DNA from: Scytonema millei VB511283
Lineage (GTDB): Bacteria; Cyanobacteriota; Cyanobacteriia; Cyanobacteriales; Chroococcidiopsidaceae
DNA: 64,000 bases
Assembly (NCBI RefSeq): GCF_000817735.3
Contig: NZ_JTJC03000004.1
Location: forward strand, 248,001-312,000
Direction: 5' to 3'
Below, piece by piece: positions 1 through 64,000 of the stretch. Every line of letters starts with the position of its first letter. The stretch's first letter is position 1. The translations under genes were made by a program, and so were the position numbers. The notes beneath the pieces were generated by a model, which was not told the origin of the DNA, did no database searches, and saw only the letters and a program-made list of their open reading frames with translations.

Positions 1-852
1 ATCACGAAACCCTTCAGTGAAGAAGAAGTTTTTGCCCGCGTCGAGAATAATCTGACGCTGCGGCGGTTACAACAGCAGTTGACAGAGCAAAATGCTCGCC
101 TGCAACAGGAAATTTGCGATCGCCAAAAGGCAGAGTCAGCACTGTGGCTGAGCCAGTTTTATTTAGATAAATCCAGAGATGCAATCTGTATCATTAATGC
201 CGATGCACGGTTTGTCTATGTCAATGAAGCCGCCTGTCGCATCCTGGGATATTCCCGCGCCCAACTGCTAGATATGGCTGTTTGCGATGTCAATCCCAAT
301 TTTCCATCAACAATCTGGCAGTCACATTGGCAGGAAATTCGGCAGAAAGGTTCCTTCACCTTTGAATCGACCTCACGGACTAAAGATGGTCGGGACATCA
401 GCGTGGAAATAACTGCTAATTATTTAGAGTTTAACGGTGAAGAGTACAACTGTGCGATCGTGCGCGATATCACTGCTCGCAAGCAGGTAGAAGCAGCGCT
501 GATTAGCAGAGAAGCTAAGTTTCGCCATTTGTTCGAGTTTGCGCCCGTGGGGATATTTTCTATACGCCTTTTCGATGGTTCGCTGCTAGATGCTAATCAG
601 CACTTTGGGCAAATACTCGGTTATCACGCTACAGATGCGATCGCCCAAAAATCCATAACCGATCTTTTGAGCGATCTGACTGCTCAACAGCAGATCTTGG
701 CAGCAAAACAAGCGGCGGGAAAAGTTTGCCAGTGCCAAATCCAAATCCGCAAACAAGACAGCGCGATAATTTGGGTACTGTTAGCACTACGAATTGATGC
801 CGCAGAAGATTGTTTGGTAGGCGCGATCGCTGAGATTGGCGATCGTCTTTAG
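1..852 (+). CDS. Response regulator with PAS domains, 5' end outside window
   Basis: The reading frame is open from base 1, so the gene starts upstream of the window. The first visible residues (ITKPFSEEEVFARVENNL) are the end of a CheY-like receiver: the conserved Lys-Pro and helix 5. A short coiled-coil linker follows, then two PAS domains at about residues 50-165 and 175-283 of the visible part. The second PAS ends exactly at the stop, so there is no histidine-kinase or output domain. It is either a receiver-PAS-PAS sensor that acts through partners or a protein that has lost its 3' part; an 80-bp palindromic repeat begins 25 bp after the stop. The receiver's acidic pocket cannot be checked. 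Confidence 0.75.
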   Translation: MTKPFSEEEVFARVENNLTLRRLQQQLTEQNARLQQEICDRQKAESALWLSQFYLDKSRDAICIINADARFVYVNEAACRILGYSRAQLLDMAVCDVNPNFPSTIWQSHWQEIRQKGSFTFESTSRTKDGRDISVEITANYLEFNGEEYNCAIVRDITARKQVEAALISREAKFRHLFEFAPVGIFSIRLFDGSLLDANQHFGQILGYHATDAIAQKSITDLLSDLTAQQQILAAKQAAGKVCQCQIQIRKQDSAIIWVLLALRIDAAEDCLVGAIAEIGDRL

Positions 853-876
853 ATAATACTTCAAGGTAGAAGATTC

Positions 877-955
877 GATCCCCCCAACCCCCCTTGTTAA
901 GGGGGGCTATAAGAATGGCTTTTTTCCCGCTTTTGAAGGGGGATTAAGGGGGATC
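877..955. repeat. 79-bp palindromic GATCCCCC element
   Basis: The ends are inverted repeats: the left begins GATCCCCCCAACCCCCCTT and the right ends AAGGGGGATTAAGGGGGATC. The same C/G-rich inverted core is found inside the 104-bp element at 3831-3934 and its copy at 34212, and a shorter form lies in frame in the carotenoid oxygenase gene (57754-57786). It looks like a small non-autonomous dispersed repeat. Confidence 0.75.
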
Positions 956-1022
956 TCCAAGATCTATGCATCATAACCGAGAAGTCTTCGAGCTAATGCC
1001 TGTAGCGACAAAAGCAAATCAA

Positions 1023-1203
1023 CCTGAGATTACCAGACATTTTAGCTAATAAAGGTTTTCTTTAGAATTTCAAGTTCCTTAGAGCCGCAACCACTTGTAG
1101 CTTTCCCGCTGTAGTAACCGAGCTGCAAGTATCGCTCAATCTCTCTATTTTCCTAAGATTAGGACTCAAGCAAGTCCAGAGATTTCCTGTAATGACAAAT
1201 ACA
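1023..1203 (+). repeat. Upstream module, copy A
   Basis: The block starts with CCTGAGATTACCAGA, has an ACCGAGCT motif in the middle and ends with CCTGTAATGACAAATACA. The same three sub-blocks occur in the same order and orientation at 2552-2708. The spacing between outer blocks is about 152 bp here and 128 bp in the second copy. It lies about 330 bp upstream of the HetZ-related gene. Function unknown. Confidence 0.6.
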
Positions 1204-1293
1204 GCCTATCAAATTACATTAATGAACGAAAGGTATGCAGCAACAACTTTTAAAAAGGTAAGTTTGCAGTAGATAATTTGCAAGAGTATTCAT

Positions 1294-1321
1294 GAGGGCG
1301 TGGGCGACAGCCCACACCCTC
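1294..1321. repeat. GC-rich hairpin
   Basis: Two 12-base arms (GAGGGCGTGGGC and GCCCACACCCTC) flank the loop GACA. There is no following T-run, so it looks like a dispersed palindrome rather than an intrinsic terminator. Confidence 0.5.
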
Positions 1322-1530
1322 ATCCCCAGAAATGAAAATCTATTTTCAAGTCAGTTCTAGCAATAAATATAAAACTCATGTGAGAGCTGACGATCGCACT
1401 GCTTGCATTGGTAACACTGCCTGCCTTGACGCTGCCCGTTCTTGACCGTAGCAATTGGAGTTGCAGTTAAGACATTTTATTTGTTCTAGCGAAATCATCA
1501 TTACCCTTTCAGCAACGCCAGGAGTCGCAA

Positions 1531-2463
1531 ATGCAAGTTGTCACACTACCTATAGAACCAAAATTCGATCCCAGCCAAGGTATCGCGCTCAAAGATCTAG
1601 CTCAGATTTGGCAATGGCAGTTGGCTTTTGACTATCCTAATTTCAGTACAGCTACCAAAGAGAGTATTGTCTGCTGGCTGCTGGGAAACCGTGCGGAATG
1701 CCTGAACTCAGAGCAGTTTAAACTCGCACAGCAAGGGATAGCATACCGCTACCGAATTTTGCAGAATCGTTACTTAGGACAATCGCCAGAACAGGGTTAT
1801 CGCCGCCTCTTGACCCGCTTGGGTAGTTTAGTAGTGCTACAAAATAAAATCCGCATGACGATCGCGCTCGGTCGCGATCGCCGTTGTCAAATTAGCGAAG
1901 TATTACAAGAGTTTTTGCAAGATTTACTGCAACGCGATTGTTACCTACAACAGCAAATAGCCGCGATCGCTGAATGTACGGATGACCTTCGCTTGCGAAA
2001 CGCCTTACTATTTACTGCGATCGAAGAATACTGTTTGCGACCAGTTCGCAATCAACCGCTGATCGTCTACCGCTTCATCAACTATATGCGTCGCTATGCA
2101 CCAGGAGGAGTGACGCAAGTACCGAACAGTAGTGAGATTCGGATTGTTTTTGCTCAAATTCCTACTGAAGATAGCGATCGCAGTTTCAGCTTGCTGGATG
2201 TACGAGCGATCGGGCAATACAAGGAACAAGAAGAAGCAGCAGAGCAACAGAGCGAGCGAGATGAAGTCAAACAGCAGCTATCTCAATACCTAGACCAAAA
2301 ATTGGGACATTCAGCTGTTCAATGGCTAAATTTGTACCTACAAGGACAATCGCAGCAAGCGATCGCTTCTCAGTTAAATTTGACCGCTAAAGATGTTTAC
2401 CGCTTGCGAGAAAAAGTTTGCTATCACGCTACGAGACTTTTTCAAACAGGAAACAGAAAATAG
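1531..2463 (+). CDS. HetZ-related protein (putative transcription regulator)
   Basis: 310 aa. The sequence fits the cyanobacterial HetZ-related family as I remember it: an N-terminal region with a Trp-rich start, a central EEYCLRPVRNQPLIVYRFINY block at about residues 177-197, and a C-terminal helix-turn-helix-like segment (GQSQQAIASQLNLTAKDVYRLREKV, about 272-296) resembling sigma-factor region 4. A Shine-Dalgarno-like AGGAG lies just before the ATG. HetZ itself acts in heterocyst patterning, but relatives occur in strains that do not form heterocysts, so no such role is claimed. The last residues (GNRK) come from a tandem repeat that begins at the gene end. The family call is from memory. 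Confidence 0.6.
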   Translation: MQVVTLPIEPKFDPSQGIALKDLAQIWQWQLAFDYPNFSTATKESIVCWLLGNRAECLNSEQFKLAQQGIAYRYRILQNRYLGQSPEQGYRRLLTRLGSLVVLQNKIRMTIALGRDRRCQISEVLQEFLQDLLQRDCYLQQQIAAIAECTDDLRLRNALLFTAIEEYCLRPVRNQPLIVYRFINYMRRYAPGGVTQVPNSSEIRIVFAQIPTEDSDRSFSLLDVRAIGQYKEQEEAAEQQSERDEVKQQLSQYLDQKLGHSAVQWLNLYLQGQSQQAIASQLNLTAKDVYRLREKVCYHATRLFQTGNRK

Positions 2464-2505
2464 GAGACAGAAGATTGGAGAATTCAGAATTAATGTTTGA
2501 TTTTT

Positions 2506-2533
2506 GTAGGGATGTACAGTTGTGCGCCCCTAC
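2506..2533. repeat. 28-bp palindrome family, diverged copy
   Basis: It starts GTAGGGATGTAC and ends GTGCGCCCCTAC. Better-preserved copies are at 58214-58241 (a perfect palindrome) and 63474-63501. Confidence 0.65.
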
Positions 2534-2551
2534 GACTCCTCTAGTTTATTA

Positions 2552-2708
2552 CCTGAGATTACCAGAGATTTTAGTAGCAGATATTACTACCGAGCTTTGA
2601 GTTTCTTTAAACTAAGCGCGATCGCTTCTCAAAATTTTAGTTAGTCAACCTGTGTTTTTCTGAGCTTTATTTATGAAATTCCAGAGAATTCCTGTAATGA
2701 CAAATACA
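2552..2708 (+). repeat. Upstream module, copy B
   Basis: Diverged direct copy of the block at 1023-1203: CCTGAGATTACCAGA at the left, ACCGAGCT in the middle, CCTGTAATGACAAATACA at the right. It ends 85 bp before the Mo-nitrogenase-like gene, so it could be part of its promoter. Confidence 0.6.
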
Positions 2709-2793
2709 AAGTTATAAATTAACTTAGTCAATAGAAGGATTGCTAAAAACTATAATAAATAATCGACTCGAAAATAATCAGAGGTAATAACAA

Positions 2794-3087
2794 ATGTCTG
2801 GCTTTACTATCACCTTAACTCATTTCAAATTTAATCTATTGCGATCGTCATGCCAATGGCTTGACTCTATCGAAATTCATAATAGCAGTCTAGCTCGATT
2901 GGTGTGCATCACAATCCCTGCTCGTTGTCCTTTTGAACGGGAAATAAAACTTTTCGATCGCACTATTTTTCGGATTCCGCCTCTATGCAAATTGAACCCT
3001 TTCTACGAACAAATAATTGGTCTGCGCTTCAAGTGCTTGTCCTATCTGGCGGATAAATGTGGTGAAGATGTAGCCGTTTATTGTTAG
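2794..3087 (+). CDS. Small Mo-dependent nitrogenase C-terminal domain protein
   Basis: 97 aa. It matches the cyanobacterial 'Mo-dependent nitrogenase C-terminal' family as I recall it: an N-terminal WLDSIEI segment, IPARCPFEREIKLF at about residues 46-59, IPPLCKLNPFYEQIIGLRFKCLSYLADKCGEDV at about 65-97. Four cysteines lie in conserved-looking positions. The domain name comes from similarity to a fused nitrogenase tail; free-standing copies are common in cyanobacteria and their role is unknown. There are no nif genes nearby. The ATG is preceded by AGAGGTAATAACAA, a reasonable ribosome-binding site. Confidence 0.7.
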   Translation: MSGFTITLTHFKFNLLRSSCQWLDSIEIHNSSLARLVCITIPARCPFEREIKLFDRTIFRIPPLCKLNPFYEQIIGLRFKCLSYLADKCGEDVAVYC

Positions 3088-3241
3088 TAAGTTCGAGCCT
3101 AGATGAAATATGCGGAAAGTTCTCTACATATTAATTAAACCGAAAGGATCGGGAAAAACTTATATCGGATGAAGAAATCCTTAAGGCGATCGAATTGTTA
3201 CGACCTGCTGCCTCAATTTAAATCATCTCATCAAAGTTGTT

Positions 3242-3766
3242 ATGTCGCTTGCGATCGTGGAAACCCTTGCAGACTCCCCTCTCACCCCAGAATCACCGAC
3301 TGATACCGATCTTCGAGTCTTGGCTTGCTTGGCAGAACGCAATGTGACGTGGCGTTATTCGCTGCTGTCGCGCGATCGCCTGCGAGCGATCTGTACTTTT
3401 GATGCCCCCGATGTAGAATCTGTCCGAGAATCCTATCGCAAAGGTGGCGGCATATTTAGTCGGATCTGGGCTGGGGAATTGATTCAGCCACAGGACATTC
3501 AACCACGGCGCAATCCATCGATGCTCAAGGTGATTGAAAGCACCTATCCCCCGTTCGAGCAGGAGGAGTGGAACGAAGTCAGTAGTAGAACCTTAAGCTG
3601 TTACGCCCACCGAGGAATTGAGTGGGTGCGATCTTACCTGTCGCTCGATCGCACCCGCGTTATTTGCGAATTGAACGCACCTGATACCCAGTCCATTCGG
3701 GAAGCTCAGCACCGAGCTGGAGTTTCTTTCGACCGCGTTTGGTCGGCAACGATCGTCAAACCGTAA
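3242..3766 (+). CDS. Tandem DUF4242 protein
   Basis: 174 aa built from two copies of one module, about residues 20-80 and 95-174. Each copy has the pattern: Leu/Ser, a short strand, W(R/V)xSxLSxDR, then R(A/V)IC(T/E)xxAPDxxSxRE, then FxRxW. That pattern is typical of DUF4242, a ferredoxin-like alpha+beta domain sometimes labelled nickel-binding. The second copy is the better preserved (CYAHRGIEWVRSYLSLDRTR). No signal peptide or membrane segment. An internal duplication in one chain would let a normally dimeric fold form within one polypeptide (inference). Substrate unknown. Confidence 0.65.
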   Translation: MSLAIVETLADSPLTPESPTDTDLRVLACLAERNVTWRYSLLSRDRLRAICTFDAPDVESVRESYRKGGGIFSRIWAGELIQPQDIQPRRNPSMLKVIESTYPPFEQEEWNEVSSRTLSCYAHRGIEWVRSYLSLDRTRVICELNAPDTQSIREAQHRAGVSFDRVWSATIVKP

Positions 3767-3830
3767 GAGCATGTCCTCTGGAAACACTATCATCCTACTC
3801 ACCCCCACTGGCACTTGTTAACGATTACTG

Positions 3831-3934
3831 ATACCAATTTACTCTTTGACTACGACAAAAGAGATCCCCCTAGCCCCTCCTTGATAAGGGGGGTTGGGGG
3901 GATCTTCTATAGCATAGTTTTAGTAAAATGGTAT
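3831..3934. repeat. 104-bp MITE-like element, intact copy
   Basis: Terminal inverted repeats: it starts ATACCAATTTACT and ends AGTAAAATGGTAT. The internal core is a C/G-rich palindrome (GATCCCCC ... GGGGGGATC). A second copy, also 104 bp once the insertion is removed, lies at 34212-35333 and is split by the IS982 element. The gap 3767-4090 otherwise holds only the terminator at 4061. Confidence 0.8.
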
Positions 3935-4060
3935 GACAGCAACGTACCATTCGTATCTGATTGTTATCTCAATTTTTGATATAAACAAGACCTAAAAAGC
4001 TCCAAACTAGCACCCTTATTGAGAATGAAATATGGCTGCTACAGTCTTCTGAAAACGCGA

Positions 4061-4083
4061 AAACCCTTTACTAGAAAGGGTTT
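4061..4083 (-). terminator. Terminator of the tRNA-Tyr/tRNA-Thr transcript
   Basis: Perfect 9-bp stem (AAACCCTTT with AAAGGGTTT) with a 5-base loop. On the minus strand it is followed by TTTTCGCGTTTT-like sequence. It begins 8 bases after the 3' end of the tRNA-Thr gene. Confidence 0.6.
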
Positions 4084-4090
4084 CATCCAA

Positions 4091-4162
4091 AGCCCGTGAT
4101 GAGGATTGAACTCATGACCTCACCCTTACCAAGGGTGTGCTCTACCACTGAGCTACACGGGC
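4091..4162 (-). tRNA. tRNA-Thr (GGT)
   Basis: 72 nt cloverleaf on the minus strand: acceptor GCCCGTG/CACGGGC, D arm with AGCTCAGTGGTAGAGC, anticodon stem CACCC/GGGTG around loop TTGGTAA (anticodon GGT), and a T arm with the GTTCAATCC-type loop. CCA is not encoded. It lies 22 nt downstream of the tRNA-Tyr gene on the same strand. Confidence 0.93.
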
Positions 4163-4184
4163 AAAGTTATTCTTTTTGTGGATA

Positions 4185-4266
4185 TGGGCCGAGCTGGATT
4201 TGAACCAGCGTAGGCTTAGCCAACGGATTTACAGTCCGCCCCCATTAACCGCTCGGGCATCGACCC
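4185..4266 (-). tRNA. tRNA-Tyr (GTA)
   Basis: 82 nt class II tRNA with a long variable arm: acceptor GGGTCGA/TCGGCCC, D arm GCCCGAGCGGTTAATGGGG, anticodon loop CTGTAAA (anticodon GTA), T loop GTTCAAATCC, discriminator A. It probably shares a transcript with tRNA-Thr. Confidence 0.93.
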
Positions 4267-4318
4267 ATTGAATCCACCGATTCACTATATTAACATGAAC
4301 TATCTGAGGTGACAAGGC

Positions 4319-6133
4319 TTATGTGAGCAATTCTCCAGTTTCTTGCAAAGAATGCAGACGGTGGTAAATTCCGGCTTGGTTTAATAGCTCTGTGTGGCTG
4401 CCAACTTCCACAATCCTACCGCGATCGAGGACGACAATTTTATCGGCTTCCCGTACTGTGCTAAGGCGGTGGGCGATAATGATGGTGGTGCGAGTACCGA
4501 GAATGGAACGCATAGCTAGCTGAATCGATCGCTCTGATTCGTAATCTAGGCTAGAGGTAGCCTCGTCAAAAATTAGAATGTCTGGGTTTACTAACAATGC
4601 CCTCGCGATTCCCAATCGTTGTCTCTGTCCGCCAGACAAGCGCACGCCTCTCTCACCTACTACAGTAAAATAGCCTTCAGGTAATTGCGCGATGACTTCA
4701 TCTAAACGGGCGATCGCACAAGCTTGTTCTACTTGCTCGAAAGTAGCACCACGATTGCCATAAATTAGGTTATCTAATAAACTACCATTGAATACATCCA
4801 CCTCTTGATGCACGATCGCCAACCGTCTGCGGTAAGCTGCAATATCAAATTGCCGAATATCTCGCCCATCTAGCAAGATTTGTCCTGTATTTGGTTCAAA
4901 ATAGCGATACAGTAATTTGACCAAAGTAGATTTGCCCGAACCCGATCGCCCTACTAATGCTACTGTTTGATAAGGTTCGATTAACAGATCGATCTCTGAC
5001 AAGACTGGACGTTGCGGATCGTAACCAAAAGTAACGCTAGCTAACTCTAATTTGCCTGTAAAACGATATTGAGTTACATCAGATGAAGTCTCTAAACTGC
5101 CAGCATCTTTACCTACGGGGTGTTGCATAAACTCATGCAGTCGCATCATAGAGGCATACCGACGGGCAAAAATTTCGGCAAAGTTGCTAATCGGTTCTAA
5201 CTCTGCATAAGCCATGCTAGAAACAGTCAAAGTTGTGATAAAATGCCCGAGCGAAATTTGCCCTTGAATTGTGGCTCTCAGAGTTAATCCCAATACGCCA
5301 AAAACGCACAATTGAATTACAGTTTTTTGCCAAGTTCCTAGTTTGACGTAACCTAAATGGATACGAAATAGTACGACTTTTAACTCGCGGTTGAGACGCT
5401 GGTGCTGACGTTTCAGTTCTAAGCCTTCTGTAGCAAAAGCTTTTACCGTTTTGATATTGGTGATAATTTCTGAAGTTCGACTTTCGGTATTTTCCATATA
5501 CCTATCGAGTCGTTCTTCTTGTTTAATCAACCGTGTCAAATCCTTGAGGCTAAAGCCGAGAATGATGATAAATGAAATTAGAAATAAAACAGCAATGCGC
5601 CACTCAATAAACCAAATCACTACAAAAATTCCCAGAACGCGAAACAGTTTAGGAATTAACTGTCCGGCTATTTCTGGATACGTCCAAGTGTGATTGCTTA
5701 ATCCTCTGGCTACTCGACCGGAGATTCTGCCAGGGTTGTTTACATCGTAAAATTCTAACGGCAGAGTCAGGATTTTAGCGATCGCTTTTCGCGTGTGATA
5801 CTGACGCGATCGCAAGGCTATATCCCAGTGAAACCAACCGCTCAACCACATTTGCGTCGGACCTTTGCCCACAGTGACGACAAAAATCAAACTCATCAGT
5901 ACGATTAAAGATAGGAACCGATCGCGTGGCAAATTAGTTAGTTGAGAAATGGCAACGATTGCTTCTTGAATGGGACGATCCAAGGGTTGGTTAGACAATA
6001 CATTTAATATTTGTCCGATCGCATAAGGAACCACCAAATCGACAATCTCGAAAAAACAGGCTGCGGCAATGCTAAACAGGGCGATTGTCCGCCAGGGACG
6101 ATAATACTTGAATAAGTCTTGAAATTTCGCCAT
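4319..6133 (-). CDS. ABC transporter, fused permease and ATPase (exporter type)
   Basis: 604 aa half-transporter. The N-terminal six-helix ABC membrane domain spans about residues 15-320. The C-terminal ATPase has Walker A GRSGSGKST at about 395-403, signature LSGGQRQRLG at about 499, Walker B ILIFDEATSS at about 521-530 and an H-loop IIIAHR. It is expected to homodimerise in the plasma membrane and export a lipid, peptide or drug-like substrate. No peptidase domain is present and no partner gene is adjacent, so the substrate is unknown. The ATG start is 53 bp after the last clear upstream feature on that strand. The 3' end lies 53 bp from the tRNA-Tyr gene. Confidence 0.85.
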   Translation of the reverse strand: MAKFQDLFKYYRPWRTIALFSIAAACFFEIVDLVVPYAIGQILNVLSNQPLDRPIQEAIVAISQLTNLPRDRFLSLIVLMSLIFVVTVGKGPTQMWLSGWFHWDIALRSRQYHTRKAIAKILTLPLEFYDVNNPGRISGRVARGLSNHTWTYPEIAGQLIPKLFRVLGIFVVIWFIEWRIAVLFLISFIIILGFSLKDLTRLIKQEERLDRYMENTESRTSEIITNIKTVKAFATEGLELKRQHQRLNRELKVVLFRIHLGYVKLGTWQKTVIQLCVFGVLGLTLRATIQGQISLGHFITTLTVSSMAYAELEPISNFAEIFARRYASMMRLHEFMQHPVGKDAGSLETSSDVTQYRFTGKLELASVTFGYDPQRPVLSEIDLLIEPYQTVALVGRSGSGKSTLVKLLYRYFEPNTGQILLDGRDIRQFDIAAYRRRLAIVHQEVDVFNGSLLDNLIYGNRGATFEQVEQACAIARLDEVIAQLPEGYFTVVGERGVRLSGGQRQRLGIARALLVNPDILIFDEATSSLDYESERSIQLAMRSILGTRTTIIIAHRLSTVREADKIVVLDRGRIVEVGSHTELLNQAGIYHRLHSLQETGELLT

Positions 6134-6391
6134 AATGCCTGGGAGCCGAACTCTTTAGCACGGTGCTACTGGGAAACTTATACTACACTATACTACAAAA
6201 GTTAAGTTGTGGCGATCGATCGGTAATGTTATAGGTTTGTTAAGTCAAATTGAGACTTACTCGAAGTCAACATTGCTCCCAGTCAATATTGTGTTAGTCT
6301 ACTAAAAGAAAAGTAGATTCGGTGGTAGTGTTTGTTCAATTATTCACAAGCGCCTCTCCGGAAGTACTTCGACAACACAGTGAGGGACGCA

Positions 6392-6709
6392 ATGTCAGTA
6401 TACGTAGGAAACTTGTCTTATCAAGTCGCAGAAGAAGAACTCAGCAAAGTATTTAGCGAATATGGCACCGTAAAGCGGGTGCAACTACCCACCGATAGAG
6501 AAACTGGTCGTCCGCGCGGCTTCGCTTTTGTAGAAATGGAAACAGAAGCGGCGGAAGCAGCAGCTATAGAAGCTTTAGACGGTGCTGAGTGGATGGGCAG
6601 AGAACTTAAGGTCAATAAGGCTAGACCGCGCGAAGAAAAGAGTCGTGGTGGTAGCTGGGGAAATAATCGCGGCGGTGGCGGCGGTGGTTACTCGCGCAAT
6701 CGCTACTAA
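6392..6709 (+). CDS. RNA-binding protein, Rbp type (RRM plus Gly-rich tail)
   Basis: 105 aa. One RRM at residues 1-80 with RNP2 (VYVGNL, residues 3-8) and RNP1 (RGFAFVEM, about 41-48), then an Arg/Gly-rich tail ending GGGGGGYSRNRY. It matches the cold-induced Rbp family of cyanobacteria, which bind mRNA. I start at 6392 rather than the in-frame ATG at 6332: the family begins MS(V/I)YVGNLS and a GAGGG sits about 7 nt before. The S21 gene downstream on the same strand is a frequent neighbour of rbp genes. Confidence 0.88.
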   Translation: MSVYVGNLSYQVAEEELSKVFSEYGTVKRVQLPTDRETGRPRGFAFVEMETEAAEAAAIEALDGAEWMGRELKVNKARPREEKSRGGSWGNNRGGGGGGYSRNRY

Positions 6710-6947
6710 ATTCCTTTGAGACGAAAGTAGACAGTTACAATTAGAGCAAAATTTCCAATTTCGATCGAATGCATTAGCATTTCCGACAGAACTTGCTACT
6801 GTAATTTAGCTGGATAGCTTGAAGTTCAATGTTAGTCTCGCACTCACTGTCAGGAGTGTACCAGTTTGAACGGGCAATTTAGCACAAACTCTTTCCATGA
6901 GGACGTGCAATTGCCCGATCGTCAACGCAAGTTTAGGAGGAGATACT

Positions 6948-7127
6948 ATGACCCAAGTGGTTGTGGGTGAAAATGAAAATATAGAATCGGCATTACGTAG
7001 GTTTAAGCGTCAAGTCTCGAAGGCTGGGATTTTTCCAGATTTAAGACGACTGCGCCACTTTGAAACTCCAATTGAAAAGCGCAAGCGCAAAGCGATCGCC
7101 AGAAGACGTAAGAGAAGCCGCTTTTAA
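6948..7127 (+). CDS. rpsU: 30S ribosomal protein S21
   Basis: 59 aa, very basic. It begins [19 protein letters not shown] and ends [16 protein letters not shown], the S21 pattern. The start is fixed by a strong Shine-Dalgarno (TAGGAGGAG) 6 nt before the ATG; an upstream in-frame ATG at 6897 has none. S21 helps mRNA selection on the small subunit, and its pairing with a cold-shock Rbp gene suggests shared control of translation under chill (inference). The stop codon overlaps by 4 nt the stop of the convergent gene on the minus strand. Confidence 0.92.
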
Positions 7128-7921
7128 AGATCTGTTTGCGGGGAAAATTCCAAGCGGTAGCGATAGAGAGCAATGGGGCGATCGCCCGCTTTAAAGTAAT
7201 CTGGATCTTGAGCAGATAAGTAAACAGCCGTAAACTGGTCGGCGACAATTTTAACAGCAGAATTGGGTACGTAGTGATATGCGGTTGTCGATTCTACTTG
7301 GTTGAAATAGGGACGCACCCTATTACCGCGAAATTGCTGCCCGAATACTTCTGTAGTAACATATCCATTTTCTGCTGTCGCTTCTGTAGTACGACCAGTT
7401 ACAACTGAAATGAGTTGGCGATCGCCCTGTAATAAAGTAATCTGACGGTTAGGCGAGTCTGGATCGACTTTTACTGCTTTCACAGTGCGATCGCCTAAGT
7501 ATGCTCTTGCTAGACTTAGACCATTAAAAGCTCGATCTGCTACCACAGCCGATTTTACCTTCACGGCCTGGGGAATTAACTTTAAGGGTTGTCCAATTAA
7601 GGGCTGTCCGAGTAAGTTTTGCTTGATAAATTTGACTTGAAACTGGACTGGTTGGTTCAAATAACGCCGATTACCTTCAAATCCAGGGGTAGTAATCTCT
7701 GGGGCTAAAGGAGCAACCAAATCAACTAAAGTACTTTTTACTATCCAAGTTCCTGCCATCCACTCTGGATAGACTAAATCGCCAGATGCAACCTGTACCG
7801 TAGGCTTATTATCCCACTTAGGAAAGGTTGCAATGCGATCGCTTAATTGTCCGGCATTAGCTTCACCTATCCAGAATAAGAATAAAATTAGAGTTAGGGA
7901 TAGTAACCGAGTTTTTTTCAC
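7124..7921 (-). CDS. DUF6816-like secreted protein
   Basis: 265 aa if started at the GTG at 7921, giving [23 protein letters not shown], a clean signal peptide with an A-N-A cleavage site. A TTG at 7942 would add seven residues. The mature part has the conserved [42 protein letters not shown] block typical of a cyanobacterial and plastid family (DUF6816, from memory), probably a beta-rich lipocalin-like fold. Likely located in periplasm or thylakoid lumen. Function unknown. It converges on rpsU with a 4-nt overlap and lies just downstream of the ChuX-like gene on the same strand. Confidence 0.65.
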
Positions 7922-7950
7922 GAGAAAGTTTTTCAACCACAAAATTTCAA

Positions 7951-8358
7951 TTACAAACTTTCAACTGGTACTGGTTCCCATACTTCACCATACTTTTCTC
8001 GCAGGGAATGCCAATTGTCTACCTGTCCGGGTTCGTATTCTCCTGGCTTACCCCATTGGAGAAATAAACTCAAAGCAGGCTGACTTTGTTTATCTAATAA
8101 TCGAATTGCATATGTTGTAAAATTACCCCGCTTCGCTTCTCCAGTCTCGAACTTAACTTGCTGAATTTCATCCATATTCAAGTGAAATTCAAAGTCCTCG
8201 GCGTGCATATTTGCATATTTGCCTTTGGGTAATTCCGCATAGAACAGTTTTTGTATCTTACTGCGGACTTCTAAAACACCCGCGCTGCTAGTGACAATGA
8301 TACGCAGGGTAGAGAGGCTTTCGCAGGCTTCCAAGAATTCTTTTAATGTTGCAGACAT
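7951..8358 (-). CDS. ChuX/HutX-like heme-utilisation family protein
   Basis: 135 aa, soluble. The order of elements (RIIVTSSAGVLEVRSKI, then an HAEDFEFHLNMDEIQQVKFETGE strand pair, then TTYAIRLLDKQSQPALSLFLQWG) follows the ChuX/HutX heme-carrier fold as I recall it: VILEVKG, SGHI, TASIRFFNxxG, MFKVFLG. A heme role is therefore possible but not shown; other proteins of this fold do not bind heme. ATG start. It probably forms an operon with the gene below it (about 30 bp gap). Confidence 0.45.
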   Translation of the reverse strand: MSATLKEFLEACESLSTLRIIVTSSAGVLEVRSKIQKLFYAELPKGKYANMHAEDFEFHLNMDEIQQVKFETGEAKRGNFTTYAIRLLDKQSQPALSLFLQWGKPGEYEPGQVDNWHSLREKYGEVWEPVPVESL

Positions 8359-8388
8359 GAGGAGATCGAGGGCTAAGGCTGTTATTTG

Positions 8389-9240
8389 TCAAGTTCTAAC
8401 AGTGTTGCTAGATTCTAACAGTGTTGCTAGAGAAAGTTGCTGACGCAGATCTAACATTTCTGCTAAAGATCTACCAAGAGGAGAGTATACATCATTTTCT
8501 GGTACTGAAGTCGATTCTGTTTCAGAATTGGAGATATCTTCTACTGGCGATGATTCCGATCTTTGGGTAAAAACGATATTTTCAAATATCAAACTCTTCT
8601 CTTCTGGTGTTAGTTCTAGCGTCTCTAAATAGTTTTCTTTCCCATCATCGAATGAATCTTCTTGTATTAAGATCGTAAATTCATCTGATTCTGAATGGAT
8701 ATTTAGCTCCGATTCTGTCTCCATAGAAGATTCTACCCAAGTCGGTTTCGGTTCTGAAAGTTTGAGGGAGGAAAGACTGAGAATTGATTCTCGCAATGGT
8801 GGAAATTGTTGCTGAGGAGAAGAGTGAAATTGTAAGAAAAATTGAGACAAGTCCGACGATGACTTAGACAAACGCTTGGCGATCGCAACTCCACCTATAG
8901 CAGCGCCTAGAGTCACTGCACCTAGCAACCACGAAGACAAAGAATTATCAGATGATGCAGGTTGAGTATTTGAAGTATTTGTAGTCACTACAGATGGCGT
9001 TCCTGTTTCTTCTTTCAAAACGCCAATTTGAAAGATACTTGCTATGGAAGAGTAAATCGCGAATAATAAAAAAGCACTAACTCCAAGCAAAACCAGCTTA
9101 GGATGGCGCTGAACTAGTTCTCGCAAAAAATAAGAATTAGCCACTTTTTTTCGCTCTTTTTGCTTTCTAACCCTTTCAGTCTCATCGTCTAAAGTAAGAG
9201 GCTTAGCAATAGTTTGTTGCGAACTGTTTTGTTGCTGCAT
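8389..9240 (-). CDS. Hypothetical membrane protein with acidic tail
   Basis: 283 aa, not recognised. A charged N-terminus (RKQKERKK, about residues 25-32), one membrane segment at about 48-72, a Ser/Thr-rich linker, a second Gly/Ala-rich membrane segment at about 102-121, then a long acidic Ser/Glu-rich cytoplasmic-looking tail. The last codons have been altered by an exact 19-bp tandem duplication (8394-8431): without it the reading frame would end with a different tail shortly after LATLLE. Its gene order next to the ChuX-like gene gives no clear hint. Confidence 0.6.
   Translation of the reverse strand: MQQQNSSQQTIAKPLTLDDETERVRKQKERKKVANSYFLRELVQRHPKLVLLGVSAFLLFAIYSSIASIFQIGVLKEETGTPSVVTTNTSNTQPASSDNSLSSWLLGAVTLGAAIGGVAIAKRLSKSSSDLSQFFLQFHSSPQQQFPPLRESILSLSSLKLSEPKPTWVESSMETESELNIHSESDEFTILIQEDSFDDGKENYLETLELTPEEKSLIFENIVFTQRSESSPVEDISNSETESTSVPENDVYSPLGRSLAEMLDLRQQLSLATLLESSNTVRT
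8394..8431. repeat. Exact 19-bp tandem duplication
   Basis: TTCTAACAGTGTTGCTAGA occurs twice in a row. The 19-bp unit is not a multiple of three and shifts the frame of the last codons of the gene on the minus strand. Confidence 0.9.
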
Positions 9241-9309
9241 GAGAAAAAAGTGAGTAGTGAGTGGGAAGTCAGAAGCCAGAAGTCAGAACTAACTGATAAC
9301 TGATAACTG

Positions 9310-10440
9310 TTAACTGTTTCTTTCTAAGGCTAATTGAATTAATCGATCGACTAATTCTGGAAAGGGAATACCGCTTTTTTCCCACATCATGGGATACATA
9401 CTAGTTGCAGTAAAACCAGGGATGGTATTAATTTCATTGATTAAGACTTCGCCGCTTTCGGTATAGAAAAAGTCTACTCTAGCCAAGCCAGCAGCATCGA
9501 CAGCTGCGAAAGCTTCGAGAGACATTTGCTGAATTTGAGAGGCAATAGCTTCTGGAATGGCGGCGGGAATTATAATATCTGCCATCCCCGCACTGTATTT
9601 GGTTTCGTAATCGTAAAAATCGCTTTGGTAAGTAATTTCGCCCACTACTGAGGCTTTGGGTTCATCATTACCTAAAACCGCACATTCTAATTCTCTGGCG
9701 ATCGCACCAGCTTCGACAATTATACGGCGATCGTAGCTAGCAGCATTATCGAGGGCTGTTTCTAATTCCGATCGCGATCGCGCTTTACTAATTCCGACTG
9801 AAGAACCCAAGTTAGCAGGTTTGACAAAACAGGGATAACCCACAGTTTCCTCAATGCGATCGCAAAGTTTGGGGAATACGCAAGGATTTGACCAGATTTG
9901 AGAACGATTGACGGCGACGTACTTCACCTGCGGTAATCCCGCTTGGGCAAATGCCATTTTCATCGCTATTTTATCCATTCCCAGTGCCGAACCCAAAACA
10001 CCAGAACCGACAAAGGGAACTTGCATTAATTTCAGCAGTCCTTGTACCGTCCCATCTTCTCCGTTGGGTCCGTGTAAGATTGGAAACCAGACATCAACAG
10101 ATGCAACTTGGGGTAAACCAGCTGGGATGCAATCGAGCATTTTTGCATCGTGAGAGTTGTCTAGTTGACTGCTATTTTTCACCTCCTCATCTTCCCATCC
10201 ACCTAGCTGAGACTGAGAAGCAACAGAATCAGCCGACGTGAATACGGGAACCCCTGACTCCAGAACCTTGTGAGATGCTTGTCCTGCTAACCAGCGCCCG
10301 TCTTTTTGGATATAAAATGGCAGTAGCTCGTACTTATTTCGGTTTTCTCCCGTTGAGATGGCTTTAGCGATCGCCCTTGCCGAATTAATTGACACCTCAT
10401 GTTCCCCCGATCGTCCACCGAATAACAGTCCTACCCTCAT
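9310..10440 (-). CDS. ddl: D-alanine--D-alanine ligase
   Basis: 376 aa. ATP-dependent joining of two D-Ala for peptidoglycan precursors, in the cytoplasm. The N-terminus has [18 protein letters not shown]; the ATP-grasp centre includes [11 protein letters not shown] (about 129-139), [15 protein letters not shown] (about 203-217) and a C-terminal [15 protein letters not shown] block with metal ligands and the catalytic Ser-Met region. The insert around residues 75-105 is poorly conserved in character. ATG start. The stop lies within tandem-repeat sequence (TAACTGATAACTG) typical of the gaps here. Confidence 0.93.
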
Positions 10441-10851
10441 TTTTCTTATCCTCCCAGCCTCTAGACACTATTAATGCGCAATAGCCTATCACACTAAGTC
10501 GTAAGTCGTAAGTCGAAATTAAATTGATAACTGATAACTGATAACTGACAACTGACTACAGGTGTAAGCACGATCTGTGTCAGGCTTTTAAAATCTATAC
10601 AGAACTTCACAACTTAGGAGAATGGCGTGGAATTGCGATCGCTTGGGACATCGGAGATTAAAATTACCCCACGGATCGTTTAGATGAGAATCCTGTGATG
10701 TGGAGTTTTGATGTTTAAATGGTTGACAGTTGACAGTTGACGGTTAGCCGTCAGCGTTACCTAATATTGCGAGAACTTGGAGAAATTTCACAACTTTTTA
10801 ATTTTAGTAAATAGTGGGTTGTGGTAAGAAGATAGCAGTGCTAGTTTAGAT

Positions 10852-11149
10852 GCATAGGACACAAACAAAAACAAACAAAAAACAAATCTATCGGGTAATG
10901 ACCTAGTGTCCCCTGTCAAAAGCCCACTTGCGATCGCTCAAGCATAGACCAAGAGGCAAGTCACCCAAAGGTAAATAACCAAGAGGTGAAAGTAGCAAAC
11001 CTATGGTCTGGAAAGACGCAACTATGCTAGAGATCCAAGAGTTGTTCACCTTAGTTGTTGTGCATTAAATTGAGTCTGCTTTGAACGAATTAAATCCAAC
11101 CTACGTTGTAAGGGGTCTAGCGGTACTAGCTAGACCCCAAAAAGTTTTT
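10852..11149 (+). ncRNA. Candidate intergenic non-coding RNA
   Basis: The only intrinsic terminator in this gap points rightward, while both flanking genes read leftward, so a plus-strand transcript is implied. A possible promoter is TTGTGG, 17 bp, TAGTTT, putting the start near 10852. Before the terminator, AGGTGAA/TTCACCT arms can enclose TAGCA/TGCTA arms and a GTCT-GGAA-AGAC hairpin. No long ORF. I compared it by eye with c-di-GMP, glutamine and cobalamin riboswitches, 6S, SRP, RNase P and tmRNA and found no match. Boundaries are guesses. Confidence 0.3.
11112..11149 (+). terminator. Strong intrinsic terminator
   Basis: Perfect 10-bp stem GGGGTCTAGC/GCTAGACCCC with a 7-base loop, then AAAAAGTTTTT. 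The T-run is only present in the plus direction. Confidence 0.75.
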
Positions 11150-11237
11150 ATCAGTTGTCAGTGACTGGTGGTTAGTGGCTGGTGACTAGTCAATAGAATT
11201 GCTCCCTCAGCTCCCTCAGCTCCCCCCGACTCCCGAA

Positions 11238-12680
11238 CTACGCTGCAACATGTTTTTCAACAGCAGAAACTAGAGTCTCCGTCCAATGGTGGGTGAGTTC
11301 GCTACAGGCGGCTTCTACCATGACGCGAATCACGGGTTCCGTACCGGAGGCGCGGACGAGGATGCGACCGCGATCGCCCATTGCGGCTTCAGCTTGGGAG
11401 ATCGCATTTTGTAGGGGTTCGCACTGTTGCCAATTCATCCGGCGATCGCGGTTTTCAACTCGCACGTTGCGTAATAGTTGCGGATAGGTTTGAAAGCTTT
11501 GGTCTACTAATTGGGTTAAAGAGACTCCTGCCTGTCTAACTAATGCTGCTAGGTGGAGGGCAGTTAATAAACCATCCCCAGCAATACCATAGTGACGGCA
11601 AAGGATATGCCCGGACTGTTCTCCGCCTAACATACCTCCAGTTCGTACCATTTCTGCTTGTACGTGTTGGTCGCCTACAGCCGTCCGAATCAGTTTACCA
11701 CCCTGCTTTTGCCACGCCCGCTCGAAACCCAAGTTTGCCATCACAGTAGAGATAATCAAATTATCTGGCAACCTTTGCGCTTGTCGCAAGGTTTGCCCCC
11801 ACAAGTAAAGGATGTAGTCCCCATCTACAGGTCTACCTTGACAATCGACTGCTAGCACTCGGTCGGCATCGCCATCAAAGGCAAATCCCAGGTGGGCTGA
11901 ATTTTGGTTTACGGCTGTTTTCAGCAGTCCGAGGTGAGTGGAACCGCAGTTAACGTTAATGCGATCGCCATCAGGTCGATCGTGCAAACAAATCACTTCT
12001 GCACCTAGATCGCGGAATAGACTCGACGCTAACCCAGCTGCTGCCCCCCAAGCCAGGTCTAACACGACACGCATTCCACTAAAATCGCCATTATTGGGCG
12101 ATAGCGGTACTTTTAAAGATTCGACATAGTTCTGAACTAACTCCGGTCGCCGAACGTAGTATCCCTGACCTTGAATAGAGGTGGGTACTACCTTCCCCCT
12201 GATCCCTGCTTCAATTGCTTCTTGTAAGGGTTGAGAAAGTTTAGCGCCATCGCTGCCAAAAATTTTAATTCCATTGTCTTCTGGAGGGTTGTGGCTGGCA
12301 GAAATCATGACTCCACCTGTAACATTGCTGGCACTGGTGAGATAGGCAACGCCAGGAGTCGGACACAGACCGATATGCCAAACATCTAGTCCCGCAGCTA
12401 CAAGACCTTGAGATAAGGCAGTTGCTAGCATTTCACTCGAATTTCTGGAGTCCTGCCCCACGATAACCGGACTGAGATCGTTGTCAGTCTGCTGCTGTAA
12501 AACTTGACCTGTCCAGAAACCCACCTGCCAAGCCAAAGCTTCATCGAGTAAATCTCCTACTCGTCCCCGAATGCCATCCGTACCAAATAAAGCTGTAGCG
12601 GGAAGATCGAGTTGCGAGTTGCTAGCTGATAGTATATTTGTTTTATTTTGGCGATCGCGTTTATAATTTTGCTTTAGCAT
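11238..12680 (-). CDS. glmM: Phosphoglucosamine mutase
   Basis: 480 aa. Converts glucosamine-6-phosphate to glucosamine-1-phosphate on the way to UDP-GlcNAc. Visible motifs: [11 protein letters not shown] (about 32-42), the phosphoserine loop [17 protein letters not shown] with the active Ser near 129, the metal loop [14 protein letters not shown], the sugar loop MLGGEQSGH, and the phosphate loop [14 protein letters not shown] near the C-terminus. I choose ATG 12680, preceded by an AGGAG, over a TTG at 12710 that lies in a GAGGAGTCAGGAG repeat. With ddl nearby, it forms a cell-wall precursor neighbourhood on one strand. Confidence 0.9.
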
Positions 12681-12919
12681 AAAAATTTTTACTCCTGACT
12701 CCTCACGCAATACCCACGTTTGGAGAATAACACTTCCTTAAAAATTTCGGTAGATTTTTGTAAAACTAAAATATTTTTAGTATTTTCTTAGGCTACTCTT
12801 ACGTAGGCTTTATTCGCAATCCTACTATCTCTGCGTGCAGCAAGAGCGATAGAAGTCGTAATTTTATTTAAAATTTAAATTTGTTTGCTTAAATTTGCCT
12901 GCCAGCAGAAACTTGAGCG

Positions 12920-13219
12920 CTAAACTCCCAACGCTGTAAGTAGCGGTTGAAATTCCTCCCAAGTCAATCCTTGCTGGATGTATTGGGGAGACTGAGGATT
13001 GTAGGGACTGGCGACGCGATCGATCGCCACAATCCTCGCTGTATCTGGAATGACTGGAACGTCTGGATCGAAGGCTGTCGGACTGGTTAACGAACTGGAG
13101 AAACCTTTGAAGATGGCAATGCGATCGCTAGCACCGTCAATTTCCACAGTGACGATCAAAACCTCTTGCTTAGCGATCGCCGAATATTTTTCCAGCCGTT
13201 TTCCTAGAGAATCTGTCAT
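12920..13219 (-). CDS. DUF7734-like conserved protein
   Basis: 99 aa, soluble. The core (VLIVTVEIDGASDRIAIFKGFSSSLTSPTAFDPDVPVI, then IDRVASPYNPQSPQYIQQGLTWEEF) matches a small cyanobacterial and plastid family that I recall as DUF7734. Function unknown. Its ATG overlaps the stop of the upstream DUF3177 gene by 4 nt, so the two are translationally coupled and probably work together. Confidence 0.65.
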   Translation of the reverse strand: MTDSLGKRLEKYSAIAKQEVLIVTVEIDGASDRIAIFKGFSSSLTSPTAFDPDVPVIPDTARIVAIDRVASPYNPQSPQYIQQGLTWEEFQPLLTALGV

Positions 13220-13812
13220 TGTCTGACTGCAAATCGTCCTTGTTTACCTAGTTTAAGGAAGACAAAATAGATTAGGTACAAGACGTAAACAACTAAACCC
13301 ATACCACCAATAAAACCGAGGAAACCTGCTTGCGTGTTTGGATGAAAGATATCCTTATAAACCAAAGGAACTTCCAGCCAAGCTTGACACAACGGATCTT
13401 GCAGGAACTTGTCTGAAAAGGCACACTGCAAACTTGGTAATTGAGCGATCGCACCGATAATACAGTAAAGTGTCACTGCCCAGCGCCAAGCATTGAAGCT
13501 GAGTTTTAAGGCACTACCTGGCAAGTCTTCAATTTCTTCGTTCAGATCGATCCAAAACCACAGGGACAGGGGAATGAGAATGCGTGACATCAATCCGGCA
13601 AGGAATCCCACCTGGAACGGTGCGATGGACACGTACAATGCGATCGCCAGCAAACTCGCCACCCGCCAGTAAATTGCTAGCAGGTGTTGCATTGGTTGTA
13701 CTTTTCGTACGAAAGCCCAGATAATCAGAACCAATGGCGCTATGACGGTAAATAACAGCGCGAGGCGAAAATCCATCCAAATTAACGGTCGAAACCAAAT
13801 ATCGCTTTGCAT
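13216..13812 (-). CDS. DUF3177 family membrane protein
   Basis: 198 aa with about five membrane segments (about residues 14-34, 45-72, 78-92, 108-125, 162-188). The opening WFRPLIWMDFRLALLFTVIAPLVLIIWAFVRK and the following YWRVASLL are typical of the cyanobacterial DUF3177 family. Function unknown. Coupled by a 4-nt overlap to the DUF7734-like gene. ATG start. Confidence 0.75.
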   Translation of the reverse strand: MQSDIWFRPLIWMDFRLALLFTVIAPLVLIIWAFVRKVQPMQHLLAIYWRVASLLAIALYVSIAPFQVGFLAGLMSRILIPLSLWFWIDLNEEIEDLPGSALKLSFNAWRWAVTLYCIIGAIAQLPSLQCAFSDKFLQDPLCQAWLEVPLVYKDIFHPNTQAGFLGFIGGMGLVVYVLYLIYFVFLKLGKQGRFAVRQ

Positions 13813-13982
13813 ATATCGGAGGCTAGAGATCGAGGGCTAAGGTTTATGTATTCAACCACCGATAACAATAATAATTGCTAATCGCTAAATGCCAATTATT
13901 TGACGAAAAATAGCAACAAAGGATACAGAAAATTTATCCTTGTTGCCATCTAAGTTAATGTTCGATAATGTTAACTCGAACC

Positions 13983-14204
13983 TTAATCGTCGTAAACGCG
14001 GCATTCAGCAGCTTCAGGGTTGTCGTCACAGTATTTTTCTAGAGAAGATTTGGGCTTGACTTGCCGCTTGTGGGAAGCTTCAGCTTGTAGTTCTTCTACT
14101 GTGTCCCAAGCTACTGCGCAATCAGCAGAATCCTCACCGCTGGTTTCACAAGCTTGTCTGGCTTGCTCTCTTGCTTGTTCGATTTGATCTTGGATGTTGC
14201 TCAT
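13983..14204 (-). CDS. cp12: CP12, Calvin-cycle regulator
   Basis: 73 aa, acidic and likely disordered. CP12 holds GAPDH and phosphoribulokinase in an inactive complex in the dark through redox-sensitive disulfides. The N-terminal Cys pair lies at about residues 19 and 28, the family core AWDTVEEL at about 32-39, and the C-terminal Cys pair in YCDDNPEAAECRVYDD at the end, the part that inserts into GAPDH. Both Cys pairs are present. A possible promoter is at 14236-14262. Confidence 0.95.
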   Translation of the reverse strand: MSNIQDQIEQAREQARQACETSGEDSADCAVAWDTVEELQAEASHKRQVKPKSSLEKYCDDNPEAAECRVYDD

Positions 14205-14235
14205 AGATATAAAGTAGTCCAGTATTCCTCTTCTC

Positions 14236-14262
14236 AGTATAGAAAACCTTCGTAATTGTCAA
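14236..14262 (-). promoter_or_regulatory. Possible cp12 promoter
   Basis: On the minus strand, TTGACA (14257-14262), 15 bp, TATACT (14236-14241), about 32 bp before the cp12 start. A second TTGACA lies 14 bp further upstream. The spacing is short, so this is tentative. Confidence 0.35.
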
Positions 14263-14502
14263 AAGCGATTGTCAAAGGTTTATTCTGCGATCGTTTTGTA
14301 AAGCAATCTGGTTTAACCATTCGCTCTACTTGCCTGCGGCAAACGAACACGGCAGTCACTTTTCAATGAATACAAGCAACTACAACCATATTCTTTAACC
14401 AATCATACGATCTAACCTCTGCGTGTAGATCGGACAAAAGGAAGAAATACCTACAAGCCTGGATGCAACAATAGACTATACAGCCAATTAGACCTGCTGG
14501 TG

Positions 14503-15921
14503 ATGAATAGACCCAATCCTTTTCTGTCCCTCGACTACGAACCTGCCTTAGAATCTCTAGGCGACGATTATTTTGATGAGGTTAGCGCCGCTGAATTTCC
14601 CCAGCATATTTTGCGGTATCGTAGCGATCGCCTATTACCCCAAATTGGACTAGATCCCGCAACAGTAACGGATGCAGACTTTATTGAGGCTTTTGGTAAA
14701 TTTCAAGGACGAGAACCTTTACTAGCACTCCGTTACCACGGCTATCAGTTTGGCGAGTACAATCCGTTTTTAGGTGATGGAAGGGGTTTTCTCTACGGTC
14801 AAGTGCGCGGCGTAGACGGCGAACTCTACGATTTTGGCACGAAAGGTTCTGGCACAACTCCCTATTCCCGTGGCGGCGATGGTAGGTTAACCCTTAAAGG
14901 TGGGGTGCGGGAAGTTTTAGCAGCAGAGGCTTTGCATTACATGGGTGTGCGGACTTCTCGCTGTTTTAGTTTGGTTGAGACGGGGGAACAACTATGGCGC
15001 GGTGACGAACCTTCCCCGACGCGATCTTCGGTAATGGTAAGATTTAGCCGATCGCATATTCGTTTTGGTACGTTTGAACGCTTGCACTATCTCAAACGTG
15101 CAGATTTAATGAAGAAACTTGTAGACCACGCGATCGAATATTATTATCCGCACCTTTGGGGTAAATCTGATGCCTATGCCCTATTTTATGCCGAGCTAGT
15201 CCAGCGAGTGGCGGAATTAACCGCTCAATGGATGGCGGCTGGGTTTTGTCATGGGGTCTTGAATACTGATAATATGTCGATTACGGGTGAAAGTTTTGAT
15301 TACGGTCCCTATGCTTTCATTCCTACCTACGATCCGCTATTTACTGCGGCTTATTTTGACTATTCCAGGCGTTACTGTTACGGACAACAGCCAAATATTT
15401 GTCAGTGGAATTTGGCAATGCTTCAGAAGCCGTTGAAAGCGGTTATTGATGCAAACGATTTGGAAACTGGATTAGCAAAATTTGATGAATGTTATGCGAT
15501 CGCCTATAGAAGTTTGATGCTGAAAAAGTTGGGGTTGGCTGCAACAAATTCATCGGAATTGGATCGGCTGTTGCAATTGACGGTGAGTTTGCTTAAAGAT
15601 ACTCAAATTTCTTACCATCAATTCTTTATTCAATTAACGGAAAGCTTTTCACCTAGTTGGCGCGAGGATGTAAATTCTATTTTGTTTTTGGTAGATGTTT
15701 TACCGCTGGATTATTGGGATGAGTGGCGGAAACTTTATCATCAGGTTTTAGGTCAACTTTCTCGGGAAGAGATGGATAATGTTTCTCGGAGATTGCAACA
15801 AGCTAATCCTCATGTTGCTTTGCTAAGACCAGTTATAGAATCGGTTTGGGAGGCGATTACTCATGAGGATGATTGGCAGCCTTTTTACGATCTGGTGAGG
15901 CAGATTCAAGGTGATAAGTAA
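14503..15921 (+). CDS. selO: Protein adenylyltransferase SelO (YdiU/UPF0061)
   Basis: 472 aa, the usual family length. A pseudokinase fold that transfers AMP to Ser/Thr/Tyr of proteins. Visible: [18 protein letters not shown] (about 84-101), the nucleotide-binding [18 protein letters not shown] (about 111-128), [14 protein letters not shown], and the metal-binding [16 protein letters not shown] starting near residue 254, with Asn257 and the later Asp as expected ligands. I start at ATG 14503 rather than the GTG one codon earlier. In bacteria the family is linked to redox stress. It stands alone here. Confidence 0.92.
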
Positions 15922-16002
15922 AAAGATTTGTGTCAGGCAAAGACGCGGAGGCGCAAAGTAAAGACACAAAGAGATTTTTAGTCGATATGTTTATTCTCTT
16001 TT

Positions 16003-16347
16003 CTATATCTGCTTTCTCAAATACTGCTGAAATGCATTTGATAAATAATCGTATTGTGATGCATTTGTATCCGCAAAAGCTTCTTCTCTAGTTGCAGCTA
16101 AATCTAAATACTCTAGTGGCGAATCAAATTGCTCTGCTGTGAGATCGTAACGTATCCTGTTTATGTAGTTATAGAAATGCCAGCTTTCACCAACTCTAGT
16201 TTTAAGTAATTGACCACCATAGCAATCTTGGATAACAAGAGCAGTTACGCTACATTGTCCTTTTGCAGGATGTTTTTCAGTATAAAGAGAACTCGATTCT
16301 GGCGACCAGCATTTGCTAAGTAGCTGTATAATAAATTGTTCGTCCAT
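16003..16347 (-). CDS. YunG-like hypothetical protein
   Basis: 114 aa. I start at ATG 16347 (MDEQFIIQLLSKCWS); an upstream start at 16401 would overlap the glycerate kinase gene. The pattern CWSPESS, then HPAKGQCSVTALVIQDCYGGQLL, then a Trp/His-Tyr-Asn-Ile-N segment and YDLTAEQF resembles the small YunG family, as I recall it, of unknown function. The conserved G-Q-C-S and a His could suggest a Cys-peptidase-like fold, but this is weak. It follows glycerate kinase with a gap of about 20 bp and may be co-transcribed. Confidence 0.55.
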   Translation of the reverse strand: MDEQFIIQLLSKCWSPESSSLYTEKHPAKGQCSVTALVIQDCYGGQLLKTRVGESWHFYNYINRIRYDLTAEQFDSPLEYLDLAATREEAFADTNASQYDYLSNAFQQYLRKQI

Positions 16348-16366
16348 AGTAATTAGCACCATTGAA

Positions 16367-17290
16367 TTAATTGAGACTGGTAGGACGATAAATTTTACCA
16401 ATAGAACGATCGCGGTTAATTTCGATCGCTAAATCTACTCGCTGGTAATCTTGAATTAGAGGTTTAATAAATAATTCTGGGTGGAGCGCTTTCCAAAAAT
16501 ATTCTACAAATTGCTCGATTTGTAAATCTGTCATCCCTGTTTTACCTGTGGCTATCATTTGATGCTCGGCATCTTTACGCCACTGTTGGCTGAGGCGATA
16601 ATCAACTGGGTAAAGTATTATCAATCGGTCTAGTTTGTCCCATAAAGGTAAGTACTCTTGCAATCGAGTATTCATATCGATAGCAAATTGTCGATCCTCG
16701 AAAGTATTAATTGGTGGAGGTGGATGGTCAAAACTAGCTGGATCGATCGGTCGAACTCCCACAAACCAACCTTCAAATAGAACGATATCAGCACCATTCA
16801 CGATTTCAGGTGTACCGCGATCGCCCGCACCATGCCAAGCTGATTTATCAAAACGAGGAATTTCGATAGGTGAATCGAAATCGGATTGGCGCAAACGCTC
16901 CAAAACCTGCAATCCCAATTGAACATCGTGAGTCCCTGGTGGACCCCGCCAAATGAAACGCGGGTCTTGCTGTTGTAAAGCTAGGCGATCGCTATAAGTC
17001 TTGTACAAATCGTCCAGAGATAAACTCAGAGTTCGGTAACCCAAATGTTCTAAAATTAAACTAAGTATTTTAGCTAGGGTCGTCTTTCCCGTCCCCTGTC
17101 CGCCCAAAATGCCTTGAATTAAAGTACGTGGCTGCGCCTGACGGTAGGACGCTATCTGCATAGCCAAGGGTAGCCACAAACGCCGTAGCGTCTCTTCTAA
17201 CTGCTGCGCTGGCTTGTGAAGGGTAGTTTGACAGAAATGCTCAAAAGTTGGGTAAAAAGAGCGTAAAAGCTGCGATATATCATTGGTCAT
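16367..17290 (-). CDS. D-glycerate 3-kinase
   Basis: 307 aa P-loop kinase of the plant-type GLYK family, the last step of photorespiration (glycerate to 3-phosphoglycerate). Walker A GGQGTGKT is at about residues 63-70. Family features follow: LSLDDLYKTYSDR, RGPPGTHDVQLG, PRFDKSAWHGAGDR and VLFEGWFVGVRP. The start MTND lies in a tandem-repeat tract (TGACCAATGA) that also supplies the starts of urtC and the second GT39 gene. It lies near other carbon-metabolism genes such as cp12. Confidence 0.85.
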   Translation of the reverse strand: MTNDISQLLRSFYPTFEHFCQTTLHKPAQQLEETLRRLWLPLAMQIASYRQAQPRTLIQGILGGQGTGKTTLAKILSLILEHLGYRTLSLSLDDLYKTYSDRLALQQQDPRFIWRGPPGTHDVQLGLQVLERLRQSDFDSPIEIPRFDKSAWHGAGDRGTPEIVNGADIVLFEGWFVGVRPIDPASFDHPPPPINTFEDRQFAIDMNTRLQEYLPLWDKLDRLIILYPVDYRLSQQWRKDAEHQMIATGKTGMTDLQIEQFVEYFWKALHPELFIKPLIQDYQRVDLAIEINRDRSIGKIYRPTSLN

Positions 17291-17365
17291 TGGTAGTTGA
17301 CGGTAAACGGTTGACGGTGTGAAGACGGTTGACTGACAACTGACAACTGATAACTGACAACTGAT

Positions 17366-17698
17366 TCAAGACCCTAGCTTAAACGCCTCTAGAAACAAAC
17401 TATAAGTTAAACCAATTTTGAGCGCATTTAGTGCTTCTAGCCACAACCCACGCCTTGCTTGCCAGATACGGTTGTAATAGATGCGATCGATAATTTCGCT
17501 GCCAGCAACCAAAACCCCAGCGCCGATGATATCCCAATCAGCCGCTTGTCCGGCTATGGTGGAAAAAGCCGAACCGAGGAAAAAGCCGAATAGCAAGCTG
17601 ACTATTAATAAAGATAAGCGCCGCCAAGGATTGAAAAACCATCGCTGCGTTGCTGCCGCAATTGCCCCTAAAAGCCCGTTAATTCGAGTATTTTGCAT
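17366..17698 (-). CDS. ycf20: Ycf20-like protein (DUF565)
   Basis: 110 aa membrane protein. NPWRRLSLLIVSLLFGFFLGSAFSTIAGQAADWD at about 23-56 is the Ycf20 signature; a second hydrophobic stretch is at the C-terminus. Plastid homologues affect non-photochemical quenching. ATG start. Separated from glycerate kinase by about 75 bp of GTTGACGG/TGACAACTG repeats. Confidence 0.85.
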   Translation of the reverse strand: MQNTRINGLLGAIAAATQRWFFNPWRRLSLLIVSLLFGFFLGSAFSTIAGQAADWDIIGAGVLVAGSEIIDRIYYNRIWQARRGLWLEALNALKIGLTYSLFLEAFKLGS

Positions 17699-17909
17699 TT
17701 TTTGAAGTTGCTGCTAACTATGACACACCAAAATTTGAGCTAATATTTCTTTCGTCGTATTTCATACCAGCTTTAAGCCTGTTTCAATAGTAATAGGGAG
17801 GCGATCGCAACAGTTACCAGTTTTACAGTAACCAGTTACCAAAAATAGCATCCCGCTCAATCACCAAACCGCACGTTAACTTCAAAAATTATCTTTATTT
17901 GTAGAGAAT

Positions 17910-18524
17910 ATGAACGCCAAATCTCCCGTATCTTATCCTGCGGTAATTATTGCTTCTGTATTGGGTGTATTGGGATTGGTAGGGATATTACTGCTGTGGT
18001 TTCAAGTCTCGATTACCATCGAACCAATGGGATCGGATACAGCAGTCTTGCCAGGGAAATCAGCGATAAATTCCCCATCTGAAACTGATGTAACTAACAG
18101 TACTGACACTGTTCCACCAGCCTCCACGCCATCAGAGCGATCGGTAGAACGTACAACTATAGCCCAGTCAACTCCACAAGCACCAACCGCAGCACCTGTC
18201 CCTGGGGCTTTGCGCGTTAGCAATCAAAGCGAGCAACCTTTGCGCGTAGCGTTACTAACAAAACAGCCTGGAACGAGTTCTACAGATAATAACGATAAAT
18301 ATAGCGAACCCATCCATTGGGACTTTGCACCTGGGGAAGGTAGCAGCCAAGGATTAATCTTATCCCTACCTCAAGGCAACCTCAAGCTGAAAAAAGGAGA
18401 TATCATCGTTGCCTTCGCTGAAGATGGATCGCGTCGTTATTGGGGTCCATATGTCGTAGGCGAGACACCAGCACCCATTTTAGATCGCAAAACTTCTGAG
18501 TGGCAGTTAGTTTTGCAGCCTTAA
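17910..18524 (+). CDS. Hypothetical membrane-anchored protein
   Basis: 204 aa, not recognised. One N-terminal membrane segment at about residues 7-31, a Pro/Ser/Thr-rich linker at about 40-98, and a C-terminal domain from about 100 starting LRVSNQSEQPLRVALL that looks beta-rich. Likely anchored with the domain outside the cytoplasm or in the lumen. ATG start. The gene is divergent from ycf20 and followed by a repeat-filled gap. Confidence 0.6.
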   Translation: MNAKSPVSYPAVIIASVLGVLGLVGILLLWFQVSITIEPMGSDTAVLPGKSAINSPSETDVTNSTDTVPPASTPSERSVERTTIAQSTPQAPTAAPVPGALRVSNQSEQPLRVALLTKQPGTSSTDNNDKYSEPIHWDFAPGEGSSQGLILSLPQGNLKLKKGDIIVAFAEDGSRRYWGPYVVGETPAPILDRKTSEWQLVLQP

Positions 18525-18856
18525 ATCGGGAGTCGGGAGTCGGGAGTCGTAGGGGCGGGTTTCGCAAATGGATCGATAACCCAAACAGTAAATCTTCTGT
18601 CAAAACCCGCCCGTACAGGAGTCGGGAGTCGGGGAAGAGAGCTGAGGGAGCGCCAGGTTGCTGAGAGAGCTGAGGAAGCAAAACAATTCAAAATTCAAAA
18701 TTCTTACACCCCACACCCCACACCCCACACCCCACACCCTTTCTTCACTGATAACTGATAACTGGTCACTGGTCACTGGTCACTGGTCACTGTCACCCCA
18801 CTCCCTACTACAATTAAACACGACCACTCATACGGGTCGTTTGACCGCGCGATCGC
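18525..18856. repeat. Repeat-filled gap with a 68-bp element
   Basis: Almost entirely tandem heptamer-like repeats: GGGAGTC units, AGCTGAGGGAGC, CACACCC units, ACTGATA and GGTCACT units. A 68-bp element with inverted ends lies inside a GGGAGTC tract at 18549-18616. ORFs seen here are made of repeats. Confidence 0.8.
18549..18616. repeat. 67-68 bp GTAGGGGCGGG element, copy 1
   Basis: Inverted ends GTAGGGGCGGGTTT and AAACCCGCCCGTAC. The interior differs between copies. Other copies: 44547-44613 (inside a gene) and 62133-62199. Flanked on both sides by GGGAGTC repeats. Confidence 0.8.
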
Positions 18857-20662
18857 ATGAAACTGAGTTTGGCTCGCAGCCTCGACCATTGGCTACAAAA
18901 CAGATCGGATCGGATAGCCTTAGCTTGGCTATTGGCTATTATCTGGCTGTTGCTGCTAGGAGGAATGGCTTTTTTCTGGCGCTTAGGTAGCAATGGGCTG
19001 CTGGACGAGACAGAACCTTTGTTTGTAGAAGCTGCCCGCCAAATGACGGTAACGGGAGATTGGATCACGCCCTATTTCAATGGTGAGACGCGATTTGATA
19101 AACCACCACTGATATATTGGTCGATCGCGATCGCCTTTCACGCTTTAGGAGTTAACGAATGGGCGGCGCGACTTCCTTCGGCGATCGCGGGATTGTGTCT
19201 GGTCAGTTTTTGCTTCTACGTTCTGAAGCGTTATGGCATTGCAGCTAGGGCAAAAAAAGAGTTTCTGCCAGTGAAAAATCGGCTCTCTAGCCCAAGTCAA
19301 TTATGGCTGACAGCGGGTCTGGGGGCAACTATGCTCGCCCTGCATCCTTTGACTTTTTTCTTTGGACGCTTAGGCTATTCGGATATGTTGCTGAGTGCTT
19401 GTTTTGGTGGCGGACTGTTTGCTTTTTTTCTGGGGTACGCTCAAACAGAAATGCCAAAGGTGCGATCGCGATGGTATCTCACTTTTTATATTCTGATTGC
19501 CCTAGCCGTCTTAACTAAGGGACCAGTGGGAATCGTCTTGCCAGGACTGATTATCTTCAGCTTTTTGCTTTATCTAGGAAAAGTTAGAGAAGTCTTGCGA
19601 GAAATTTATTGGTTGCGCGGGATGGCGCTAGTATTAGCTATTACCGTACCTTGGTATATTCTCGTCACGCTGGCAAATGGCGAAGCTTATATTGATTCGT
19701 TCTTTGGCGTTCACAATTTTGAGCGGTTTACCAGCGTCGTCAACGAACACCAGGGACCTTGGTATTTCCACTTGATTGTTGTTTTATTAGGGTTTGCTCC
19801 TTGGTCAATTTATCTACCAGTGGCGATCGCCCGCATTCAGCCTTTACAGCGCCAACACTGGCAAGATCGACCGCGATCGCACCATCTCGGCTTGTTTGCC
19901 GTATTCTGGTTTGTGGGAGTCTTGGGCTTTTTTACCATTGCGGCAACGAAATATTTCAGCTATACCTTGCCGTTGATGCCTGCGGCTAGCATTATTGTGG
20001 CTTTATGGTGGAGCGATCGCATTGCTCAAACGCAAAGTTTTCGCCGTCCTGGGTGGGGTTTTAAACTCAGTTGCGTTGCTAACCTAATCTTCTTAATTGT
20101 CCTGGCATTTGCCTGCTATTACAGCCCTAACTGGCTAGAAGACGATCCTTCTATGCCTAATATTGGCGCACGCATACAACAGGCGACTTTACCAATTATG
20201 GGGGCGGCGATTTGGTTAAGCAGCGCGATCGCCTGTTTAATTTTGGTACTCAAACGCCAGCATCATCGCCTCTGGGGAGTTAACTTAATTGGATTTGTTG
20301 CCTTTTTGATTGTCGTAGCATTCCCCTTCTCTCATTTAGTCGATCTCGAACGACAACTTCCCCTACGTCAGTTAGCCCAAGCTGTTACCCAAGTTCGCCA
20401 GCCCGGGGAAGAATTAGTTATGCTGTCTAAGGGATTTCCCAAACCCAGTTTAGTCTTTTATACCCAAAACCCCGTTACATACGTCCTGCGACCGTCCCGG
20501 ACTTCGCGCAAGATTCGGCAAATACTAAGCGATCGACAGTCGGATACAAAGTCAGTATTATTAATTGCCCCCATTAAAGCTTTATCAAAAACGGGGTTGA
20601 CACCCCAGCAATCCGAACCAATTAGTCAGGCTGGAATCTATCAATTGCTGCGAGTTAGGTGA
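18857..20662 (+). CDS. GT39/ArnT-like membrane glycosyltransferase
   Basis: 601 aa, about 12 membrane segments. The family motif DETEP at about residues 51-55, followed by DWITPYFNGETRFDKPPLIYW, is typical of ArnT-like (GT39) enzymes that move a sugar from a polyprenyl phosphate to lipid A or another acceptor on the outer face of the plasma membrane. The first loop Asp is the expected catalytic base. ATG start. Acceptor and donor unknown. It is followed after a 90-bp repeat tract by a second GT39 gene, so the two may be co-transcribed. Confidence 0.8.
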   Translation: MKLSLARSLDHWLQNRSDRIALAWLLAIIWLLLLGGMAFFWRLGSNGLLDETEPLFVEAARQMTVTGDWITPYFNGETRFDKPPLIYWSIAIAFHALGVNEWAARLPSAIAGLCLVSFCFYVLKRYGIAARAKKEFLPVKNRLSSPSQLWLTAGLGATMLALHPLTFFFGRLGYSDMLLSACFGGGLFAFFLGYAQTEMPKVRSRWYLTFYILIALAVLTKGPVGIVLPGLIIFSFLLYLGKVREVLREIYWLRGMALVLAITVPWYILVTLANGEAYIDSFFGVHNFERFTSVVNEHQGPWYFHLIVVLLGFAPWSIYLPVAIARIQPLQRQHWQDRPRSHHLGLFAVFWFVGVLGFFTIAATKYFSYTLPLMPAASIIVALWWSDRIAQTQSFRRPGWGFKLSCVANLIFLIVLAFACYYSPNWLEDDPSMPNIGARIQQATLPIMGAAIWLSSAIACLILVLKRQHHRLWGVNLIGFVAFLIVVAFPFSHLVDLERQLPLRQLAQAVTQVRQPGEELVMLSKGFPKPSLVFYTQNPVTYVLRPSRTSRKIRQILSDRQSDTKSVLLIAPIKALSKTGLTPQQSEPISQAGIYQLLRVR

Positions 20663-20757
20663 TTGCTAATTGCTAATTGCTAATTGCTAATTGCTGATGA
20701 TAACTGATAACTGATAACTGATAACTGATAACTGATAAATGATAAATGATAAATGAC
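20661..20757. repeat. Three adjoining tandem repeat tracts
   Basis: TTGCTAA units, then CTGATAA units, then TGATAAA units fill the gap between the two GT39 genes. The last units create the ATGACAAATGACC sequence that holds the start codon of the next gene. Confidence 0.9.
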
Positions 20758-22384
20758 AAATGACCAAAAAGTAGCCGCTTTATTAATTGGAGGACTGATA
20801 TTTAGGATAATCATTGCGATTTTGCTTTATCCTGGTTTTGACGAAGCTTATTACTTTCTCTACACGCTAAATTTAGATTTAAGCTATTTCGATCATCCGC
20901 CTTTAGTGGCACTTTTGACTGGTTTTGGTTGTTGGTTAACAGGGGAAGTTTCTCAATTTACGATTCGGTTAGGAACGTTAATTTTACATACAGGTTCTCT
21001 ATTTTTACTATATTTAAGTGGTGCGAGATTATTTTCGCCTTCAGCCGGAATATTTGCCCTCGCGATCGCCACCCTCGTTCCGATTTTTCAAATTGGTTTT
21101 GGTGTTTTAACTTTACCTGATAGTCCTTTAATCTTTTTTTGGACGGCTAGTCTATACTGCGCTAGCTGGGAATTTTTTCCTAAAAAACAAGAAAAAGAGC
21201 GCCCCAAAAGATACCAACCCAGCTATCGCTTGGCAATCCTGAGCTTACTAGTTGGTTTAGCTTGCTTGGGAAAATATCACGGTTTTCTTTTAGGGCTGGG
21301 GTTAGTTGGCTTTTGTCTGACTCGTTCCCGTTATCGTTCTGCCTTGTATTCTCCTTGGACTCTGCTCGGACTAAGCTTATTTTGCTTGGCAATTTCTCCC
21401 GTATTAATTTGGAATAGCCAGCATGAATGGGTCTCTTTTCGCTTTCAATCGCGGCGGGGAATTCCCTCGGGAGGATACAATTTTTTAGATTTATTCGTAA
21501 CTTTCTTATCTGGAATTGGCTATTTATTTCCCACATTAGGACTTCCTTTGTGGTGGGTTAGCTTAAAGACATTTTTTAGAAACTTGACTGCAAGGTTATC
21601 TCGATCGCAGTTTAAGGGAATGGGAAACAGGGAACAGGGAACAGTGACTGGTAGCGATCGCGAAATACTAATTCTCTGGGTTTCTTTACCTCTAATCTTC
21701 GGTTTTACTTGGTTAGGAGGATACAAACAAATTTTACCAACTTGGGCTACACCTGGATTTTGGGGAGCGACTTTGTTGTTAGGGCAAGCAGCAACAGCCT
21801 GGAAAATCGCCCATCCTCGCTGGGTACGTCGCTGGCTGTGGGGAACGGGAATTACACTTAGCAGCCTCTTGCTTTTTGCATTACTGCACGTAACAACTGG
21901 AACCCTACAAAAACCAAGTCAGTATGCTCTATTTGGCGGATTTGTCCCTCCAGAGGACGATCCTTCGATCCAAATATTCGACGTTCAGCAGTTGAGACAG
22001 GGATTTGCCACATCGCCAGTTCTGCGCTCTGCTTTACAAAATTCTAGCTTTGTGTTTACCAATCGCTATTATCTCGCCGGACAAATAGGGATGGCTTTGG
22101 CTCCTCTTGCGTCAACACCGATAACAACCTTCGATCGCGATTTGAGGGGTTTTGCATTTTGGTCAAAACCCGATGAATGGATTGGCAAAGATGCTTTGTA
22201 CGTAACTAACAATCTTTTCGTCCAAGACCAAAAATTTCTCGATCGCTACAATCTCTACTTCCAATCAATTGAAAAGATTGGCACTGTACCCATCAAGCGT
22301 GGCGGAGCAACTATAGATACTTTTCACATCTACCAGGCAAAAAACCTGCTTAAACCCTATCCGCGTCCCTACGGAAACAAGTAG
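20753..22384 (+). CDS. GT39-family membrane glycosyltransferase
   Basis: 543 aa, about 11-12 membrane segments. The motif DEAYYF at about residues 25-30, then LSYFDHPPLVALLTGF, marks a PMT/ArnT-type enzyme using a polyprenyl-phosphate sugar. The start MTND is built by the repeat tract before it; the family-like sequence begins only a few residues later. Residues about 288-301 (GMGNREQGTVTGS) are encoded by a GGGAACAGGGAACAG repeat inserted in frame in a loop between membrane segments. Acceptor unknown. Confidence 0.8.
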   Translation: MTNDQKVAALLIGGLIFRIIIAILLYPGFDEAYYFLYTLNLDLSYFDHPPLVALLTGFGCWLTGEVSQFTIRLGTLILHTGSLFLLYLSGARLFSPSAGIFALAIATLVPIFQIGFGVLTLPDSPLIFFWTASLYCASWEFFPKKQEKERPKRYQPSYRLAILSLLVGLACLGKYHGFLLGLGLVGFCLTRSRYRSALYSPWTLLGLSLFCLAISPVLIWNSQHEWVSFRFQSRRGIPSGGYNFLDLFVTFLSGIGYLFPTLGLPLWWVSLKTFFRNLTARLSRSQFKGMGNREQGTVTGSDREILILWVSLPLIFGFTWLGGYKQILPTWATPGFWGATLLLGQAATAWKIAHPRWVRRWLWGTGITLSSLLLFALLHVTTGTLQKPSQYALFGGFVPPEDDPSIQIFDVQQLRQGFATSPVLRSALQNSSFVFTNRYYLAGQIGMALAPLASTPITTFDRDLRGFAFWSKPDEWIGKDALYVTNNLFVQDQKFLDRYNLYFQSIEKIGTVPIKRGGATIDTFHIYQAKNLLKPYPRPYGNK

Positions 22385-22550
22385 GTAGAGGCACCACACC
22401 CCACACCCTTTCTTCACTGGTCACTGATAACTGGTCACTGACAACTGACAACTGATAACTGAAGTAAGATGCTTGTAAGGAAGATCGATTGCCATAATTA
22501 ATTAGATGAAATGATGCATAAATCTAGATTGAGAAGGGATGGTAGAACTC

Positions 22551-23762
22551 ATGGCAGATAAAATGCAGTGGGCAAACGCCCTATCAACTCGCCCTTCTTT
22601 AGAGGCTGCGGTGGCGGAAGTTGTGGAAGTGGCAACTTCTGCTTTACAAGCACCAATAGATCTAGGTATAGTCTTTATTTCGTCGGCTTTTACCAGCGAA
22701 TATCCCCGCCTGCTACCTTTGCTGAAAGAACGCATATCCATCCCAGTGCTAATTGGCTGTAGCGGTGGTGGAATTATTGGGATGGATCGGCAAAAACAGA
22801 CCCAAGAAACAGAAGATTTACCAGCTCTGAGCTTGACGTTAGCACATCTTCCTGGCGTGCAAGTCACTCCATTTCATATCGTTTCAGAGGAACTGCCTGA
22901 CTTAGATAGCCCTCCCAATACCTGGGAGGAGCTTTTGGGCGTTCCTGCATCTCCTACACCGCAATTTATTTTGCTCGCCGAGCCATTTTCATCTCAAATC
23001 AACGATTTACTGGCTGGATTAGACTTTGCTTATCCTGGTTCGGTGACTGTTGGCGGACTTGCTAGCAGCAGTCAGATGGGTGGACGAATCAATTTGTTTT
23101 TCAACGAGAAAGTCTACCGCGAAGGGGCAGTCGGTGTTGCTTTAAGCGGAAATGTCGTGTTAGAAACTATTGTGGCGCAAGGTTGTCGTCCGATTGGCAA
23201 ACCTTATCAGATTGGTGCTTGCGATCGCAATATCGTCTTAGAACTAGAAGCTCAACCCCCCTTGACGGTGTTGCGAGATATATTGGAAGGTTTGAGCGAA
23301 GACGATCGCGAGTTGGCGCAAAATTCTTTATTTATTGGTGTAGCGCGGGACGAATTCAAGCAAGATTTAGAACAGGGAGACTTTCTCATCCGTAACTTAC
23401 TAGGAGTAGACCCGAAGTTTGGCGCAATTGCGATCGGCGATCGCATTCGTCCAGGACAGCGCATTCAGTTTCATCTACGCGATGCCAATACCTCAGCGGA
23501 AGATTTAGAATATTTGTTGCAACGCTATCAAATTCAGACTCAATCTTCTCCTGCTGCGGCTGGAGCGTTGATGTTCTCCTGTCTAGGCAGAGGTGAAGGA
23601 CTCTATGGTAAAGCCAATTTCGATTCCCAGTTATTCCGCCAATATTTACCAGGTCTGCCCTTGGGTGGCTTTTTCTGCAACGGTGAAATCGGTCCTGTGG
23701 GCAATAGTACCTTTCTGCACGGGTATACCTCTGTTTTTGCTATATGTAGGGGTAAGGGGTAG
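22551..23762 (+). CDS. FIST domain protein (putative sensory)
   Basis: 403 aa. FIST-N at about residues 1-210 and FIST-C at about 215-385, with GCSGGGIIG near 70, VGGLASSS near 165, GAGALMFSCLGRG-type and GGFFCNGEIGPVG near 375. FIST is a ligand-binding sensory module; this protein has no kinase or cyclase attached. I start at ATG 22551 (MADKMQWANAL); ATG 22539 four codons earlier is possible. The final GKG and the stop come from a GGGGTAAGGGGTAG repeat. Confidence 0.8.
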   Translation: MADKMQWANALSTRPSLEAAVAEVVEVATSALQAPIDLGIVFISSAFTSEYPRLLPLLKERISIPVLIGCSGGGIIGMDRQKQTQETEDLPALSLTLAHLPGVQVTPFHIVSEELPDLDSPPNTWEELLGVPASPTPQFILLAEPFSSQINDLLAGLDFAYPGSVTVGGLASSSQMGGRINLFFNEKVYREGAVGVALSGNVVLETIVAQGCRPIGKPYQIGACDRNIVLELEAQPPLTVLRDILEGLSEDDRELAQNSLFIGVARDEFKQDLEQGDFLIRNLLGVDPKFGAIAIGDRIRPGQRIQFHLRDANTSAEDLEYLLQRYQIQTQSSPAAAGALMFSCLGRGEGLYGKANFDSQLFRQYLPGLPLGGFFCNGEIGPVGNSTFLHGYTSVFAICRGKG

Positions 23763-23878
23763 GGATGAGGAGCGAGGGGCGAGGAGTGAGGGAAATTTGG
23801 AATTAAATCTTCCTGGTCCCCCTTGTCTGCTTGTCCCCTTATTCTTTCCCTACTTCCTACTCCCGACTCCCTAATTTC

Positions 23879-24511
23879 GTGGTTATTCGCGTTCGTCAAC
23901 ACGTCAATCCTTTAGCTAACAAGTATCAAACTCCGGTCAGTCCGCCAGAGTGGGATAAAATATTTGCTTTGCACGGTCAGCCTCTGCACCTAGATATTGG
24001 TTGCGGTAAAGGACGTTTTGTGTTAAAGATGGCGCAGCTAGAGTCTAGTTGGAATTTTCTCGGACTGGAAATTCGGGAACCGTTAGTAGAAGAGGCAAAT
24101 AAGTGGCGGGATGAATTGGGATTGACCAATCTGCATTACTTATTTTGTAATGTGAATAATTCGCTGTTACCTATTCTCAGTTCTTTACCAGAAGGAGTAT
24201 TGCAGCGCGTTACGATTCAGTTTCCCGATCCTTGGTTTAAAAATCGCCATGCGAAACGGCGAGTCGTACAACCGGAGCTGGTAGAAGAAATCGCCAAATA
24301 TCTCATTCCTGGGGGAATCGTATTTTTACAATCAGATGTTGAAGCGATCGCAGTAGAAATGCGCGATCGCTTTCTTGCCCATACTGCATTTCAGATCCAA
24401 AATCGAGAATGGTTGCCAGAAAGTCCCTTACCCGTGGCTACGGAAAGAGAAAAGTCTACTCTATCGCGTGGGGAACCCGTGTATCGGGTTTTATTCTCCA
24501 AACAAAGTTAA
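23879..24511 (+). CDS. trmB: tRNA (guanine-N7)-methyltransferase
   Basis: 210 aa. SAM-dependent m7G46 methylation of tRNA. Visible: [16 protein letters not shown] at the N-terminus, the SAM loop [15 protein letters not shown] at about 37-51, and the family block [22 protein letters not shown] start at GTG 23879 because family proteins begin with this RVRQHVNPL block; the 16 codons upstream are repeat sequence (CTACTTCCTACTCCC). The stop overlaps the convergent mannosyltransferase gene by 4 nt. Confidence 0.9.
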
Positions 24512-26016
24512 ACCCAAGAAGGCAACCACATCCGCCAGCGATAACTTTCAGGAGACAGCGGTAGACCTAAATAAAGCGGCAGCCAGAAGACAAAAGCCAG
24601 AAGAATCAGAAATATTGCCGTTATGCCTAACAGCCGTAGGTTTCTGTGGTAACTGCGCAACCATCGATCGACGATCCAAGCCAAGGCTAGTGTAGCAAAC
24701 ACCGAAGCACCCATGTAGTGGTACAAAAACGTGCAGCGCGTCACCCGCATCCACGGTAATAAATTTGCTAACCAATTTAGAGCAAAGTACAAATAGATCC
24801 CAATATTTTGAATTCCAGTATTTTGAAGTCTATTTTGAGCTTGAGAAGAATTACCAGTTACAAATACCTTAGCCAAGCCAAACGAAGCGATCGCGCTTTT
24901 AGCGACTACCCAAACAGCATACAAAATTGCAACAGCGGAGAACCACCACAAGATCGGATTTCCCATTGCGTGTACGTCGTAGATTACTTTTGCACTCGCT
25001 TCTGGTATGGATGGTCCGACGACTGGTACTGATTCGTCAAGAGAAATAGTAGTTTTGTAAAAATAGGCAACCGGACGCAACATTAACAACCAGGTGTACC
25101 AGCGAGAACAATATGGATGCACGTCTGCACCACTACCGATGCGTTGGTGATAAAACAAGATCTCGCGCTGCATTTCCCAAAAGTTAGGTGTGGGATTGAG
25201 CATGAGGTGAGGAATCCAACTGATACTGTAGATGGCAACGGGGATTACTCCCAGGTAAAAGGCTATTTCTATGAGAGTTGGTAGTTGGTAGTTGGTAGTT
25301 GGTAGTTGATTGTTGATTGTTAATTGTTGATTGTTACTCCTCTGCTTCCTTGTCTCCCTTGTCCGTTTGACAATCCAAGCTACGATCCAACACAAATATG
25401 CTCCTAATAAGAAGCCTAAGCCGTTCCATTTAATTGCTGCTGATGCACCGAAACCTGTTCCAGCTAGAGTAAGCCACAAGTAGCGCTTTTTTTTAGGGGC
25501 TTTCAATGCTATCAACAAAAACCAATGCCCCAGTAGCCCGAAGATGACTAAATATATATTGTTCAGAGCGTAGCGAGATTCAACTAGGAATAACCCATCC
25601 GCAGCGGCGAAGATAGCTGCAATTACAGCATAACTGCGGCGATCGCTCAATTGATAAGCAATGCCCCCGACGACTAGCGGCACGAACGAGCCTGTTAAAG
25701 CATTCAGCCAGCGATAACTCCAAGGAGAATGCAAAGAACCCGTCAGTCCGTTCGCTATATCTCGGTCGATCGGCATGTGACTGCCCAACCACATTGCGAT
25801 CGCGATAATGTATTGACTCAGTGGTGGATGGGCGTTAAAAAATTGCGTCTGCGTCAAATAATTGTTCGCAAATTTTGCATAATACACTTCATCGAAGACG
25901 AGTGTATTGAATCGACTCAATTGCCAAAACCGCAAGCTAGCGCTGAATGCAAACACTGCAACCATAGCGATCGCTAACCAGGGAAACGGACGCGGAAACT
26001 TTCTAGTAGAGGGCAT
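24508..26016 (-). CDS. Protein O-mannosyltransferase-like (PMT family)
   Basis: 502 aa, about 11 membrane segments. [14 protein letters not shown] at about residues 41-54 carries the catalytic acidic pair of PMT enzymes; [10 protein letters not shown] and the C-terminal region with [20 protein letters not shown] fit the PMT four-helix end. It should transfer mannose from a polyprenyl-phosphate donor to proteins at the outer membrane face. Residues about 217-247 ([16 protein letters not shown] and [11 protein letters not shown]) are encoded by TTGTCTCCCTTGTC and GTTGGTAGTTGGTAG type repeats, in frame, in a loop. ATG start. Confidence 0.8.
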
Positions 26017-26644
26017 ATGATGTCACTCAACTCAAAAGAGTTAGCACATGCTAAAACCAGTTTTCTATCTTAACGACCTAACTGGGCAATGGAGCCACTT
26101 CAAAGGTGATTAGACTTGCTTTTGCTAGTTTGTCACTCAATTCAGATTATTTAATGCAGCCCATCCATTTCTAGTTAAACATAAGCTAAACAAGTACTTT
26201 TGCCAGTAGTAGCGGCTCTCAGTTTAAAAATATTAATCAATAATGGATTGCTTCTGGTACGGCAAATCTAGTATAAATCTACGTGAGCTAAAAATATTGT
26301 TAATTTCAGTCTTCATTCTGTTCGCTCTCAAACACGCAAGCACGTAATCCCAAAACTGTTAAATACCCTGTTTCCAGAAAAGATCGCTCGCTGGCAAAGA
26401 CTAGACTATCTGTTGCTGTTAAAGCTCATTTAGGCTGAGAAACCTGCAAAATTCTGTCATGTTTCGTAGCAGCCAAGTTAAACGTCAGGCAAAAGACATG
26501 GCAGAGAGATTGCAGCAGAGCGAAAAATAACGAGTGCCGATCGAGTAGGTGACGTTATTAACTTGACCTAATGTATTAAATTAGTATAAATTTTATAACG
26601 CCAAGTAAAATAGACGAAAAATTCAGCTTTTGAAGCAAACCAGA
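26017..26644. other. 628-bp upstream region of the exopolysaccharide locus
   Basis: No gene. AT-rich, without the tandem repeats that fill most gaps here, which suggests it is functional DNA. It holds a good promoter at 26563-26590 overlapped by an inverted repeat at 26548-26568, and presumably the divergent promoter of the PMT gene at its left end. Confidence 0.5.
26548..26590 (+). promoter_or_regulatory. Promoter with overlapping inverted repeat
   Basis: TTGACC (26563-26568), 16 bp, TATAAA (26585-26590), about 55 bp before the first glycosyltransferase ATG. A 21-bp imperfect palindrome (GGTGACGTTA and TAACTTGACC around a central T; 8 of 10 pairs match) covers the -35 box, a usual position for a repressor site. 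Confidence 0.45.
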
Positions 26645-27874
26645 ATGCGAAAACCAGTTTTAACCATTTTTTATCAGTTTAATCCCTGGTTTCCCAGCAT
26701 AGGAGGCATTCAAACAGTCATTCGATACTTTATCAAATATGCTGCTAGCGAGTTTGATGTCAGAGTTGTAGGAACTTCAGATCGAGCTAATTTCTCTGCT
26801 CGAAAGTGGCAAGAAGCAGAGTTGGAGGGAAAAGCAATCCAGTTTTTCCCTCTGCTTACCGTAGATAATGATGATGTTAGAGGCTTGCTGCCGACCACGG
26901 TAAAATACACCGTAGCGTTATCGCAGCATAACTTCGCCTCAGATTTTATGCACTTTCATCGAATCGAACCAACGCTAGCCTCTCTGAATTGGCAGGGGGA
27001 TAAGACTCTTTTTATTCACAACGATATTCGCCAGCAAATGACTGCCAAGGATAACAAGAAGGCAATTTTATGGCGATATTTTCCCGCAGGCTATTTTGCG
27101 CTAGAAGGACTATTAATAAAGCAATTCGCCGAAATCTTATCGTGTAATACGGAATCAGTCAAGCTTTATCAACAGCGTTATGCTAAATTAAGCGAAAGAA
27201 TCAAATACATCAAAAATCCGGTAGATAATGGAGTATTTTATCCGCTTTCTCCCGAGCAACGAGAGGAAGGAAGACGCGCGTTAGCAGCGCGAATGGGAGT
27301 CTCTGACGATACTCGCTTTTTGTTGTTTGCCGGACGCTTGCATCCACAAAAAGATCCCGTCTTGCTGGTGCGATCGCTGTTTGCTATGCAACAGCCAAAC
27401 GTTCACCTCTTAATTGCTGGTGCGGGAGAACTAGCTGAGACGGTAAAAGCAGAGATTGCTCAATTAGATTTATCTCAGCAAGTGACTCTGTTAGGCGCGG
27501 TTCCACCAACTCAACTCGCAAAGCTACAACAAGTTTGTAGCACCTTTGTGTTAACGAGTGCTTACGAAGGCTTGCCGCTAGTGGCATTAGAAGCTTTAGC
27601 TTGCGGTACGCCAGTAGTCACTACAGATTGTGGAGAAACACCTAAATTACTGAATGCAGGTAGCGGTATCGTCTGTCAAGAGCGTACGCCAGAAGCGATC
27701 GCCTCTGCCATAAGTCAGATCCTTTTACGAGATACAAATTATACGATCGAAGCTTGCGTGCAGGCGGCTGCACCATACGGGGTGCGTCAAATTGTCAGGG
27801 ATGTGTATCAAAACATGTGGGTGCGCTGGGAACAGCGTCAGCTAGCATCTGGTGTGTCTACAAGTTATGTCTAG
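26645..27874 (+). CDS. Glycosyltransferase family 4
   Basis: 409 aa. GT-B fold: an N-terminal acceptor domain beginning KPVLTIFYQFNPWFPSIGGIQTVIR (the GG-I/V-E-like loop) and a C-terminal donor domain with FAGRLHPQKDP at about 232-242 and the EGLPLVALEALACGTPVVTTDCG nucleotide-sugar motif at about 305-328. No signal peptide, cytoplasmic or membrane-associated. I start at ATG 26645 instead of an upstream TTG at 26630. First gene of the exopolysaccharide locus and the one nearest the promoter. Confidence 0.85.
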   Translation: MRKPVLTIFYQFNPWFPSIGGIQTVIRYFIKYAASEFDVRVVGTSDRANFSARKWQEAELEGKAIQFFPLLTVDNDDVRGLLPTTVKYTVALSQHNFASDFMHFHRIEPTLASLNWQGDKTLFIHNDIRQQMTAKDNKKAILWRYFPAGYFALEGLLIKQFAEILSCNTESVKLYQQRYAKLSERIKYIKNPVDNGVFYPLSPEQREEGRRALAARMGVSDDTRFLLFAGRLHPQKDPVLLVRSLFAMQQPNVHLLIAGAGELAETVKAEIAQLDLSQQVTLLGAVPPTQLAKLQQVCSTFVLTSAYEGLPLVALEALACGTPVVTTDCGETPKLLNAGSGIVCQERTPEAIASAISQILLRDTNYTIEACVQAAAPYGVRQIVRDVYQNMWVRWEQRQLASGVSTSYV

Positions 27875-27953
27875 GTGGTAAACCTATAAATGAGGAAGTA
27901 TGACAGGGATAAGATGCGACCCGAATCAACTTGCTGCACCTGTGGCAAAAGAA

Positions 27954-28001
27954 GCGGTCTCCGATGCCAATCTAAAGACCGCTAGGCTCCCAAACACACG
28001 T
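27954..28001 (+). other. Structured element, copy 1 (possible leader RNA)
   Basis: Stem GCGGTCT/AGACCGC closes a 15-base loop containing GCCAATCTA, followed by the tail CCCAAACACACGT at 27989-28001. The same loop core and tail occur in copy 2 with a different stem. Confidence 0.5.
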
Positions 28002-28135
28002 GAACGTAGGAGTCCACTCTTATACTAGCCAACAAAATTTGCCTCGCCCATAGTTTCTCAGGGAAAGCTCAAGATTCAACAACCGCTAATTGGAACGAGT
28101 CAGGACAAAAAAGATCGACAAATTGAATTCAGCAA

Positions 28136-28191
28136 GCCAGCAGTCTTCTAAGCCAATCTAGAGACGACTGGCTTTATACCCAAACACACGT
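28136..28191 (+). other. Structured element, copy 2 (possible leader RNA)
   Basis: Stem GCCAG-CA-GTCT pairs with AGAC-GA-CTGGC (one 2x2 mismatch) around a 15-base loop with GCCAATCTA at the same position as in copy 1; tail CCCAAACACACGT at 28179-28191. The TAGATT just after the tail could pair with AATCTA of the loop (pseudoknot), which copy 1 lacks. It ends 22 nt before the downstream ATG. Confidence 0.5.
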
Positions 28192-28213
28192 AGATTTAAC
28201 AGACACACTTTGC

Positions 28214-29416
28214 ATGAGAATAGCCGTTATTGGTGCTAAAGGATTGCCCGCCAACCAGGGTGGTATTGAACATTACTGCCAGGAAATGTATCCCCGTATG
28301 GTGGAACGCAATCATTCCGTAGACCTGTTTGCCCGCTCCTCTTATCTAAATTCTTCCTGGCTGGAACAGTATAAATATAAAGGGGTGAGAGTCATTTCCT
28401 TGCCCTGTTTGCAGCTAAGAGGAGCAGATGCCTTTTTCACTTCCCTACTAGGGACGATCGCGGCAAGCGGTAATCAATACGACATCATTCATTTCCACGC
28501 CCTTGGACCTTCGGTATTTAGCTGGTTGCCGAAATTTGCCTCCACTGCCAAAGTCGTTGTCACCTGCCAGGGCTTAGACTGGCAGCGGGCAAAGTGGGGT
28601 AAAATCTCCAGCCGCATACTATATGCAGGTGAACGAGCCGCAGCACGATTTGCAGATGGAATTGTCGTCGTCTCTGACGAACTGCGCACCTATTTCAAAC
28701 AGACATACAATCGCGACACGGTTTACATCCCCAACGGACCCGCCAGATACGCTCCTACAGATGGTAGTTTTGCCTACGGTACTTCCTTAGGACTGACTCC
28801 AGGCAAATATATTACCTATGTCGGCAGACTCGTACCGGAAAAGCGTCCAGACTTGCTGATTCAAGCTTTCCAAAAGCTAAAGCCGCGTGACTGGAAACTC
28901 GTTCTCGTCGGCGGAACGAGCGATACTAATGCCTTTGCCACAGAGTTATCAGAACTCGCTAATAGCAACCCTAACATTGTCTTTACAGGAGAACTCCGGG
29001 GGCAAAAACTAGCAGAAATCGTGCGTGGTGCGGGATGTTTTACTCTCCCTTCCGATTTGGAAGGACTACCCCTAGCCATGCTAGAAGCCATGCAAGAAGG
29101 CGTACCAGTTGTCGCCAGCGATATTCCCGCCCACCAGCAATTAGTTGCTCAAGATCGGGGATTGCTGTTTGGGGCTGGCGACGTAACAGATTGCACCCAG
29201 ACTTTAGAGCGAGCGATCGCCAATCCCGAAGCACTGGCTGCAATGGCAAATCGAGCGCAAAAATACGTTCAACAGCACCATAACTGGGATGATATTACTA
29301 CTGAAACTCTGAACGTGTACAAAACACTTTATCAGACAACAACAATCCGCCCCACTGTCGCCAAGCAACTGGCTACTACCCCTCCCGTTCAAGCTTCAGA
29401 AAAAATAAGTCGCTAA
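28214..29416 (+). CDS. Glycosyltransferase (DUF1972/GT4 type)
   Basis: 400 aa. The N-terminus RIAVIGAKGLPANQGGIEHYCQEMYPRM is typical of the rhamnosyltransferase-like DUF1972 group found in capsule loci. The C-terminal GT4 donor domain shows YVGRLVPEKRPDLLIQAF at about 197-214 and DLEGLPLAMLEAMQEGVPVVASDIPAHQQL at about 281-310. Probably adds a sugar to a lipid-linked repeat unit in the cytoplasm. ATG start without a clear Shine-Dalgarno, directly after the tandem structured elements. Separated from the next gene by about 40 bp, so likely co-transcribed. Confidence 0.85.
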   Translation: MRIAVIGAKGLPANQGGIEHYCQEMYPRMVERNHSVDLFARSSYLNSSWLEQYKYKGVRVISLPCLQLRGADAFFTSLLGTIAASGNQYDIIHFHALGPSVFSWLPKFASTAKVVVTCQGLDWQRAKWGKISSRILYAGERAAARFADGIVVVSDELRTYFKQTYNRDTVYIPNGPARYAPTDGSFAYGTSLGLTPGKYITYVGRLVPEKRPDLLIQAFQKLKPRDWKLVLVGGTSDTNAFATELSELANSNPNIVFTGELRGQKLAEIVRGAGCFTLPSDLEGLPLAMLEAMQEGVPVVASDIPAHQQLVAQDRGLLFGAGDVTDCTQTLERAIANPEALAAMANRAQKYVQQHHNWDDITTETLNVYKTLYQTTTIRPTVAKQLATTPPVQASEKISR

Positions 29417-29454
29417 ACACGTTAACCAACAGGCTGATAGATGAAGGTGTTGTG

Positions 29455-31593
29455 ATGGAACAGAAATATGCGCTTTTACCGACAATTTTTTATCGGCGGC
29501 GCTTGCCCGCTTTAGCCACCTTCATCTCAGTGATGCTCGGTGCGCTGGTCTATCTGATATTTGCCCCCAGGACTTACGAAGCAGAAGCGCGGCTCATGCT
29601 TGATGGCAAACAATTGAGCCTAGCTGGGGAAACAGGACGCGATTTGACTCAAGAATCAGCCCGACTGGACTCCAACCCAGTCGCTACCCAAGCGGAACTC
29701 GCCCTGTCCCAAAAGGTTTTACGTCAGGCAATTTACGAAGCGTATACGGCAAATAACCGCAATAGTAACGCAGAACCACCAACGGTAGAAGAACTCAGAA
29801 AGCAGTTAAAAGTTAAAACCGTCCCGGCGACGAGCATCCTGGAAATTAAATACAGCAACAAAGACCCCTTAATCGCGGCTAAACTGCTCAATGCTTTAAC
29901 AGAAGCCATGATTAACGAGGATACGGCAGTGATTCGGCGCGAGGCTGGCTCGGCACGCCAATTTTTAGCTGTGGAAGTTCCGAAAAAACGCGCCCAACTT
30001 GCCCAAGTAGAAGCCACGCTATCGCAGTACAAGCAGTCTCAGGGAATTGTCTCGATCGCCGACGACCAAGGACGGGACAATGCCCAGACTACGAGTATCG
30101 TCGAAAGTTTAGCCCAGATAGAAGAACAGGAACGCACTACGCTTGCCCAACTGCAAGAAGTCAAAGCACGCAATAGCTCCCTAGAACAGGTGACAGATAG
30201 CAGCACCTTAAAAAATACCTACGCCACCGTTCGCAGCGGGCAAAACGAGCAATTGCAAGCACTACGCACGCAATTGGTAGAGTTGGAAGCAAAGGTCGCC
30301 AGCGCCCAATCGAAATATAAAGCCGACAGCCCACCACTGCTGAATTTAATTGAAGAACGGGATGCAGCCCGCGCCCTCTATCAGCAAAAAATCGGTAACG
30401 AGACTGGCAACCCAGCCGCTAGCGCTCCCAACGCCGCTACTGATAAATTAAGCCAAGATCTTGCCACGCAACTCATTACTGGAGAAGTCGAGGCTTCAGC
30501 ATTAGAAGGTAGACTCGCAGCAATTCGGCGCGATCGCGCTACCCTTCAAGAACGCCTGAACCAACTGCCGATCCGCGAACAAGGATTAGCTGCCTTGGTA
30601 CGGCAACGCCAAGAAGCAGTAACCTCCCTAGAGTTTTTGCAGCGCAAGTTAGAAGAAGCACGGATTGCCGAAGCGCAAAAAGTCAGCAACCTGCGTCCGG
30701 TTGACCTTGCCGAACCGCCCAGATTACCGACTTGGCCCAATCCCGCGATCGTGTTAGTGCTTGCCGCTGTCGCTGGAGGTACGCTAGCCCTCGGGACTGT
30801 GCTGTTACAAGAAGGACTCGACGGCACGCTACGCAACGCTACAGAAGCAGGTAGCCTAGTCGAAGTTCCCATCATAGGGGTGCTGCCTGTCATCTCACCA
30901 GAAGTCAGGGGCAAAGAATACGCTGATGCTTTGATGCAAGAGCCAGCGATTCTAGAATCCTATCGCAGCCTGCTGAGATCCTCAGAATTTGCTGCCAACG
31001 AGGATATTAAAGTTATCGTCGTCAGTAGCGCTCTGTCTGGTGAAGGCAAATCTTTAGTGTCTTCCTACCTTGCCGCAGTCGCCGCCACCCTATCGCGCCG
31101 CACCTTACTCATTGATGCTGACTTGCGTTGTCCGACACAACACAAACTATTTAAACTTGCTGCCAAACCAGGTCTTGCAGAAGTGGCGCAGGGTAAGCTA
31201 GCTTTGGCAGAAGCCGTTCAAACTACAGGTATTGACAAATTAAAAGTTTTATGCAGCGGCAGACCGCGCAGCCATCCTTCGGAATTATTTGAATCTAGGC
31301 AGATTCAGCAAGTTATCGCCGCTGCTGCGACTCAATACGACCTGATCGTCATTGACACTCCCCCCGTGACGAGTTGTATCGATGCCGTGAGCTTGTGCGG
31401 CAACGGCGAAAAACTGCTTCTAGTTGCCCGTCCGAGTTTTACTCAAAGGGATATTTTCACGCAAGCAGTCGCAGAACTGAGAGCGAAACGAGTCGAGATC
31501 TTGGGAGTAGCCGTCAACGGAATCGATCCTCAAATCGATAAGTACTACCGTTATGCTTTCCAAAGCTACAAGACTCTGACCAATGTTTCCTAG
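29455..31593 (+). CDS. Wzc-like chain-length regulator fused to BY-kinase
   Basis: 712 aa. Wzz-type N-terminus with a membrane helix near 15-37, a long coiled-coil periplasmic part (about 150-420), a second membrane helix near 425-445, and a cytoplasmic tyrosine kinase: Walker A SGEGKS near 529, Walker A' LLIDADLR near 551-558, Walker B LIVIDTPP near 631-638. The C-terminal tyrosine cluster is short (DKYYRYAFQSY). It controls polymer length and export together with Wzy and Wzx. I use ATG 29455; a GTG precedes it. No outer-membrane Wza gene is seen in the window. Confidence 0.9.
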   Translation: MEQKYALLPTIFYRRRLPALATFISVMLGALVYLIFAPRTYEAEARLMLDGKQLSLAGETGRDLTQESARLDSNPVATQAELALSQKVLRQAIYEAYTANNRNSNAEPPTVEELRKQLKVKTVPATSILEIKYSNKDPLIAAKLLNALTEAMINEDTAVIRREAGSARQFLAVEVPKKRAQLAQVEATLSQYKQSQGIVSIADDQGRDNAQTTSIVESLAQIEEQERTTLAQLQEVKARNSSLEQVTDSSTLKNTYATVRSGQNEQLQALRTQLVELEAKVASAQSKYKADSPPLLNLIEERDAARALYQQKIGNETGNPAASAPNAATDKLSQDLATQLITGEVEASALEGRLAAIRRDRATLQERLNQLPIREQGLAALVRQRQEAVTSLEFLQRKLEEARIAEAQKVSNLRPVDLAEPPRLPTWPNPAIVLVLAAVAGGTLALGTVLLQEGLDGTLRNATEAGSLVEVPIIGVLPVISPEVRGKEYADALMQEPAILESYRSLLRSSEFAANEDIKVIVVSSALSGEGKSLVSSYLAAVAATLSRRTLLIDADLRCPTQHKLFKLAAKPGLAEVAQGKLALAEAVQTTGIDKLKVLCSGRPRSHPSELFESRQIQQVIAAAATQYDLIVIDTPPVTSCIDAVSLCGNGEKLLLVARPSFTQRDIFTQAVAELRAKRVEILGVAVNGIDPQIDKYYRYAFQSYKTLTNVS

Positions 31594-31617
31594 AACGAGC
31601 TGCTAAAACCAGGTGTT

Positions 31618-33099
31618 ATGAACGTAAGAAATGAAATGAAAAGGTTAGCCACTAGCTACCTGCCTGCTTCACAGGTCTCTTTTTGGATCGGAGTGGCGGG
31701 TGTTTTGGTAGGGCTAGCTGCGGGCATCCTGGTAGCTGCTCAGCCTGTTTATCTATTTGCTGGGGTGGTTGCTTTTGCGATTATTATCAACTTCTTTGCT
31801 GATTTTGAACGCACGGCGATCGCCCTGTTAATTCTTCGCAGTTCGCTAGACATCTTCTCGGCGCAGCAAATCCCGGCATTATTTGCGCTAGGACTAGCGG
31901 CTTTAACATTACTCTATGTCGCCGCTGCGTTTTTAGAACGACGCACCATACATACAGATTGGTTTTGGTGGTTTTTGTTGGCGTGGGTGATGCTGCAAGG
32001 TTTGTGGCCCGTACTGTGCATCTTGGGAGGCTTGGGACTGGATGCCTCACCCTATCTAGTCGATAACGTCAGAGAGTGGACGCGCTTATTCTCTTGGGCA
32101 ATGGTCTATCTATTAGTCATGCAGATGAAAGATCGAGTCGCGCCGCAAAAGATTATCGCACTGCTCTTTTTTTCGTTAATTCCGCCGATAATTGTCGGCA
32201 TGTTGCAGAAATATGCCAATTTCTTGCTACCATCTATCCTGGCGCTGAAAAAGCCAGAGGTTGTCAGTCAGTTCGTACCAGCAGAGGTTGTCTCAGGCAC
32301 GCGGATCAACAGCACGTTTGCCCATCCGAATAATTTCGTACTTTATTTACTACTTTTTATTTGTTTGGCTTTCTGGCAACTGTTGCGGGGAAACAAACCG
32401 CGCTGGATGTGGTTGATTCTCTTATTTTTAATGGCAAATCTCTACGTCGGTACTGGGGCAATTTTTGGTTTAGTCATGCTTATGACTGCTCTCGGAATTG
32501 CGATCGCCCCCAGATTGAAATTTTATAACGCCCTTGGTGGCATCATGTTACTGCTGTTGGTTGTAGTTCTATTTGCCAGTACGGATTACGGACGCAGCCG
32601 CCTGGATGGAATTGCCAATACACCGCTGCTGAACCCAGATATCGACGTTTCGCGGGCGATCGTCATGTCCTTTTCCGACTACAACAGTTTTAACTGGCGG
32701 ATTGCCCAGTGGTATTATCTCTTACGCGCATGGCTGTACGAACCTTGGTTTGGCTACGGACTAGGTACGGGCGTTTACTTGAGTCCGTATAATTTAGTAC
32801 CGCACAATGACTACATTCGCGCTTTAGTAGAAGGAGGTATTGTCGGCTTAGTGACATTTGTGTCACTCTTGGTGGCACAGGCGATCCGCCTGCTCCAACT
32901 ACTGCGACAAGCCCCCAAAGGTAGCGATCGCTGGAATTTTTGCTGGAGTTTGCTCGCTCTACTGATTGCAACTTCCTTGGGGATGGCAACAGATAACGTT
33001 TGGAGCGGTACGGCTTTTTACTTTTACTGGTGGACTGTGATGGGTATAGCAGGCTGGAACTGGCAAGAGCGGAAGGATCGCCGCACGGCGATCGCGTGA
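31618..33099 (+). CDS. O-antigen ligase/Wzy-like polymerase
   Basis: 493 aa, about 11-12 membrane segments. The Wzy_C-type region has STFAHPNNFVLYLLLF near 237-252 and the large loop ending EPWFGYGLGTGVYLSPYNLVPHNDYIRALVEGG near 378-410, where the conserved Arg and H-N sit. Likely polymerises the repeat unit in the periplasm. ATG start 24 bp after the kinase gene, so same operon. Confidence 0.85.
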   Translation: MNVRNEMKRLATSYLPASQVSFWIGVAGVLVGLAAGILVAAQPVYLFAGVVAFAIIINFFADFERTAIALLILRSSLDIFSAQQIPALFALGLAALTLLYVAAAFLERRTIHTDWFWWFLLAWVMLQGLWPVLCILGGLGLDASPYLVDNVREWTRLFSWAMVYLLVMQMKDRVAPQKIIALLFFSLIPPIIVGMLQKYANFLLPSILALKKPEVVSQFVPAEVVSGTRINSTFAHPNNFVLYLLLFICLAFWQLLRGNKPRWMWLILLFLMANLYVGTGAIFGLVMLMTALGIAIAPRLKFYNALGGIMLLLLVVVLFASTDYGRSRLDGIANTPLLNPDIDVSRAIVMSFSDYNSFNWRIAQWYYLLRAWLYEPWFGYGLGTGVYLSPYNLVPHNDYIRALVEGGIVGLVTFVSLLVAQAIRLLQLLRQAPKGSDRWNFCWSLLALLIATSLGMATDNVWSGTAFYFYWWTVMGIAGWNWQERKDRRTAIA

Positions 33100-33160
33100 T
33101 GCTGTTGACGAGGAAGACTGCGCTCGAAGTGGAAAATTAACCCTCATTCAAAATGCATCC

Positions 33161-34177
33161 ATGAAAACACAATCTCCTATTTCCTTATCAACTGCTGACA
33201 GTACTCCTTCGTCCCTGCGTCTATCTGAGGAAACACAACAATTGTTGTGCTGTCCGGTTTGCTCCTCTCAATTAGAATTGGACGAGTCTCAGGTCAAATG
33301 TACGAACAGTCTGTGTCAGGCTTGTTTTCCGATCGTGAATGGCATCCCTATACTGATTGACAATGAGGCAAGCGTATTTGCGATCGACGATTATCTCGAT
33401 ATAGATACTACAACTCTCAAACCCAAATCTTTGTGGGAGAGACAACTCATTAATTTAATTCCCAGCATTCATTTAAATCTTAAAGGCAAGCAAAACTATC
33501 AAAAATTTGTTGCCCTACTTCGGCAGCGCCATTCCCGCCCAAAAGTGTTAGTTGTTGGTAGTAGCATTAGAGGTCAAGGGATGGAACCCCTGTATTCCGC
33601 TCCTGAGTTAGAACTTGTAGAAACAGATGTTGCCTTTGGCGCGGATGTCTCAATTATCTGCGACGGTCACAGCCTACCTTTTGCGGACAATTCCTTCGAT
33701 GGAGTTGTCATTCAAGCCGTCCTCGAACACGTTGTCGATCCTTATCGATGTGTAGCAGAGGTGCATCGCGTTCTCAAACCAGAAGGAGTTGTTTATTCCG
33801 AGACTCCTTTCATGCAGCAAGTCCACTTAGGGAGATATGATTTTACTCGCTTTACCCACTTGGGACATCAGCGGTTATTTAGAAGTTTCGCCGAAATCGC
33901 CAGCGGTCCAGTCTGCGGTACGGGAATGGCACTCGCTTGGAGCTATCAGTATTTTCTGCTGAGCTTTGTCAAGTCTTCCCTTGCTAGAGCTTTAGTCAAG
34001 ACAGTAGCAAGATTCACTAGTTTTTGGTTGAAGTATTTCGACTACCTGTTAATTGACCGAGCCGGAACGTATGATGCGGCATCTGGTTTCTATTTTCTCG
34101 GTACGAAAAGCGATCGCACTCTTTCAGATCGAGAATTGCTGACTCAATATAAAGGCGCTCAAGCTAGCTCTTTTTAA
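33161..34177 (+). CDS. SAM-dependent methyltransferase with Trm112-like zinc ribbon
   Basis: 338 aa. Residues about 24-65 form a small Cys-rich domain (CCPVCSSQLELDESQVKCTNSLC and FPIVNGIPILI) like Trm112/PF03966. The rest is a class I methyltransferase: VLVVGSSIRGQG, ETDVAFGADVSIICDGHSLPFADNSFDGVVIQAVLEHVVDP, and a VHRVLKPEGVVYSETPF block. Probably methylates a sugar of the polysaccharide. It lies about 60 bp after the polymerase gene. Downstream is the repeat split by the IS982 element. Confidence 0.8.
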   Translation: MKTQSPISLSTADSTPSSLRLSEETQQLLCCPVCSSQLELDESQVKCTNSLCQACFPIVNGIPILIDNEASVFAIDDYLDIDTTTLKPKSLWERQLINLIPSIHLNLKGKQNYQKFVALLRQRHSRPKVLVVGSSIRGQGMEPLYSAPELELVETDVAFGADVSIICDGHSLPFADNSFDGVVIQAVLEHVVDPYRCVAEVHRVLKPEGVVYSETPFMQQVHLGRYDFTRFTHLGHQRLFRSFAEIASGPVCGTGMALAWSYQYFLLSFVKSSLARALVKTVARFTSFWLKYFDYLLIDRAGTYDAASGFYFLGTKSDRTLSDRELLTQYKGAQASSF

Positions 34178-34311
34178 AAGAGCCTTACCATAAAATTGTA
34201 TTTTTTACCTAATACCAATTTACTCTTTGACTACGACAAAAGAGATCCCTCCAACCCCCCTTATCAAGGGGGGCTAGTTCAGATCTTCCGTAGCATAGTT
34301 TTAGTAAAATG

Positions 34312-35322
34312 ACGTGAGTTCGACGGTGGGAGATGAGCCAAAAAGAAAAAAGAGACCTATGCTCAAAATACACAGCGCTCGGCCTCAGTTATGAATAGCA
34401 CCATTGTATCTCGCCTAGATGTGACGCAAATTTTTTGTGAGGTAGACGACTTCTATCAAACCTTTGAACGACATTGGCAGCAACAGATGCTATTGACGGC
34501 AAGTTGTGGAGAACGCTTGTGTCGCTCTCGTTTAAGTCTGAGTGAGGTGATGACGATAGTAATTGCTTTTCATGGCTCGGGATATCGTACTTTTAAAGAA
34601 TTCTACACGCTACAAGTCCTACCAGGCTGGCGTCAAGCTTTTCCTCATCTAGTCAGCTATACTCGTTTTGTCGAATTGATGCCTTGGTCGTTGATGCTGT
34701 TATGCTGCTTTGTACAGACCCGTAAGGGAGAAGTCACTGGCATTTCATTCATTGATTCAACTCCGATTGAGGTGTGTCATCCAAAACGTTCTAGAAGCCA
34801 TCGTGTGTTTGAAGGCATGGTGGGTTGGAGCAAAAATTCGGTCGGGTGGCACTATGGGTTTAAGCTGCACCTAATTATCAATGACCGAGGCGAGTTGCTA
34901 GCTTTTAAGCTGACCCCTGGCAATGTAGATGACCGCAAGCCTGTGCCGGACTTAACCCAAGACCTAATTGGTAAGCTATTTGGCGATCGTGGTTATATAT
35001 CTCAGGAATTGTTTGAGCAACTCTATCAGCAAGGCTTGGAGTTAATTACACGGCGTAAGAAGAAGATGAAGCAACAGTTGGTCAAGTTGATCGACAAAAT
35101 TCTCTTACGTAAGCGAGCCTTAATTGAAACAGTTTATGACCAACTGAAGAACATTTCTCAAATCGAGCATTCCCGACATAGAAGCATCTGGAATTTCCTG
35201 GTCAACTTGTTAGCTGGATTAACAGCTTATACTTATTTGCCCCGAAAACCTTCTCTCGATTTAGAACCCAAAGGCTTACCTGCTCTTCCTCCTGCTGTCT
35301 TTTAACCCCGTCGAACTCACGT
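34312..35322 (+). mobile_element. IS982-family insertion sequence, intact
   Basis: 1011 bp. The ends are inverted: ACGTGAGTTCGACGG at the left and CCGTCGAACTCACGT at the right (15 bp perfect). Both sides carry the 7-bp target duplication TAAAATG (34305-34311 and 35323-35329). One intact transposase gene. Perfect ends, exact duplication and an open frame point to a recent insertion. Confidence 0.92.
34391..35305 (+). CDS. IS982-family transposase
   Basis: 304 aa DDE transposase. An N-terminal region with RLSLSEVMTIVIAFHGSGYRTFKEFY, then the catalytic domain: FIDSTPIEVCH with the first Asp near 119, then the KLTPGNVDDRKPVPDL block and FGDRGYIS with the second Asp near 199, and the acidic residue of ALIETVYDQLKN near 257. 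Full length for the family, with no frameshift. ATG start 79 bp inside the left end. Confidence 0.92.
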   Translation: MNSTIVSRLDVTQIFCEVDDFYQTFERHWQQQMLLTASCGERLCRSRLSLSEVMTIVIAFHGSGYRTFKEFYTLQVLPGWRQAFPHLVSYTRFVELMPWSLMLLCCFVQTRKGEVTGISFIDSTPIEVCHPKRSRSHRVFEGMVGWSKNSVGWHYGFKLHLIINDRGELLAFKLTPGNVDDRKPVPDLTQDLIGKLFGDRGYISQELFEQLYQQGLELITRRKKKMKQQLVKLIDKILLRKRALIETVYDQLKNISQIEHSRHRSIWNFLVNLLAGLTAYTYLPRKPSLDLEPKGLPALPPAVF

Positions 35323-35724
35323 TAAAATGGTATAAAAGAAACCAAGGCAGCTGCTTGGCAGCGGTCGTTCCTTGGTTTTGAAGTTTATAGCAATTTAATG
35401 CGATCGCAATCGATCGCATTGCGCTCTATCTCGATCCATTTCAAAGTGCAGTTATTAACTAATAACTGCATAGCAATATATTGATTTATTGCAGAAATTG
35501 AGATAAAGATAAGTCAATTGATGACAAGCTCGTGTTTGTACTAAGACTTGTTCATCTATGAAGAGACGTTGCCCGATCGCTATTCCTTGTCATGAAGATC
35601 GCAGCGATTGGATCGAGTCAAAAAATGATTTCAATTGGCTATTATGTATTTTCGATATCTAGACGAACTGAAAAGGAATACTCTAGCGTAAGAATCATAA
35701 TTGACCAAGTTGAACTTTAACAAC
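35323..35724. other. Gap between IS982 and the GT2 gene
   Basis: It holds a hairpin AAACCAAGG (35339-35347)/CCTTGGTTT (35370-35378) that could act as a terminator for the methyltransferase gene before the IS arrived, and a perfect 10-bp-arm palindrome TGCAGTTATT/AATAACTGCA at 35447-35470. Several HIP1-like palindromes. No gene. Confidence 0.5.
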
Positions 35725-36714
35725 ATGCCTAAAGTTTCAGTCATTATTCCAGCCTACAATTCTATGGCCTATTTACCAGCAACTCTAGACAGTGTGTTGG
35801 GACAGACGTTTACTGATTTTGAAGTATTAGTCATTGATGATGGTAGTTCGGATAATACTGCTGCATGGGTAAGTCAGATCCAAGATCGGCGCGTCCAATC
35901 GATCGCTCAAGCCAATCAAGGTACGTGTGCTGCGCGCAATACAGGTATTGCTCTGGCGCATGGAGAATACATAGCATTCCTCGATGCAGATGACTTATGG
36001 CATCCAACCAAGTTAGCTAAACAAGTCCGCTATTTAGACGAACATCCAGAAGTCGGCTTAGTGTATACTTGGACAGCATTGATCGATCCCGAAGGCAAAC
36101 CTACGGGCAGAATCTTTGCCAATCGCGCCCAGGGTGATGTCTGGCAGCAACTTGTACAACACAATATTACGGAATCTGGCAGTTCGTTTACGATCCGCCG
36201 TTGCTGTTTTGAAACCGTAGGGGTATTCGACACGACCTTATCACACGTTGGCGACTGGGATATGTGTTTGCGAATTGCCGCTCGCTATCATTTTGGGGCG
36301 ATCGAAGAACCTCTAGTTTACTATCGCCAGTACTCGAACAGCATGTCCAAAAACTGGCAGCGGGTGGAGAAATGTTTTTATACAGTGCTGGACAAAGCAT
36401 TTCAATCTAAACTGCCAGAACTACAAGATTTAAAAGACCGTTGCTATGGCTTGGTAAACTTAACCCTTGCTTGGAAATGCCTGCAAACTCAAACCAAGGA
36501 TTACAAACAAGCAATTCAATTTCGTACCACTGCGATCGCCTATTCCCCTCAACTGCGGTACTCTAAAGAGTACATTCGCCTGAGTGTAGCAATTGCGATC
36601 GTGCGCTGGTGTGGTGCTGATGGCTACAATCGCATCTTGGCAATATTTCATGCTCTGCGGCGGCGAATCTCGAACCTCAGAGATCGGCTTTCAGTTCCTC
36701 TCAGTACGGGTTAA
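35725..36714 (+). CDS. Glycosyltransferase family 2
   Basis: 329 aa. GT-A fold: VSVIIPAYNSMAYLPATLDSVLGQTF at the N-terminus, VLVIDDGSSDNT near 38-49, GEYIAFLDADDLWHPTKL near 81-98 with the DxD, and a C-terminal extension with GDWDMCLRIAARYHFG. Cytoplasmic, adds a sugar to a lipid-linked unit. I start at ATG 35725 (MPKVSVIIPAYN) rather than TTG 35701. The IS lies upstream, so transcription from the earlier genes may be cut or altered. Confidence 0.88.
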   Translation: MPKVSVIIPAYNSMAYLPATLDSVLGQTFTDFEVLVIDDGSSDNTAAWVSQIQDRRVQSIAQANQGTCAARNTGIALAHGEYIAFLDADDLWHPTKLAKQVRYLDEHPEVGLVYTWTALIDPEGKPTGRIFANRAQGDVWQQLVQHNITESGSSFTIRRCCFETVGVFDTTLSHVGDWDMCLRIAARYHFGAIEEPLVYYRQYSNSMSKNWQRVEKCFYTVLDKAFQSKLPELQDLKDRCYGLVNLTLAWKCLQTQTKDYKQAIQFRTTAIAYSPQLRYSKEYIRLSVAIAIVRWCGADGYNRILAIFHALRRRISNLRDRLSVPLSTG

Positions 36715-36812
36715 GTGTTGCTTGTAACTTATGCTTTAAGTAGTTCGAGTCCTCAATCGTCTAGCTTAGTGCGACCGGATGGCGACGAACTACCGTCTAA
36801 AACCAAGAATTA

Positions 36813-38240
36813 ATGCATACCAACCAATCTCTCAAAACTCTCAAAAACAAAGTCCTCCAAGGAGGTATTTATCTAACTATCAGACAGTTAGCAGCATCAG
36901 CGCTTTCATTAGTCAGCGTGCTGGTCATTGCTCGCGTCTTAGGACCAGAAAATTATGGCGTAGTTGTCTCGGCTGCATTTATTCTTTACTTCACTTTCTG
37001 GACGGCAAAATGCGGTTTAGATGTCTACTCGATCCGCCAACCCAATTTACCTAAAGATGCCGCAGAGCAGATTTTAGCGTTTTACAATACGGCAGGGATC
37101 GGGCTGTGCGTGTTGCTGTGGTTTGCTACGCCTCTAGTGGGTGCGTGGACGGGACAAAACGTGCTAGTCGAAGTCCTGCGGTGGCTAGTTCCCGTCATTT
37201 GGTTGGAAATGGTAGCTAGTGCATCGATCGCAATGATGGAGCGAGAACTGCGTTTTCCTCAAGTTGGTTTAGTTGAAACTTTGGCACAGGTATCTAACTA
37301 TGCAATCTCCGTACCGCTCGTACTCCTAAATTGGGGCTATTGGGGACCAATTGCTGGTTTTGTCGTTCAGTTTACGCTACTAGCAGTGATGGCTTCTGTT
37401 TGCTATCCGATCGCGTGGCGTTGGCGCTGGCAACCGCAATTCATCGCTTCTGCACTGCGTAGCGGTCTGGCTTACTCCGGGTCTAATTTAATTTGGAATT
37501 TTAAAACTCTCACCGTCCCCTTAGTTGTGAGCCGTCTAGGTGGGTTAGAAGCGGCTGGAATTGTCGGGATTGCCATCCGTCTTTCCGATCAGTTGGGGAT
37601 GTTGCGAATCGTAATCGCTCGGCTTTCTATCAGTACTCTTGCCAAATTACTCGGCGATACTGATGCATTGCGCCGTGCCATTAGCCGTGGGATCATCTAT
37701 CAAGGTCTGCTCGTCGGTCCAGTGTTTGCCATTTTTTCTTGCTGTGCTAATTGGATCGTCCCTTTAATGTTTGGCAAAAGTTGGCTACCCAGCACCCAAG
37801 TCTTTACGTTTGTTGCCCTAGCAACATTACTCTACACGGTATTTAACATGCATATCTCGGCATTATATGCCGCAGGTCACAATCGCGACGTAGCTCGGTT
37901 TAACGCCATCTATATTAGTCTGTTTTGGCTAGCTGCTTGGCTGCTACTACCAGTGTTAGGAGCTTGGGGTTATGGCGTGGCAGAATTATTTGCCTTACCT
38001 AGTTTTTTAGCGCTGCATTTTTCCATCACTAAACTATGTGGCACACCGGATTACGGAGATGCGATCTGTTTAATTATCGCGACAGCAATCCCCTTACTCG
38101 CTGGTCCCTGGTTGCCGTTTTACATCAGTTTGAGTTTGCTGGTTGCCAGCTATAGTATCTTATTTCTGGTGCGACCCACCCTCAGAAGCATTCCTCTCGA
38201 ATTGTACGCAGCTTGGAAAGCCCCCAAACCAGCTAAGTAG
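36813..38240 (+). CDS. Wzx-like oligosaccharide flippase
   Basis: 475 aa, about 12-14 membrane segments. The N-terminus LKNKVLQGGIYLTIRQLAASALSLVSVLVIARVLGPENYGVVVSA is typical of the polysaccharide biosynthesis (MATE/MVF-like) flippases. Moves lipid-linked repeat units across the plasma membrane for polymerisation by Wzy. ATG start, about 100 bp after the GT2 gene. Last gene of the locus. Confidence 0.85.
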   Translation: MHTNQSLKTLKNKVLQGGIYLTIRQLAASALSLVSVLVIARVLGPENYGVVVSAAFILYFTFWTAKCGLDVYSIRQPNLPKDAAEQILAFYNTAGIGLCVLLWFATPLVGAWTGQNVLVEVLRWLVPVIWLEMVASASIAMMERELRFPQVGLVETLAQVSNYAISVPLVLLNWGYWGPIAGFVVQFTLLAVMASVCYPIAWRWRWQPQFIASALRSGLAYSGSNLIWNFKTLTVPLVVSRLGGLEAAGIVGIAIRLSDQLGMLRIVIARLSISTLAKLLGDTDALRRAISRGIIYQGLLVGPVFAIFSCCANWIVPLMFGKSWLPSTQVFTFVALATLLYTVFNMHISALYAAGHNRDVARFNAIYISLFWLAAWLLLPVLGAWGYGVAELFALPSFLALHFSITKLCGTPDYGDAICLIIATAIPLLAGPWLPFYISLSLLVASYSILFLVRPTLRSIPLELYAAWKAPKPAK

Positions 38241-38351
38241 TAGAAAGTTATTTGTCAATTGTCATTTATGGTAATCGATGGTTAGTTCTCAGTTTTGACC
38301 CTTCGCTTTGCTCAAGAGCAAGCTTTTGACTTTTGACTTTTGACTTTTGAT

Positions 38352-39113
38352 CTAGACTGCCAAAAATCGCTGAATGACATCCTGACTGAGTTCGCTGGTA
38401 GTACCAGAGGCGACAATTCCACCTTTTTGCATCGCATAGTAACGGTTGGCTTGGCGGACAAAATGTAAGTGTTGCTCTACCAACAGCACGGAAATTCCAG
38501 TCGTGGCGATAATGTCGCGAATTGCTGCCTCAATTTCTAAAATAATTGAAGGCTGAATTCCCTCAGTCGGCTCGTCTAGTACGAGTAGACGGGGATTTCC
38601 CATTAAGGCACGGGCGATCGCGAGTTGTTGCTGTTGTCCGCCGCTTAAGTCACCACCCATCCGCGATCGCATGGTTTTTAAGACGGGAAACAAGGAAAAA
38701 ACGCGATCGGGAATCTTCTGATGGCTTTTTCTACCTTGGGGTAGTGCTTCAAAACCCAGTAGTAAATTTTCTTCTACTGTTAAGCGAGGAATAATTTCGC
38801 GCCCTTGAGGAACGTAACCAATTCCTAATTTTGCTCGTTTGTCTGGAGACTTGAGAGTAATCGGCTGTCCGGCAAAAGTTACTGCGCCGCTACGAGGTTT
38901 AATTAAACCCATAATTGTTTTTAGCAGCGTCGTTTTTCCCACACCGTTGCGCCCGATCAGACAAACCATTTGTCCTTCTGGGACACTAATATCTACGTTG
39001 CGTAAAATATGGCTTTCGCCATAGTAGACATTCAATCCAGCAACTTGTAACACTGGTTTTTGGGCAGCAGCAGCATCGAATGATGAGGCGATCGCGTCTG
39101 TGATAGGATTCAT
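38352..39113 (-). CDS. urtE: Urea ABC transporter ATPase UrtE
   Basis: 253 aa. LivF-type ATPase: Walker A GRNGVGKTT near 54-62, signature LSGGQQQQLAIARAL near 158-172, Walker B LLVLDEPTEGIQP near 178-190. The N-terminal 20 residues are an extra segment before the usual LQVAGLNVYYGESHIL. Powers urea import together with UrtD. Last gene of urtABCDE on the minus strand. Confidence 0.9.
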   Translation of the reverse strand: MNPITDAIASSFDAAAAQKPVLQVAGLNVYYGESHILRNVDISVPEGQMVCLIGRNGVGKTTLLKTIMGLIKPRSGAVTFAGQPITLKSPDKRAKLGIGYVPQGREIIPRLTVEENLLLGFEALPQGRKSHQKIPDRVFSLFPVLKTMRSRMGGDLSGGQQQQLAIARALMGNPRLLVLDEPTEGIQPSIILEIEAAIRDIIATTGISVLLVEQHLHFVRQANRYYAMQKGGIVASGTTSELSQDVIQRFLAV

Positions 39114-39119
39114 ATTTTA

Positions 39120-39216
39120 TTTTTTGGTAATTGGTAGTTGGTAATTGGTAGTTGGTAGTTGGTAGTTGCGTGGTTTTTCTCCCTCAGCTCCCTCAGCTCT
39201 CTTGCCTCCCTGCTCC
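39120..39216. repeat. Tandem repeat tracts between urtE and urtD
   Basis: GGTAATTGGTAGTT units followed by CTCCCTCAG and CTCCCTG units. The last tract runs into urtD and encodes its final residues. Confidence 0.85.
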
Positions 39217-39990
39217 CTACTCCCTGCTCCCTGCTCCCTGCTTGTGTTCTACTTCCTGTCCCAGATACACTTCAATCACACGAGGATCGTTTTGAACTTC
39301 GTCAATGTTACCTTCACACAGTACCGAACCTTGATGCAATACTGTTACCTTACGCGCAATCTGACGCACGAATTCCATATCATGCTCGATCACCATAATG
39401 GAATGACTTTGAGCCAACGCTAAGAGTAAATTCCCGACATTTTCGGTTTCTTCATCGGTTAACCCTGCCACAGGTTCGTCAACTAATAATAAATCTGGCG
39501 ATTGCGCTACTAGCATTCCAATTTCTAGACGCTGTTTTTCCCCGTGGGATAGTTTTGACGCAGGTAGATCTGCATTTGCAGTTAGTCCGATTGTTTCTAA
39601 TAACCCAGATACGGTTTGGCGTTCCGCACTCTTAGATTTACCAAATAAAGTTGACCAAAGCTTTTTTTGTTGATTGCAAGTGAGTTCTAGATTTTCTCGT
39701 GGAGTTAAGTTGAGATACACTCTAGGCGTTTGAAATTTGCGACCGATACCCATGCGGGCAATTTGATGTTCTTTGAGCGATCGCAAGTTTTTTCCTTTGA
39801 ACAATACCCGTCCTTGAGTTGGTTTTGTCTTCCCTGTAATCACGTCCAGAAATGTTGTTTTTCCTGCTCCGTTAGGACCGATAATAACTCTTAATTCACC
39901 TTTGTCTAAACTAAAATTAAGATCTTTTAGGGCTTTAAATCCATCAAAACTAACCGTAACATCTTCTATTGCTAAAATTTTTTCGCCCAC
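39217..39990 (-). CDS. urtD: Urea ABC transporter ATPase UrtD
   Basis: 257 aa. LivG-type ATPase: Walker A GPNGAGKTT near 38-46, signature LSHGEKQRLEIG near 146-157, Walker B LLLVDEPVAGLTDEE. GTG start (GTG GGC GAA). The last eight residues (KQGAGSRE) and the stop are encoded by a GGGAGCAGGGAGCAG tandem repeat, so the tail is not expected to be conserved. Confidence 0.9.
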   Translation of the reverse strand: MGEKILAIEDVTVSFDGFKALKDLNFSLDKGELRVIIGPNGAGKTTFLDVITGKTKPTQGRVLFKGKNLRSLKEHQIARMGIGRKFQTPRVYLNLTPRENLELTCNQQKKLWSTLFGKSKSAERQTVSGLLETIGLTANADLPASKLSHGEKQRLEIGMLVAQSPDLLLVDEPVAGLTDEETENVGNLLLALAQSHSIMVIEHDMEFVRQIARKVTVLHQGSVLCEGNIDEVQNDPRVIEVYLGQEVEHKQGAGSRE

Positions 39991-40214
39991 CTTATACCCC
40001 CTATATCAGTTATCAGTTATCAGTGAAGAAAGGGTGTAGGGGAGCCAGTGCGGTCTTGGGGGTTCCCCCCATGAGCAACTGGCGTTGTGGGGTGTAAGAA
40101 TTTTGAATTTTGAATTCTTTTGCTCCCTCAGCTCCCTCAGCTTCCTCAGCTTCCTCAGCCCCCCTCAGCTCTATTCTCCTTGTCTTCTTTTTCCCTTCCC
40201 TCACCCCTCACCCC
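39991..40214. repeat. Tandem repeat tracts between urtD and urtC
   Basis: GTTATCA units, a GGTGTAGGGG block, CTCCCTCAG and CTTCCTCAG units and CACCCCT units that run into the end of urtC. Confidence 0.85.
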
Positions 40215-41384
40215 TCACTCCTCACTCCTCGTCTCTATCTCCTGCCGTTCGCTTTGCACTTCTGGGTTGACTTCAATTTCAGGATAGGTTGATAGCTGCC
40301 GACGTTGACCTAGCCGTAACAAGTTTGAACTACGCAACCAACCGACAATACCATCGGGTAGCACAGTCACAACGATTAAAAATAGCGCCCCTTGGAAAAA
40401 TAGCCAGATCTCGGCAAATTGTTCGCTGAAAAAACTTCTGGCATAGTTGACGAGCAACGCTCCTACAACTGCGCCTACCAAACTGCCACGTCCGCCAATT
40501 GCTACCCAAATTACCATTTCAATTGAGAAGGCAACATCCATCGCTCTTGGAGACACAGAGCCGCTTTGGAGAGTATACATTGCCCCAGCAATCCCCGCGA
40601 TCGCCCCTGAAATTGCGAAGACTAGCACTTTAAATTCTGTCGGGTCGTAACCGGAAAAGCGAACTCGACTCTCATCATCCCGAATCGCTACCAGCAGCCG
40701 TCCGAAGCGTCCGCTAGTTAACCAGCGACACAAGGCATAGGTAGCAATAAGTAACAGCACTGTGAGGACGTAAAAGCTAAATCGCGTCGGTCGCGTCCCT
40801 ACTGCTGCGCCCAAAAGAGTTTTGAAGTTAACTAATCCGTTCGTACCGTTAAATAGTTTTTGCTGTCCGTTAAAAAAGTTGAAAAAAACGATGGTTGCTG
40901 CTTGAGTCAAGATCGAAAAATAAACGCCACGAATGCGATTGCGAAAGACCAAATAGCCCAAAGCAGCAGCTAAAAGCCCAGGAATTAGTACGACAGCAGC
41001 CGAAGCAAAGGGAAAAGCTTGAAATGGATGCCAAAACCAAGGTAGTTCGGTCACGCCATAAAGTCCCATAAAATCGGGAAGTTCGCCTTGGGGGACTTGG
41101 AGTTTCAAATGCATTCCAATCGCGTATCCACCCAAACCAAAAAAGATACCGTGACCTAAACTGAGCAACCCCGTGTAACCCCAGATCAAATCTATGCCCA
41201 AAGCGACAATTGCCAGAGATAAAAATCGTCCTAACAAATTGAGGCGAAATGGGGAAATTAAAGCTGGAATGATAAAAATTAATAAGATAGCGATCGCGCC
41301 TATTATACCTGCTTCAATTAAGAGCGATCGCTTCTTATCCCGCACTAAACTTCGTCTTCCGATCGCTAATTGGTCATTTGTCAT
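40215..41384 (-). CDS. urtC: Urea ABC transporter permease UrtC
   Basis: 389 aa. LivM-type permease with about 9-10 membrane segments. Features: GYTGLLSLGHGIFFGLGGYA near 69-88, and YDPTEFKVLVFAISGAIAGIAGAMY. The first residues MTNDQLAIG and last residues EIETRSEE are encoded by tandem repeats on either side (GACAAATGACCAA and GAGGAGTGAGGAG), so both ends are repeat-derived. The core is typical. Confidence 0.88.
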   Translation of the reverse strand: MTNDQLAIGRRSLVRDKKRSLLIEAGIIGAIAILLIFIIPALISPFRLNLLGRFLSLAIVALGIDLIWGYTGLLSLGHGIFFGLGGYAIGMHLKLQVPQGELPDFMGLYGVTELPWFWHPFQAFPFASAAVVLIPGLLAAALGYLVFRNRIRGVYFSILTQAATIVFFNFFNGQQKLFNGTNGLVNFKTLLGAAVGTRPTRFSFYVLTVLLLIATYALCRWLTSGRFGRLLVAIRDDESRVRFSGYDPTEFKVLVFAISGAIAGIAGAMYTLQSGSVSPRAMDVAFSIEMVIWVAIGGRGSLVGAVVGALLVNYARSFFSEQFAEIWLFFQGALFLIVVTVLPDGIVGWLRSSNLLRLGQRRQLSTYPEIEVNPEVQSERQEIETRSEE

Positions 41385-41484
41385 TTGTCAATCGTCATTT
41401 GTATTTAGTGAGTAGTCGTAAGTCGTAATTGAAATTATTCGATCGCTGATAACTGTTCACTGATAACTGATAACTGGTCACTGA

Positions 41485-42645
41485 TTAAGCATCCACAGTC
41501 CGTCCTTTCTGTGGGAAAATCCCCCCTGGGCGCACTTGTAGAAAGGCAATAATTAAAGCAAATACCATAACTTTTGCCATACTCGTAGTGGCAAAAAAGG
41601 TAAAGAACTCAGATAAAGGCGGGATGGGCGCTGTGAGGATTGCGAGAGTTCCAGAACCAACTAGGTAATTTACCGTACCAATTGCTAATGCGGCTACAAT
41701 TGTGCCGACTAATTTACCAACACCACCGACAACCACTACCATAAATGTATCGACAATGTAGTTCTGTCCTGTATTTGGTCCCACAGAACCGAGATAGCTA
41801 ATCGCACATCCAGCTACCCCAGCTAGTCCCGAACCAATTGCAAATGTAAGGGCATCAACTTTTTGAGTCGGAATGCCCAAGCAAGAACTCATGCTACGAT
41901 TTTGCGTTACAGCGCGAATTCGCAACCCCCAAGCAGTGCGTTGCAAGAATTGATAAACTCCAATGACACAAATAATTGTCAGTGCAATGATAAATAATCT
42001 GGCATACGGCAATTGAAACCCACCTACAGGTAAACCACCACGCAGCCATCTCGGTGCGGAAACATCCACGTTCTGCGCTCCAAACCAAGGCTGATTCACT
42101 GCGAGTTTGTAAGTTTGACTCAAAATATTGCCAACTGCGATCGCAATACCTAAAGATAAAGGCAGCATCACTAGTACAAACCAATTCCGAATGCGATGGA
42201 AGTCCGAACGACGCTGGACGAGCCACAAACTGCCGAAAAATAACAAACAAAATAAAGCTATTCCAATTGCCAGCACCCAATTCACGCTGCGCACGAACTG
42301 TTGCAAGATTAAACTCACGCCCCAAGTTGCTAGTAGGGTTTCTAAAGGTCTGCCATAAAGATAGCGAATGACTCCTCTTTCTAAAATCACCCCCACCCCA
42401 GCGGCGACTAAAAAAGCAAGTATGAGAGCGAAAAAGATATAAAAATCGAACCAAGGTTCGCCCAATTTTTTAAAGCCCGCTTGGACTACAAAAGTCGTGT
42501 ATGCTCCTAGCATCATCAACTCGCCATGTGCCAAGTTGATTACACCCATCAGTCCAAATACGATCGCTAACCCTAGTGCTGAAATCAATAGCACCGAACC
42601 GATACTAATACCGTTAAATAAACCGTCAAATAATCCAATTAACAC
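41485..42645 (-). CDS. urtB: Urea ABC transporter permease UrtB
   Basis: 386 aa. LivH-type permease, about 9 membrane segments: FGLMGVINLAHGELMMLGAYTTFVVQ near 30-55, LGIPTQKVDALTFAIGSGLAGVAGCAIS near 255-282. GTG start. About 217 bp separate it from urtA; this gap holds GTTATCAGTTATCAG repeats and a 24-bp perfect palindrome at 42700-42723. Confidence 0.9.
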   Translation of the reverse strand: MLIGLFDGLFNGISIGSVLLISALGLAIVFGLMGVINLAHGELMMLGAYTTFVVQAGFKKLGEPWFDFYIFFALILAFLVAAGVGVILERGVIRYLYGRPLETLLATWGVSLILQQFVRSVNWVLAIGIALFCLLFFGSLWLVQRRSDFHRIRNWFVLVMLPLSLGIAIAVGNILSQTYKLAVNQPWFGAQNVDVSAPRWLRGGLPVGGFQLPYARLFIIALTIICVIGVYQFLQRTAWGLRIRAVTQNRSMSSCLGIPTQKVDALTFAIGSGLAGVAGCAISYLGSVGPNTGQNYIVDTFMVVVVGGVGKLVGTIVAALAIGTVNYLVGSGTLAILTAPIPPLSEFFTFFATTSMAKVMVFALIIAFLQVRPGGIFPQKGRTVDA

Positions 42646-42699
42646 GCTTCCTCCTATTCAGTTGTCAGTTATCAGTTATCAGTTATCAGTTATCAATCT

Positions 42700-42723
42700 A
42701 GAGACGTTACATGTAACGTCTCT
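42700..42723. repeat. 24-bp perfect palindrome
   Basis: AGAGACGTTACA followed by its exact reverse complement, in the urtA-urtB gap next to GTTATCA tandem repeats. It may affect mRNA stability or termination between urtA and urtB. Confidence 0.7.
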
Positions 42724-42862
42724 ACTTTCTACCAGCTACTATTAAACAGTTTGATAGCGATCGGCGATCGCGATTGTTTATGAGAAACAAAATTTTTCTC
42801 GATCGTCAATAATTTAGCTGTAATTGACAACTGATAACTGATAACTGACAACTGATAACTGA

Positions 42863-44191
42863 TTAAGCTGACTTGTATTTTCCGCCTTTGTTGGGATCTG
42901 ACCAATCGCAGCTATATCCCTTAGTTTCTTTGACAAATTGATTCCAAGGAAGCGGTGCAACTGCCTTATCAGTAGAGTAAACGATTTCAAACAAACCATC
43001 GTCTCTCACTTCACCAATTCGGACAACTTTAGAGATATGATGATTTTTATTTAGAGCGATTTTACCTTCTGGTGCATCGAGGGTTTGTCCGTAGGCAGCA
43101 GTTCTAACTTTAGCTAAATCGTCAGCCGTACCAGCCTTTTCTACTGCTTGTTTCCACAGATAAACCGCGATATATGCAGCTTCCATTGGATCGTTAGTTA
43201 CTCTATCTTCGCCGTATTTCTTCTTAAAGGCTTCGACAAATTTCTTATTAGCAGCAGACTCAACTGTTTGGAAATAATTCCAAGCGGCGTAGTGTCCTTT
43301 TAGATAATCTGGGCCTATTGCTCTGACTTCCTCTTCCGCAATACTCACAGACATGGAAGGATACTTATCTGGACCCATGCCAGCACCTTGTAATTGTTTG
43401 AAGAAAGCTACGTTGCTGTCTCCATTCAATGTGTTGTAGATGATGCCACCATTAGGTAGAGCTTGTCTAATTTTGGTAATAATTGGGGTAACTTCTGTGT
43501 TGCCAAGTGGTAGATAATCTTCACCGACAACCTTACCACCTTTTGCTGCTAATTGCGCTTTGATAACGGTGTTAGCAGTCCGGGGAAAAACGTAATCGGA
43601 ACCAACTAAAAAGAATTCTTTTCCTTTATTTTTCAGCAACCAATCTACTGATGGTTCGATTTGTTGGTTTGGAGCTGCACCAGTGTAGAAAATATTTTTA
43701 GAACACTCTTGTCCTTCGTACTGCACTGGATACCAGAGCATATGGTCTTTAGATTCAAATACTTCTAGCACGTTCTTGCGGCTAGCAGAAGTCCAACAGC
43801 CAAATACTGCAACGACGTTATCTTCGTCGATCAACTTGTTGGCTTTCTCTCTAAAAGTATCCCAATTAGAAGCACCATCTTCAGTAATTGGAACAATTTT
43901 CTTTCCTAACACGCCGCCAGCAGCATTGATCTCCTCAATTGCCAGCATTTCTGCGTCTACGACGCTCTTTTCGCTAATCGCCATCGTACCGCTCAGGGAG
44001 TGTAAAATCCCCACCTTGATTCCATCTCCACTAGCAGCAGCCGTGCTGACATTAGCAGCTGATGGCGATGCAGTTCCATTCGGACTCGATTCAGTCGTAG
44101 GCGAATTTGCACAAGCTTTTAATAAAATACTGGTTCCCAAAGTGGCAGAACCGTACAGTAAAAACTTCCGCCGATTAAATTGTGTTGTCAT
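42863..44191 (-). CDS. urtA: Urea ABC transporter substrate-binding lipoprotein UrtA
   Basis: 442 aa. The N-terminus has RRKFLL (twin-arginine-like) followed by a lipobox-like LLKAC near residues 23-27, so probably an exported lipoprotein. The mature part is a type I periplasmic binding fold: VGILHSLSGTMAISEKSVVDAEMLAIEEINAAGG, then VFGCWTSASRKNVLEVFE and LWYPVQYEGQECSKNIFYTGA, the UrtA signature. First gene of the operon, behind an NtcA-type promoter. Confidence 0.93.
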   Translation of the reverse strand: MTTQFNRRKFLLYGSATLGTSILLKACANSPTTESSPNGTASPSAANVSTAAASGDGIKVGILHSLSGTMAISEKSVVDAEMLAIEEINAAGGVLGKKIVPITEDGASNWDTFREKANKLIDEDNVVAVFGCWTSASRKNVLEVFESKDHMLWYPVQYEGQECSKNIFYTGAAPNQQIEPSVDWLLKNKGKEFFLVGSDYVFPRTANTVIKAQLAAKGGKVVGEDYLPLGNTEVTPIITKIRQALPNGGIIYNTLNGDSNVAFFKQLQGAGMGPDKYPSMSVSIAEEEVRAIGPDYLKGHYAAWNYFQTVESAANKKFVEAFKKKYGEDRVTNDPMEAAYIAVYLWKQAVEKAGTADDLAKVRTAAYGQTLDAPEGKIALNKNHHISKVVRIGEVRDDGLFEIVYSTDKAVAPLPWNQFVKETKGYSCDWSDPNKGGKYKSA

Positions 44192-44260
44192 ATGTGGAGA
44201 AATTATTTCGTGCAGATATATGCTTTACAGCAGCTATATCAAAAGTATGGACATTGATAG

Positions 44261-44302
44261 ATACTATGGCTCTACTTGCAGGTAAATTGTATTTTATTAT
44301 AC
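44261..44302 (-). promoter_or_regulatory. NtcA-activated promoter of urtABCDE
   Basis: On the minus strand GTA-TAATAAAA-TAC (44289-44302) is a perfect NtcA site (GTA-N8-TAC). After exactly 22 bp follows TAGTAT (44261-44266) as -10 box. This is the class II arrangement known for NtcA promoters. The start of transcription would be near 44254, giving a leader of about 60 nt before urtA. Confidence 0.88.
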
Positions 44303-44356
44303 TAATTTCATATTTTCGAGACGGTAGGGTGTAAAGTAAGGTAAAAATTTTCAGTC

Positions 44357-45775
44357 TTAAGCTAGAAGCGGCTCTTGAAAGCGCTGTGTCACTCCGGCGA
44401 TCGCTGCTAACAGAATCCAGAATAGAGTATTCAAACGTGCATCGAATATAGTGACATCTGTAGTGTTAAAAAGCAGACAAGCACAAACAGCCACTAGATA
44501 AGTGAAAACAATGAGGCGATCGCCGTTGTGTAATAGTCGGGAGTTGGTAGGGGCGGGTTTATTCGGGATATCTGTCAAAGAAGGAATAATTTTTCGAGCG
44601 AACCCGCCCGTACGGGAGTCGGTAGGTCTGTTTGCTAAGAATTGAATCGATTGAAATAAAATCCAGCCGATCCAAGCACAAAAAACGATGGTTGCTGGAA
44701 GACCAATTTCCGCTGTCAGCATCAGAAAAAGATTGTGTGGATGACCCATCCAAGTTTGCGTTTGTGCCATGTAGAGAGGCTGAAAATTTCGTAACCCCCA
44801 ACCCGTCCAAGGACGCTGTAGGGTCAAATTCCAGGCAAATCGCCACTGTGTCGTTCTCAGCGTCGCCTCTGGACGAACGTAGAGTTGGTCTGTTAACCTC
44901 TGCCAAAAGTAAGCGGGAACGATAAGCCGCAGCCATTGTTGCAGGGGTGGAGGTGAAAAAGCTGCGCCAAAAATAGCCGTCGCGATCGCACTTACTCCCA
45001 CCAGCAACCAATACCAACCTCGATACACTGCAAAAGCGATCGCGGCGATCGTCGCGATCGCCCAAGCATTGCGAGAATTCGTCAAAATCAAAGCTGCCAA
45101 ATTGCCCAGTACAATTGCACCTAGTAAGATTTGAGTGATAAGGGGTGAGGAGCGAGGAGTGAGGGGTGAGGGATAAAATAGTTTTGAATTTTGACTTTTA
45201 ACTTTTGACTTTTCCAAAAAGCTTTCAATCCACAATCCCAACGAGAGAATAAAAGCGATCGCCAGGTAAGCAGCAAGGACGTTGGTATACATGAAAATAG
45301 AGGTCATCCGTCCGGGTGGATTACCTTGAGGTGCGATCGCGCAACCTAGTGTCACTAAAATATCGTGCCACGCTTTCGGAGTTGCCCAGCCCCAATATAG
45401 TTGACCAAAGCCCGCGATCGTTATCGGTATGGATGTGAATACTAAGATTTGTGCTAATCGTCTGAGTTGAGCTGGTGTCTGTAACAAGACGCTAAAAGTT
45501 ACAAATAAGCCAAAAAATGGCACGAAATTAAATAAACCCAACCAAGCATCCTGGCGATAATAAGCATACAAACTCATTACCACCAACCATCCACTTAAGA
45601 GTATCAGTACCCAATTGAGTTGCCTGCGGAAAATCGTGCGATACTGTTTTCGCCAAATGACAAATTGCGCCCATAGCAGAGCGATCGCTCCTACCAAAGG
45701 TAGTAACGGAAATAGTAGCAGCCCTAATTGGATGCTGTTCCAAGCATTCTGTAGGCGTTGATCTTTGACAGCCAT
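44357..45775 (-). CDS. O-antigen ligase-like membrane protein
   Basis: 472 aa, about 10 membrane segments, Wzy_C/O-antigen ligase type: MTSIFMYTNVLAAYLAIAFILSLG near 158-181 and the loop TGWGLRNFQPLYMAQTQTWMGHPHNLFLMLTAEIG near 325-359 with the conserved H-N. Two stretches come from dispersed repeats, both in frame: about residues 187-212 (KVKSQNSK ... PLTPRSSP) and about 383-412 (DSRTGGFARK ... NKPAPTNSR), the latter a full 67-bp element. Acceptor unknown. ATG start; stop near a repeat tract. Confidence 0.75.
   Translation of the reverse strand: MAVKDQRLQNAWNSIQLGLLLFPLLPLVGAIALLWAQFVIWRKQYRTIFRRQLNWVLILLSGWLVVMSLYAYYRQDAWLGLFNFVPFFGLFVTFSVLLQTPAQLRRLAQILVFTSIPITIAGFGQLYWGWATPKAWHDILVTLGCAIAPQGNPPGRMTSIFMYTNVLAAYLAIAFILSLGLWIESFLEKSKVKSQNSKLFYPSPLTPRSSPLITQILLGAIVLGNLAALILTNSRNAWAIATIAAIAFAVYRGWYWLLVGVSAIATAIFGAAFSPPPLQQWLRLIVPAYFWQRLTDQLYVRPEATLRTTQWRFAWNLTLQRPWTGWGLRNFQPLYMAQTQTWMGHPHNLFLMLTAEIGLPATIVFCAWIGWILFQSIQFLANRPTDSRTGGFARKIIPSLTDIPNKPAPTNSRLLHNGDRLIVFTYLVAVCACLLFNTTDVTIFDARLNTLFWILLAAIAGVTQRFQEPLLA
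44547..44613. repeat. 67-bp GTAGGGGCGGG element, copy 2, inside a gene
   Basis: Inverted ends GTAGGGGCGGGTTT and AACCCGCCCGTAC, flanked by GGAGT(C/T)GG repeats on both sides as in copy 1. Encodes about 22 residues of the O-antigen-ligase-like protein without breaking its frame. Confidence 0.8.
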
Positions 45776-45873
45776 CAGTTATCAGTAGAGAGTGACTAGT
45801 GACTAGTGGCTGGTGACTAGAGATAGAATCTAACCACTAACTACTGGTCACCAGCCACTCATCAATGACCAAT

Positions 45874-46743
45874 TTATGCCATTTCCCAACATTCAGCACG
45901 GGTGAGGCGAATTTGTGCTAGAGCAAAGATTGCTGGAATAACGCGACCGTAATTGGTTGAAATTGCCCTCCAACCTAAATCGGCGAGAAACCACGACCAC
46001 ATAATCGGTCCTAGAAAGGTAAATGCTCCCCTGACTGCTCCATACCTAGCTGCACTTACAGCCATACCTTGCTGGGCTGTTTTCAGCGTGACGTAATTTT
46101 GAAACTGAGCTGCTGCAACTGCACCACCTTGAACGATCGCTTCTTTAGCCATTTGATAGCTGGCAAAATGCAAAGCAAATTGCTGGGCGATCTGTTTGAG
46201 CAGTATTGGTTGGATAATCGAGCTAACGGCGATCGCACTACCACCTTTGACCAGCAAAGACATCGGATCTTTTTGTATGGTTAGCGGTAGCGGTTGTGAT
46301 GGGGAAGACGCTGCTAGCGATCGCTGTACCCGTGCTGTCAGTTGTTGCTTTTCTGAGGCAGGTAGACGCTTCCACGTCCGTCCTAAGAGATTTAAAAAGA
46401 CTTCTACCTCTAAATCGGTGGTACTCAGCGCCGTGGAGTAAGAAATTTTGAGATAGCGACAAACTTGAATCAGAGCTTGTCTGTAGGTAAATTTGTTCGT
46501 GTCTCCACGCAACACAGTCATTCCATCGGCAGCTAAATAGCGGAATCGTTCTTCTAGCGTATCTAACCACGCTTCCCTATCTAAGCTTTGGACATCAATC
46601 GGTTCGGGGGTCTGAACGTAATCCAGGGGATTAAACTTACGGCGAAATAACAGTTGGGTTAAATGCTGCAATTCTTCTTCCGTAGCTAGTTCCAATGCCG
46701 CTCTCAGTTCATCCAAAATCCCGTCCTCCCGCAAGTCCAGCAA
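45874..46743 (-). CDS. YaaW family protein
   Basis: 289 aa. The block GDTNKFTYRQALIQVCRYLKI, then LEVEVFLNLLGRTWKRLPASEKQQL near 105-130, lines up well with the E. coli YaaW pattern I recall. The second half has Ala/Gly-rich segments that may be membrane-associated. Start TTG at 46743; no better ATG is nearby. Function unknown. The gene ends in a repeat tract (TGACCAATTTATGCC). Confidence 0.7.
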   Translation of the reverse strand: MLDLREDGILDELRAALELATEEELQHLTQLLFRRKFNPLDYVQTPEPIDVQSLDREAWLDTLEERFRYLAADGMTVLRGDTNKFTYRQALIQVCRYLKISYSTALSTTDLEVEVFLNLLGRTWKRLPASEKQQLTARVQRSLAASSPSQPLPLTIQKDPMSLLVKGGSAIAVSSIIQPILLKQIAQQFALHFASYQMAKEAIVQGGAVAAAQFQNYVTLKTAQQGMAVSAARYGAVRGAFTFLGPIMWSWFLADLGWRAISTNYGRVIPAIFALAQIRLTRAECWEMA

Positions 46744-46917
46744 CAGTCACTCACGATCGCTATTTTACTTCTAAAGTGAAGGGGAAGGGAGAAGTCAAAA
46801 GTCAAAAGTCAAAAGTCAAAATTCAAAATTCTTTCTGAATTCTCCCCACCACACCCTACATCCTACACCCCACCCTCTTTCCTACTCCCTACTCCCTACT
46901 CCCTACTCCCTATTCTT
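46744..46917. repeat. Tandem repeat tracts
   Basis: AGTCAAA units, then AAATTCA units, CACACCC/CCTAC units and CTACTCC units up to the ATG of the next gene. Typical of gaps in this window. Confidence 0.9.
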
Positions 46918-47985
46918 ATGTACGACATTGCGATAATTGGGGCTGGAATGGCTGGCTTGGTTTGCGCTCAGCAGTTGCACCAAGCTGGATATAACGTGCT
47001 AATTTTGGAAAAATCGCGGGGGTTGGGGGGCAGAATCGCCACGCGCCGTTTGCATAATACTCTCGCCGATCATGGGACTTGCTACTTAAAGCCAAAAGGC
47101 GAGTTGATGCAGCAGTTCGTGCAATTGTTATGCGATCGCCATATTCTCCAAGTTTGGACAGATAATTCCGAATTCCGAATTCCGAATTCCGCATTCCGTT
47201 ACGTCGCTCCTGCGGGAATGAATGCGATTGCAAAGTTTTTAGGACAAGGTTTGGAAGTTTGGCGTTCTCAAAGGGTAGAGGCGATCGCTTGTCATAATTC
47301 TTATTGGCAGCTATCTCTAGAATCTGCTGGTTCTGAAGCTACTACTAACCGATTGTCAGAAGTCATAGCTAAAGCTGTTGTTTTGGCGATTCCCGCACCG
47401 CAAGCTTTAGCAATCTTGGAGCCATTAACCGAGCTTTCCACTGTTTCTACATTGTGCGATCGACTGCGTTCTGTGGAATTTAATCCGTGTTTGAGTGTTA
47501 TGGCTGGATATTCATCTCAATTGGAACCACAACCAGATTGGCAAGCAGTGAGTTTTGTTGACAATCCGGTTCTCGCTTGGGTTGGTTGGGATAGTAGCAA
47601 ACGAGGCGAAAAAACTAGTAATTACGAAGTTTTTGTCGTGCAAAGTAGTGCGGATTTTGCTCGGCGTTATTTAGATTCCGATCTACAAGCTGCTGGTTAC
47701 GAGTTGTTAGCCAATGCCTCTGAATGTTTGCTTCCTTGGTTAGCAAAACCGGAATGGATGCAAGTTCATCGTTGGCGCTACGCTTTTCCCAGTCGCCCTT
47801 TAATGCAATCTTATTTATCTACTGAAACTAACTTACCTTTAGTTTGTTGCGGTGATTGGTGTGGCGGAAATTTTGTCGAAGGTGCAATGCATTCCGGTAT
47901 AGCAGCAGCAATAGAGATTAATCGTCAAATGGAGGAGCGATCGCTCCCTGGATCTAACTTTTTACAGGCGATCGCTCTAGAATAA
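46918..47985 (+). CDS. FAD-dependent oxidoreductase (renalase/amine-oxidase-like)
   Basis: 355 aa. The N-terminal dinucleotide loop YDIAIIGAGMAGLVCAQQLHQAGYNVLILEKSRGLGGRIATRR covers residues 2-44. The C-terminal end GDWCGGNFVEGAMHSGIAAAIEI is the second FAD block. Residues about 82-94 (NSEFRIPNSAFRY) are encoded by CCGAATTCCGAATT repeats in frame. Substrate unknown. ATG start directly after a CTACTCC repeat tract, with no Shine-Dalgarno. Confidence 0.8.
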   Translation: MYDIAIIGAGMAGLVCAQQLHQAGYNVLILEKSRGLGGRIATRRLHNTLADHGTCYLKPKGELMQQFVQLLCDRHILQVWTDNSEFRIPNSAFRYVAPAGMNAIAKFLGQGLEVWRSQRVEAIACHNSYWQLSLESAGSEATTNRLSEVIAKAVVLAIPAPQALAILEPLTELSTVSTLCDRLRSVEFNPCLSVMAGYSSQLEPQPDWQAVSFVDNPVLAWVGWDSSKRGEKTSNYEVFVVQSSADFARRYLDSDLQAAGYELLANASECLLPWLAKPEWMQVHRWRYAFPSRPLMQSYLSTETNLPLVCCGDWCGGNFVEGAMHSGIAAAIEINRQMEERSLPGSNFLQAIALE

Positions 47986-48402
47986 TCTCAATTCGATACA
48001 GATCTTATCTAATCTCATTTGCAATCGGGGATCGCGAATCTTGAATTAAAAATAAGCTTAAACTAAAGAAAATTGTACAAATCTCAAACCTTAATTTCTG
48101 TCAATTATTTCTAGAATTTTCCTCTTTGTTACTCACTTGTATATTAAGTTGAGTAAATATTTTACTGAGTTTTGTATAGATTCGTGCTAGAAAATCTTGG
48201 CATTGAAATAATTGTAAGTGAGAGGTAGATCGATTTGCTGCAAGAGGTTTTTCAGAGTTAGTAACGAGCTTAGAAACAGGGTTTATATAATTCTATTCTC
48301 CAGTCTAAATCTACTTACACAATTGAACGATCGCTTCGCATCTATCAAAAGAAATAAATTTTATCAAAATACACTTTTGCTTGGGGATTGGAGGAATGAA
48401 AT
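47986..48402. other. AT-rich intergenic region
   Basis: 417 bp without repeats of the common kinds and without a gene. A 66-codon ORF at 48218 has no ribosome-binding site and is not called. It ends with a strong GGAGGAATGAAAT before the ATG at 48403; a promoter is expected but not clear. Confidence 0.5.
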
Positions 48403-48759
48403 ATGCCGAAAACATTAGTTAATTTAACCCATCAAGCACTAATAGCAGAAATTGAGACAGTTTTAGATAGTTATCCTTACTATCCTCACTGTCAAGCTTT
48501 TGCTAATCCCGATTTACGGCAAGAGTTAATTGCTTACGTCCTCAGTCGGATTCCTTGTGCTTTTAGTGCAGTAGACGATTGCAATTTAACTTTTCTAACC
48601 TATAGACTTCCTGGCGATCGCGCGGAGTATCGCATCCAGATTGAAAATTTAATTCATCAAGGGATTTGCTGTGTCTTACAGGATAAAGCAGATTGGGTCA
48701 GCTGTCACATTCCCGAACCATATCAATGTAGTGTAGAACCTTCGCATTGGTTCGGTTAA
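48403..48759 (+). CDS. Small conserved-looking hypothetical protein
   Basis: 118 aa, soluble, not firmly recognised. The stretch YPYYPHCQAFANPDLRQELIAYVLSRIPCAFSAV at about 24-57 has a layout reminiscent of the ComFB family (Cys/His, then D-x-x-x-x-A-x-x-L-x-R-x-P), but the cysteines are not in the usual pairs. Strong Shine-Dalgarno (GGAGGAATG). It converges on kaiC with a 13-bp gap. Confidence 0.6.
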   Translation: MPKTLVNLTHQALIAEIETVLDSYPYYPHCQAFANPDLRQELIAYVLSRIPCAFSAVDDCNLTFLTYRLPGDRAEYRIQIENLIHQGICCVLQDKADWVSCHIPEPYQCSVEPSHWFG

Positions 48760-48772
48760 AGATCGTAGTCAA

Positions 48773-50332
48773 CTATGACTCGCCACCTTGAAATCCCTTG
48801 ACAATTCGCGATAACTCTGCTTTCTCGTCCGTACTAACGCGACTGGGAGAGCCGCTGATGATTCCCTCGTAGTTACTAAAAGAATCGGTAATTTCAGGAC
48901 CGTCAGCACTAATTGTATACTCGCGAATCCCATTATCGTGCCAGGAACCGCGCATCTTAAACACGTTAATTGCCCGCGACATTTGCCCGCGAATTTCTAC
49001 GTATTGCAGTAATAAAATCGTGTCTGTAATTGTCGAAATATGGGATTCTGTGATTGAATGCGCTCCCATGAACTGATCGGTAGTATTGGTGAAAAAACCC
49101 GTGATCTCTTCTTGTTTAGCAAAACCAGTTACGCCAATGACGAATTGTCGAAAAGCATTGTTGCTCACTCCTCTAGCTAAAGCTGAAAGCGAGTCGATCG
49201 CCACTCTAGCTGGTTTAAATTCAGCAATTTCTGATTTAATAATCTGTAAATGGTCTTCCAATCCTGCCGATTCAGGATAAGCACAGATAATCTTTAACAG
49301 TCCTTTTTTCTCTAAGTCTTCAAAGTCAATTCCCCAAGAATAAGCATTGCGTGACAATTGAGCGCGAGATTCTTCGTAAGCAAATAAAATTGCTCGTTCG
49401 CCGCTGCGACAGCCATTTTCGAGAAACTTACTGACGAGTAACGTCTTACCTGTACCAGTAGCCCCCGTTGCCAAAATAATCGAATCTTTAAAGAAACCAC
49501 CGCCGCACATTTCATCCAACGTCTTCACCCCGGAAGAGACGCGCACGTTAGAAGAACGCTGCGTTAAGCGCATTGCACCCAAAGGAAAGATATTCACTCC
49601 ATCGTTGGTAATCGTGAACGGATATTCTCCTTTCATATGCGTCGTGCCACGCAGTTTTAAAATCTCCATCGTGCGACGACGGCGTTCTCCTTCTAGAACG
49701 TTACGCACGATCGCCACGTTGTCAGCGACAAACTCTTCTACACCAAAAGAGGCGATCGCGCCATATTCTTCGGTGCGTTCGGTTGTAATTATTGTGGTTA
49801 CGCCAATCTGCTTGAGTCTGGCAACCAAGCGAAAAATTTCCCGCCGCACGACAGAAGCCGCTTCATACTGTTGAAAGACTGCCGTAATCGAGTCGATCGC
49901 CACCCTTTTTGCCTTATATTTATTGATAGCGTATTGCAAACGCTCGATCAACGCCGATAAGTCGAAGTTCCCAATCACCTCTTGTCCCTCTGGATCGGGC
50001 GAAGCGTCTAAAATAAATAGCTTGCCTTCCTCAATCAGTTTTGGTAAGTTCCAGCCAAAACTGTAGGCGTTTTTAATAATATCGCTGGGAGACTCTTCAA
50101 ACGTAACGAATACACCTGGCTCGTCAAAAAAAAGTATCCCGTTGTACAAGAATTGTACGGAAAATAAAGTTTTACCAGTCCCCGAAGTCCCGCTAAATAG
50201 AGTGGTTCTCCCTAGTGGTAAACCACCATGACTGATATCGTCAAACCCCTCAATCATGGTGCGAATCTTTTGCACGCCTGTCCCATTTGGGCTAATCTTA
50301 TTTTGCTTACCGCTGGAAGTGATTTCGCTCAT
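48773..50332 (-). CDS. kaiC: Circadian clock ATPase/autokinase KaiC
   Basis: 519 aa. Two RecA-like halves: CI with P-loop GTSGTGKT (48-55) and the catalytic Glu pair near 79-80, CII with P-loop GATGTGKT (290-297) and its pair near 320-321. The phosphorylation sites are present: ITESHIST with Ser433 and Thr434 equivalent to Ser431/Thr432 of S. elongatus. The C-terminal tail that KaiA binds is present. Together with KaiA and KaiB it forms the oscillator. ATG start; about 110 bp after kaiB. Confidence 0.97.
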   Translation of the reverse strand: MSEITSSGKQNKISPNGTGVQKIRTMIEGFDDISHGGLPLGRTTLFSGTSGTGKTLFSVQFLYNGILFFDEPGVFVTFEESPSDIIKNAYSFGWNLPKLIEEGKLFILDASPDPEGQEVIGNFDLSALIERLQYAINKYKAKRVAIDSITAVFQQYEAASVVRREIFRLVARLKQIGVTTIITTERTEEYGAIASFGVEEFVADNVAIVRNVLEGERRRRTMEILKLRGTTHMKGEYPFTITNDGVNIFPLGAMRLTQRSSNVRVSSGVKTLDEMCGGGFFKDSIILATGATGTGKTLLVSKFLENGCRSGERAILFAYEESRAQLSRNAYSWGIDFEDLEKKGLLKIICAYPESAGLEDHLQIIKSEIAEFKPARVAIDSLSALARGVSNNAFRQFVIGVTGFAKQEEITGFFTNTTDQFMGAHSITESHISTITDTILLLQYVEIRGQMSRAINVFKMRGSWHDNGIREYTISADGPEITDSFSNYEGIISGSPSRVSTDEKAELSRIVKGFQGGES

Positions 50333-50443
50333 CGCTTTAGAATGAAAGGGTTATTAAACCAAATTAAGACTAAATTAAAATTAGTTTATTTTCTATAACA
50401 ATCCAATTTTACTGAAAGATTATCCCATATTGAAGTTGTAAAA

Positions 50444-50761
50444 TCACTCCTCAAGTGCCTCTGCCTCAACGAGTTCTTCGTAGAGTAAATCTAAGCCGAT
50501 TAAAACTTTTTCTCGATCGGAAAGATCCCCGATAATCTTCCGTACTGGTGGAGGCAAAATTTTCGAGAGCGTTGGCGTAGCTAAAATTTTATCTTCCTCT
50601 GCCAGTTGCGGGCTTTTCAGCACATCAATTACTTTCAGAGCATAGACTCCTTGAAATTCTTGTTCTAGGATGTTTCTGAGCGTTCTTAATGCCCGAATAG
50701 AGTTAGGAGTATTCCCGGCTACATACAGCTTTAGAACATAAGTTTTTTTAGGCACGTTCAT
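50444..50761 (-). CDS. kaiB: Circadian clock protein KaiB
   Basis: 105 aa. [31 protein letters not shown] and [38 protein letters not shown] are KaiB hallmarks. I start at ATG 50761 ([10 protein letters not shown]), matching the family length; the in-frame ATG at 50833 would add 24 residues without family support but lies only 6 nt after the kaiA stop, so it cannot be fully excluded. Fold-switching partner of KaiC and output proteins. Confidence 0.96.
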
Positions 50762-50839
50762 AGATAAAGACGCAAAGGTTGTTTGGACTGAAATCTGACC
50801 ACTTATTATGCTATCAAAGTTTAATTGATACATCGATTG

Positions 50840-51187
50840 TCAAGACATGGAGGTGCGATAAATTTCGCACAGGTGAGCCAAAATATCAATTAGAGTCAAG
50901 CGATAGTCTAGCAACACTTCGTCATTTCGCCCCTCTAGCTTCAACTGCTTGGAAAATTCGTCAATTAATTCCATATGAATTTCAATAATCTGAGGCACGG
51001 GAACTTTAGCATCAAAAGCTACATTAATAAATCGATCGATCTGTTGTTTTACTGTATTATCGTTGTTAAAATAACGCAACAAGATTTGACAATAATCAGC
51101 TTTTAGTTGCTGTAGAAACTCCCGATCGCGATTCAGTGTCATCTGCTGTGATAAGCTTTGGCGTTTTCCGAGTTGATGTTCATCCAT
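50840..51187 (-). CDS. kaiA: Circadian clock protein KaiA, short form
   Basis: 115 aa, against about 284 aa in S. elongatus. It consists only of the C-terminal four-helix KaiC-binding domain (DREFLQQLKADYCQILLRYF ... DEVLLDYRLTLIDILAHLCEIYR); the N-terminal pseudo-receiver is absent, as in Anabaena-type KaiA. I start at ATG 51187 rather than the TTG at 51202. No remnant of a pseudo-receiver is seen in the 680 bp upstream. Stimulates KaiC autophosphorylation. First gene of kaiABC. Confidence 0.94.
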   Translation of the reverse strand: MDEHQLGKRQSLSQQMTLNRDREFLQQLKADYCQILLRYFNNDNTVKQQIDRFINVAFDAKVPVPQIIEIHMELIDEFSKQLKLEGRNDEVLLDYRLTLIDILAHLCEIYRTSMS

Positions 51188-51866
51188 GCAGTTAACTGGC
51201 AATTACTCTGAGGAAAATAGCTAATAGCAAGGCAGTCGTGTTACATAGCATTATATGGTTAGCTTAATACTATTTTTAGATTTGCAATTTGACTAAAAAA
51301 AAGCAGGTAGTTCAATTTAACTGCTTTGCGATCTAGGAAGGGATCGAGCGATCGCCATCAAAAAGAAATTGAGGTTGAAGCCGCGCACTCGGTCAGTGCA
51401 TTACTAGTCATAATGATTTCATCAAACAATCGAGACGACAAAACATAAAATTATTTGTTTATTTATGGGCGACAGCAGACAGAATAGAGTAAAAAAGATT
51501 CTAGATTGCTCCAGTGGATATAGTTCGATTGCTCGCTACTAAGTCAGCATTCATATCTCCAGAGTTCAAGAAAGGTGTCAGTTCCGTTACTTTTATGAAG
51601 TTAATTAAACTAAATTAAAACATTATAGCGTTTTCTCGTGCGCCTTTCCTTCCACAACTTCAGTTTGAGAGACTATAACTGGTATATGCGTAGCTCTGTT
51701 GCTAAAGGAGCTATAACTGTAATCGAAAGTCTCTATTGCTTGGCAGTTTTAGATTCAATTATCTATCCAGCAAAACACTAGAGCCAAAGATGGCAGCGCC
51801 AAGCGTTCAATTCGTGGATCGAGTACCGCATTTTTGCTTTCTCCCCACTCACTATTTTGTTAGCTC
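51188..51866. other. Divergent promoter region of kaiABC and the hybrid kinase
   Basis: 679 bp without a gene. For kaiA, TATAAT on the minus strand at 51250-51255 is a good -10 box, with only a weak -35 (TAAAAA) 17 bp upstream. No tandem repeats, unlike most gaps. The kinase side has no obvious boxes. Confidence 0.45.
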
Positions 51867-54800
51867 ATGTCAAAGTCCAAGTACAACTTAGGTGACTTTA
51901 TCGAGACTGTCCCTAGCTGTTTACAGACAGCTACTTTGGCTATGGCATGGGAAATCTTCAGCCAGGAGCAAAGCGATCGCCTGATCGTGTTAGATCGGCA
52001 ACGATCTCCCCTGGGAGTGCTGCATCTGCGGCAATTTTTCCCCTACTGGTTGGCAGCAACAAGTAATACCAAGAATGCCAAGCAATCCTTATTCAAAGCA
52101 ACCGCTCGCATACTAGAGCCTATAGAAAAACTACCCAATGAGTTTAGCCTAGAACAGTTCCAATCGTATATAGATTCCCGTCCCGAACCCAGCGACATCA
52201 AGCAGACTTTTGCGATCGTCGATGCTGAGGGAAAGTTTTTAGGGCTATTGGAGCAAACAAAGCTCTGGAAAGTTTTAGCCGCAGCCGCGAGAACCGAAAA
52301 GCGCGATCGCTTAGCAAAGACAACTTTACTCCAAGCAAGCATCCAGCGTGGCATCGAGCCAGAGCAACTCGACCCGATCGTCCAACTGCTAGAAAGATTA
52401 CCCTTACCATTGATGTTACAAACAAGCCTGGGCGAACCGATCGCCCAGAATCCTGCCTGGAATCGGCAATTTGGTAACATGGGCAATCCCGAAGCAATTC
52501 GGCAAGAAGTCGAAGCAATTTTGAATGTGGCGGGAACTCAGCAATCGGTAATTGACTTGGAATCGGCAACAGCAGAAGTTACCGAAGCTAGTCGAGACAT
52601 CGATCGCGCCAAGTTAAGCGATTGGCAGGCAACAACTCATCACTTCAGTCTCACCGCACTACAGGAGCAAGTCTCTTTACTATCCACACCCGATTTAGCA
52701 GAGTCCAACATCATACGTTACTGTCAGCGGGGAGAGCAAGAAGGAACATGTATCTGTGTTTGCCCCGGACAACAGGGACAAGACAGAGTGTGGCAATTTC
52801 TCAAAATTCCTTTACAGATGTCAGTCGTCAGTCGCCAACAGCAATCCGAGCGAATTTGGTTGTTGATGGCTACAGATGTGACAGAACAGCGGCAGATGGC
52901 TTCGGAACTAGCCGCCAAAAATGCCGATTTGATTCAACTCAATCGCTTGAAAGATGAATTTCTCGCGTGTATCAGTCACGAGTTGCGGACACCCCTAACA
53001 GCAATGTTAGGGCTGTCTACCTTACTTAAAGATCAGGCACTAGGACAGCTCAACGAGCGTCAAGCACGGTACGCGCGGCTAATTCACGAAAACGGACGGC
53101 ATTTGATGAGCGTGGTCAATGACATTTTGGATTTGACCCGCATGGAAACAGGACAGTTAGAATTAACCCTCGAACCAGTCCACATTCGTAAAGTCTGCGA
53201 ACGCGCGGTCGAGCAAGCTCGGCTTGCCTTTAGTCCAAAAAACAACAAAACTGCTGTGGTGGAGGCAGGGACAGACAGTCATCTCGAACACCACTTTACC
53301 TTAGCGATCGAACCCGAGTTAGAGATCGTTGTGGCGGACGAACTGCGCCTGCGCCAGATGCTGGTTCACTTATTGGCAAATGCCTTCAAATTCACGGCAT
53401 CCGGCGGGGAGATCGGTTTGCGAGTCAGTTACTGGGCGGGGTGGATTGCCTTTACAGTTTGGGATACAGGAATTGGCATTCCCGAACACCAGCAACACTT
53501 AATTTTTCAGAAATTTCAACAGTTGGAAACACCGTTGACGCGGCAATTTGAAGGTACGGGTCTGGGTTTGGTTTTAACCAGAGCCTTAGCTCGGCTGCAT
53601 GGTGGTGATGTCAGCTTTTTGTCTCAAGAAGGTAAAGGCAGCCAATTTACCCTGTTGCTAGCTCCTACGCCGCCGAAGAAGAGAACTGGGGGAGTTGGAG
53701 AGGCTGGGGAAGTTGGGGAGCAGGTGGGAAAAACGTCCGCCAATTTACACCGACAGTCACTCACTAATATCTCTACTAGCAACAACGCACTGGCAGCTCA
53801 GAGCCGGACACCCGGACGTGGAGAAAGCAATTTTTCTCTGGGGTCTTTGGTTTCTCCAGCTCCCGATCGCCATTTGGTGCTGGTTGTGGAGGCTGCACCC
53901 CGATTTATTGAGGATTTAGCAGAACAGCTGACGAGTTTGGGATATTGGGTGGCGATCGCGCGTTCTGGAACTGAGGCGTTAGAAAAAGCCCGTCGTTTGC
54001 AGCCAGGAATTATATTTATCAATCCCTTACTCCCTTTACTCTCTGGCTGGGATGTCTTGACTTTGCTCAAATCCGATCCAGCTACAAGTCAAATTCCGAT
54101 CGTCGTCAATACCACAAGAGCCGAGAAAAATCAAGCTCTTTCCCACCGAGCTGACGAATTTATCAGCTTACCCGTACAGCAGCAAGTCTTGCAGCAGGTG
54201 ATGACTCGTTTGTGCGGCGCGCCAGTGACCCACTCTCAGATCGAATTGTCGCAGCGCGTCCAAAAGTACAAACAGCTGACGATTTTACGATTAGTAACTC
54301 CCAACACCGAACTTTTAACCAGGGGCGATGTCAACCATTTAGAATCATCTCTAAATCACTGTCGCGTTCTCGAAGCCGACGACTTAGAGCAAGCATCATT
54401 GCTAGCCCGGATTTGGCGACCAAATGTCATTTTACTGGAGCGGGCGATCTGCGAACCCCTCGATTTCCTGCAACAGTTGACCGAGTATCCAAGCTTGGCA
54501 GATTTACCCATCGTGACGCTAGATGCCGCGATCGCGCAAGTTGCGAGTCAAATAGAGCAACTCAATATATTTCCTTGTTTGACAAATCCGCCAGAGCCAT
54601 CGGCTGAAATGTTGCTATCCGTTCTGCATGTGGCAGCAGGCGTGAGTTGGGAATATAGCGTGTTAGTTTTAGATATTGCTAATTTGGACGATTTGTCTGA
54701 CGAACACAGCTACAATACTCAAGCTTCTGCCGTATCGTTGCGGGCGGAATGGTTGCAAGCTTTAATTCAATATTTGCAAACGGCTGGTTTTCGCGTCGTG

Positions 54801-55199
54801 ATGCCGCATACTTGGGAAGAAGTGCAGCAGCAAATTCAACAACAAAACGTCGATCTGATGCTCGTTTGTTTGGGAGAGATGCAACAAGTCGAGAAAGCTT
54901 GCACGGCGATCGCAACTTTAGAGCAGCAGAAATTACCACCTATCATCGCTATGGAGCGATTATTTACCCAAAATGAAGTGAGAGAGCAATTTCCCGCTTA
55001 CTTGGAGTCAGAGGGGCGATCGCTGCCTTCAGAGCAAATGCACAATTTGGGTAACGCGAACGCCGCATCCGATTTGGAGTCGATCGAGCGCGCTTTGGGG
55101 GCGATCGCAACTAAAGTTTTGCCTTCCTCTATCTCTATGGAAGAGTTATTAAACAATATTCATCAAACTCTGTTGGCTCACCCTGTAGAAAAGGATTGA
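51867..55199 (+). CDS. Hybrid histidine kinase with degenerate receivers, next to kaiABC
   Basis: 1110 aa. In order: a CBS-pair-like N-terminus (about 1-150), a PAS-like region (about 170-350), HisKA with SHELRTPL (phospho-acceptor His371), an HATPase with N-box LLANAFKFTASGGE, DTGIGI and GTGLGL, a repeat-derived linker (about 607-620, GGVGEAGEVGE), then a receiver-like domain from about 670 and two further receiver-like modules to the end. The first receiver has FINPLLPLLSG where FxDxxLPxxxG is usual, so the phospho-acceptor Asp is replaced by Asn and the acidic pair is also missing: a pseudo-receiver, as in CikA. The two further modules look even more degenerate. Soluble. Likely clock input or output (inference from position). 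Confidence 0.8.
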   Translation: MSKSKYNLGDFIETVPSCLQTATLAMAWEIFSQEQSDRLIVLDRQRSPLGVLHLRQFFPYWLAATSNTKNAKQSLFKATARILEPIEKLPNEFSLEQFQSYIDSRPEPSDIKQTFAIVDAEGKFLGLLEQTKLWKVLAAAARTEKRDRLAKTTLLQASIQRGIEPEQLDPIVQLLERLPLPLMLQTSLGEPIAQNPAWNRQFGNMGNPEAIRQEVEAILNVAGTQQSVIDLESATAEVTEASRDIDRAKLSDWQATTHHFSLTALQEQVSLLSTPDLAESNIIRYCQRGEQEGTCICVCPGQQGQDRVWQFLKIPLQMSVVSRQQQSERIWLLMATDVTEQRQMASELAAKNADLIQLNRLKDEFLACISHELRTPLTAMLGLSTLLKDQALGQLNERQARYARLIHENGRHLMSVVNDILDLTRMETGQLELTLEPVHIRKVCERAVEQARLAFSPKNNKTAVVEAGTDSHLEHHFTLAIEPELEIVVADELRLRQMLVHLLANAFKFTASGGEIGLRVSYWAGWIAFTVWDTGIGIPEHQQHLIFQKFQQLETPLTRQFEGTGLGLVLTRALARLHGGDVSFLSQEGKGSQFTLLLAPTPPKKRTGGVGEAGEVGEQVGKTSANLHRQSLTNISTSNNALAAQSRTPGRGESNFSLGSLVSPAPDRHLVLVVEAAPRFIEDLAEQLTSLGYWVAIARSGTEALEKARRLQPGIIFINPLLPLLSGWDVLTLLKSDPATSQIPIVVNTTRAEKNQALSHRADEFISLPVQQQVLQQVMTRLCGAPVTHSQIELSQRVQKYKQLTILRLVTPNTELLTRGDVNHLESSLNHCRVLEADDLEQASLLARIWRPNVILLERAICEPLDFLQQLTEYPSLADLPIVTLDAAIAQVASQIEQLNIFPCLTNPPEPSAEMLLSVLHVAAGVSWEYSVLVLDIANLDDLSDEHSYNTQASAVSLRAEWLQALIQYLQTAGFRVVMPHTWEEVQQQIQQQNVDLMLVCLGEMQQVEKACTAIATLEQQKLPPIIAMERLFTQNEVREQFPAYLESEGRSLPSEQMHNLGNANAASDLESIERALGAIATKVLPSSISMEELLNNIHQTLLAHPVEKD

Positions 55200-55420
55200 G
55201 CGTACAGAGGAAGGCAACATTGAGAAACGCGATCGCGAATAAATGCAAATGGATGCAACGCGATCGTAAAATTTGTATTGATTTGTAAAAATATTTGTTA
55301 AAAGATCGTACTACTTTGCCAGAGTCAATTATACGGAGTGGTGCGGTGAATTTATAACTGGCAGTACTTCTCGGGCTAAAAAGTTAATAATGCAACGGTA
55401 CGAACAATAGGAAATATCGA

Positions 55421-55660
55421 CTAGAACGAACGCGATTGAGCGAGGTCGCGAATCAAAGACGTTTTCCCGCGCAAGTATGTACTCACATTCGCGATCGCTT
55501 CTCCATCCAAGGGCTGCTTGTTGTCAAGTTCTGCGATCAAGTGCGAGACCAGTTCTGAGTCACTCAGTCTGAGTAAAATGCTGCTTTGAGTATCTTCTAC
55601 CGCAGACCATAGCTGCCGTAGGATGTTTGAATTCATGTTGCGGGTTTCGGTTGCGTACAT
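55421..55660 (-). CDS. Small conserved cyanobacterial protein
   Basis: 79 aa, or 71 aa if it starts at ATG 55636 (MNSNILRQLWSAVEDTQ). The pattern NILRQLWSAVEDTQSSILLRLSDSELV ... YLRGKTSLIRDLAQSR resembles a family of small cyanobacterial proteins of unknown function that I recall only by pattern. No membrane segment. An 11-bp-period direct repeat lies 21-41 bp upstream of the first ATG (55681-55701). Confidence 0.6.
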   Translation of the reverse strand: MYATETRNMNSNILRQLWSAVEDTQSSILLRLSDSELVSHLIAELDNKQPLDGEAIANVSTYLRGKTSLIRDLAQSRSF

Positions 55661-55680
55661 AACAAATAAAAAATTAAGGT

Positions 55681-55701
55681 TTTCTTTAGACTTTCTTTAG
55701 A
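55681..55701 (-). promoter_or_regulatory. 11-bp-period direct repeat, possible regulator site
   Basis: TTTCTTTAGA occurs twice with a one-base spacer, so the period is 11 bp. That is the layout of OmpR/PhoB-type binding sites. It lies just upstream of the small gene on the minus strand. No specific regulator is named. Confidence 0.35.
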
Positions 55702-55885
55702 ATAGCTCATTGCCTTTTCCAGAAAACAGAAGTTGAAACATTGCTACACATAAACTCTAGCGTCTACAGAGATTCCGTAATGTTTGCAGATATGTACGCA
55801 ATTTTACTCTGTCGGTAGAGGCAAAATCTCCGTAACCGTAGATCTACCCAAAGCTAGAAAGTCGGTGGGCATTGCCCACCATCAA

Positions 55886-56455
55886 TCATTCCTGCGGTAC
55901 TTGTGCTATTAACCTTTCCTTATCCAACCTCCGCTTTTTAGCGTAAAGTTGAATTGTTGCTGCCATTGCCACAATCATGCCGAAAATTGCCCAAACGGTA
56001 GCATTTGTAGGTAGGTTATTTTTGAACACAGCTAGCAAGACAATCGCCACTAACATCACAGTTGGGGCTTCATTCAACGCCCGTAATTGCTGACTGCTCC
56101 ACTTACACTCATTTTTTTCTAACTGTCGCATCAGCCGTTTGCAGTAATGGTGATAGCCCAATAGCAGCACAACAAAGGCTAACTTGACGTGCAACCATCC
56201 CTGTTTTAGGACTTCCGGTTCCGTCGTCAGTAGTCCAATTGCCATTGCAACTGTCACCAGCATCCCAGGAGTGGTAATAATGCTATACAGTCGCTTTTCC
56301 ATCAATTGATACTGATTTTTGAGAATCGTACGGGCAGGTTCCGGCTGTTCGTCAGCCTCGACATGATAGATAAATAGCCGCACCAAGTAAAATAACCCAG
56401 CGAACCAAACAACAATGCCGACGAGATGAAACGCTTTAAACCAAAAATAAGCCAT
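55886..56455 (-). CDS. hemJ: Protoporphyrinogen IX oxidase HemJ
   Basis: 189 aa membrane protein with about 4-5 helices. FKAFHLVGIVVWFAGLFYLVRLFIYH at about 6-31 carries the conserved His10 expected to bind heme; later KLAFVVLLLGYHHY and the conserved LR-ALNEAPTVML match the HemJ (UPF0093) family. Oxidises protoporphyrinogen IX for heme and chlorophyll. ATG start. A GGTGGGCA/TTGCCCACC hairpin at 55863-55880 follows its stop and may help termination. Confidence 0.9.
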   Translation of the reverse strand: MAYFWFKAFHLVGIVVWFAGLFYLVRLFIYHVEADEQPEPARTILKNQYQLMEKRLYSIITTPGMLVTVAMAIGLLTTEPEVLKQGWLHVKLAFVVLLLGYHHYCKRLMRQLEKNECKWSSQQLRALNEAPTVMLVAIVLLAVFKNNLPTNATVWAIFGMIVAMAATIQLYAKKRRLDKERLIAQVPQE

Positions 56456-56553
56456 GATCCCAATTTTGGATGTTGAATTTTAGACTTTGGATGTTATACC
56501 ATTTCAGATCTTTGCGCTTTTGCGTCTCGGCGTGACATTAAATCCAACAAAAT

Positions 56554-58017
56554 TTACGCTTGTCGCCACGCGCCATGAAAACCCATCGGTACGACGCTAG
56601 GTAATTCCAATCTACAAACGGGTGGTGCATCCAAGCGATCGCTATTGAAAATCCAGACCTCACTGCGATCGCGATTCCCGTCATAGACTACTGTGACGAT
56701 CCAACCAGAGGCGGGATTTTGCGGATCGGGAGCAAAAATAGGCTCCATGGGATAGCAATTTTCGCCAAAATCCGCAATCGTCAGAGATTGAGTTTGGGAG
56801 TCAAATTTAGCGATCGCGCTAAACAATTCTGCACCAATATTTACACCAGGACGATGAACGGAGAGAAAAGTAGGAGAAGCAGCTTGCCCAATTAAATGAG
56901 GTAATCCGATCGGAAATTCACAATCGCGATCTAAAATTTGCTCGATCGCCGTCACCTTACCCAATTTCGGATTCAAATAAACTCGCGATAAACTACTGGG
57001 TGCAGGTGTATGAGTTTGTCCCGTTGCCACTTCCTTTAAATATTGATTGGTTTGAAAGTCTTCATACCGCACCAAATCCACGACAATCGTACCGCTAGGA
57101 TCGACGTAACCGTTAGCAAAATGCCATTGATACCAAGGTTCGGTTTCGCCACGACTGACAAGGGTAAGGGTTTCGCGATCGAATATGAGAAACTGAGTCC
57201 CGAGTTGAGGCTGCCATTCGATCGCATCGCTGTAGCAACTCAAGCCTAACAGCACGGGTAACGCATTTACCCTGACTGGAGGCACGAAAAAGACTAAGTA
57301 TTGTCCTGCCAAGACGAAATCATGAACGATCGGCACGCCATCTAAGGCAAATGCAGCTTTTTGCAGAATTTTACCCGTGCGATCGCTTTTATAAAGATTC
57401 AGTTTGGCGTTAATTCCAGGGCTAATCCCAAAGTTGAAAATTTCTCCTGTGTGCGGATCGCGCTTGTAATGGGCAGAGTAAGGTAAACCATTACTTAATC
57501 CCGATAAATTATCCTCGCCTTTTGTCTCCAAAGTCTGCAAGTCTAAGGCGTGCGGTTTACCACCTTCCCACAATGCTAAGAGTTTATCTGGTAAAGGTAA
57601 AACAGAGGTATTTGCCACATTTTTTATTGGCTTCAACCATCGATTCCAGAATGCACCTGGGGCTGTCATTCCATAGTTACCATAAAGCAGGCGATTCGCG
57701 GTAGCTTCTTCTTGGTAGCCAGCAGTTTGTACGTAGCGGTATGAGGCGATGGCAGATCCCCCCTTGCCCCCTTTAGAAAGGGGGGAATTAGAATTAAAAT
57801 AAACGGCGAGAATTGCCCCATCACCATCAAACCAATGTCCCATCCGCATTCCATCCCGTTCTAATCTGGCGGGACCATTGCGATAAAGAGTTCCGCGTAA
57901 ATTAGAGGGGATTTCTCCAGCGATGACAGGTAGGGGAGTGGGAGAAAATTCTGTTGCGGGTTGGGCGATCGCTTTTGCCCAAGCTTTCTTTGTGGAAGGT
58001 CTTGTAGTTGTCTGCAT
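56554..58017 (-). CDS. Carotenoid cleavage oxygenase (apocarotenoid 15,15'-oxygenase type)
   Basis: 487 aa. Seven-bladed propeller of the RPE65/CCO family. The four iron-binding His are visible: in YSAHYKRD (about 183), VHDFVL (about 232), YQWHFANGY (about 299) and GFHGAW (about 481). Other family blocks: GTLYRNGPA, HWFDGDGA, LLALWEGGKPH. Compared with the Synechocystis enzyme as I recall it, an extra stretch SPLSKGGKGGS (about residues 78-88) replaces a short beta turn and is encoded by a GATCCCCC-type repeat at 57754-57786. I start at ATG 58017; a TTG lies one codon earlier. Confidence 0.88.
   Translation of the reverse strand: MQTTTRPSTKKAWAKAIAQPATEFSPTPLPVIAGEIPSNLRGTLYRNGPARLERDGMRMGHWFDGDGAILAVYFNSNSPLSKGGKGGSAIASYRYVQTAGYQEEATANRLLYGNYGMTAPGAFWNRWLKPIKNVANTSVLPLPDKLLALWEGGKPHALDLQTLETKGEDNLSGLSNGLPYSAHYKRDPHTGEIFNFGISPGINAKLNLYKSDRTGKILQKAAFALDGVPIVHDFVLAGQYLVFFVPPVRVNALPVLLGLSCYSDAIEWQPQLGTQFLIFDRETLTLVSRGETEPWYQWHFANGYVDPSGTIVVDLVRYEDFQTNQYLKEVATGQTHTPAPSSLSRVYLNPKLGKVTAIEQILDRDCEFPIGLPHLIGQAASPTFLSVHRPGVNIGAELFSAIAKFDSQTQSLTIADFGENCYPMEPIFAPDPQNPASGWIVTVVYDGNRDRSEVWIFNSDRLDAPPVCRLELPSVVPMGFHGAWRQA
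57754..57786. repeat. GATCCCCC palindrome inside a coding region
   Basis: The G/C-rich inverted core (GATCCCCCC ... GGGGGGAATT), related to the elements at 877-955 and 3831-3934, in frame in the carotenoid oxygenase gene. Confidence 0.75.
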
Positions 58018-58424
58018 CAATAGTAAGTGGTGCGTGGTGCGTGGTGCGTGAAATACTTCTGACGCTAGAAATATACTCCGTCGCGTGTCTCAGAACTTAA
58101 GTTGTATGTTTCTATTTATATAGTCGTGACAATGCCAGGGCGATCGCTCATCCTAAAGACAGTTATCAGTTGTCAGTTATTCATAGCGATTCTCATTATG
58201 ATGGAATACATTCGTAGGGGCGCACAGCTGTGCGCCCCTACAGATCTTGTATCTCACCCAATTGAAAAAGGCTATCAGTTGTCAATGGAAGCATCACTCG
58301 TCACCAGTAACGCTTCCACTCACAAACAACCAATTAAGGAACTGAGAGAGGCTCAACTTAGTCTGTTTGTGGGGGAACTCAATTTAACAATTGTTTTTGT
58401 GTATCTTATTACATTTGCTCTGAG
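58018..58424. other. Intergenic region with repeats
   Basis: Contains GTGCGTG tandem units, GTTATCAGTTGTCAG units and the perfect 28-bp palindrome at 58214-58241. A 116-codon ORF at 58102-58452 is built from these repeats and overlaps the next gene; not called. Confidence 0.65.
58214..58241. repeat. 28-bp perfect palindrome
   Basis: GTAGGGGCGCACAG followed by its exact reverse complement. Related copies at 2506-2533 and 63474-63501. Confidence 0.8.
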
Positions 58425-59369
58425 ATGCCTTACTCTCCTGGCAGAACGATAATTCTATGGTCGCTGATTGGTTTTGCATCTACCACGGTTATTGCTGGTA
58501 TCGTACTAAGTATCTGGCGTTGGGTGCAACCTTGCCCAGTCGGGGAAAAAAGATTTTGGGCGAATTGCTATCGAGACTTGCAGGCACAACCGCTGAAAAT
58601 TGGAGTGAGTGCTACCTCTCCAATAGAAGATTATCGGGCTTTGGCGACCCATTTACAGGAGCAATTAGGCGTTCGGGTAGTAGTCGATCGCCATACGCCT
58701 TTTCCAGAAATTCGCGATCGCCTCGATCTCAAAGATTGGGATATTGCTTTTACTGGTTCTCCAGTACTTTCAATAGCAGCTGAGGATAATAACTACACTG
58801 GCATGGCTGTAATGTACCCCGACCGACCACTTTACGATCGAGCAGCTTTATTTGTGAAAGCTGATAGTAAGATTAAATCTATTGCCGATATCCAACCAAA
58901 CACGACAATTGCTTTAGGTAGTTCCGCATCAGCCCTAACTTTTCTCATTCCAATTTATGCTTTATATGGCAAAACACTTAAAATTGGCAGAGGTTATCAT
59001 CCTAGAGAAGCGATAAATTTAGTTAAGACTGGAAAAATTGATATTGGTGCTGGTCTGTATACCGCAATTAAAGACGACTCAGCATTACGATTTATCTATA
59101 TTAGTCAGCCAATTCCTGGTGTGGGAGTTTATTTATCGCCCCAGCTTTTGAATTTCGATCGAGAGTTAATCAAAATAGCCATGCTCAACGCCAATTCAGA
59201 AATTAAATCTCAAGCTAAATATACTGCGGTTCAGACTCCTGATTATAGCGAACTCAGAAAAATTATCGCTAGAGCTGAAGAGGTTGCTAGCTGCCTCAAA
59301 TCCAATCAAAATTACTTTAATTGGCAAGTTCCGATTCAATTATTTTGTCATAACTTTTCTAAGTCATAA
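58425..59369 (+). CDS. PhnD/SsuA-like substrate-binding protein
   Basis: 314 aa. N-terminal membrane anchor at about residues 9-31, no lipobox. The rest is a type II periplasmic binding fold of the PhnD group: LKIGVSATSPIEDYRALATHLQEQLGVRVVV, WDIAFTGSPVLSIAAE, TTIALGSSASALTFLIPIYAL. No permease or ATPase gene is adjacent, so it may be an orphan receptor for a phosphonate-like or other anion. Followed after 2 nt by a hydrolase gene; the two are surely one transcript. Confidence 0.8.
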   Translation: MPYSPGRTIILWSLIGFASTTVIAGIVLSIWRWVQPCPVGEKRFWANCYRDLQAQPLKIGVSATSPIEDYRALATHLQEQLGVRVVVDRHTPFPEIRDRLDLKDWDIAFTGSPVLSIAAEDNNYTGMAVMYPDRPLYDRAALFVKADSKIKSIADIQPNTTIALGSSASALTFLIPIYALYGKTLKIGRGYHPREAINLVKTGKIDIGAGLYTAIKDDSALRFIYISQPIPGVGVYLSPQLLNFDRELIKIAMLNANSEIKSQAKYTAVQTPDYSELRKIIARAEEVASCLKSNQNYFNWQVPIQLFCHNFSKS

Positions 59370-59371
59370 CA

Positions 59372-60367
59372 ATGTCTGAATCTCCCAATAAGTTAATCGC
59401 GATCGCCCGTGAAGTTCGAGCCACAGAGAGCAAACTGTCATTGATACCAGAAACGACAGGCTCGCAATTTTTAATCCAGCCAAATAGCGCAAAAGTTTGC
59501 CTTTTCTTTCATGGATTTACGGCAGTTCCCGAACAATTTGCCCTGATAGGTAGAGCGTTTTATCAAGCTGGATATCACGTTCTAATTCCCTTACTACCAG
59601 GACATGGTATTGCAGGTGAATGGAATGGAGATAACCCGCCACCACTACCAGAAGATCCCCAAATTTATCAAGAGTTTGGTCGTCATTGGTTAGAAATTGC
59701 TTGCTTTGGAGGCAAAGAAATTATTATTGGTGGCTTGTCCGGTGGGAGTACTTTAGCGGCATGGCTGGCTTTAGAATATCCCGATAAAATCACTAAAAAT
59801 TTAATATTTGCTCCGTATTTAAGTGGAAGTAATAAAGTTGTCGATCTATTTGTCAGAATTTTCAATATCTATTTTGAATGGTGGCAAGACCCCCAAGTAG
59901 CTAGTTTTGGTTATGATGGTTTTGCCATGCCAGCTTTGCGAGTTTTTTTGGATATGGGAACTGAGATCTTAGAAAAAGCCCAAACACAAAAGGCTGCACC
60001 AATGTTAATTGTATCGAGTGAGAGCGATCGCGCTGTGGGAAATCGAGAACACGAAAAGTTATTTAACGCCGCAGTTCAGTTACAACCTAAATCTTGGTAT
60101 GTCTGTTTTGATGATGTGTGGGATATTCCCCATAACATGATGACTCAAGCAGAAGGAAACGAACACGTCGATCTGTTGATTTCCCTTACCTTAGCGTATG
60201 TTCATAGCAATGCTACCTGGGGGGAAATGGTAACATTGTGCGATCGCCTTAAACAAGATGATTTTCCAACTGCGATCGCACAATTAAACTTGCATGGACG
60301 AGTTGCATCTGCAATGGCGACAATCGTGGAAATTATTAATACTTCTATCGAAAAACTGAAGGACTAG
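59372..60367 (+). CDS. Alpha/beta hydrolase
   Basis: 331 aa. FFHGFTAVPEQFALIGRAF holds the oxyanion region, GGLSGGS the nucleophile (Ser123), and a late Asp plus DIPHNMMT the His of the triad. Resembles monoglyceride-lipase/carboxylesterase-like hydrolases (GHGIAGEW loop). No signal peptide, so cytoplasmic. Directly downstream of the PhnD-like gene, 2 nt gap. Substrate unknown. Confidence 0.78.
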   Translation: MSESPNKLIAIAREVRATESKLSLIPETTGSQFLIQPNSAKVCLFFHGFTAVPEQFALIGRAFYQAGYHVLIPLLPGHGIAGEWNGDNPPPLPEDPQIYQEFGRHWLEIACFGGKEIIIGGLSGGSTLAAWLALEYPDKITKNLIFAPYLSGSNKVVDLFVRIFNIYFEWWQDPQVASFGYDGFAMPALRVFLDMGTEILEKAQTQKAAPMLIVSSESDRAVGNREHEKLFNAAVQLQPKSWYVCFDDVWDIPHNMMTQAEGNEHVDLLISLTLAYVHSNATWGEMVTLCDRLKQDDFPTAIAQLNLHGRVASAMATIVEIINTSIEKLKD

Positions 60368-60391
60368 GCTACATTCCCGATCGAACTCAAT

Positions 60392-62014
60392 TTAATAGTT
60401 TGACTTCAGCAAATTTCCAAAAACACTCAAGTATCGATCCATCCAACCGATTGCCTGGAAATAATTTTCAAACGCTTTTGGCGGGTTAGAAATGAGAGTA
60501 TCTTGAACGATTAACTGCTGAAAATCAATTTCAACTTTACCTTGGCGCAAGTTACCTCGATCGTCATAAAACTCCACGCCAGCTGTTTGCATAATTGCAA
60601 TTAGCTCTTGCGCCATAATGCCATAACCAATGGTTGTGGGATGAATGCCATCAAGGGAAAACAACCCACCTTGCTTGCGTCCCGTAGCATCAAAGATCGA
60701 AAAGCGAGAGTCTGGCTTTGGGTCTAATTTTTGCAACTGTGACGGTAACTGATATTCGCCACCAATTTCTTTCCACCAACTCGGTCTAGCTCTGGGAGAT
60801 TCAATATAGCGCCTCTGTGCCAAGCGATCGAGTAGTCCAGCCAGATCCAACAAATACCAATCTCGACCTTCTGTTCTTGCTTGTCGCACGGCATCAACAA
60901 TACAGTCATTATATTGGTCGATCGCACTGTCTATCGCTCTGACTTCTGATGCAGTTAAGTTTGGGTGTCGGTCTTGATTAAAACCTGCATCGCTAACCCA
61001 AGGCAATGTGTAGTATGGGAAATAGCGAGAATCTTTTCTAATCTTCGTATCCACTCCACGGGCAAAGGGGGCGATCGTTACGTGAGGAACTGTAGCCCAA
61101 ATAACGTGACGGGCGCGAATTTGCTTAACTTCCGCCACAACTTTATCTAACTCAGCTTTAAAATGAATTGGTCGCCAGATCGTATAGCGATCGTTGATCT
61201 CCATATCATCGTAGCCATCATCGCTCCAAGCAATCTTAAAAGTGAGGAGACTACCGAGAGCATTATTGCTACCGATCGCCATAATCAGCGTCTCGATGCC
61301 ATCACCATCGCCATTTTCTCTCCTTCCCTCAGCACCAAGAGCCTTTGCAGCTTGTAAAGGAGTTAATGCCTCACCTGTTTGACTCCGCACCGACGAGTTT
61401 AATACCCTCAGTGCCGCTCGTTCGTTATGGTAATCGACCAATTGACGAAAAACATTTTCTCTAGGAATCTTTCGACTGATTAATTCCTGGCAGCTTCTTG
61501 CATTACGAGATAGGATATTTCGTAAATCCCAACCATAAACTCCTAAATTGTGGTTAATCTCTTTTTGAGAGGGTAGTATAGCCCCTTCACCCCGTTCCCA
61601 GTAATCTTCTAATTTGTCTAAATAGTTGCGTAAAAACAATAGCGTCGGGATAAAATTCCAAATATCAATGCGATCGCCTACCTTTTGTTCTAGTTCTCGT
61701 ACCAACCGTTCTAAATTTAACGGCAATCCATCACCTGGAGTATTGTAAGTAGGATAGCGGAACTCAGTCCAACCTATTTCCCGAGCGATTAAGGCTGGAA
61801 AAGAAATTTGAGTATTAAAAATTGCGCCACTTTGAAAGCCTTGAGTCAAAGAATCACCAATTGTTACTAGACGATGCTGAGGCGTACCTTCTCTATTGAC
61901 TTGTACGCCAATACCAAGAGTGGGATCTGTCTGCGGTTTGCGTGCTTCAGCCCGAATGATGACATCTTCCGGTGTTTTCAAGTCACGCATATCATCTGTA
62001 ATTGGTTTTGCCAT
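60392..62014 (-). CDS. SGNH/GDSL-family hydrolase
   Basis: 540 aa. Block I GDSLTQG with Ser near 55, a GSNN block (block III) and DGIHPTTIGYG near the C-terminus with the Asp-His pair. Longer than common GDSL esterases, with a large insertion region between. No signal peptide. I start at ATG 62014 (MAKPITDDM) rather than TTG 62029. Converges on the alpha/beta hydrolase with a 24-bp gap. Confidence 0.75.
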   Translation of the reverse strand: MAKPITDDMRDLKTPEDVIIRAEARKPQTDPTLGIGVQVNREGTPQHRLVTIGDSLTQGFQSGAIFNTQISFPALIAREIGWTEFRYPTYNTPGDGLPLNLERLVRELEQKVGDRIDIWNFIPTLLFLRNYLDKLEDYWERGEGAILPSQKEINHNLGVYGWDLRNILSRNARSCQELISRKIPRENVFRQLVDYHNERAALRVLNSSVRSQTGEALTPLQAAKALGAEGRRENGDGDGIETLIMAIGSNNALGSLLTFKIAWSDDGYDDMEINDRYTIWRPIHFKAELDKVVAEVKQIRARHVIWATVPHVTIAPFARGVDTKIRKDSRYFPYYTLPWVSDAGFNQDRHPNLTASEVRAIDSAIDQYNDCIVDAVRQARTEGRDWYLLDLAGLLDRLAQRRYIESPRARPSWWKEIGGEYQLPSQLQKLDPKPDSRFSIFDATGRKQGGLFSLDGIHPTTIGYGIMAQELIAIMQTAGVEFYDDRGNLRQGKVEIDFQQLIVQDTLISNPPKAFENYFQAIGWMDRYLSVFGNLLKSNY

Positions 62015-62132
62015 GTCGTCTTTACCCAATCGTGGTAAAGATTATATCTGGCATTGGTCATTTGTGAGTGACTGGTGGCTGGTGGCTACTGGCTAGTCAC
62101 GCTTTCAACAGCTTTTATCGCCACTGATAACT

Positions 62133-62199
62133 GTACGGGCGGGTTTTGAACGAAGATGATGGCTTGAGCCGTGAATCTGCTGGCTAAACCCGCCCCTAC
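62133..62199. repeat. 67-bp GTA(G/C)GGGCGGG element, copy 3
   Basis: Inverted ends GTACGGGCGGGTTT and AAACCCGCCCCTAC, flanked by CTGATAACTG repeats on both sides. Same family as 18549-18616 and 44547-44613, in inverse orientation judged by the ends. Confidence 0.8.
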
Positions 62200-62228
62200 G
62201 ACAACTGATAACTGATAACTGATAACTG

Positions 62229-63257
62229 TTAACTCTGTTGGCTGAGAACAGTATCGTGTTCTGTGCTTTGTCCGTTATTGACGTTTTCCCAAGTGGGCAT
62301 CAAAATCGACAAGTGTAAGCCTTTGCGACTTTCCAGATTGAGATATCGCTGTTGCAGAGTTTGCCATTGTTGCCAAGCTTTGTAATTATGCTCTGCTAAT
62401 AAATTAGCCAGAGTTGGCATGGTTTTTTCAATTTTTGTTTGCAAAGCATCTGCTAAAAACTCAGACAGTACGGCGCTGTCTTGAAATTGCCCTAAAACGC
62501 TCTGGATGGCTTTGAGATCTTCAAGGTAAGTTTCGTAGGAAGCTCCATAAAAGTTAGCAAAGACTTCCATTTGATAGCGAGCGCGTTTGGTTTCTTTACG
62601 CAAGCTGTGGAGAAGAGGGGCGTTATCGATTAGTTGTTGTTTTGCCTGTGCTGGTGTTTGTCCTGTTTGTACTACTACCTGTTCGTCTTGTAATTTGGTT
62701 CCTACTAACCAACTTGGGTGTAAAAGTAGCCTACCAACCTCAGATAGAAGTAAATCTGGTAGAGTCGCCTGAATTGGCATCTGCGCGATTGGTTGCAGTT
62801 GGGGCTGAGATAGCCATTTTTCTAAAGCCTGCTTCAGTTCTTGATAGCGATCGCCCGTCAAAGTTTCATGCACTTTCGCAAAAGCCTTCCGCCGCCGCTT
62901 ATACAGGTAAACCAGTGCTGTATCCAATTGTTCTTGTTCGTCAGCAGGTAAAGCGGGTTTATATTTGTTTTCTAATGATTCTCGCAGTACGTCTAAATCT
63001 CGCAATTTGCCCAGAATACGGGCAATTTTACCAATTTTTTTTTCTTGGACTGGTTTCGGCAAGTCGATGGCTGGAGCAAAACCCGCGATCGCACTACGCA
63101 AGCGACGCATTCCTACGCGCATCTGATGCAATGCTTCTGGATCGCGATCTGCGATTACGTCAGCTTCGTGTTTGAGAAATTTTTCAAAGTGCTTTTTAAT
63201 TGCCAGCACCGCGCGATCGCCTAAAGTATTCTTTCCGCTTAATGTAGACGATGTCAT
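62229..63257 (-). CDS. CHAD domain protein
   Basis: 342 aa, helical. EALHQMRVGMRRLRSAIAGFAPAI near 44-67 with the conserved His and Arg residues and a second copy-like block SLRKETKRARYQMEVFA near 219-235 are CHAD hallmarks. CHAD domains bind polyphosphate. No CYTH triphosphatase domain is fused. ATG start. Confidence 0.88.
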   Translation of the reverse strand: MTSSTLSGKNTLGDRAVLAIKKHFEKFLKHEADVIADRDPEALHQMRVGMRRLRSAIAGFAPAIDLPKPVQEKKIGKIARILGKLRDLDVLRESLENKYKPALPADEQEQLDTALVYLYKRRRKAFAKVHETLTGDRYQELKQALEKWLSQPQLQPIAQMPIQATLPDLLLSEVGRLLLHPSWLVGTKLQDEQVVVQTGQTPAQAKQQLIDNAPLLHSLRKETKRARYQMEVFANFYGASYETYLEDLKAIQSVLGQFQDSAVLSEFLADALQTKIEKTMPTLANLLAEHNYKAWQQWQTLQQRYLNLESRKGLHLSILMPTWENVNNGQSTEHDTVLSQQS

Positions 63258-63364
63258 ACTTTATACCCCGCTTTACCTACCTGACAGCACTATCTTGTTT
63301 TTGAGTTTCTCATACTATCACACAGCCGCGATCTCCTTTATTCCACCTCAGACAGAAACAATAG

Positions 63365-63410
63365 CAAAAAGCCGCAAGTTTTAAGTATTGTTAGTTAAAA
63401 CTTGCGGCTT
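63365..63410 (-). terminator. Strong hairpin terminator
   Basis: Perfect 16-bp stem (AAGCCGCAAGTTTTAA with its complement), 10-base loop. On the minus strand it is followed directly by a TTTTT run, so it should end the transcript of the small gene at 63599-63868. Confidence 0.7.
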
Positions 63411-63473
63411 CTCCAGACACGCTTGAAATTTGTATTTGATAGCAATTTCCAGTTGAATGAGGTACACGGATCT

Positions 63474-63501
63474 GTAGGGGCACACAGCCGTGCGCCCCTA
63501 C
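63474..63501. repeat. 28-bp palindrome family copy
   Basis: GTAGGGGCACACAG / CCGTGCGCCCCTAC; two mismatches from the perfect copy at 58214-58241. Confidence 0.75.
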
Positions 63502-63598
63502 GAATGTATTAAACCCGCATGGGAAATGCTACGAATTTGAATTTGTATCGCGCAATGGCGATACACTAATCGCTAAATTTTGGTCGCTAGCTTTTCGA

Positions 63599-63868
63599 TT
63601 AGGCAGCTAATTCTTGCAACTGTGCGCGATCCGTGTTGTACTCTACGGCACTTAGCGGTAATTGTTCTGCTTGTGGAGCTGGTACTTGTTCCAAAACCTT
63701 GACTTCAATATTGACGGACACTAGATATGTACCAGGTTCCGCACCAATAGCTTCAGCAATCAATTTTGCGATCTCTGGACGCTTGGCAGTAATTGGATCG
63801 CGCAGGATACACCGATCCCAGTCATGCTTAGCAGTGGGGTTAAGGCTGAGAATATAGTGCTTGGTCAT
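63599..63868 (-). CDS. Small hypothetical protein
   Basis: 89 aa, not recognised. MTKHYILSLNPTAKHDWDRCILRDPITAKRPEIAKLIAEAIGAEPGTYLVSVNIEVKVLEQV looks like a compact alpha/beta domain, followed by an acidic, Gln-rich tail. No membrane segment. ATG start; its transcript should end at the hairpin near 63369. No close partner gene. Confidence 0.55.
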   Translation of the reverse strand: MTKHYILSLNPTAKHDWDRCILRDPITAKRPEIAKLIAEAIGAEPGTYLVSVNIEVKVLEQVPAPQAEQLPLSAVEYNTDRAQLQELAA

Positions 63869-64000
63869 AGAGCAATTTTGAGTTTATCTTGCGTCACATC
63901 GAGCTACCATCAAGCCATTTTTTACTTCTGCTGACTCGATAACAACTATCACTATTATAGTACAAGTGTACCAAATTAGCCAAGAGACCATACAATTCAA

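Follow-up and report, generated by a model that had tools for sequence, protein, structure and literature searches.

Is a hairpin-forming sequence that occurs twice between two glycosyltransferase genes of a cyanobacterial exopolysaccharide cluster a control element, and would it act as RNA or as DNA? We consider this question for Scytonema millei VB511283, in a window of 64,000 nucleotides (the whole stretch of DNA that was analysed), drawing on two further genomes of its genus and on collections beyond it. A first-pass annotation had taken the two hairpins for copies of a structured RNA element in an exopolysaccharide gene leader, possibly a riboswitch-like leader, an antitermination element or a protein-binding site.

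A repeated unit between two glycosyltransferase genes

The unit, about 50 nt long, consists of a hairpin followed by CCCAAACACACGT and is present in two copies (27953-28001 and 28134-28191) within the 339-nt gap between two same-strand glycosyltransferase genes, termed GT1 and GT2 (Table 1). The repeat is real and far above chance: local alignment of copy 1 with copy 2 scores 56, whereas none of 1000 dinucleotide shuffles exceeds 31. The alignment has 6 gap columns and, over 48 aligned positions, 7 mismatches; a repeat search within the window returns two shared blocks, one of 27 nt with 81% identity and one of 13 nt with 100%. Much of the layout described in the first-pass annotation was borne out by measurement. 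The reported 182 nt between the hairpins is true of the stem starts, with the cores 186 nt apart; both copies have 15 nt from GTCT to AGAC and the common loop core GCCAATCTA at a matching loop position, the 13-nt tail is identical in the two, and the GT2 ATG, judged by eye, has no Shine-Dalgarno sequence. The suggested pairing of the copy 2 loop AATCTA with TAGATT stood in part: the complement is present after copy 2 and conserved in three genomes, but it accompanies copy 2 only, and six complementary bases over such a span are by our own estimate not rare.

The flanks of the copies are not significantly alike (120 of 1000 shuffles as good upstream, 892 of 1000 downstream), which speaks against a longer tandem duplication; the unit itself probably arose by an old local duplication. 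Each of the three genus genomes carries its two copies at a single place, as opposed to the many copies per genome of a dispersed repeat or mobile element.

Table 1. Features of the GT1-GT2 region, in window coordinates
Feature	Position	Strand	Basis	Remarks
GT1, upstream glycosyltransferase gene	26630..27874	+	ORF from TTG; Glycos_transf_1	
Copy 1 hairpin: AGCGGTCT, 15-nt loop, AGACCGCT	27953..27983	+	sequence, fold	0 substitutions, 0 indels in three genomes
Copy 1 tail: CCCAAACACACGT	27989..28001	+	exact repeat	identical in three genomes
TATACT, possible -10 box	28021..28026	+	sequence	in 50-nt substitution-free run (28007-28056, one indel at start)
Copy 2 hairpin: AAGCCAG-CA-GTCT, 15-nt loop, AGAC-GA-CTGGCTT	28134..28174	+	sequence, fold	1 substitution, 2 indel events in three genomes
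Copy 2 tail: CCCAAACACACGT	28179..28191	+	exact repeat	22 nt 5' of the ATG, as first noted (measured in all three genomes)
TAGATT, complement of copy 2 loop AATCTA, possible pseudoknot	28191..28196	+	sequence	kept in three genomes
GT2, downstream glycosyltransferase gene, likely regulated gene	28214..29416	+	ORF; Glycos_transf_1 + DUF1972	

The true start of GT1 is probably the ATG at 26645, with matches in other genera mostly starting at residue 5 or 6. The listed GT2 start at 28214 is the first ATG, GTG or TTG of its frame, and by eye the two relatives also have no earlier such codon; the frame is open upstream through copy 2 for 29, 54 and 42 codons in the three genomes. Genes for Wzz/GNVR with a ParA-type ATPase, Wzy_C, a methyltransferase, a transposase, a second-type glycosyltransferase and Polysacc_synt follow in this order on the 3' side of GT2. 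Gene order was compared over 36 GT2 loci, namely 21 of 100 genomes (own included) with a match at E ≤ 1e-100 and 15 named loci, omitting L101, whose match lies at the locus edge. GT2 is immediately preceded by a GT1 homologue in all 35 remaining loci (3 of the genus and 32 others, with a partial match in L102), a count that covers the closest GT2 relatives and is silent on genomes without one. Given this adjacency, and with same-strand GT1 ending at 27874, the unit is intercistronic and not the operon leader that had been proposed. Within the genus the gap measures 339, 342 and 339 nt. Across the 32 other loci it ranges from -4 to 683 nt, with 17 loci at no more than 60 nt and two above the genus values; the genus gap is longer than usual, and its length is not unique.

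Several further features of the region deserve mention. Upstream of GT1, a promoter-like TTGACC plus TATAAA (26563-26600) is unchanged in the three genomes and is possibly the exopolysaccharide operon promoter; a promoter scan there stays within the shuffle spread (3 sites against 1.6, sd 1.3). Also 5' of GT1, the short direct repeat TGTCACTCAA occurs at two places (26021-26064 and the 26131-26153 region), and ATGCTAAAACCAGTTTT at 26048 resembles the GT1 start ATGCGAAAACCAGTTTT (26645-26661), as if a piece of that start had been duplicated upstream. A protein-O-mannosyltransferase-like gene (24508-26016, minus strand) points away from the operon, and a DDE transposase gene (DDE_Tnp_1_3, 34391-35305) lies inside the exopolysaccharide cluster. 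Two small ORFs over copy 1 are unsupported as genes: all between-genome differences in the 31-aa frame (27890) change an amino acid, and an indel extends the 42-aa frame (27900) to 53 aa in the relatives. Pairing of a 12-nt complement in the GT1 upstream region (26274-26285) with 28187-28198 was likewise rejected, as one change breaks the match in both relatives.

Stem register, fold and conservation of the copies

The first-pass annotation rested its case for selected RNA structure on stems that differ between the copies while pairing is kept. In register, the stems are AGCGGTCT/AGACCGCT in copy 1 and AGCAGTCT/AGACGACT in copy 2; six of eight pairs have the same letters in both, the other two fail to pair in copy 2, and no compensated pair is seen, so that the claim is not upheld. 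Copy 2 gains extra pairs at the stem base. One pair with a two-sided change appears in alignment A4 (MAFFT), and 244 of 500 shuffles are equally good; A4 has the left arm shifted in two copy-2 rows with an extra T, which makes the pairwise register the better evidence, and the covariance model used below (R1), being built on A4, shares this flaw. Given the shuffles and the broken pairs, covariation between copies or genomes is not supported as a mark of RNA selection. The lesson is that look-alike hairpins need not imply covariation: in register, the copies are one repeated sequence.

All four distinct copies are predicted hairpins, with z scores of -3.1, -4.5, -3.3 and -2.9 for tight cuts that were chosen to fit the hairpins and hence flatter these values. 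Copy 1 folds at -14.5 kcal/mol in its tight cut and has a z of -1.6 in a wider one; copy 2 folds at -18.1 kcal/mol, with a wider-cut z of -2.6. For the entire 376-nt region, predicted folding is on a par with shuffled sequence (z -0.95). Inner loop pairs predicted for copy 1 differ from those for copy 2, and in one relative a 3-nt deletion leaves copy 2 with an outer stem of five pairs instead of seven, one of the five being G-U. The distance from core to tail varies (9, 13 and 10 nt), whereas the predicted stem base lies 5, 4, 4 and 3 nt from the tail in the four distinct copies, the 3 nt belonging to the relative with the deletion; copy-to-copy spacing is 186 or 189 nt across the three genomes.

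The unit sits at the same place in two other genomes of the genus (n = 3 with its own). Among the 102 ungapped columns of the copies a single one is variable, against 18 of 234 in the remaining gap (one-sided Fisher p = 0.008). Outside the copies, the gap varies like GT2 third codon positions (32 of 400; p = 1.0), and the copies vary less than these (one-sided p = 0.004). This near absence of substitutions makes selection on the copies likely, on moderate evidence from three close genomes whose gaps differ pairwise by 2-5% substitutions. Four indel events fall within the gap, two of them inside copy 2. The longest substitution-free run, 62 nt, covers copy 1; further runs, at 28007-28056 (50 nt) and 28167-28213 (47 nt, only partly within copy 2), each contain an indel and indicate constraint outside the hairpins as well. 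The 50-nt run, 3' of copy 1, holds TATACT and is not explained by the hairpins. The first-pass annotation is supported in so far as it describes a conserved, duplicated, hairpin-forming element adjoining a polysaccharide gene.

Distribution outside the locus

The exact two-part pattern was found in 3 of 388 genomes of the order (own included), all from one of 149 genera and each with two copies. With the whole gap as query against 100 genomes (own included), 74 gave some match at E ≤ 1; full-length matches came only from its own genome, G001 and G002, and the next best match covered 29 nt (E 0.0014). The covariance model, applied to 60 genomes with stricter filters, scored the six known copies at 68-77 bits and the next best match at 23.1 bits. 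Matches at E ≤ 1 occurred in 18 of these 60 genomes, three being the genus and the other 15 reaching at most 23.1 bits. Neither the match in G036 (23.1 bits, E 0.0067) nor that in G012 (22.4 bits, E 0.011) was accepted as a homologue, both being about at chance level for 60 genomes; the latter lies inside a 290-codon same-strand open frame, presumably a zinc-peptidase gene. A tail-only match in the own genome (C6:34280, 18.7 bits, E 0.13) lies in a 671-codon frame (L124) and was also rejected. Over 33 loci around the orthologous gene (L101 without upstream DNA), the best score was 14.9 bits, from one of two matches in L048 (14.9 and 11.5 bits) that are too weak to count. The covariance search, which the first-pass annotation had advised, found no convincing homologues in either the 60 genomes or the 33 orthologous loci.

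At up to three mismatches, the 23-nt core recovered only the two copies in each of the three genus genomes. One-mismatch sites in these genomes, copies included, number 17 for the tail (17 for the reversed control) and 23 for the core (14 for its control); the 28 outside the copies (17 core, 11 tail) all lie within open frames of at least 127 codons, and some of the core sites recur in all three genomes. Genome and viral collections, from which records close to the window may be absent, gave no exact match, and a plasmid search by blastn returned a single weak, irrelevant match. Among the titles and abstract openings listed in literature searches, which included Chroococcidiopsis 5'-UTRs (where spellings with the prime sign may be missed) and small RNAs, none deals with the site, which is no proof of its absence from the literature. 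As the searches yielded no homologue beyond the genus and the three genomes hold no second site, no partner of the unit is indicated.

Weighing the readings

We favor, at a probability of roughly 40%, a genus-specific intercistronic cis-element that would bind a trans factor to set GT2 translation or mRNA stability. Starting from the observed repeat, hairpin potential, place and conservation in three genomes, we infer a GT1-GT2 transcript running through the unit, in which both copies would fold into hairpins, each with an unpaired, C/A-rich tail after it, and copy 2 would stand just 5' of the GT2 start codon, which lacks a Shine-Dalgarno sequence. The pair of copies would then bind a protein or small RNA, and the bound factor would control translation of GT2 or determine how stable the mRNA is from GT2 onward. 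Intercistronic stem-loops of the puf operon type set segmental mRNA stability; the likeness lies in stable hairpins between probably cotranscribed genes, whereas here conservation extends from the fold to the loop and tail sequence, and there are two units. The adjacency of GT1 and GT2 in all 35 loci, which fits cotranscription, and a gap free of plus-strand terminator-like sites count for such a cis-element. The missing covariation counts against it, as do the comparison of only three closely related genomes with constraint extending past the hairpins, the two of four indel events taken by copy 2 with its outer stem shortened in one relative, the unremarkable fold of the 376-nt region, and the lack of any homologue or second site that would point to a partner.

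An antitermination element or riboswitch-like leader of the exopolysaccharide operon, as first proposed, would suit the polysaccharide gene cluster around the unit and hairpins so close to a start codon. RfaH/ops and LoaP, systems of specialised NusG antitermination, offer a parallel in that they too involve short elements close to polysaccharide operons or other long ones, with a small hairpin in ops (PMC7819879). Here, however, the element is flanked by a gene on either side and does not precede the gene pair. Each of the three genus genomes has a single NusG match (PF02357; control found in 10 of 14 genomes), the Rho RNA-binding domain was found in 0 of 3 (control found in 9 of 14), and 27750-28300 contains no plus-strand terminator-like site, findings that disfavor antitermination. 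JUMPstart and EAR are polysaccharide-leader families in Rfam; no such family was matched in Rfam scans, which gave two tRNAs only for the window at gathering score and, in a lax scan of 27800-28350, two matches far below gathering scores. A riboswitch is further opposed by the lack of covariation and of recurrence in the 388-genome pattern, the 60-genome model and the 33 orthologous loci, and we regard any such leader as very improbable. Palindromic direct repeats are typical of operators, and a stronger if still doubtful reading is that the copies serve as two DNA operators, through which a transcription factor would control an internal promoter 5' of GT2. In copy 1, palindrome and tail shortly precede the conserved TATACT, as an activator site might, with copy 2 downstream of it; copy 1 and TATACT both fall in substitution-free runs, and the lack of covariation would be expected if DNA sequence instead of pairing is kept. 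Tandem operators of bacterial transcription factors share with this locus two near-identical palindromic sites 5' of a gene, but differ in that core-to-tail spacing here shifts by 1-4 nt, copy spacing is inconstant, and a consensus scan of 27750-28300 found no promoter, nor was a -35 box found for TATACT. At the corresponding offset from copy 2, no -10 box is seen by eye, and a regulon is not apparent, as the three genomes hold no other core site and the one-mismatch sites elsewhere sit inside open frames; a regulator with a single target may be compatible with this.

A decayed or neutral local repeat, left by an old duplication where the gap had lengthened and seemingly conserved mainly because only three close genomes were compared, would account for the low divergence, the absence of the element outside the genus and the indels within copy 2. 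We consider it rather unlikely, as the copies differ from each other at 7 of 48 positions plus gaps, yet each is nearly frozen between species, below the third-codon rate, and the units are alike while their flanks are not. The unit is probably a local control site for GT2 and the genes following it, and action at the RNA level is slightly favored over a DNA operator: a hairpin of variable length fits the variable core-to-tail and near-constant stem-base-to-tail distances slightly better than a rigid DNA site, and the constant 22 nt from tail to ATG adds to this tilt. The missing covariation and the substitution-free stretch around TATACT make the DNA reading still a plausible one. A more specific RNA version of the cis-element, in which a two-copy genus element (hairpin, fixed loop GCCAAUCUA, single-stranded CCCAAACACACGU) would gate glycosyltransferase translation through an RNA-binding factor, with copy 2 switching between hairpin and loop-tail pseudoknot, seems improbable.

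If functional, the intercistronic cis-element would be a compact control point for sugar-coat synthesis in what is presumably Chroococcidiopsis, a lineage that withstands desiccation very well.
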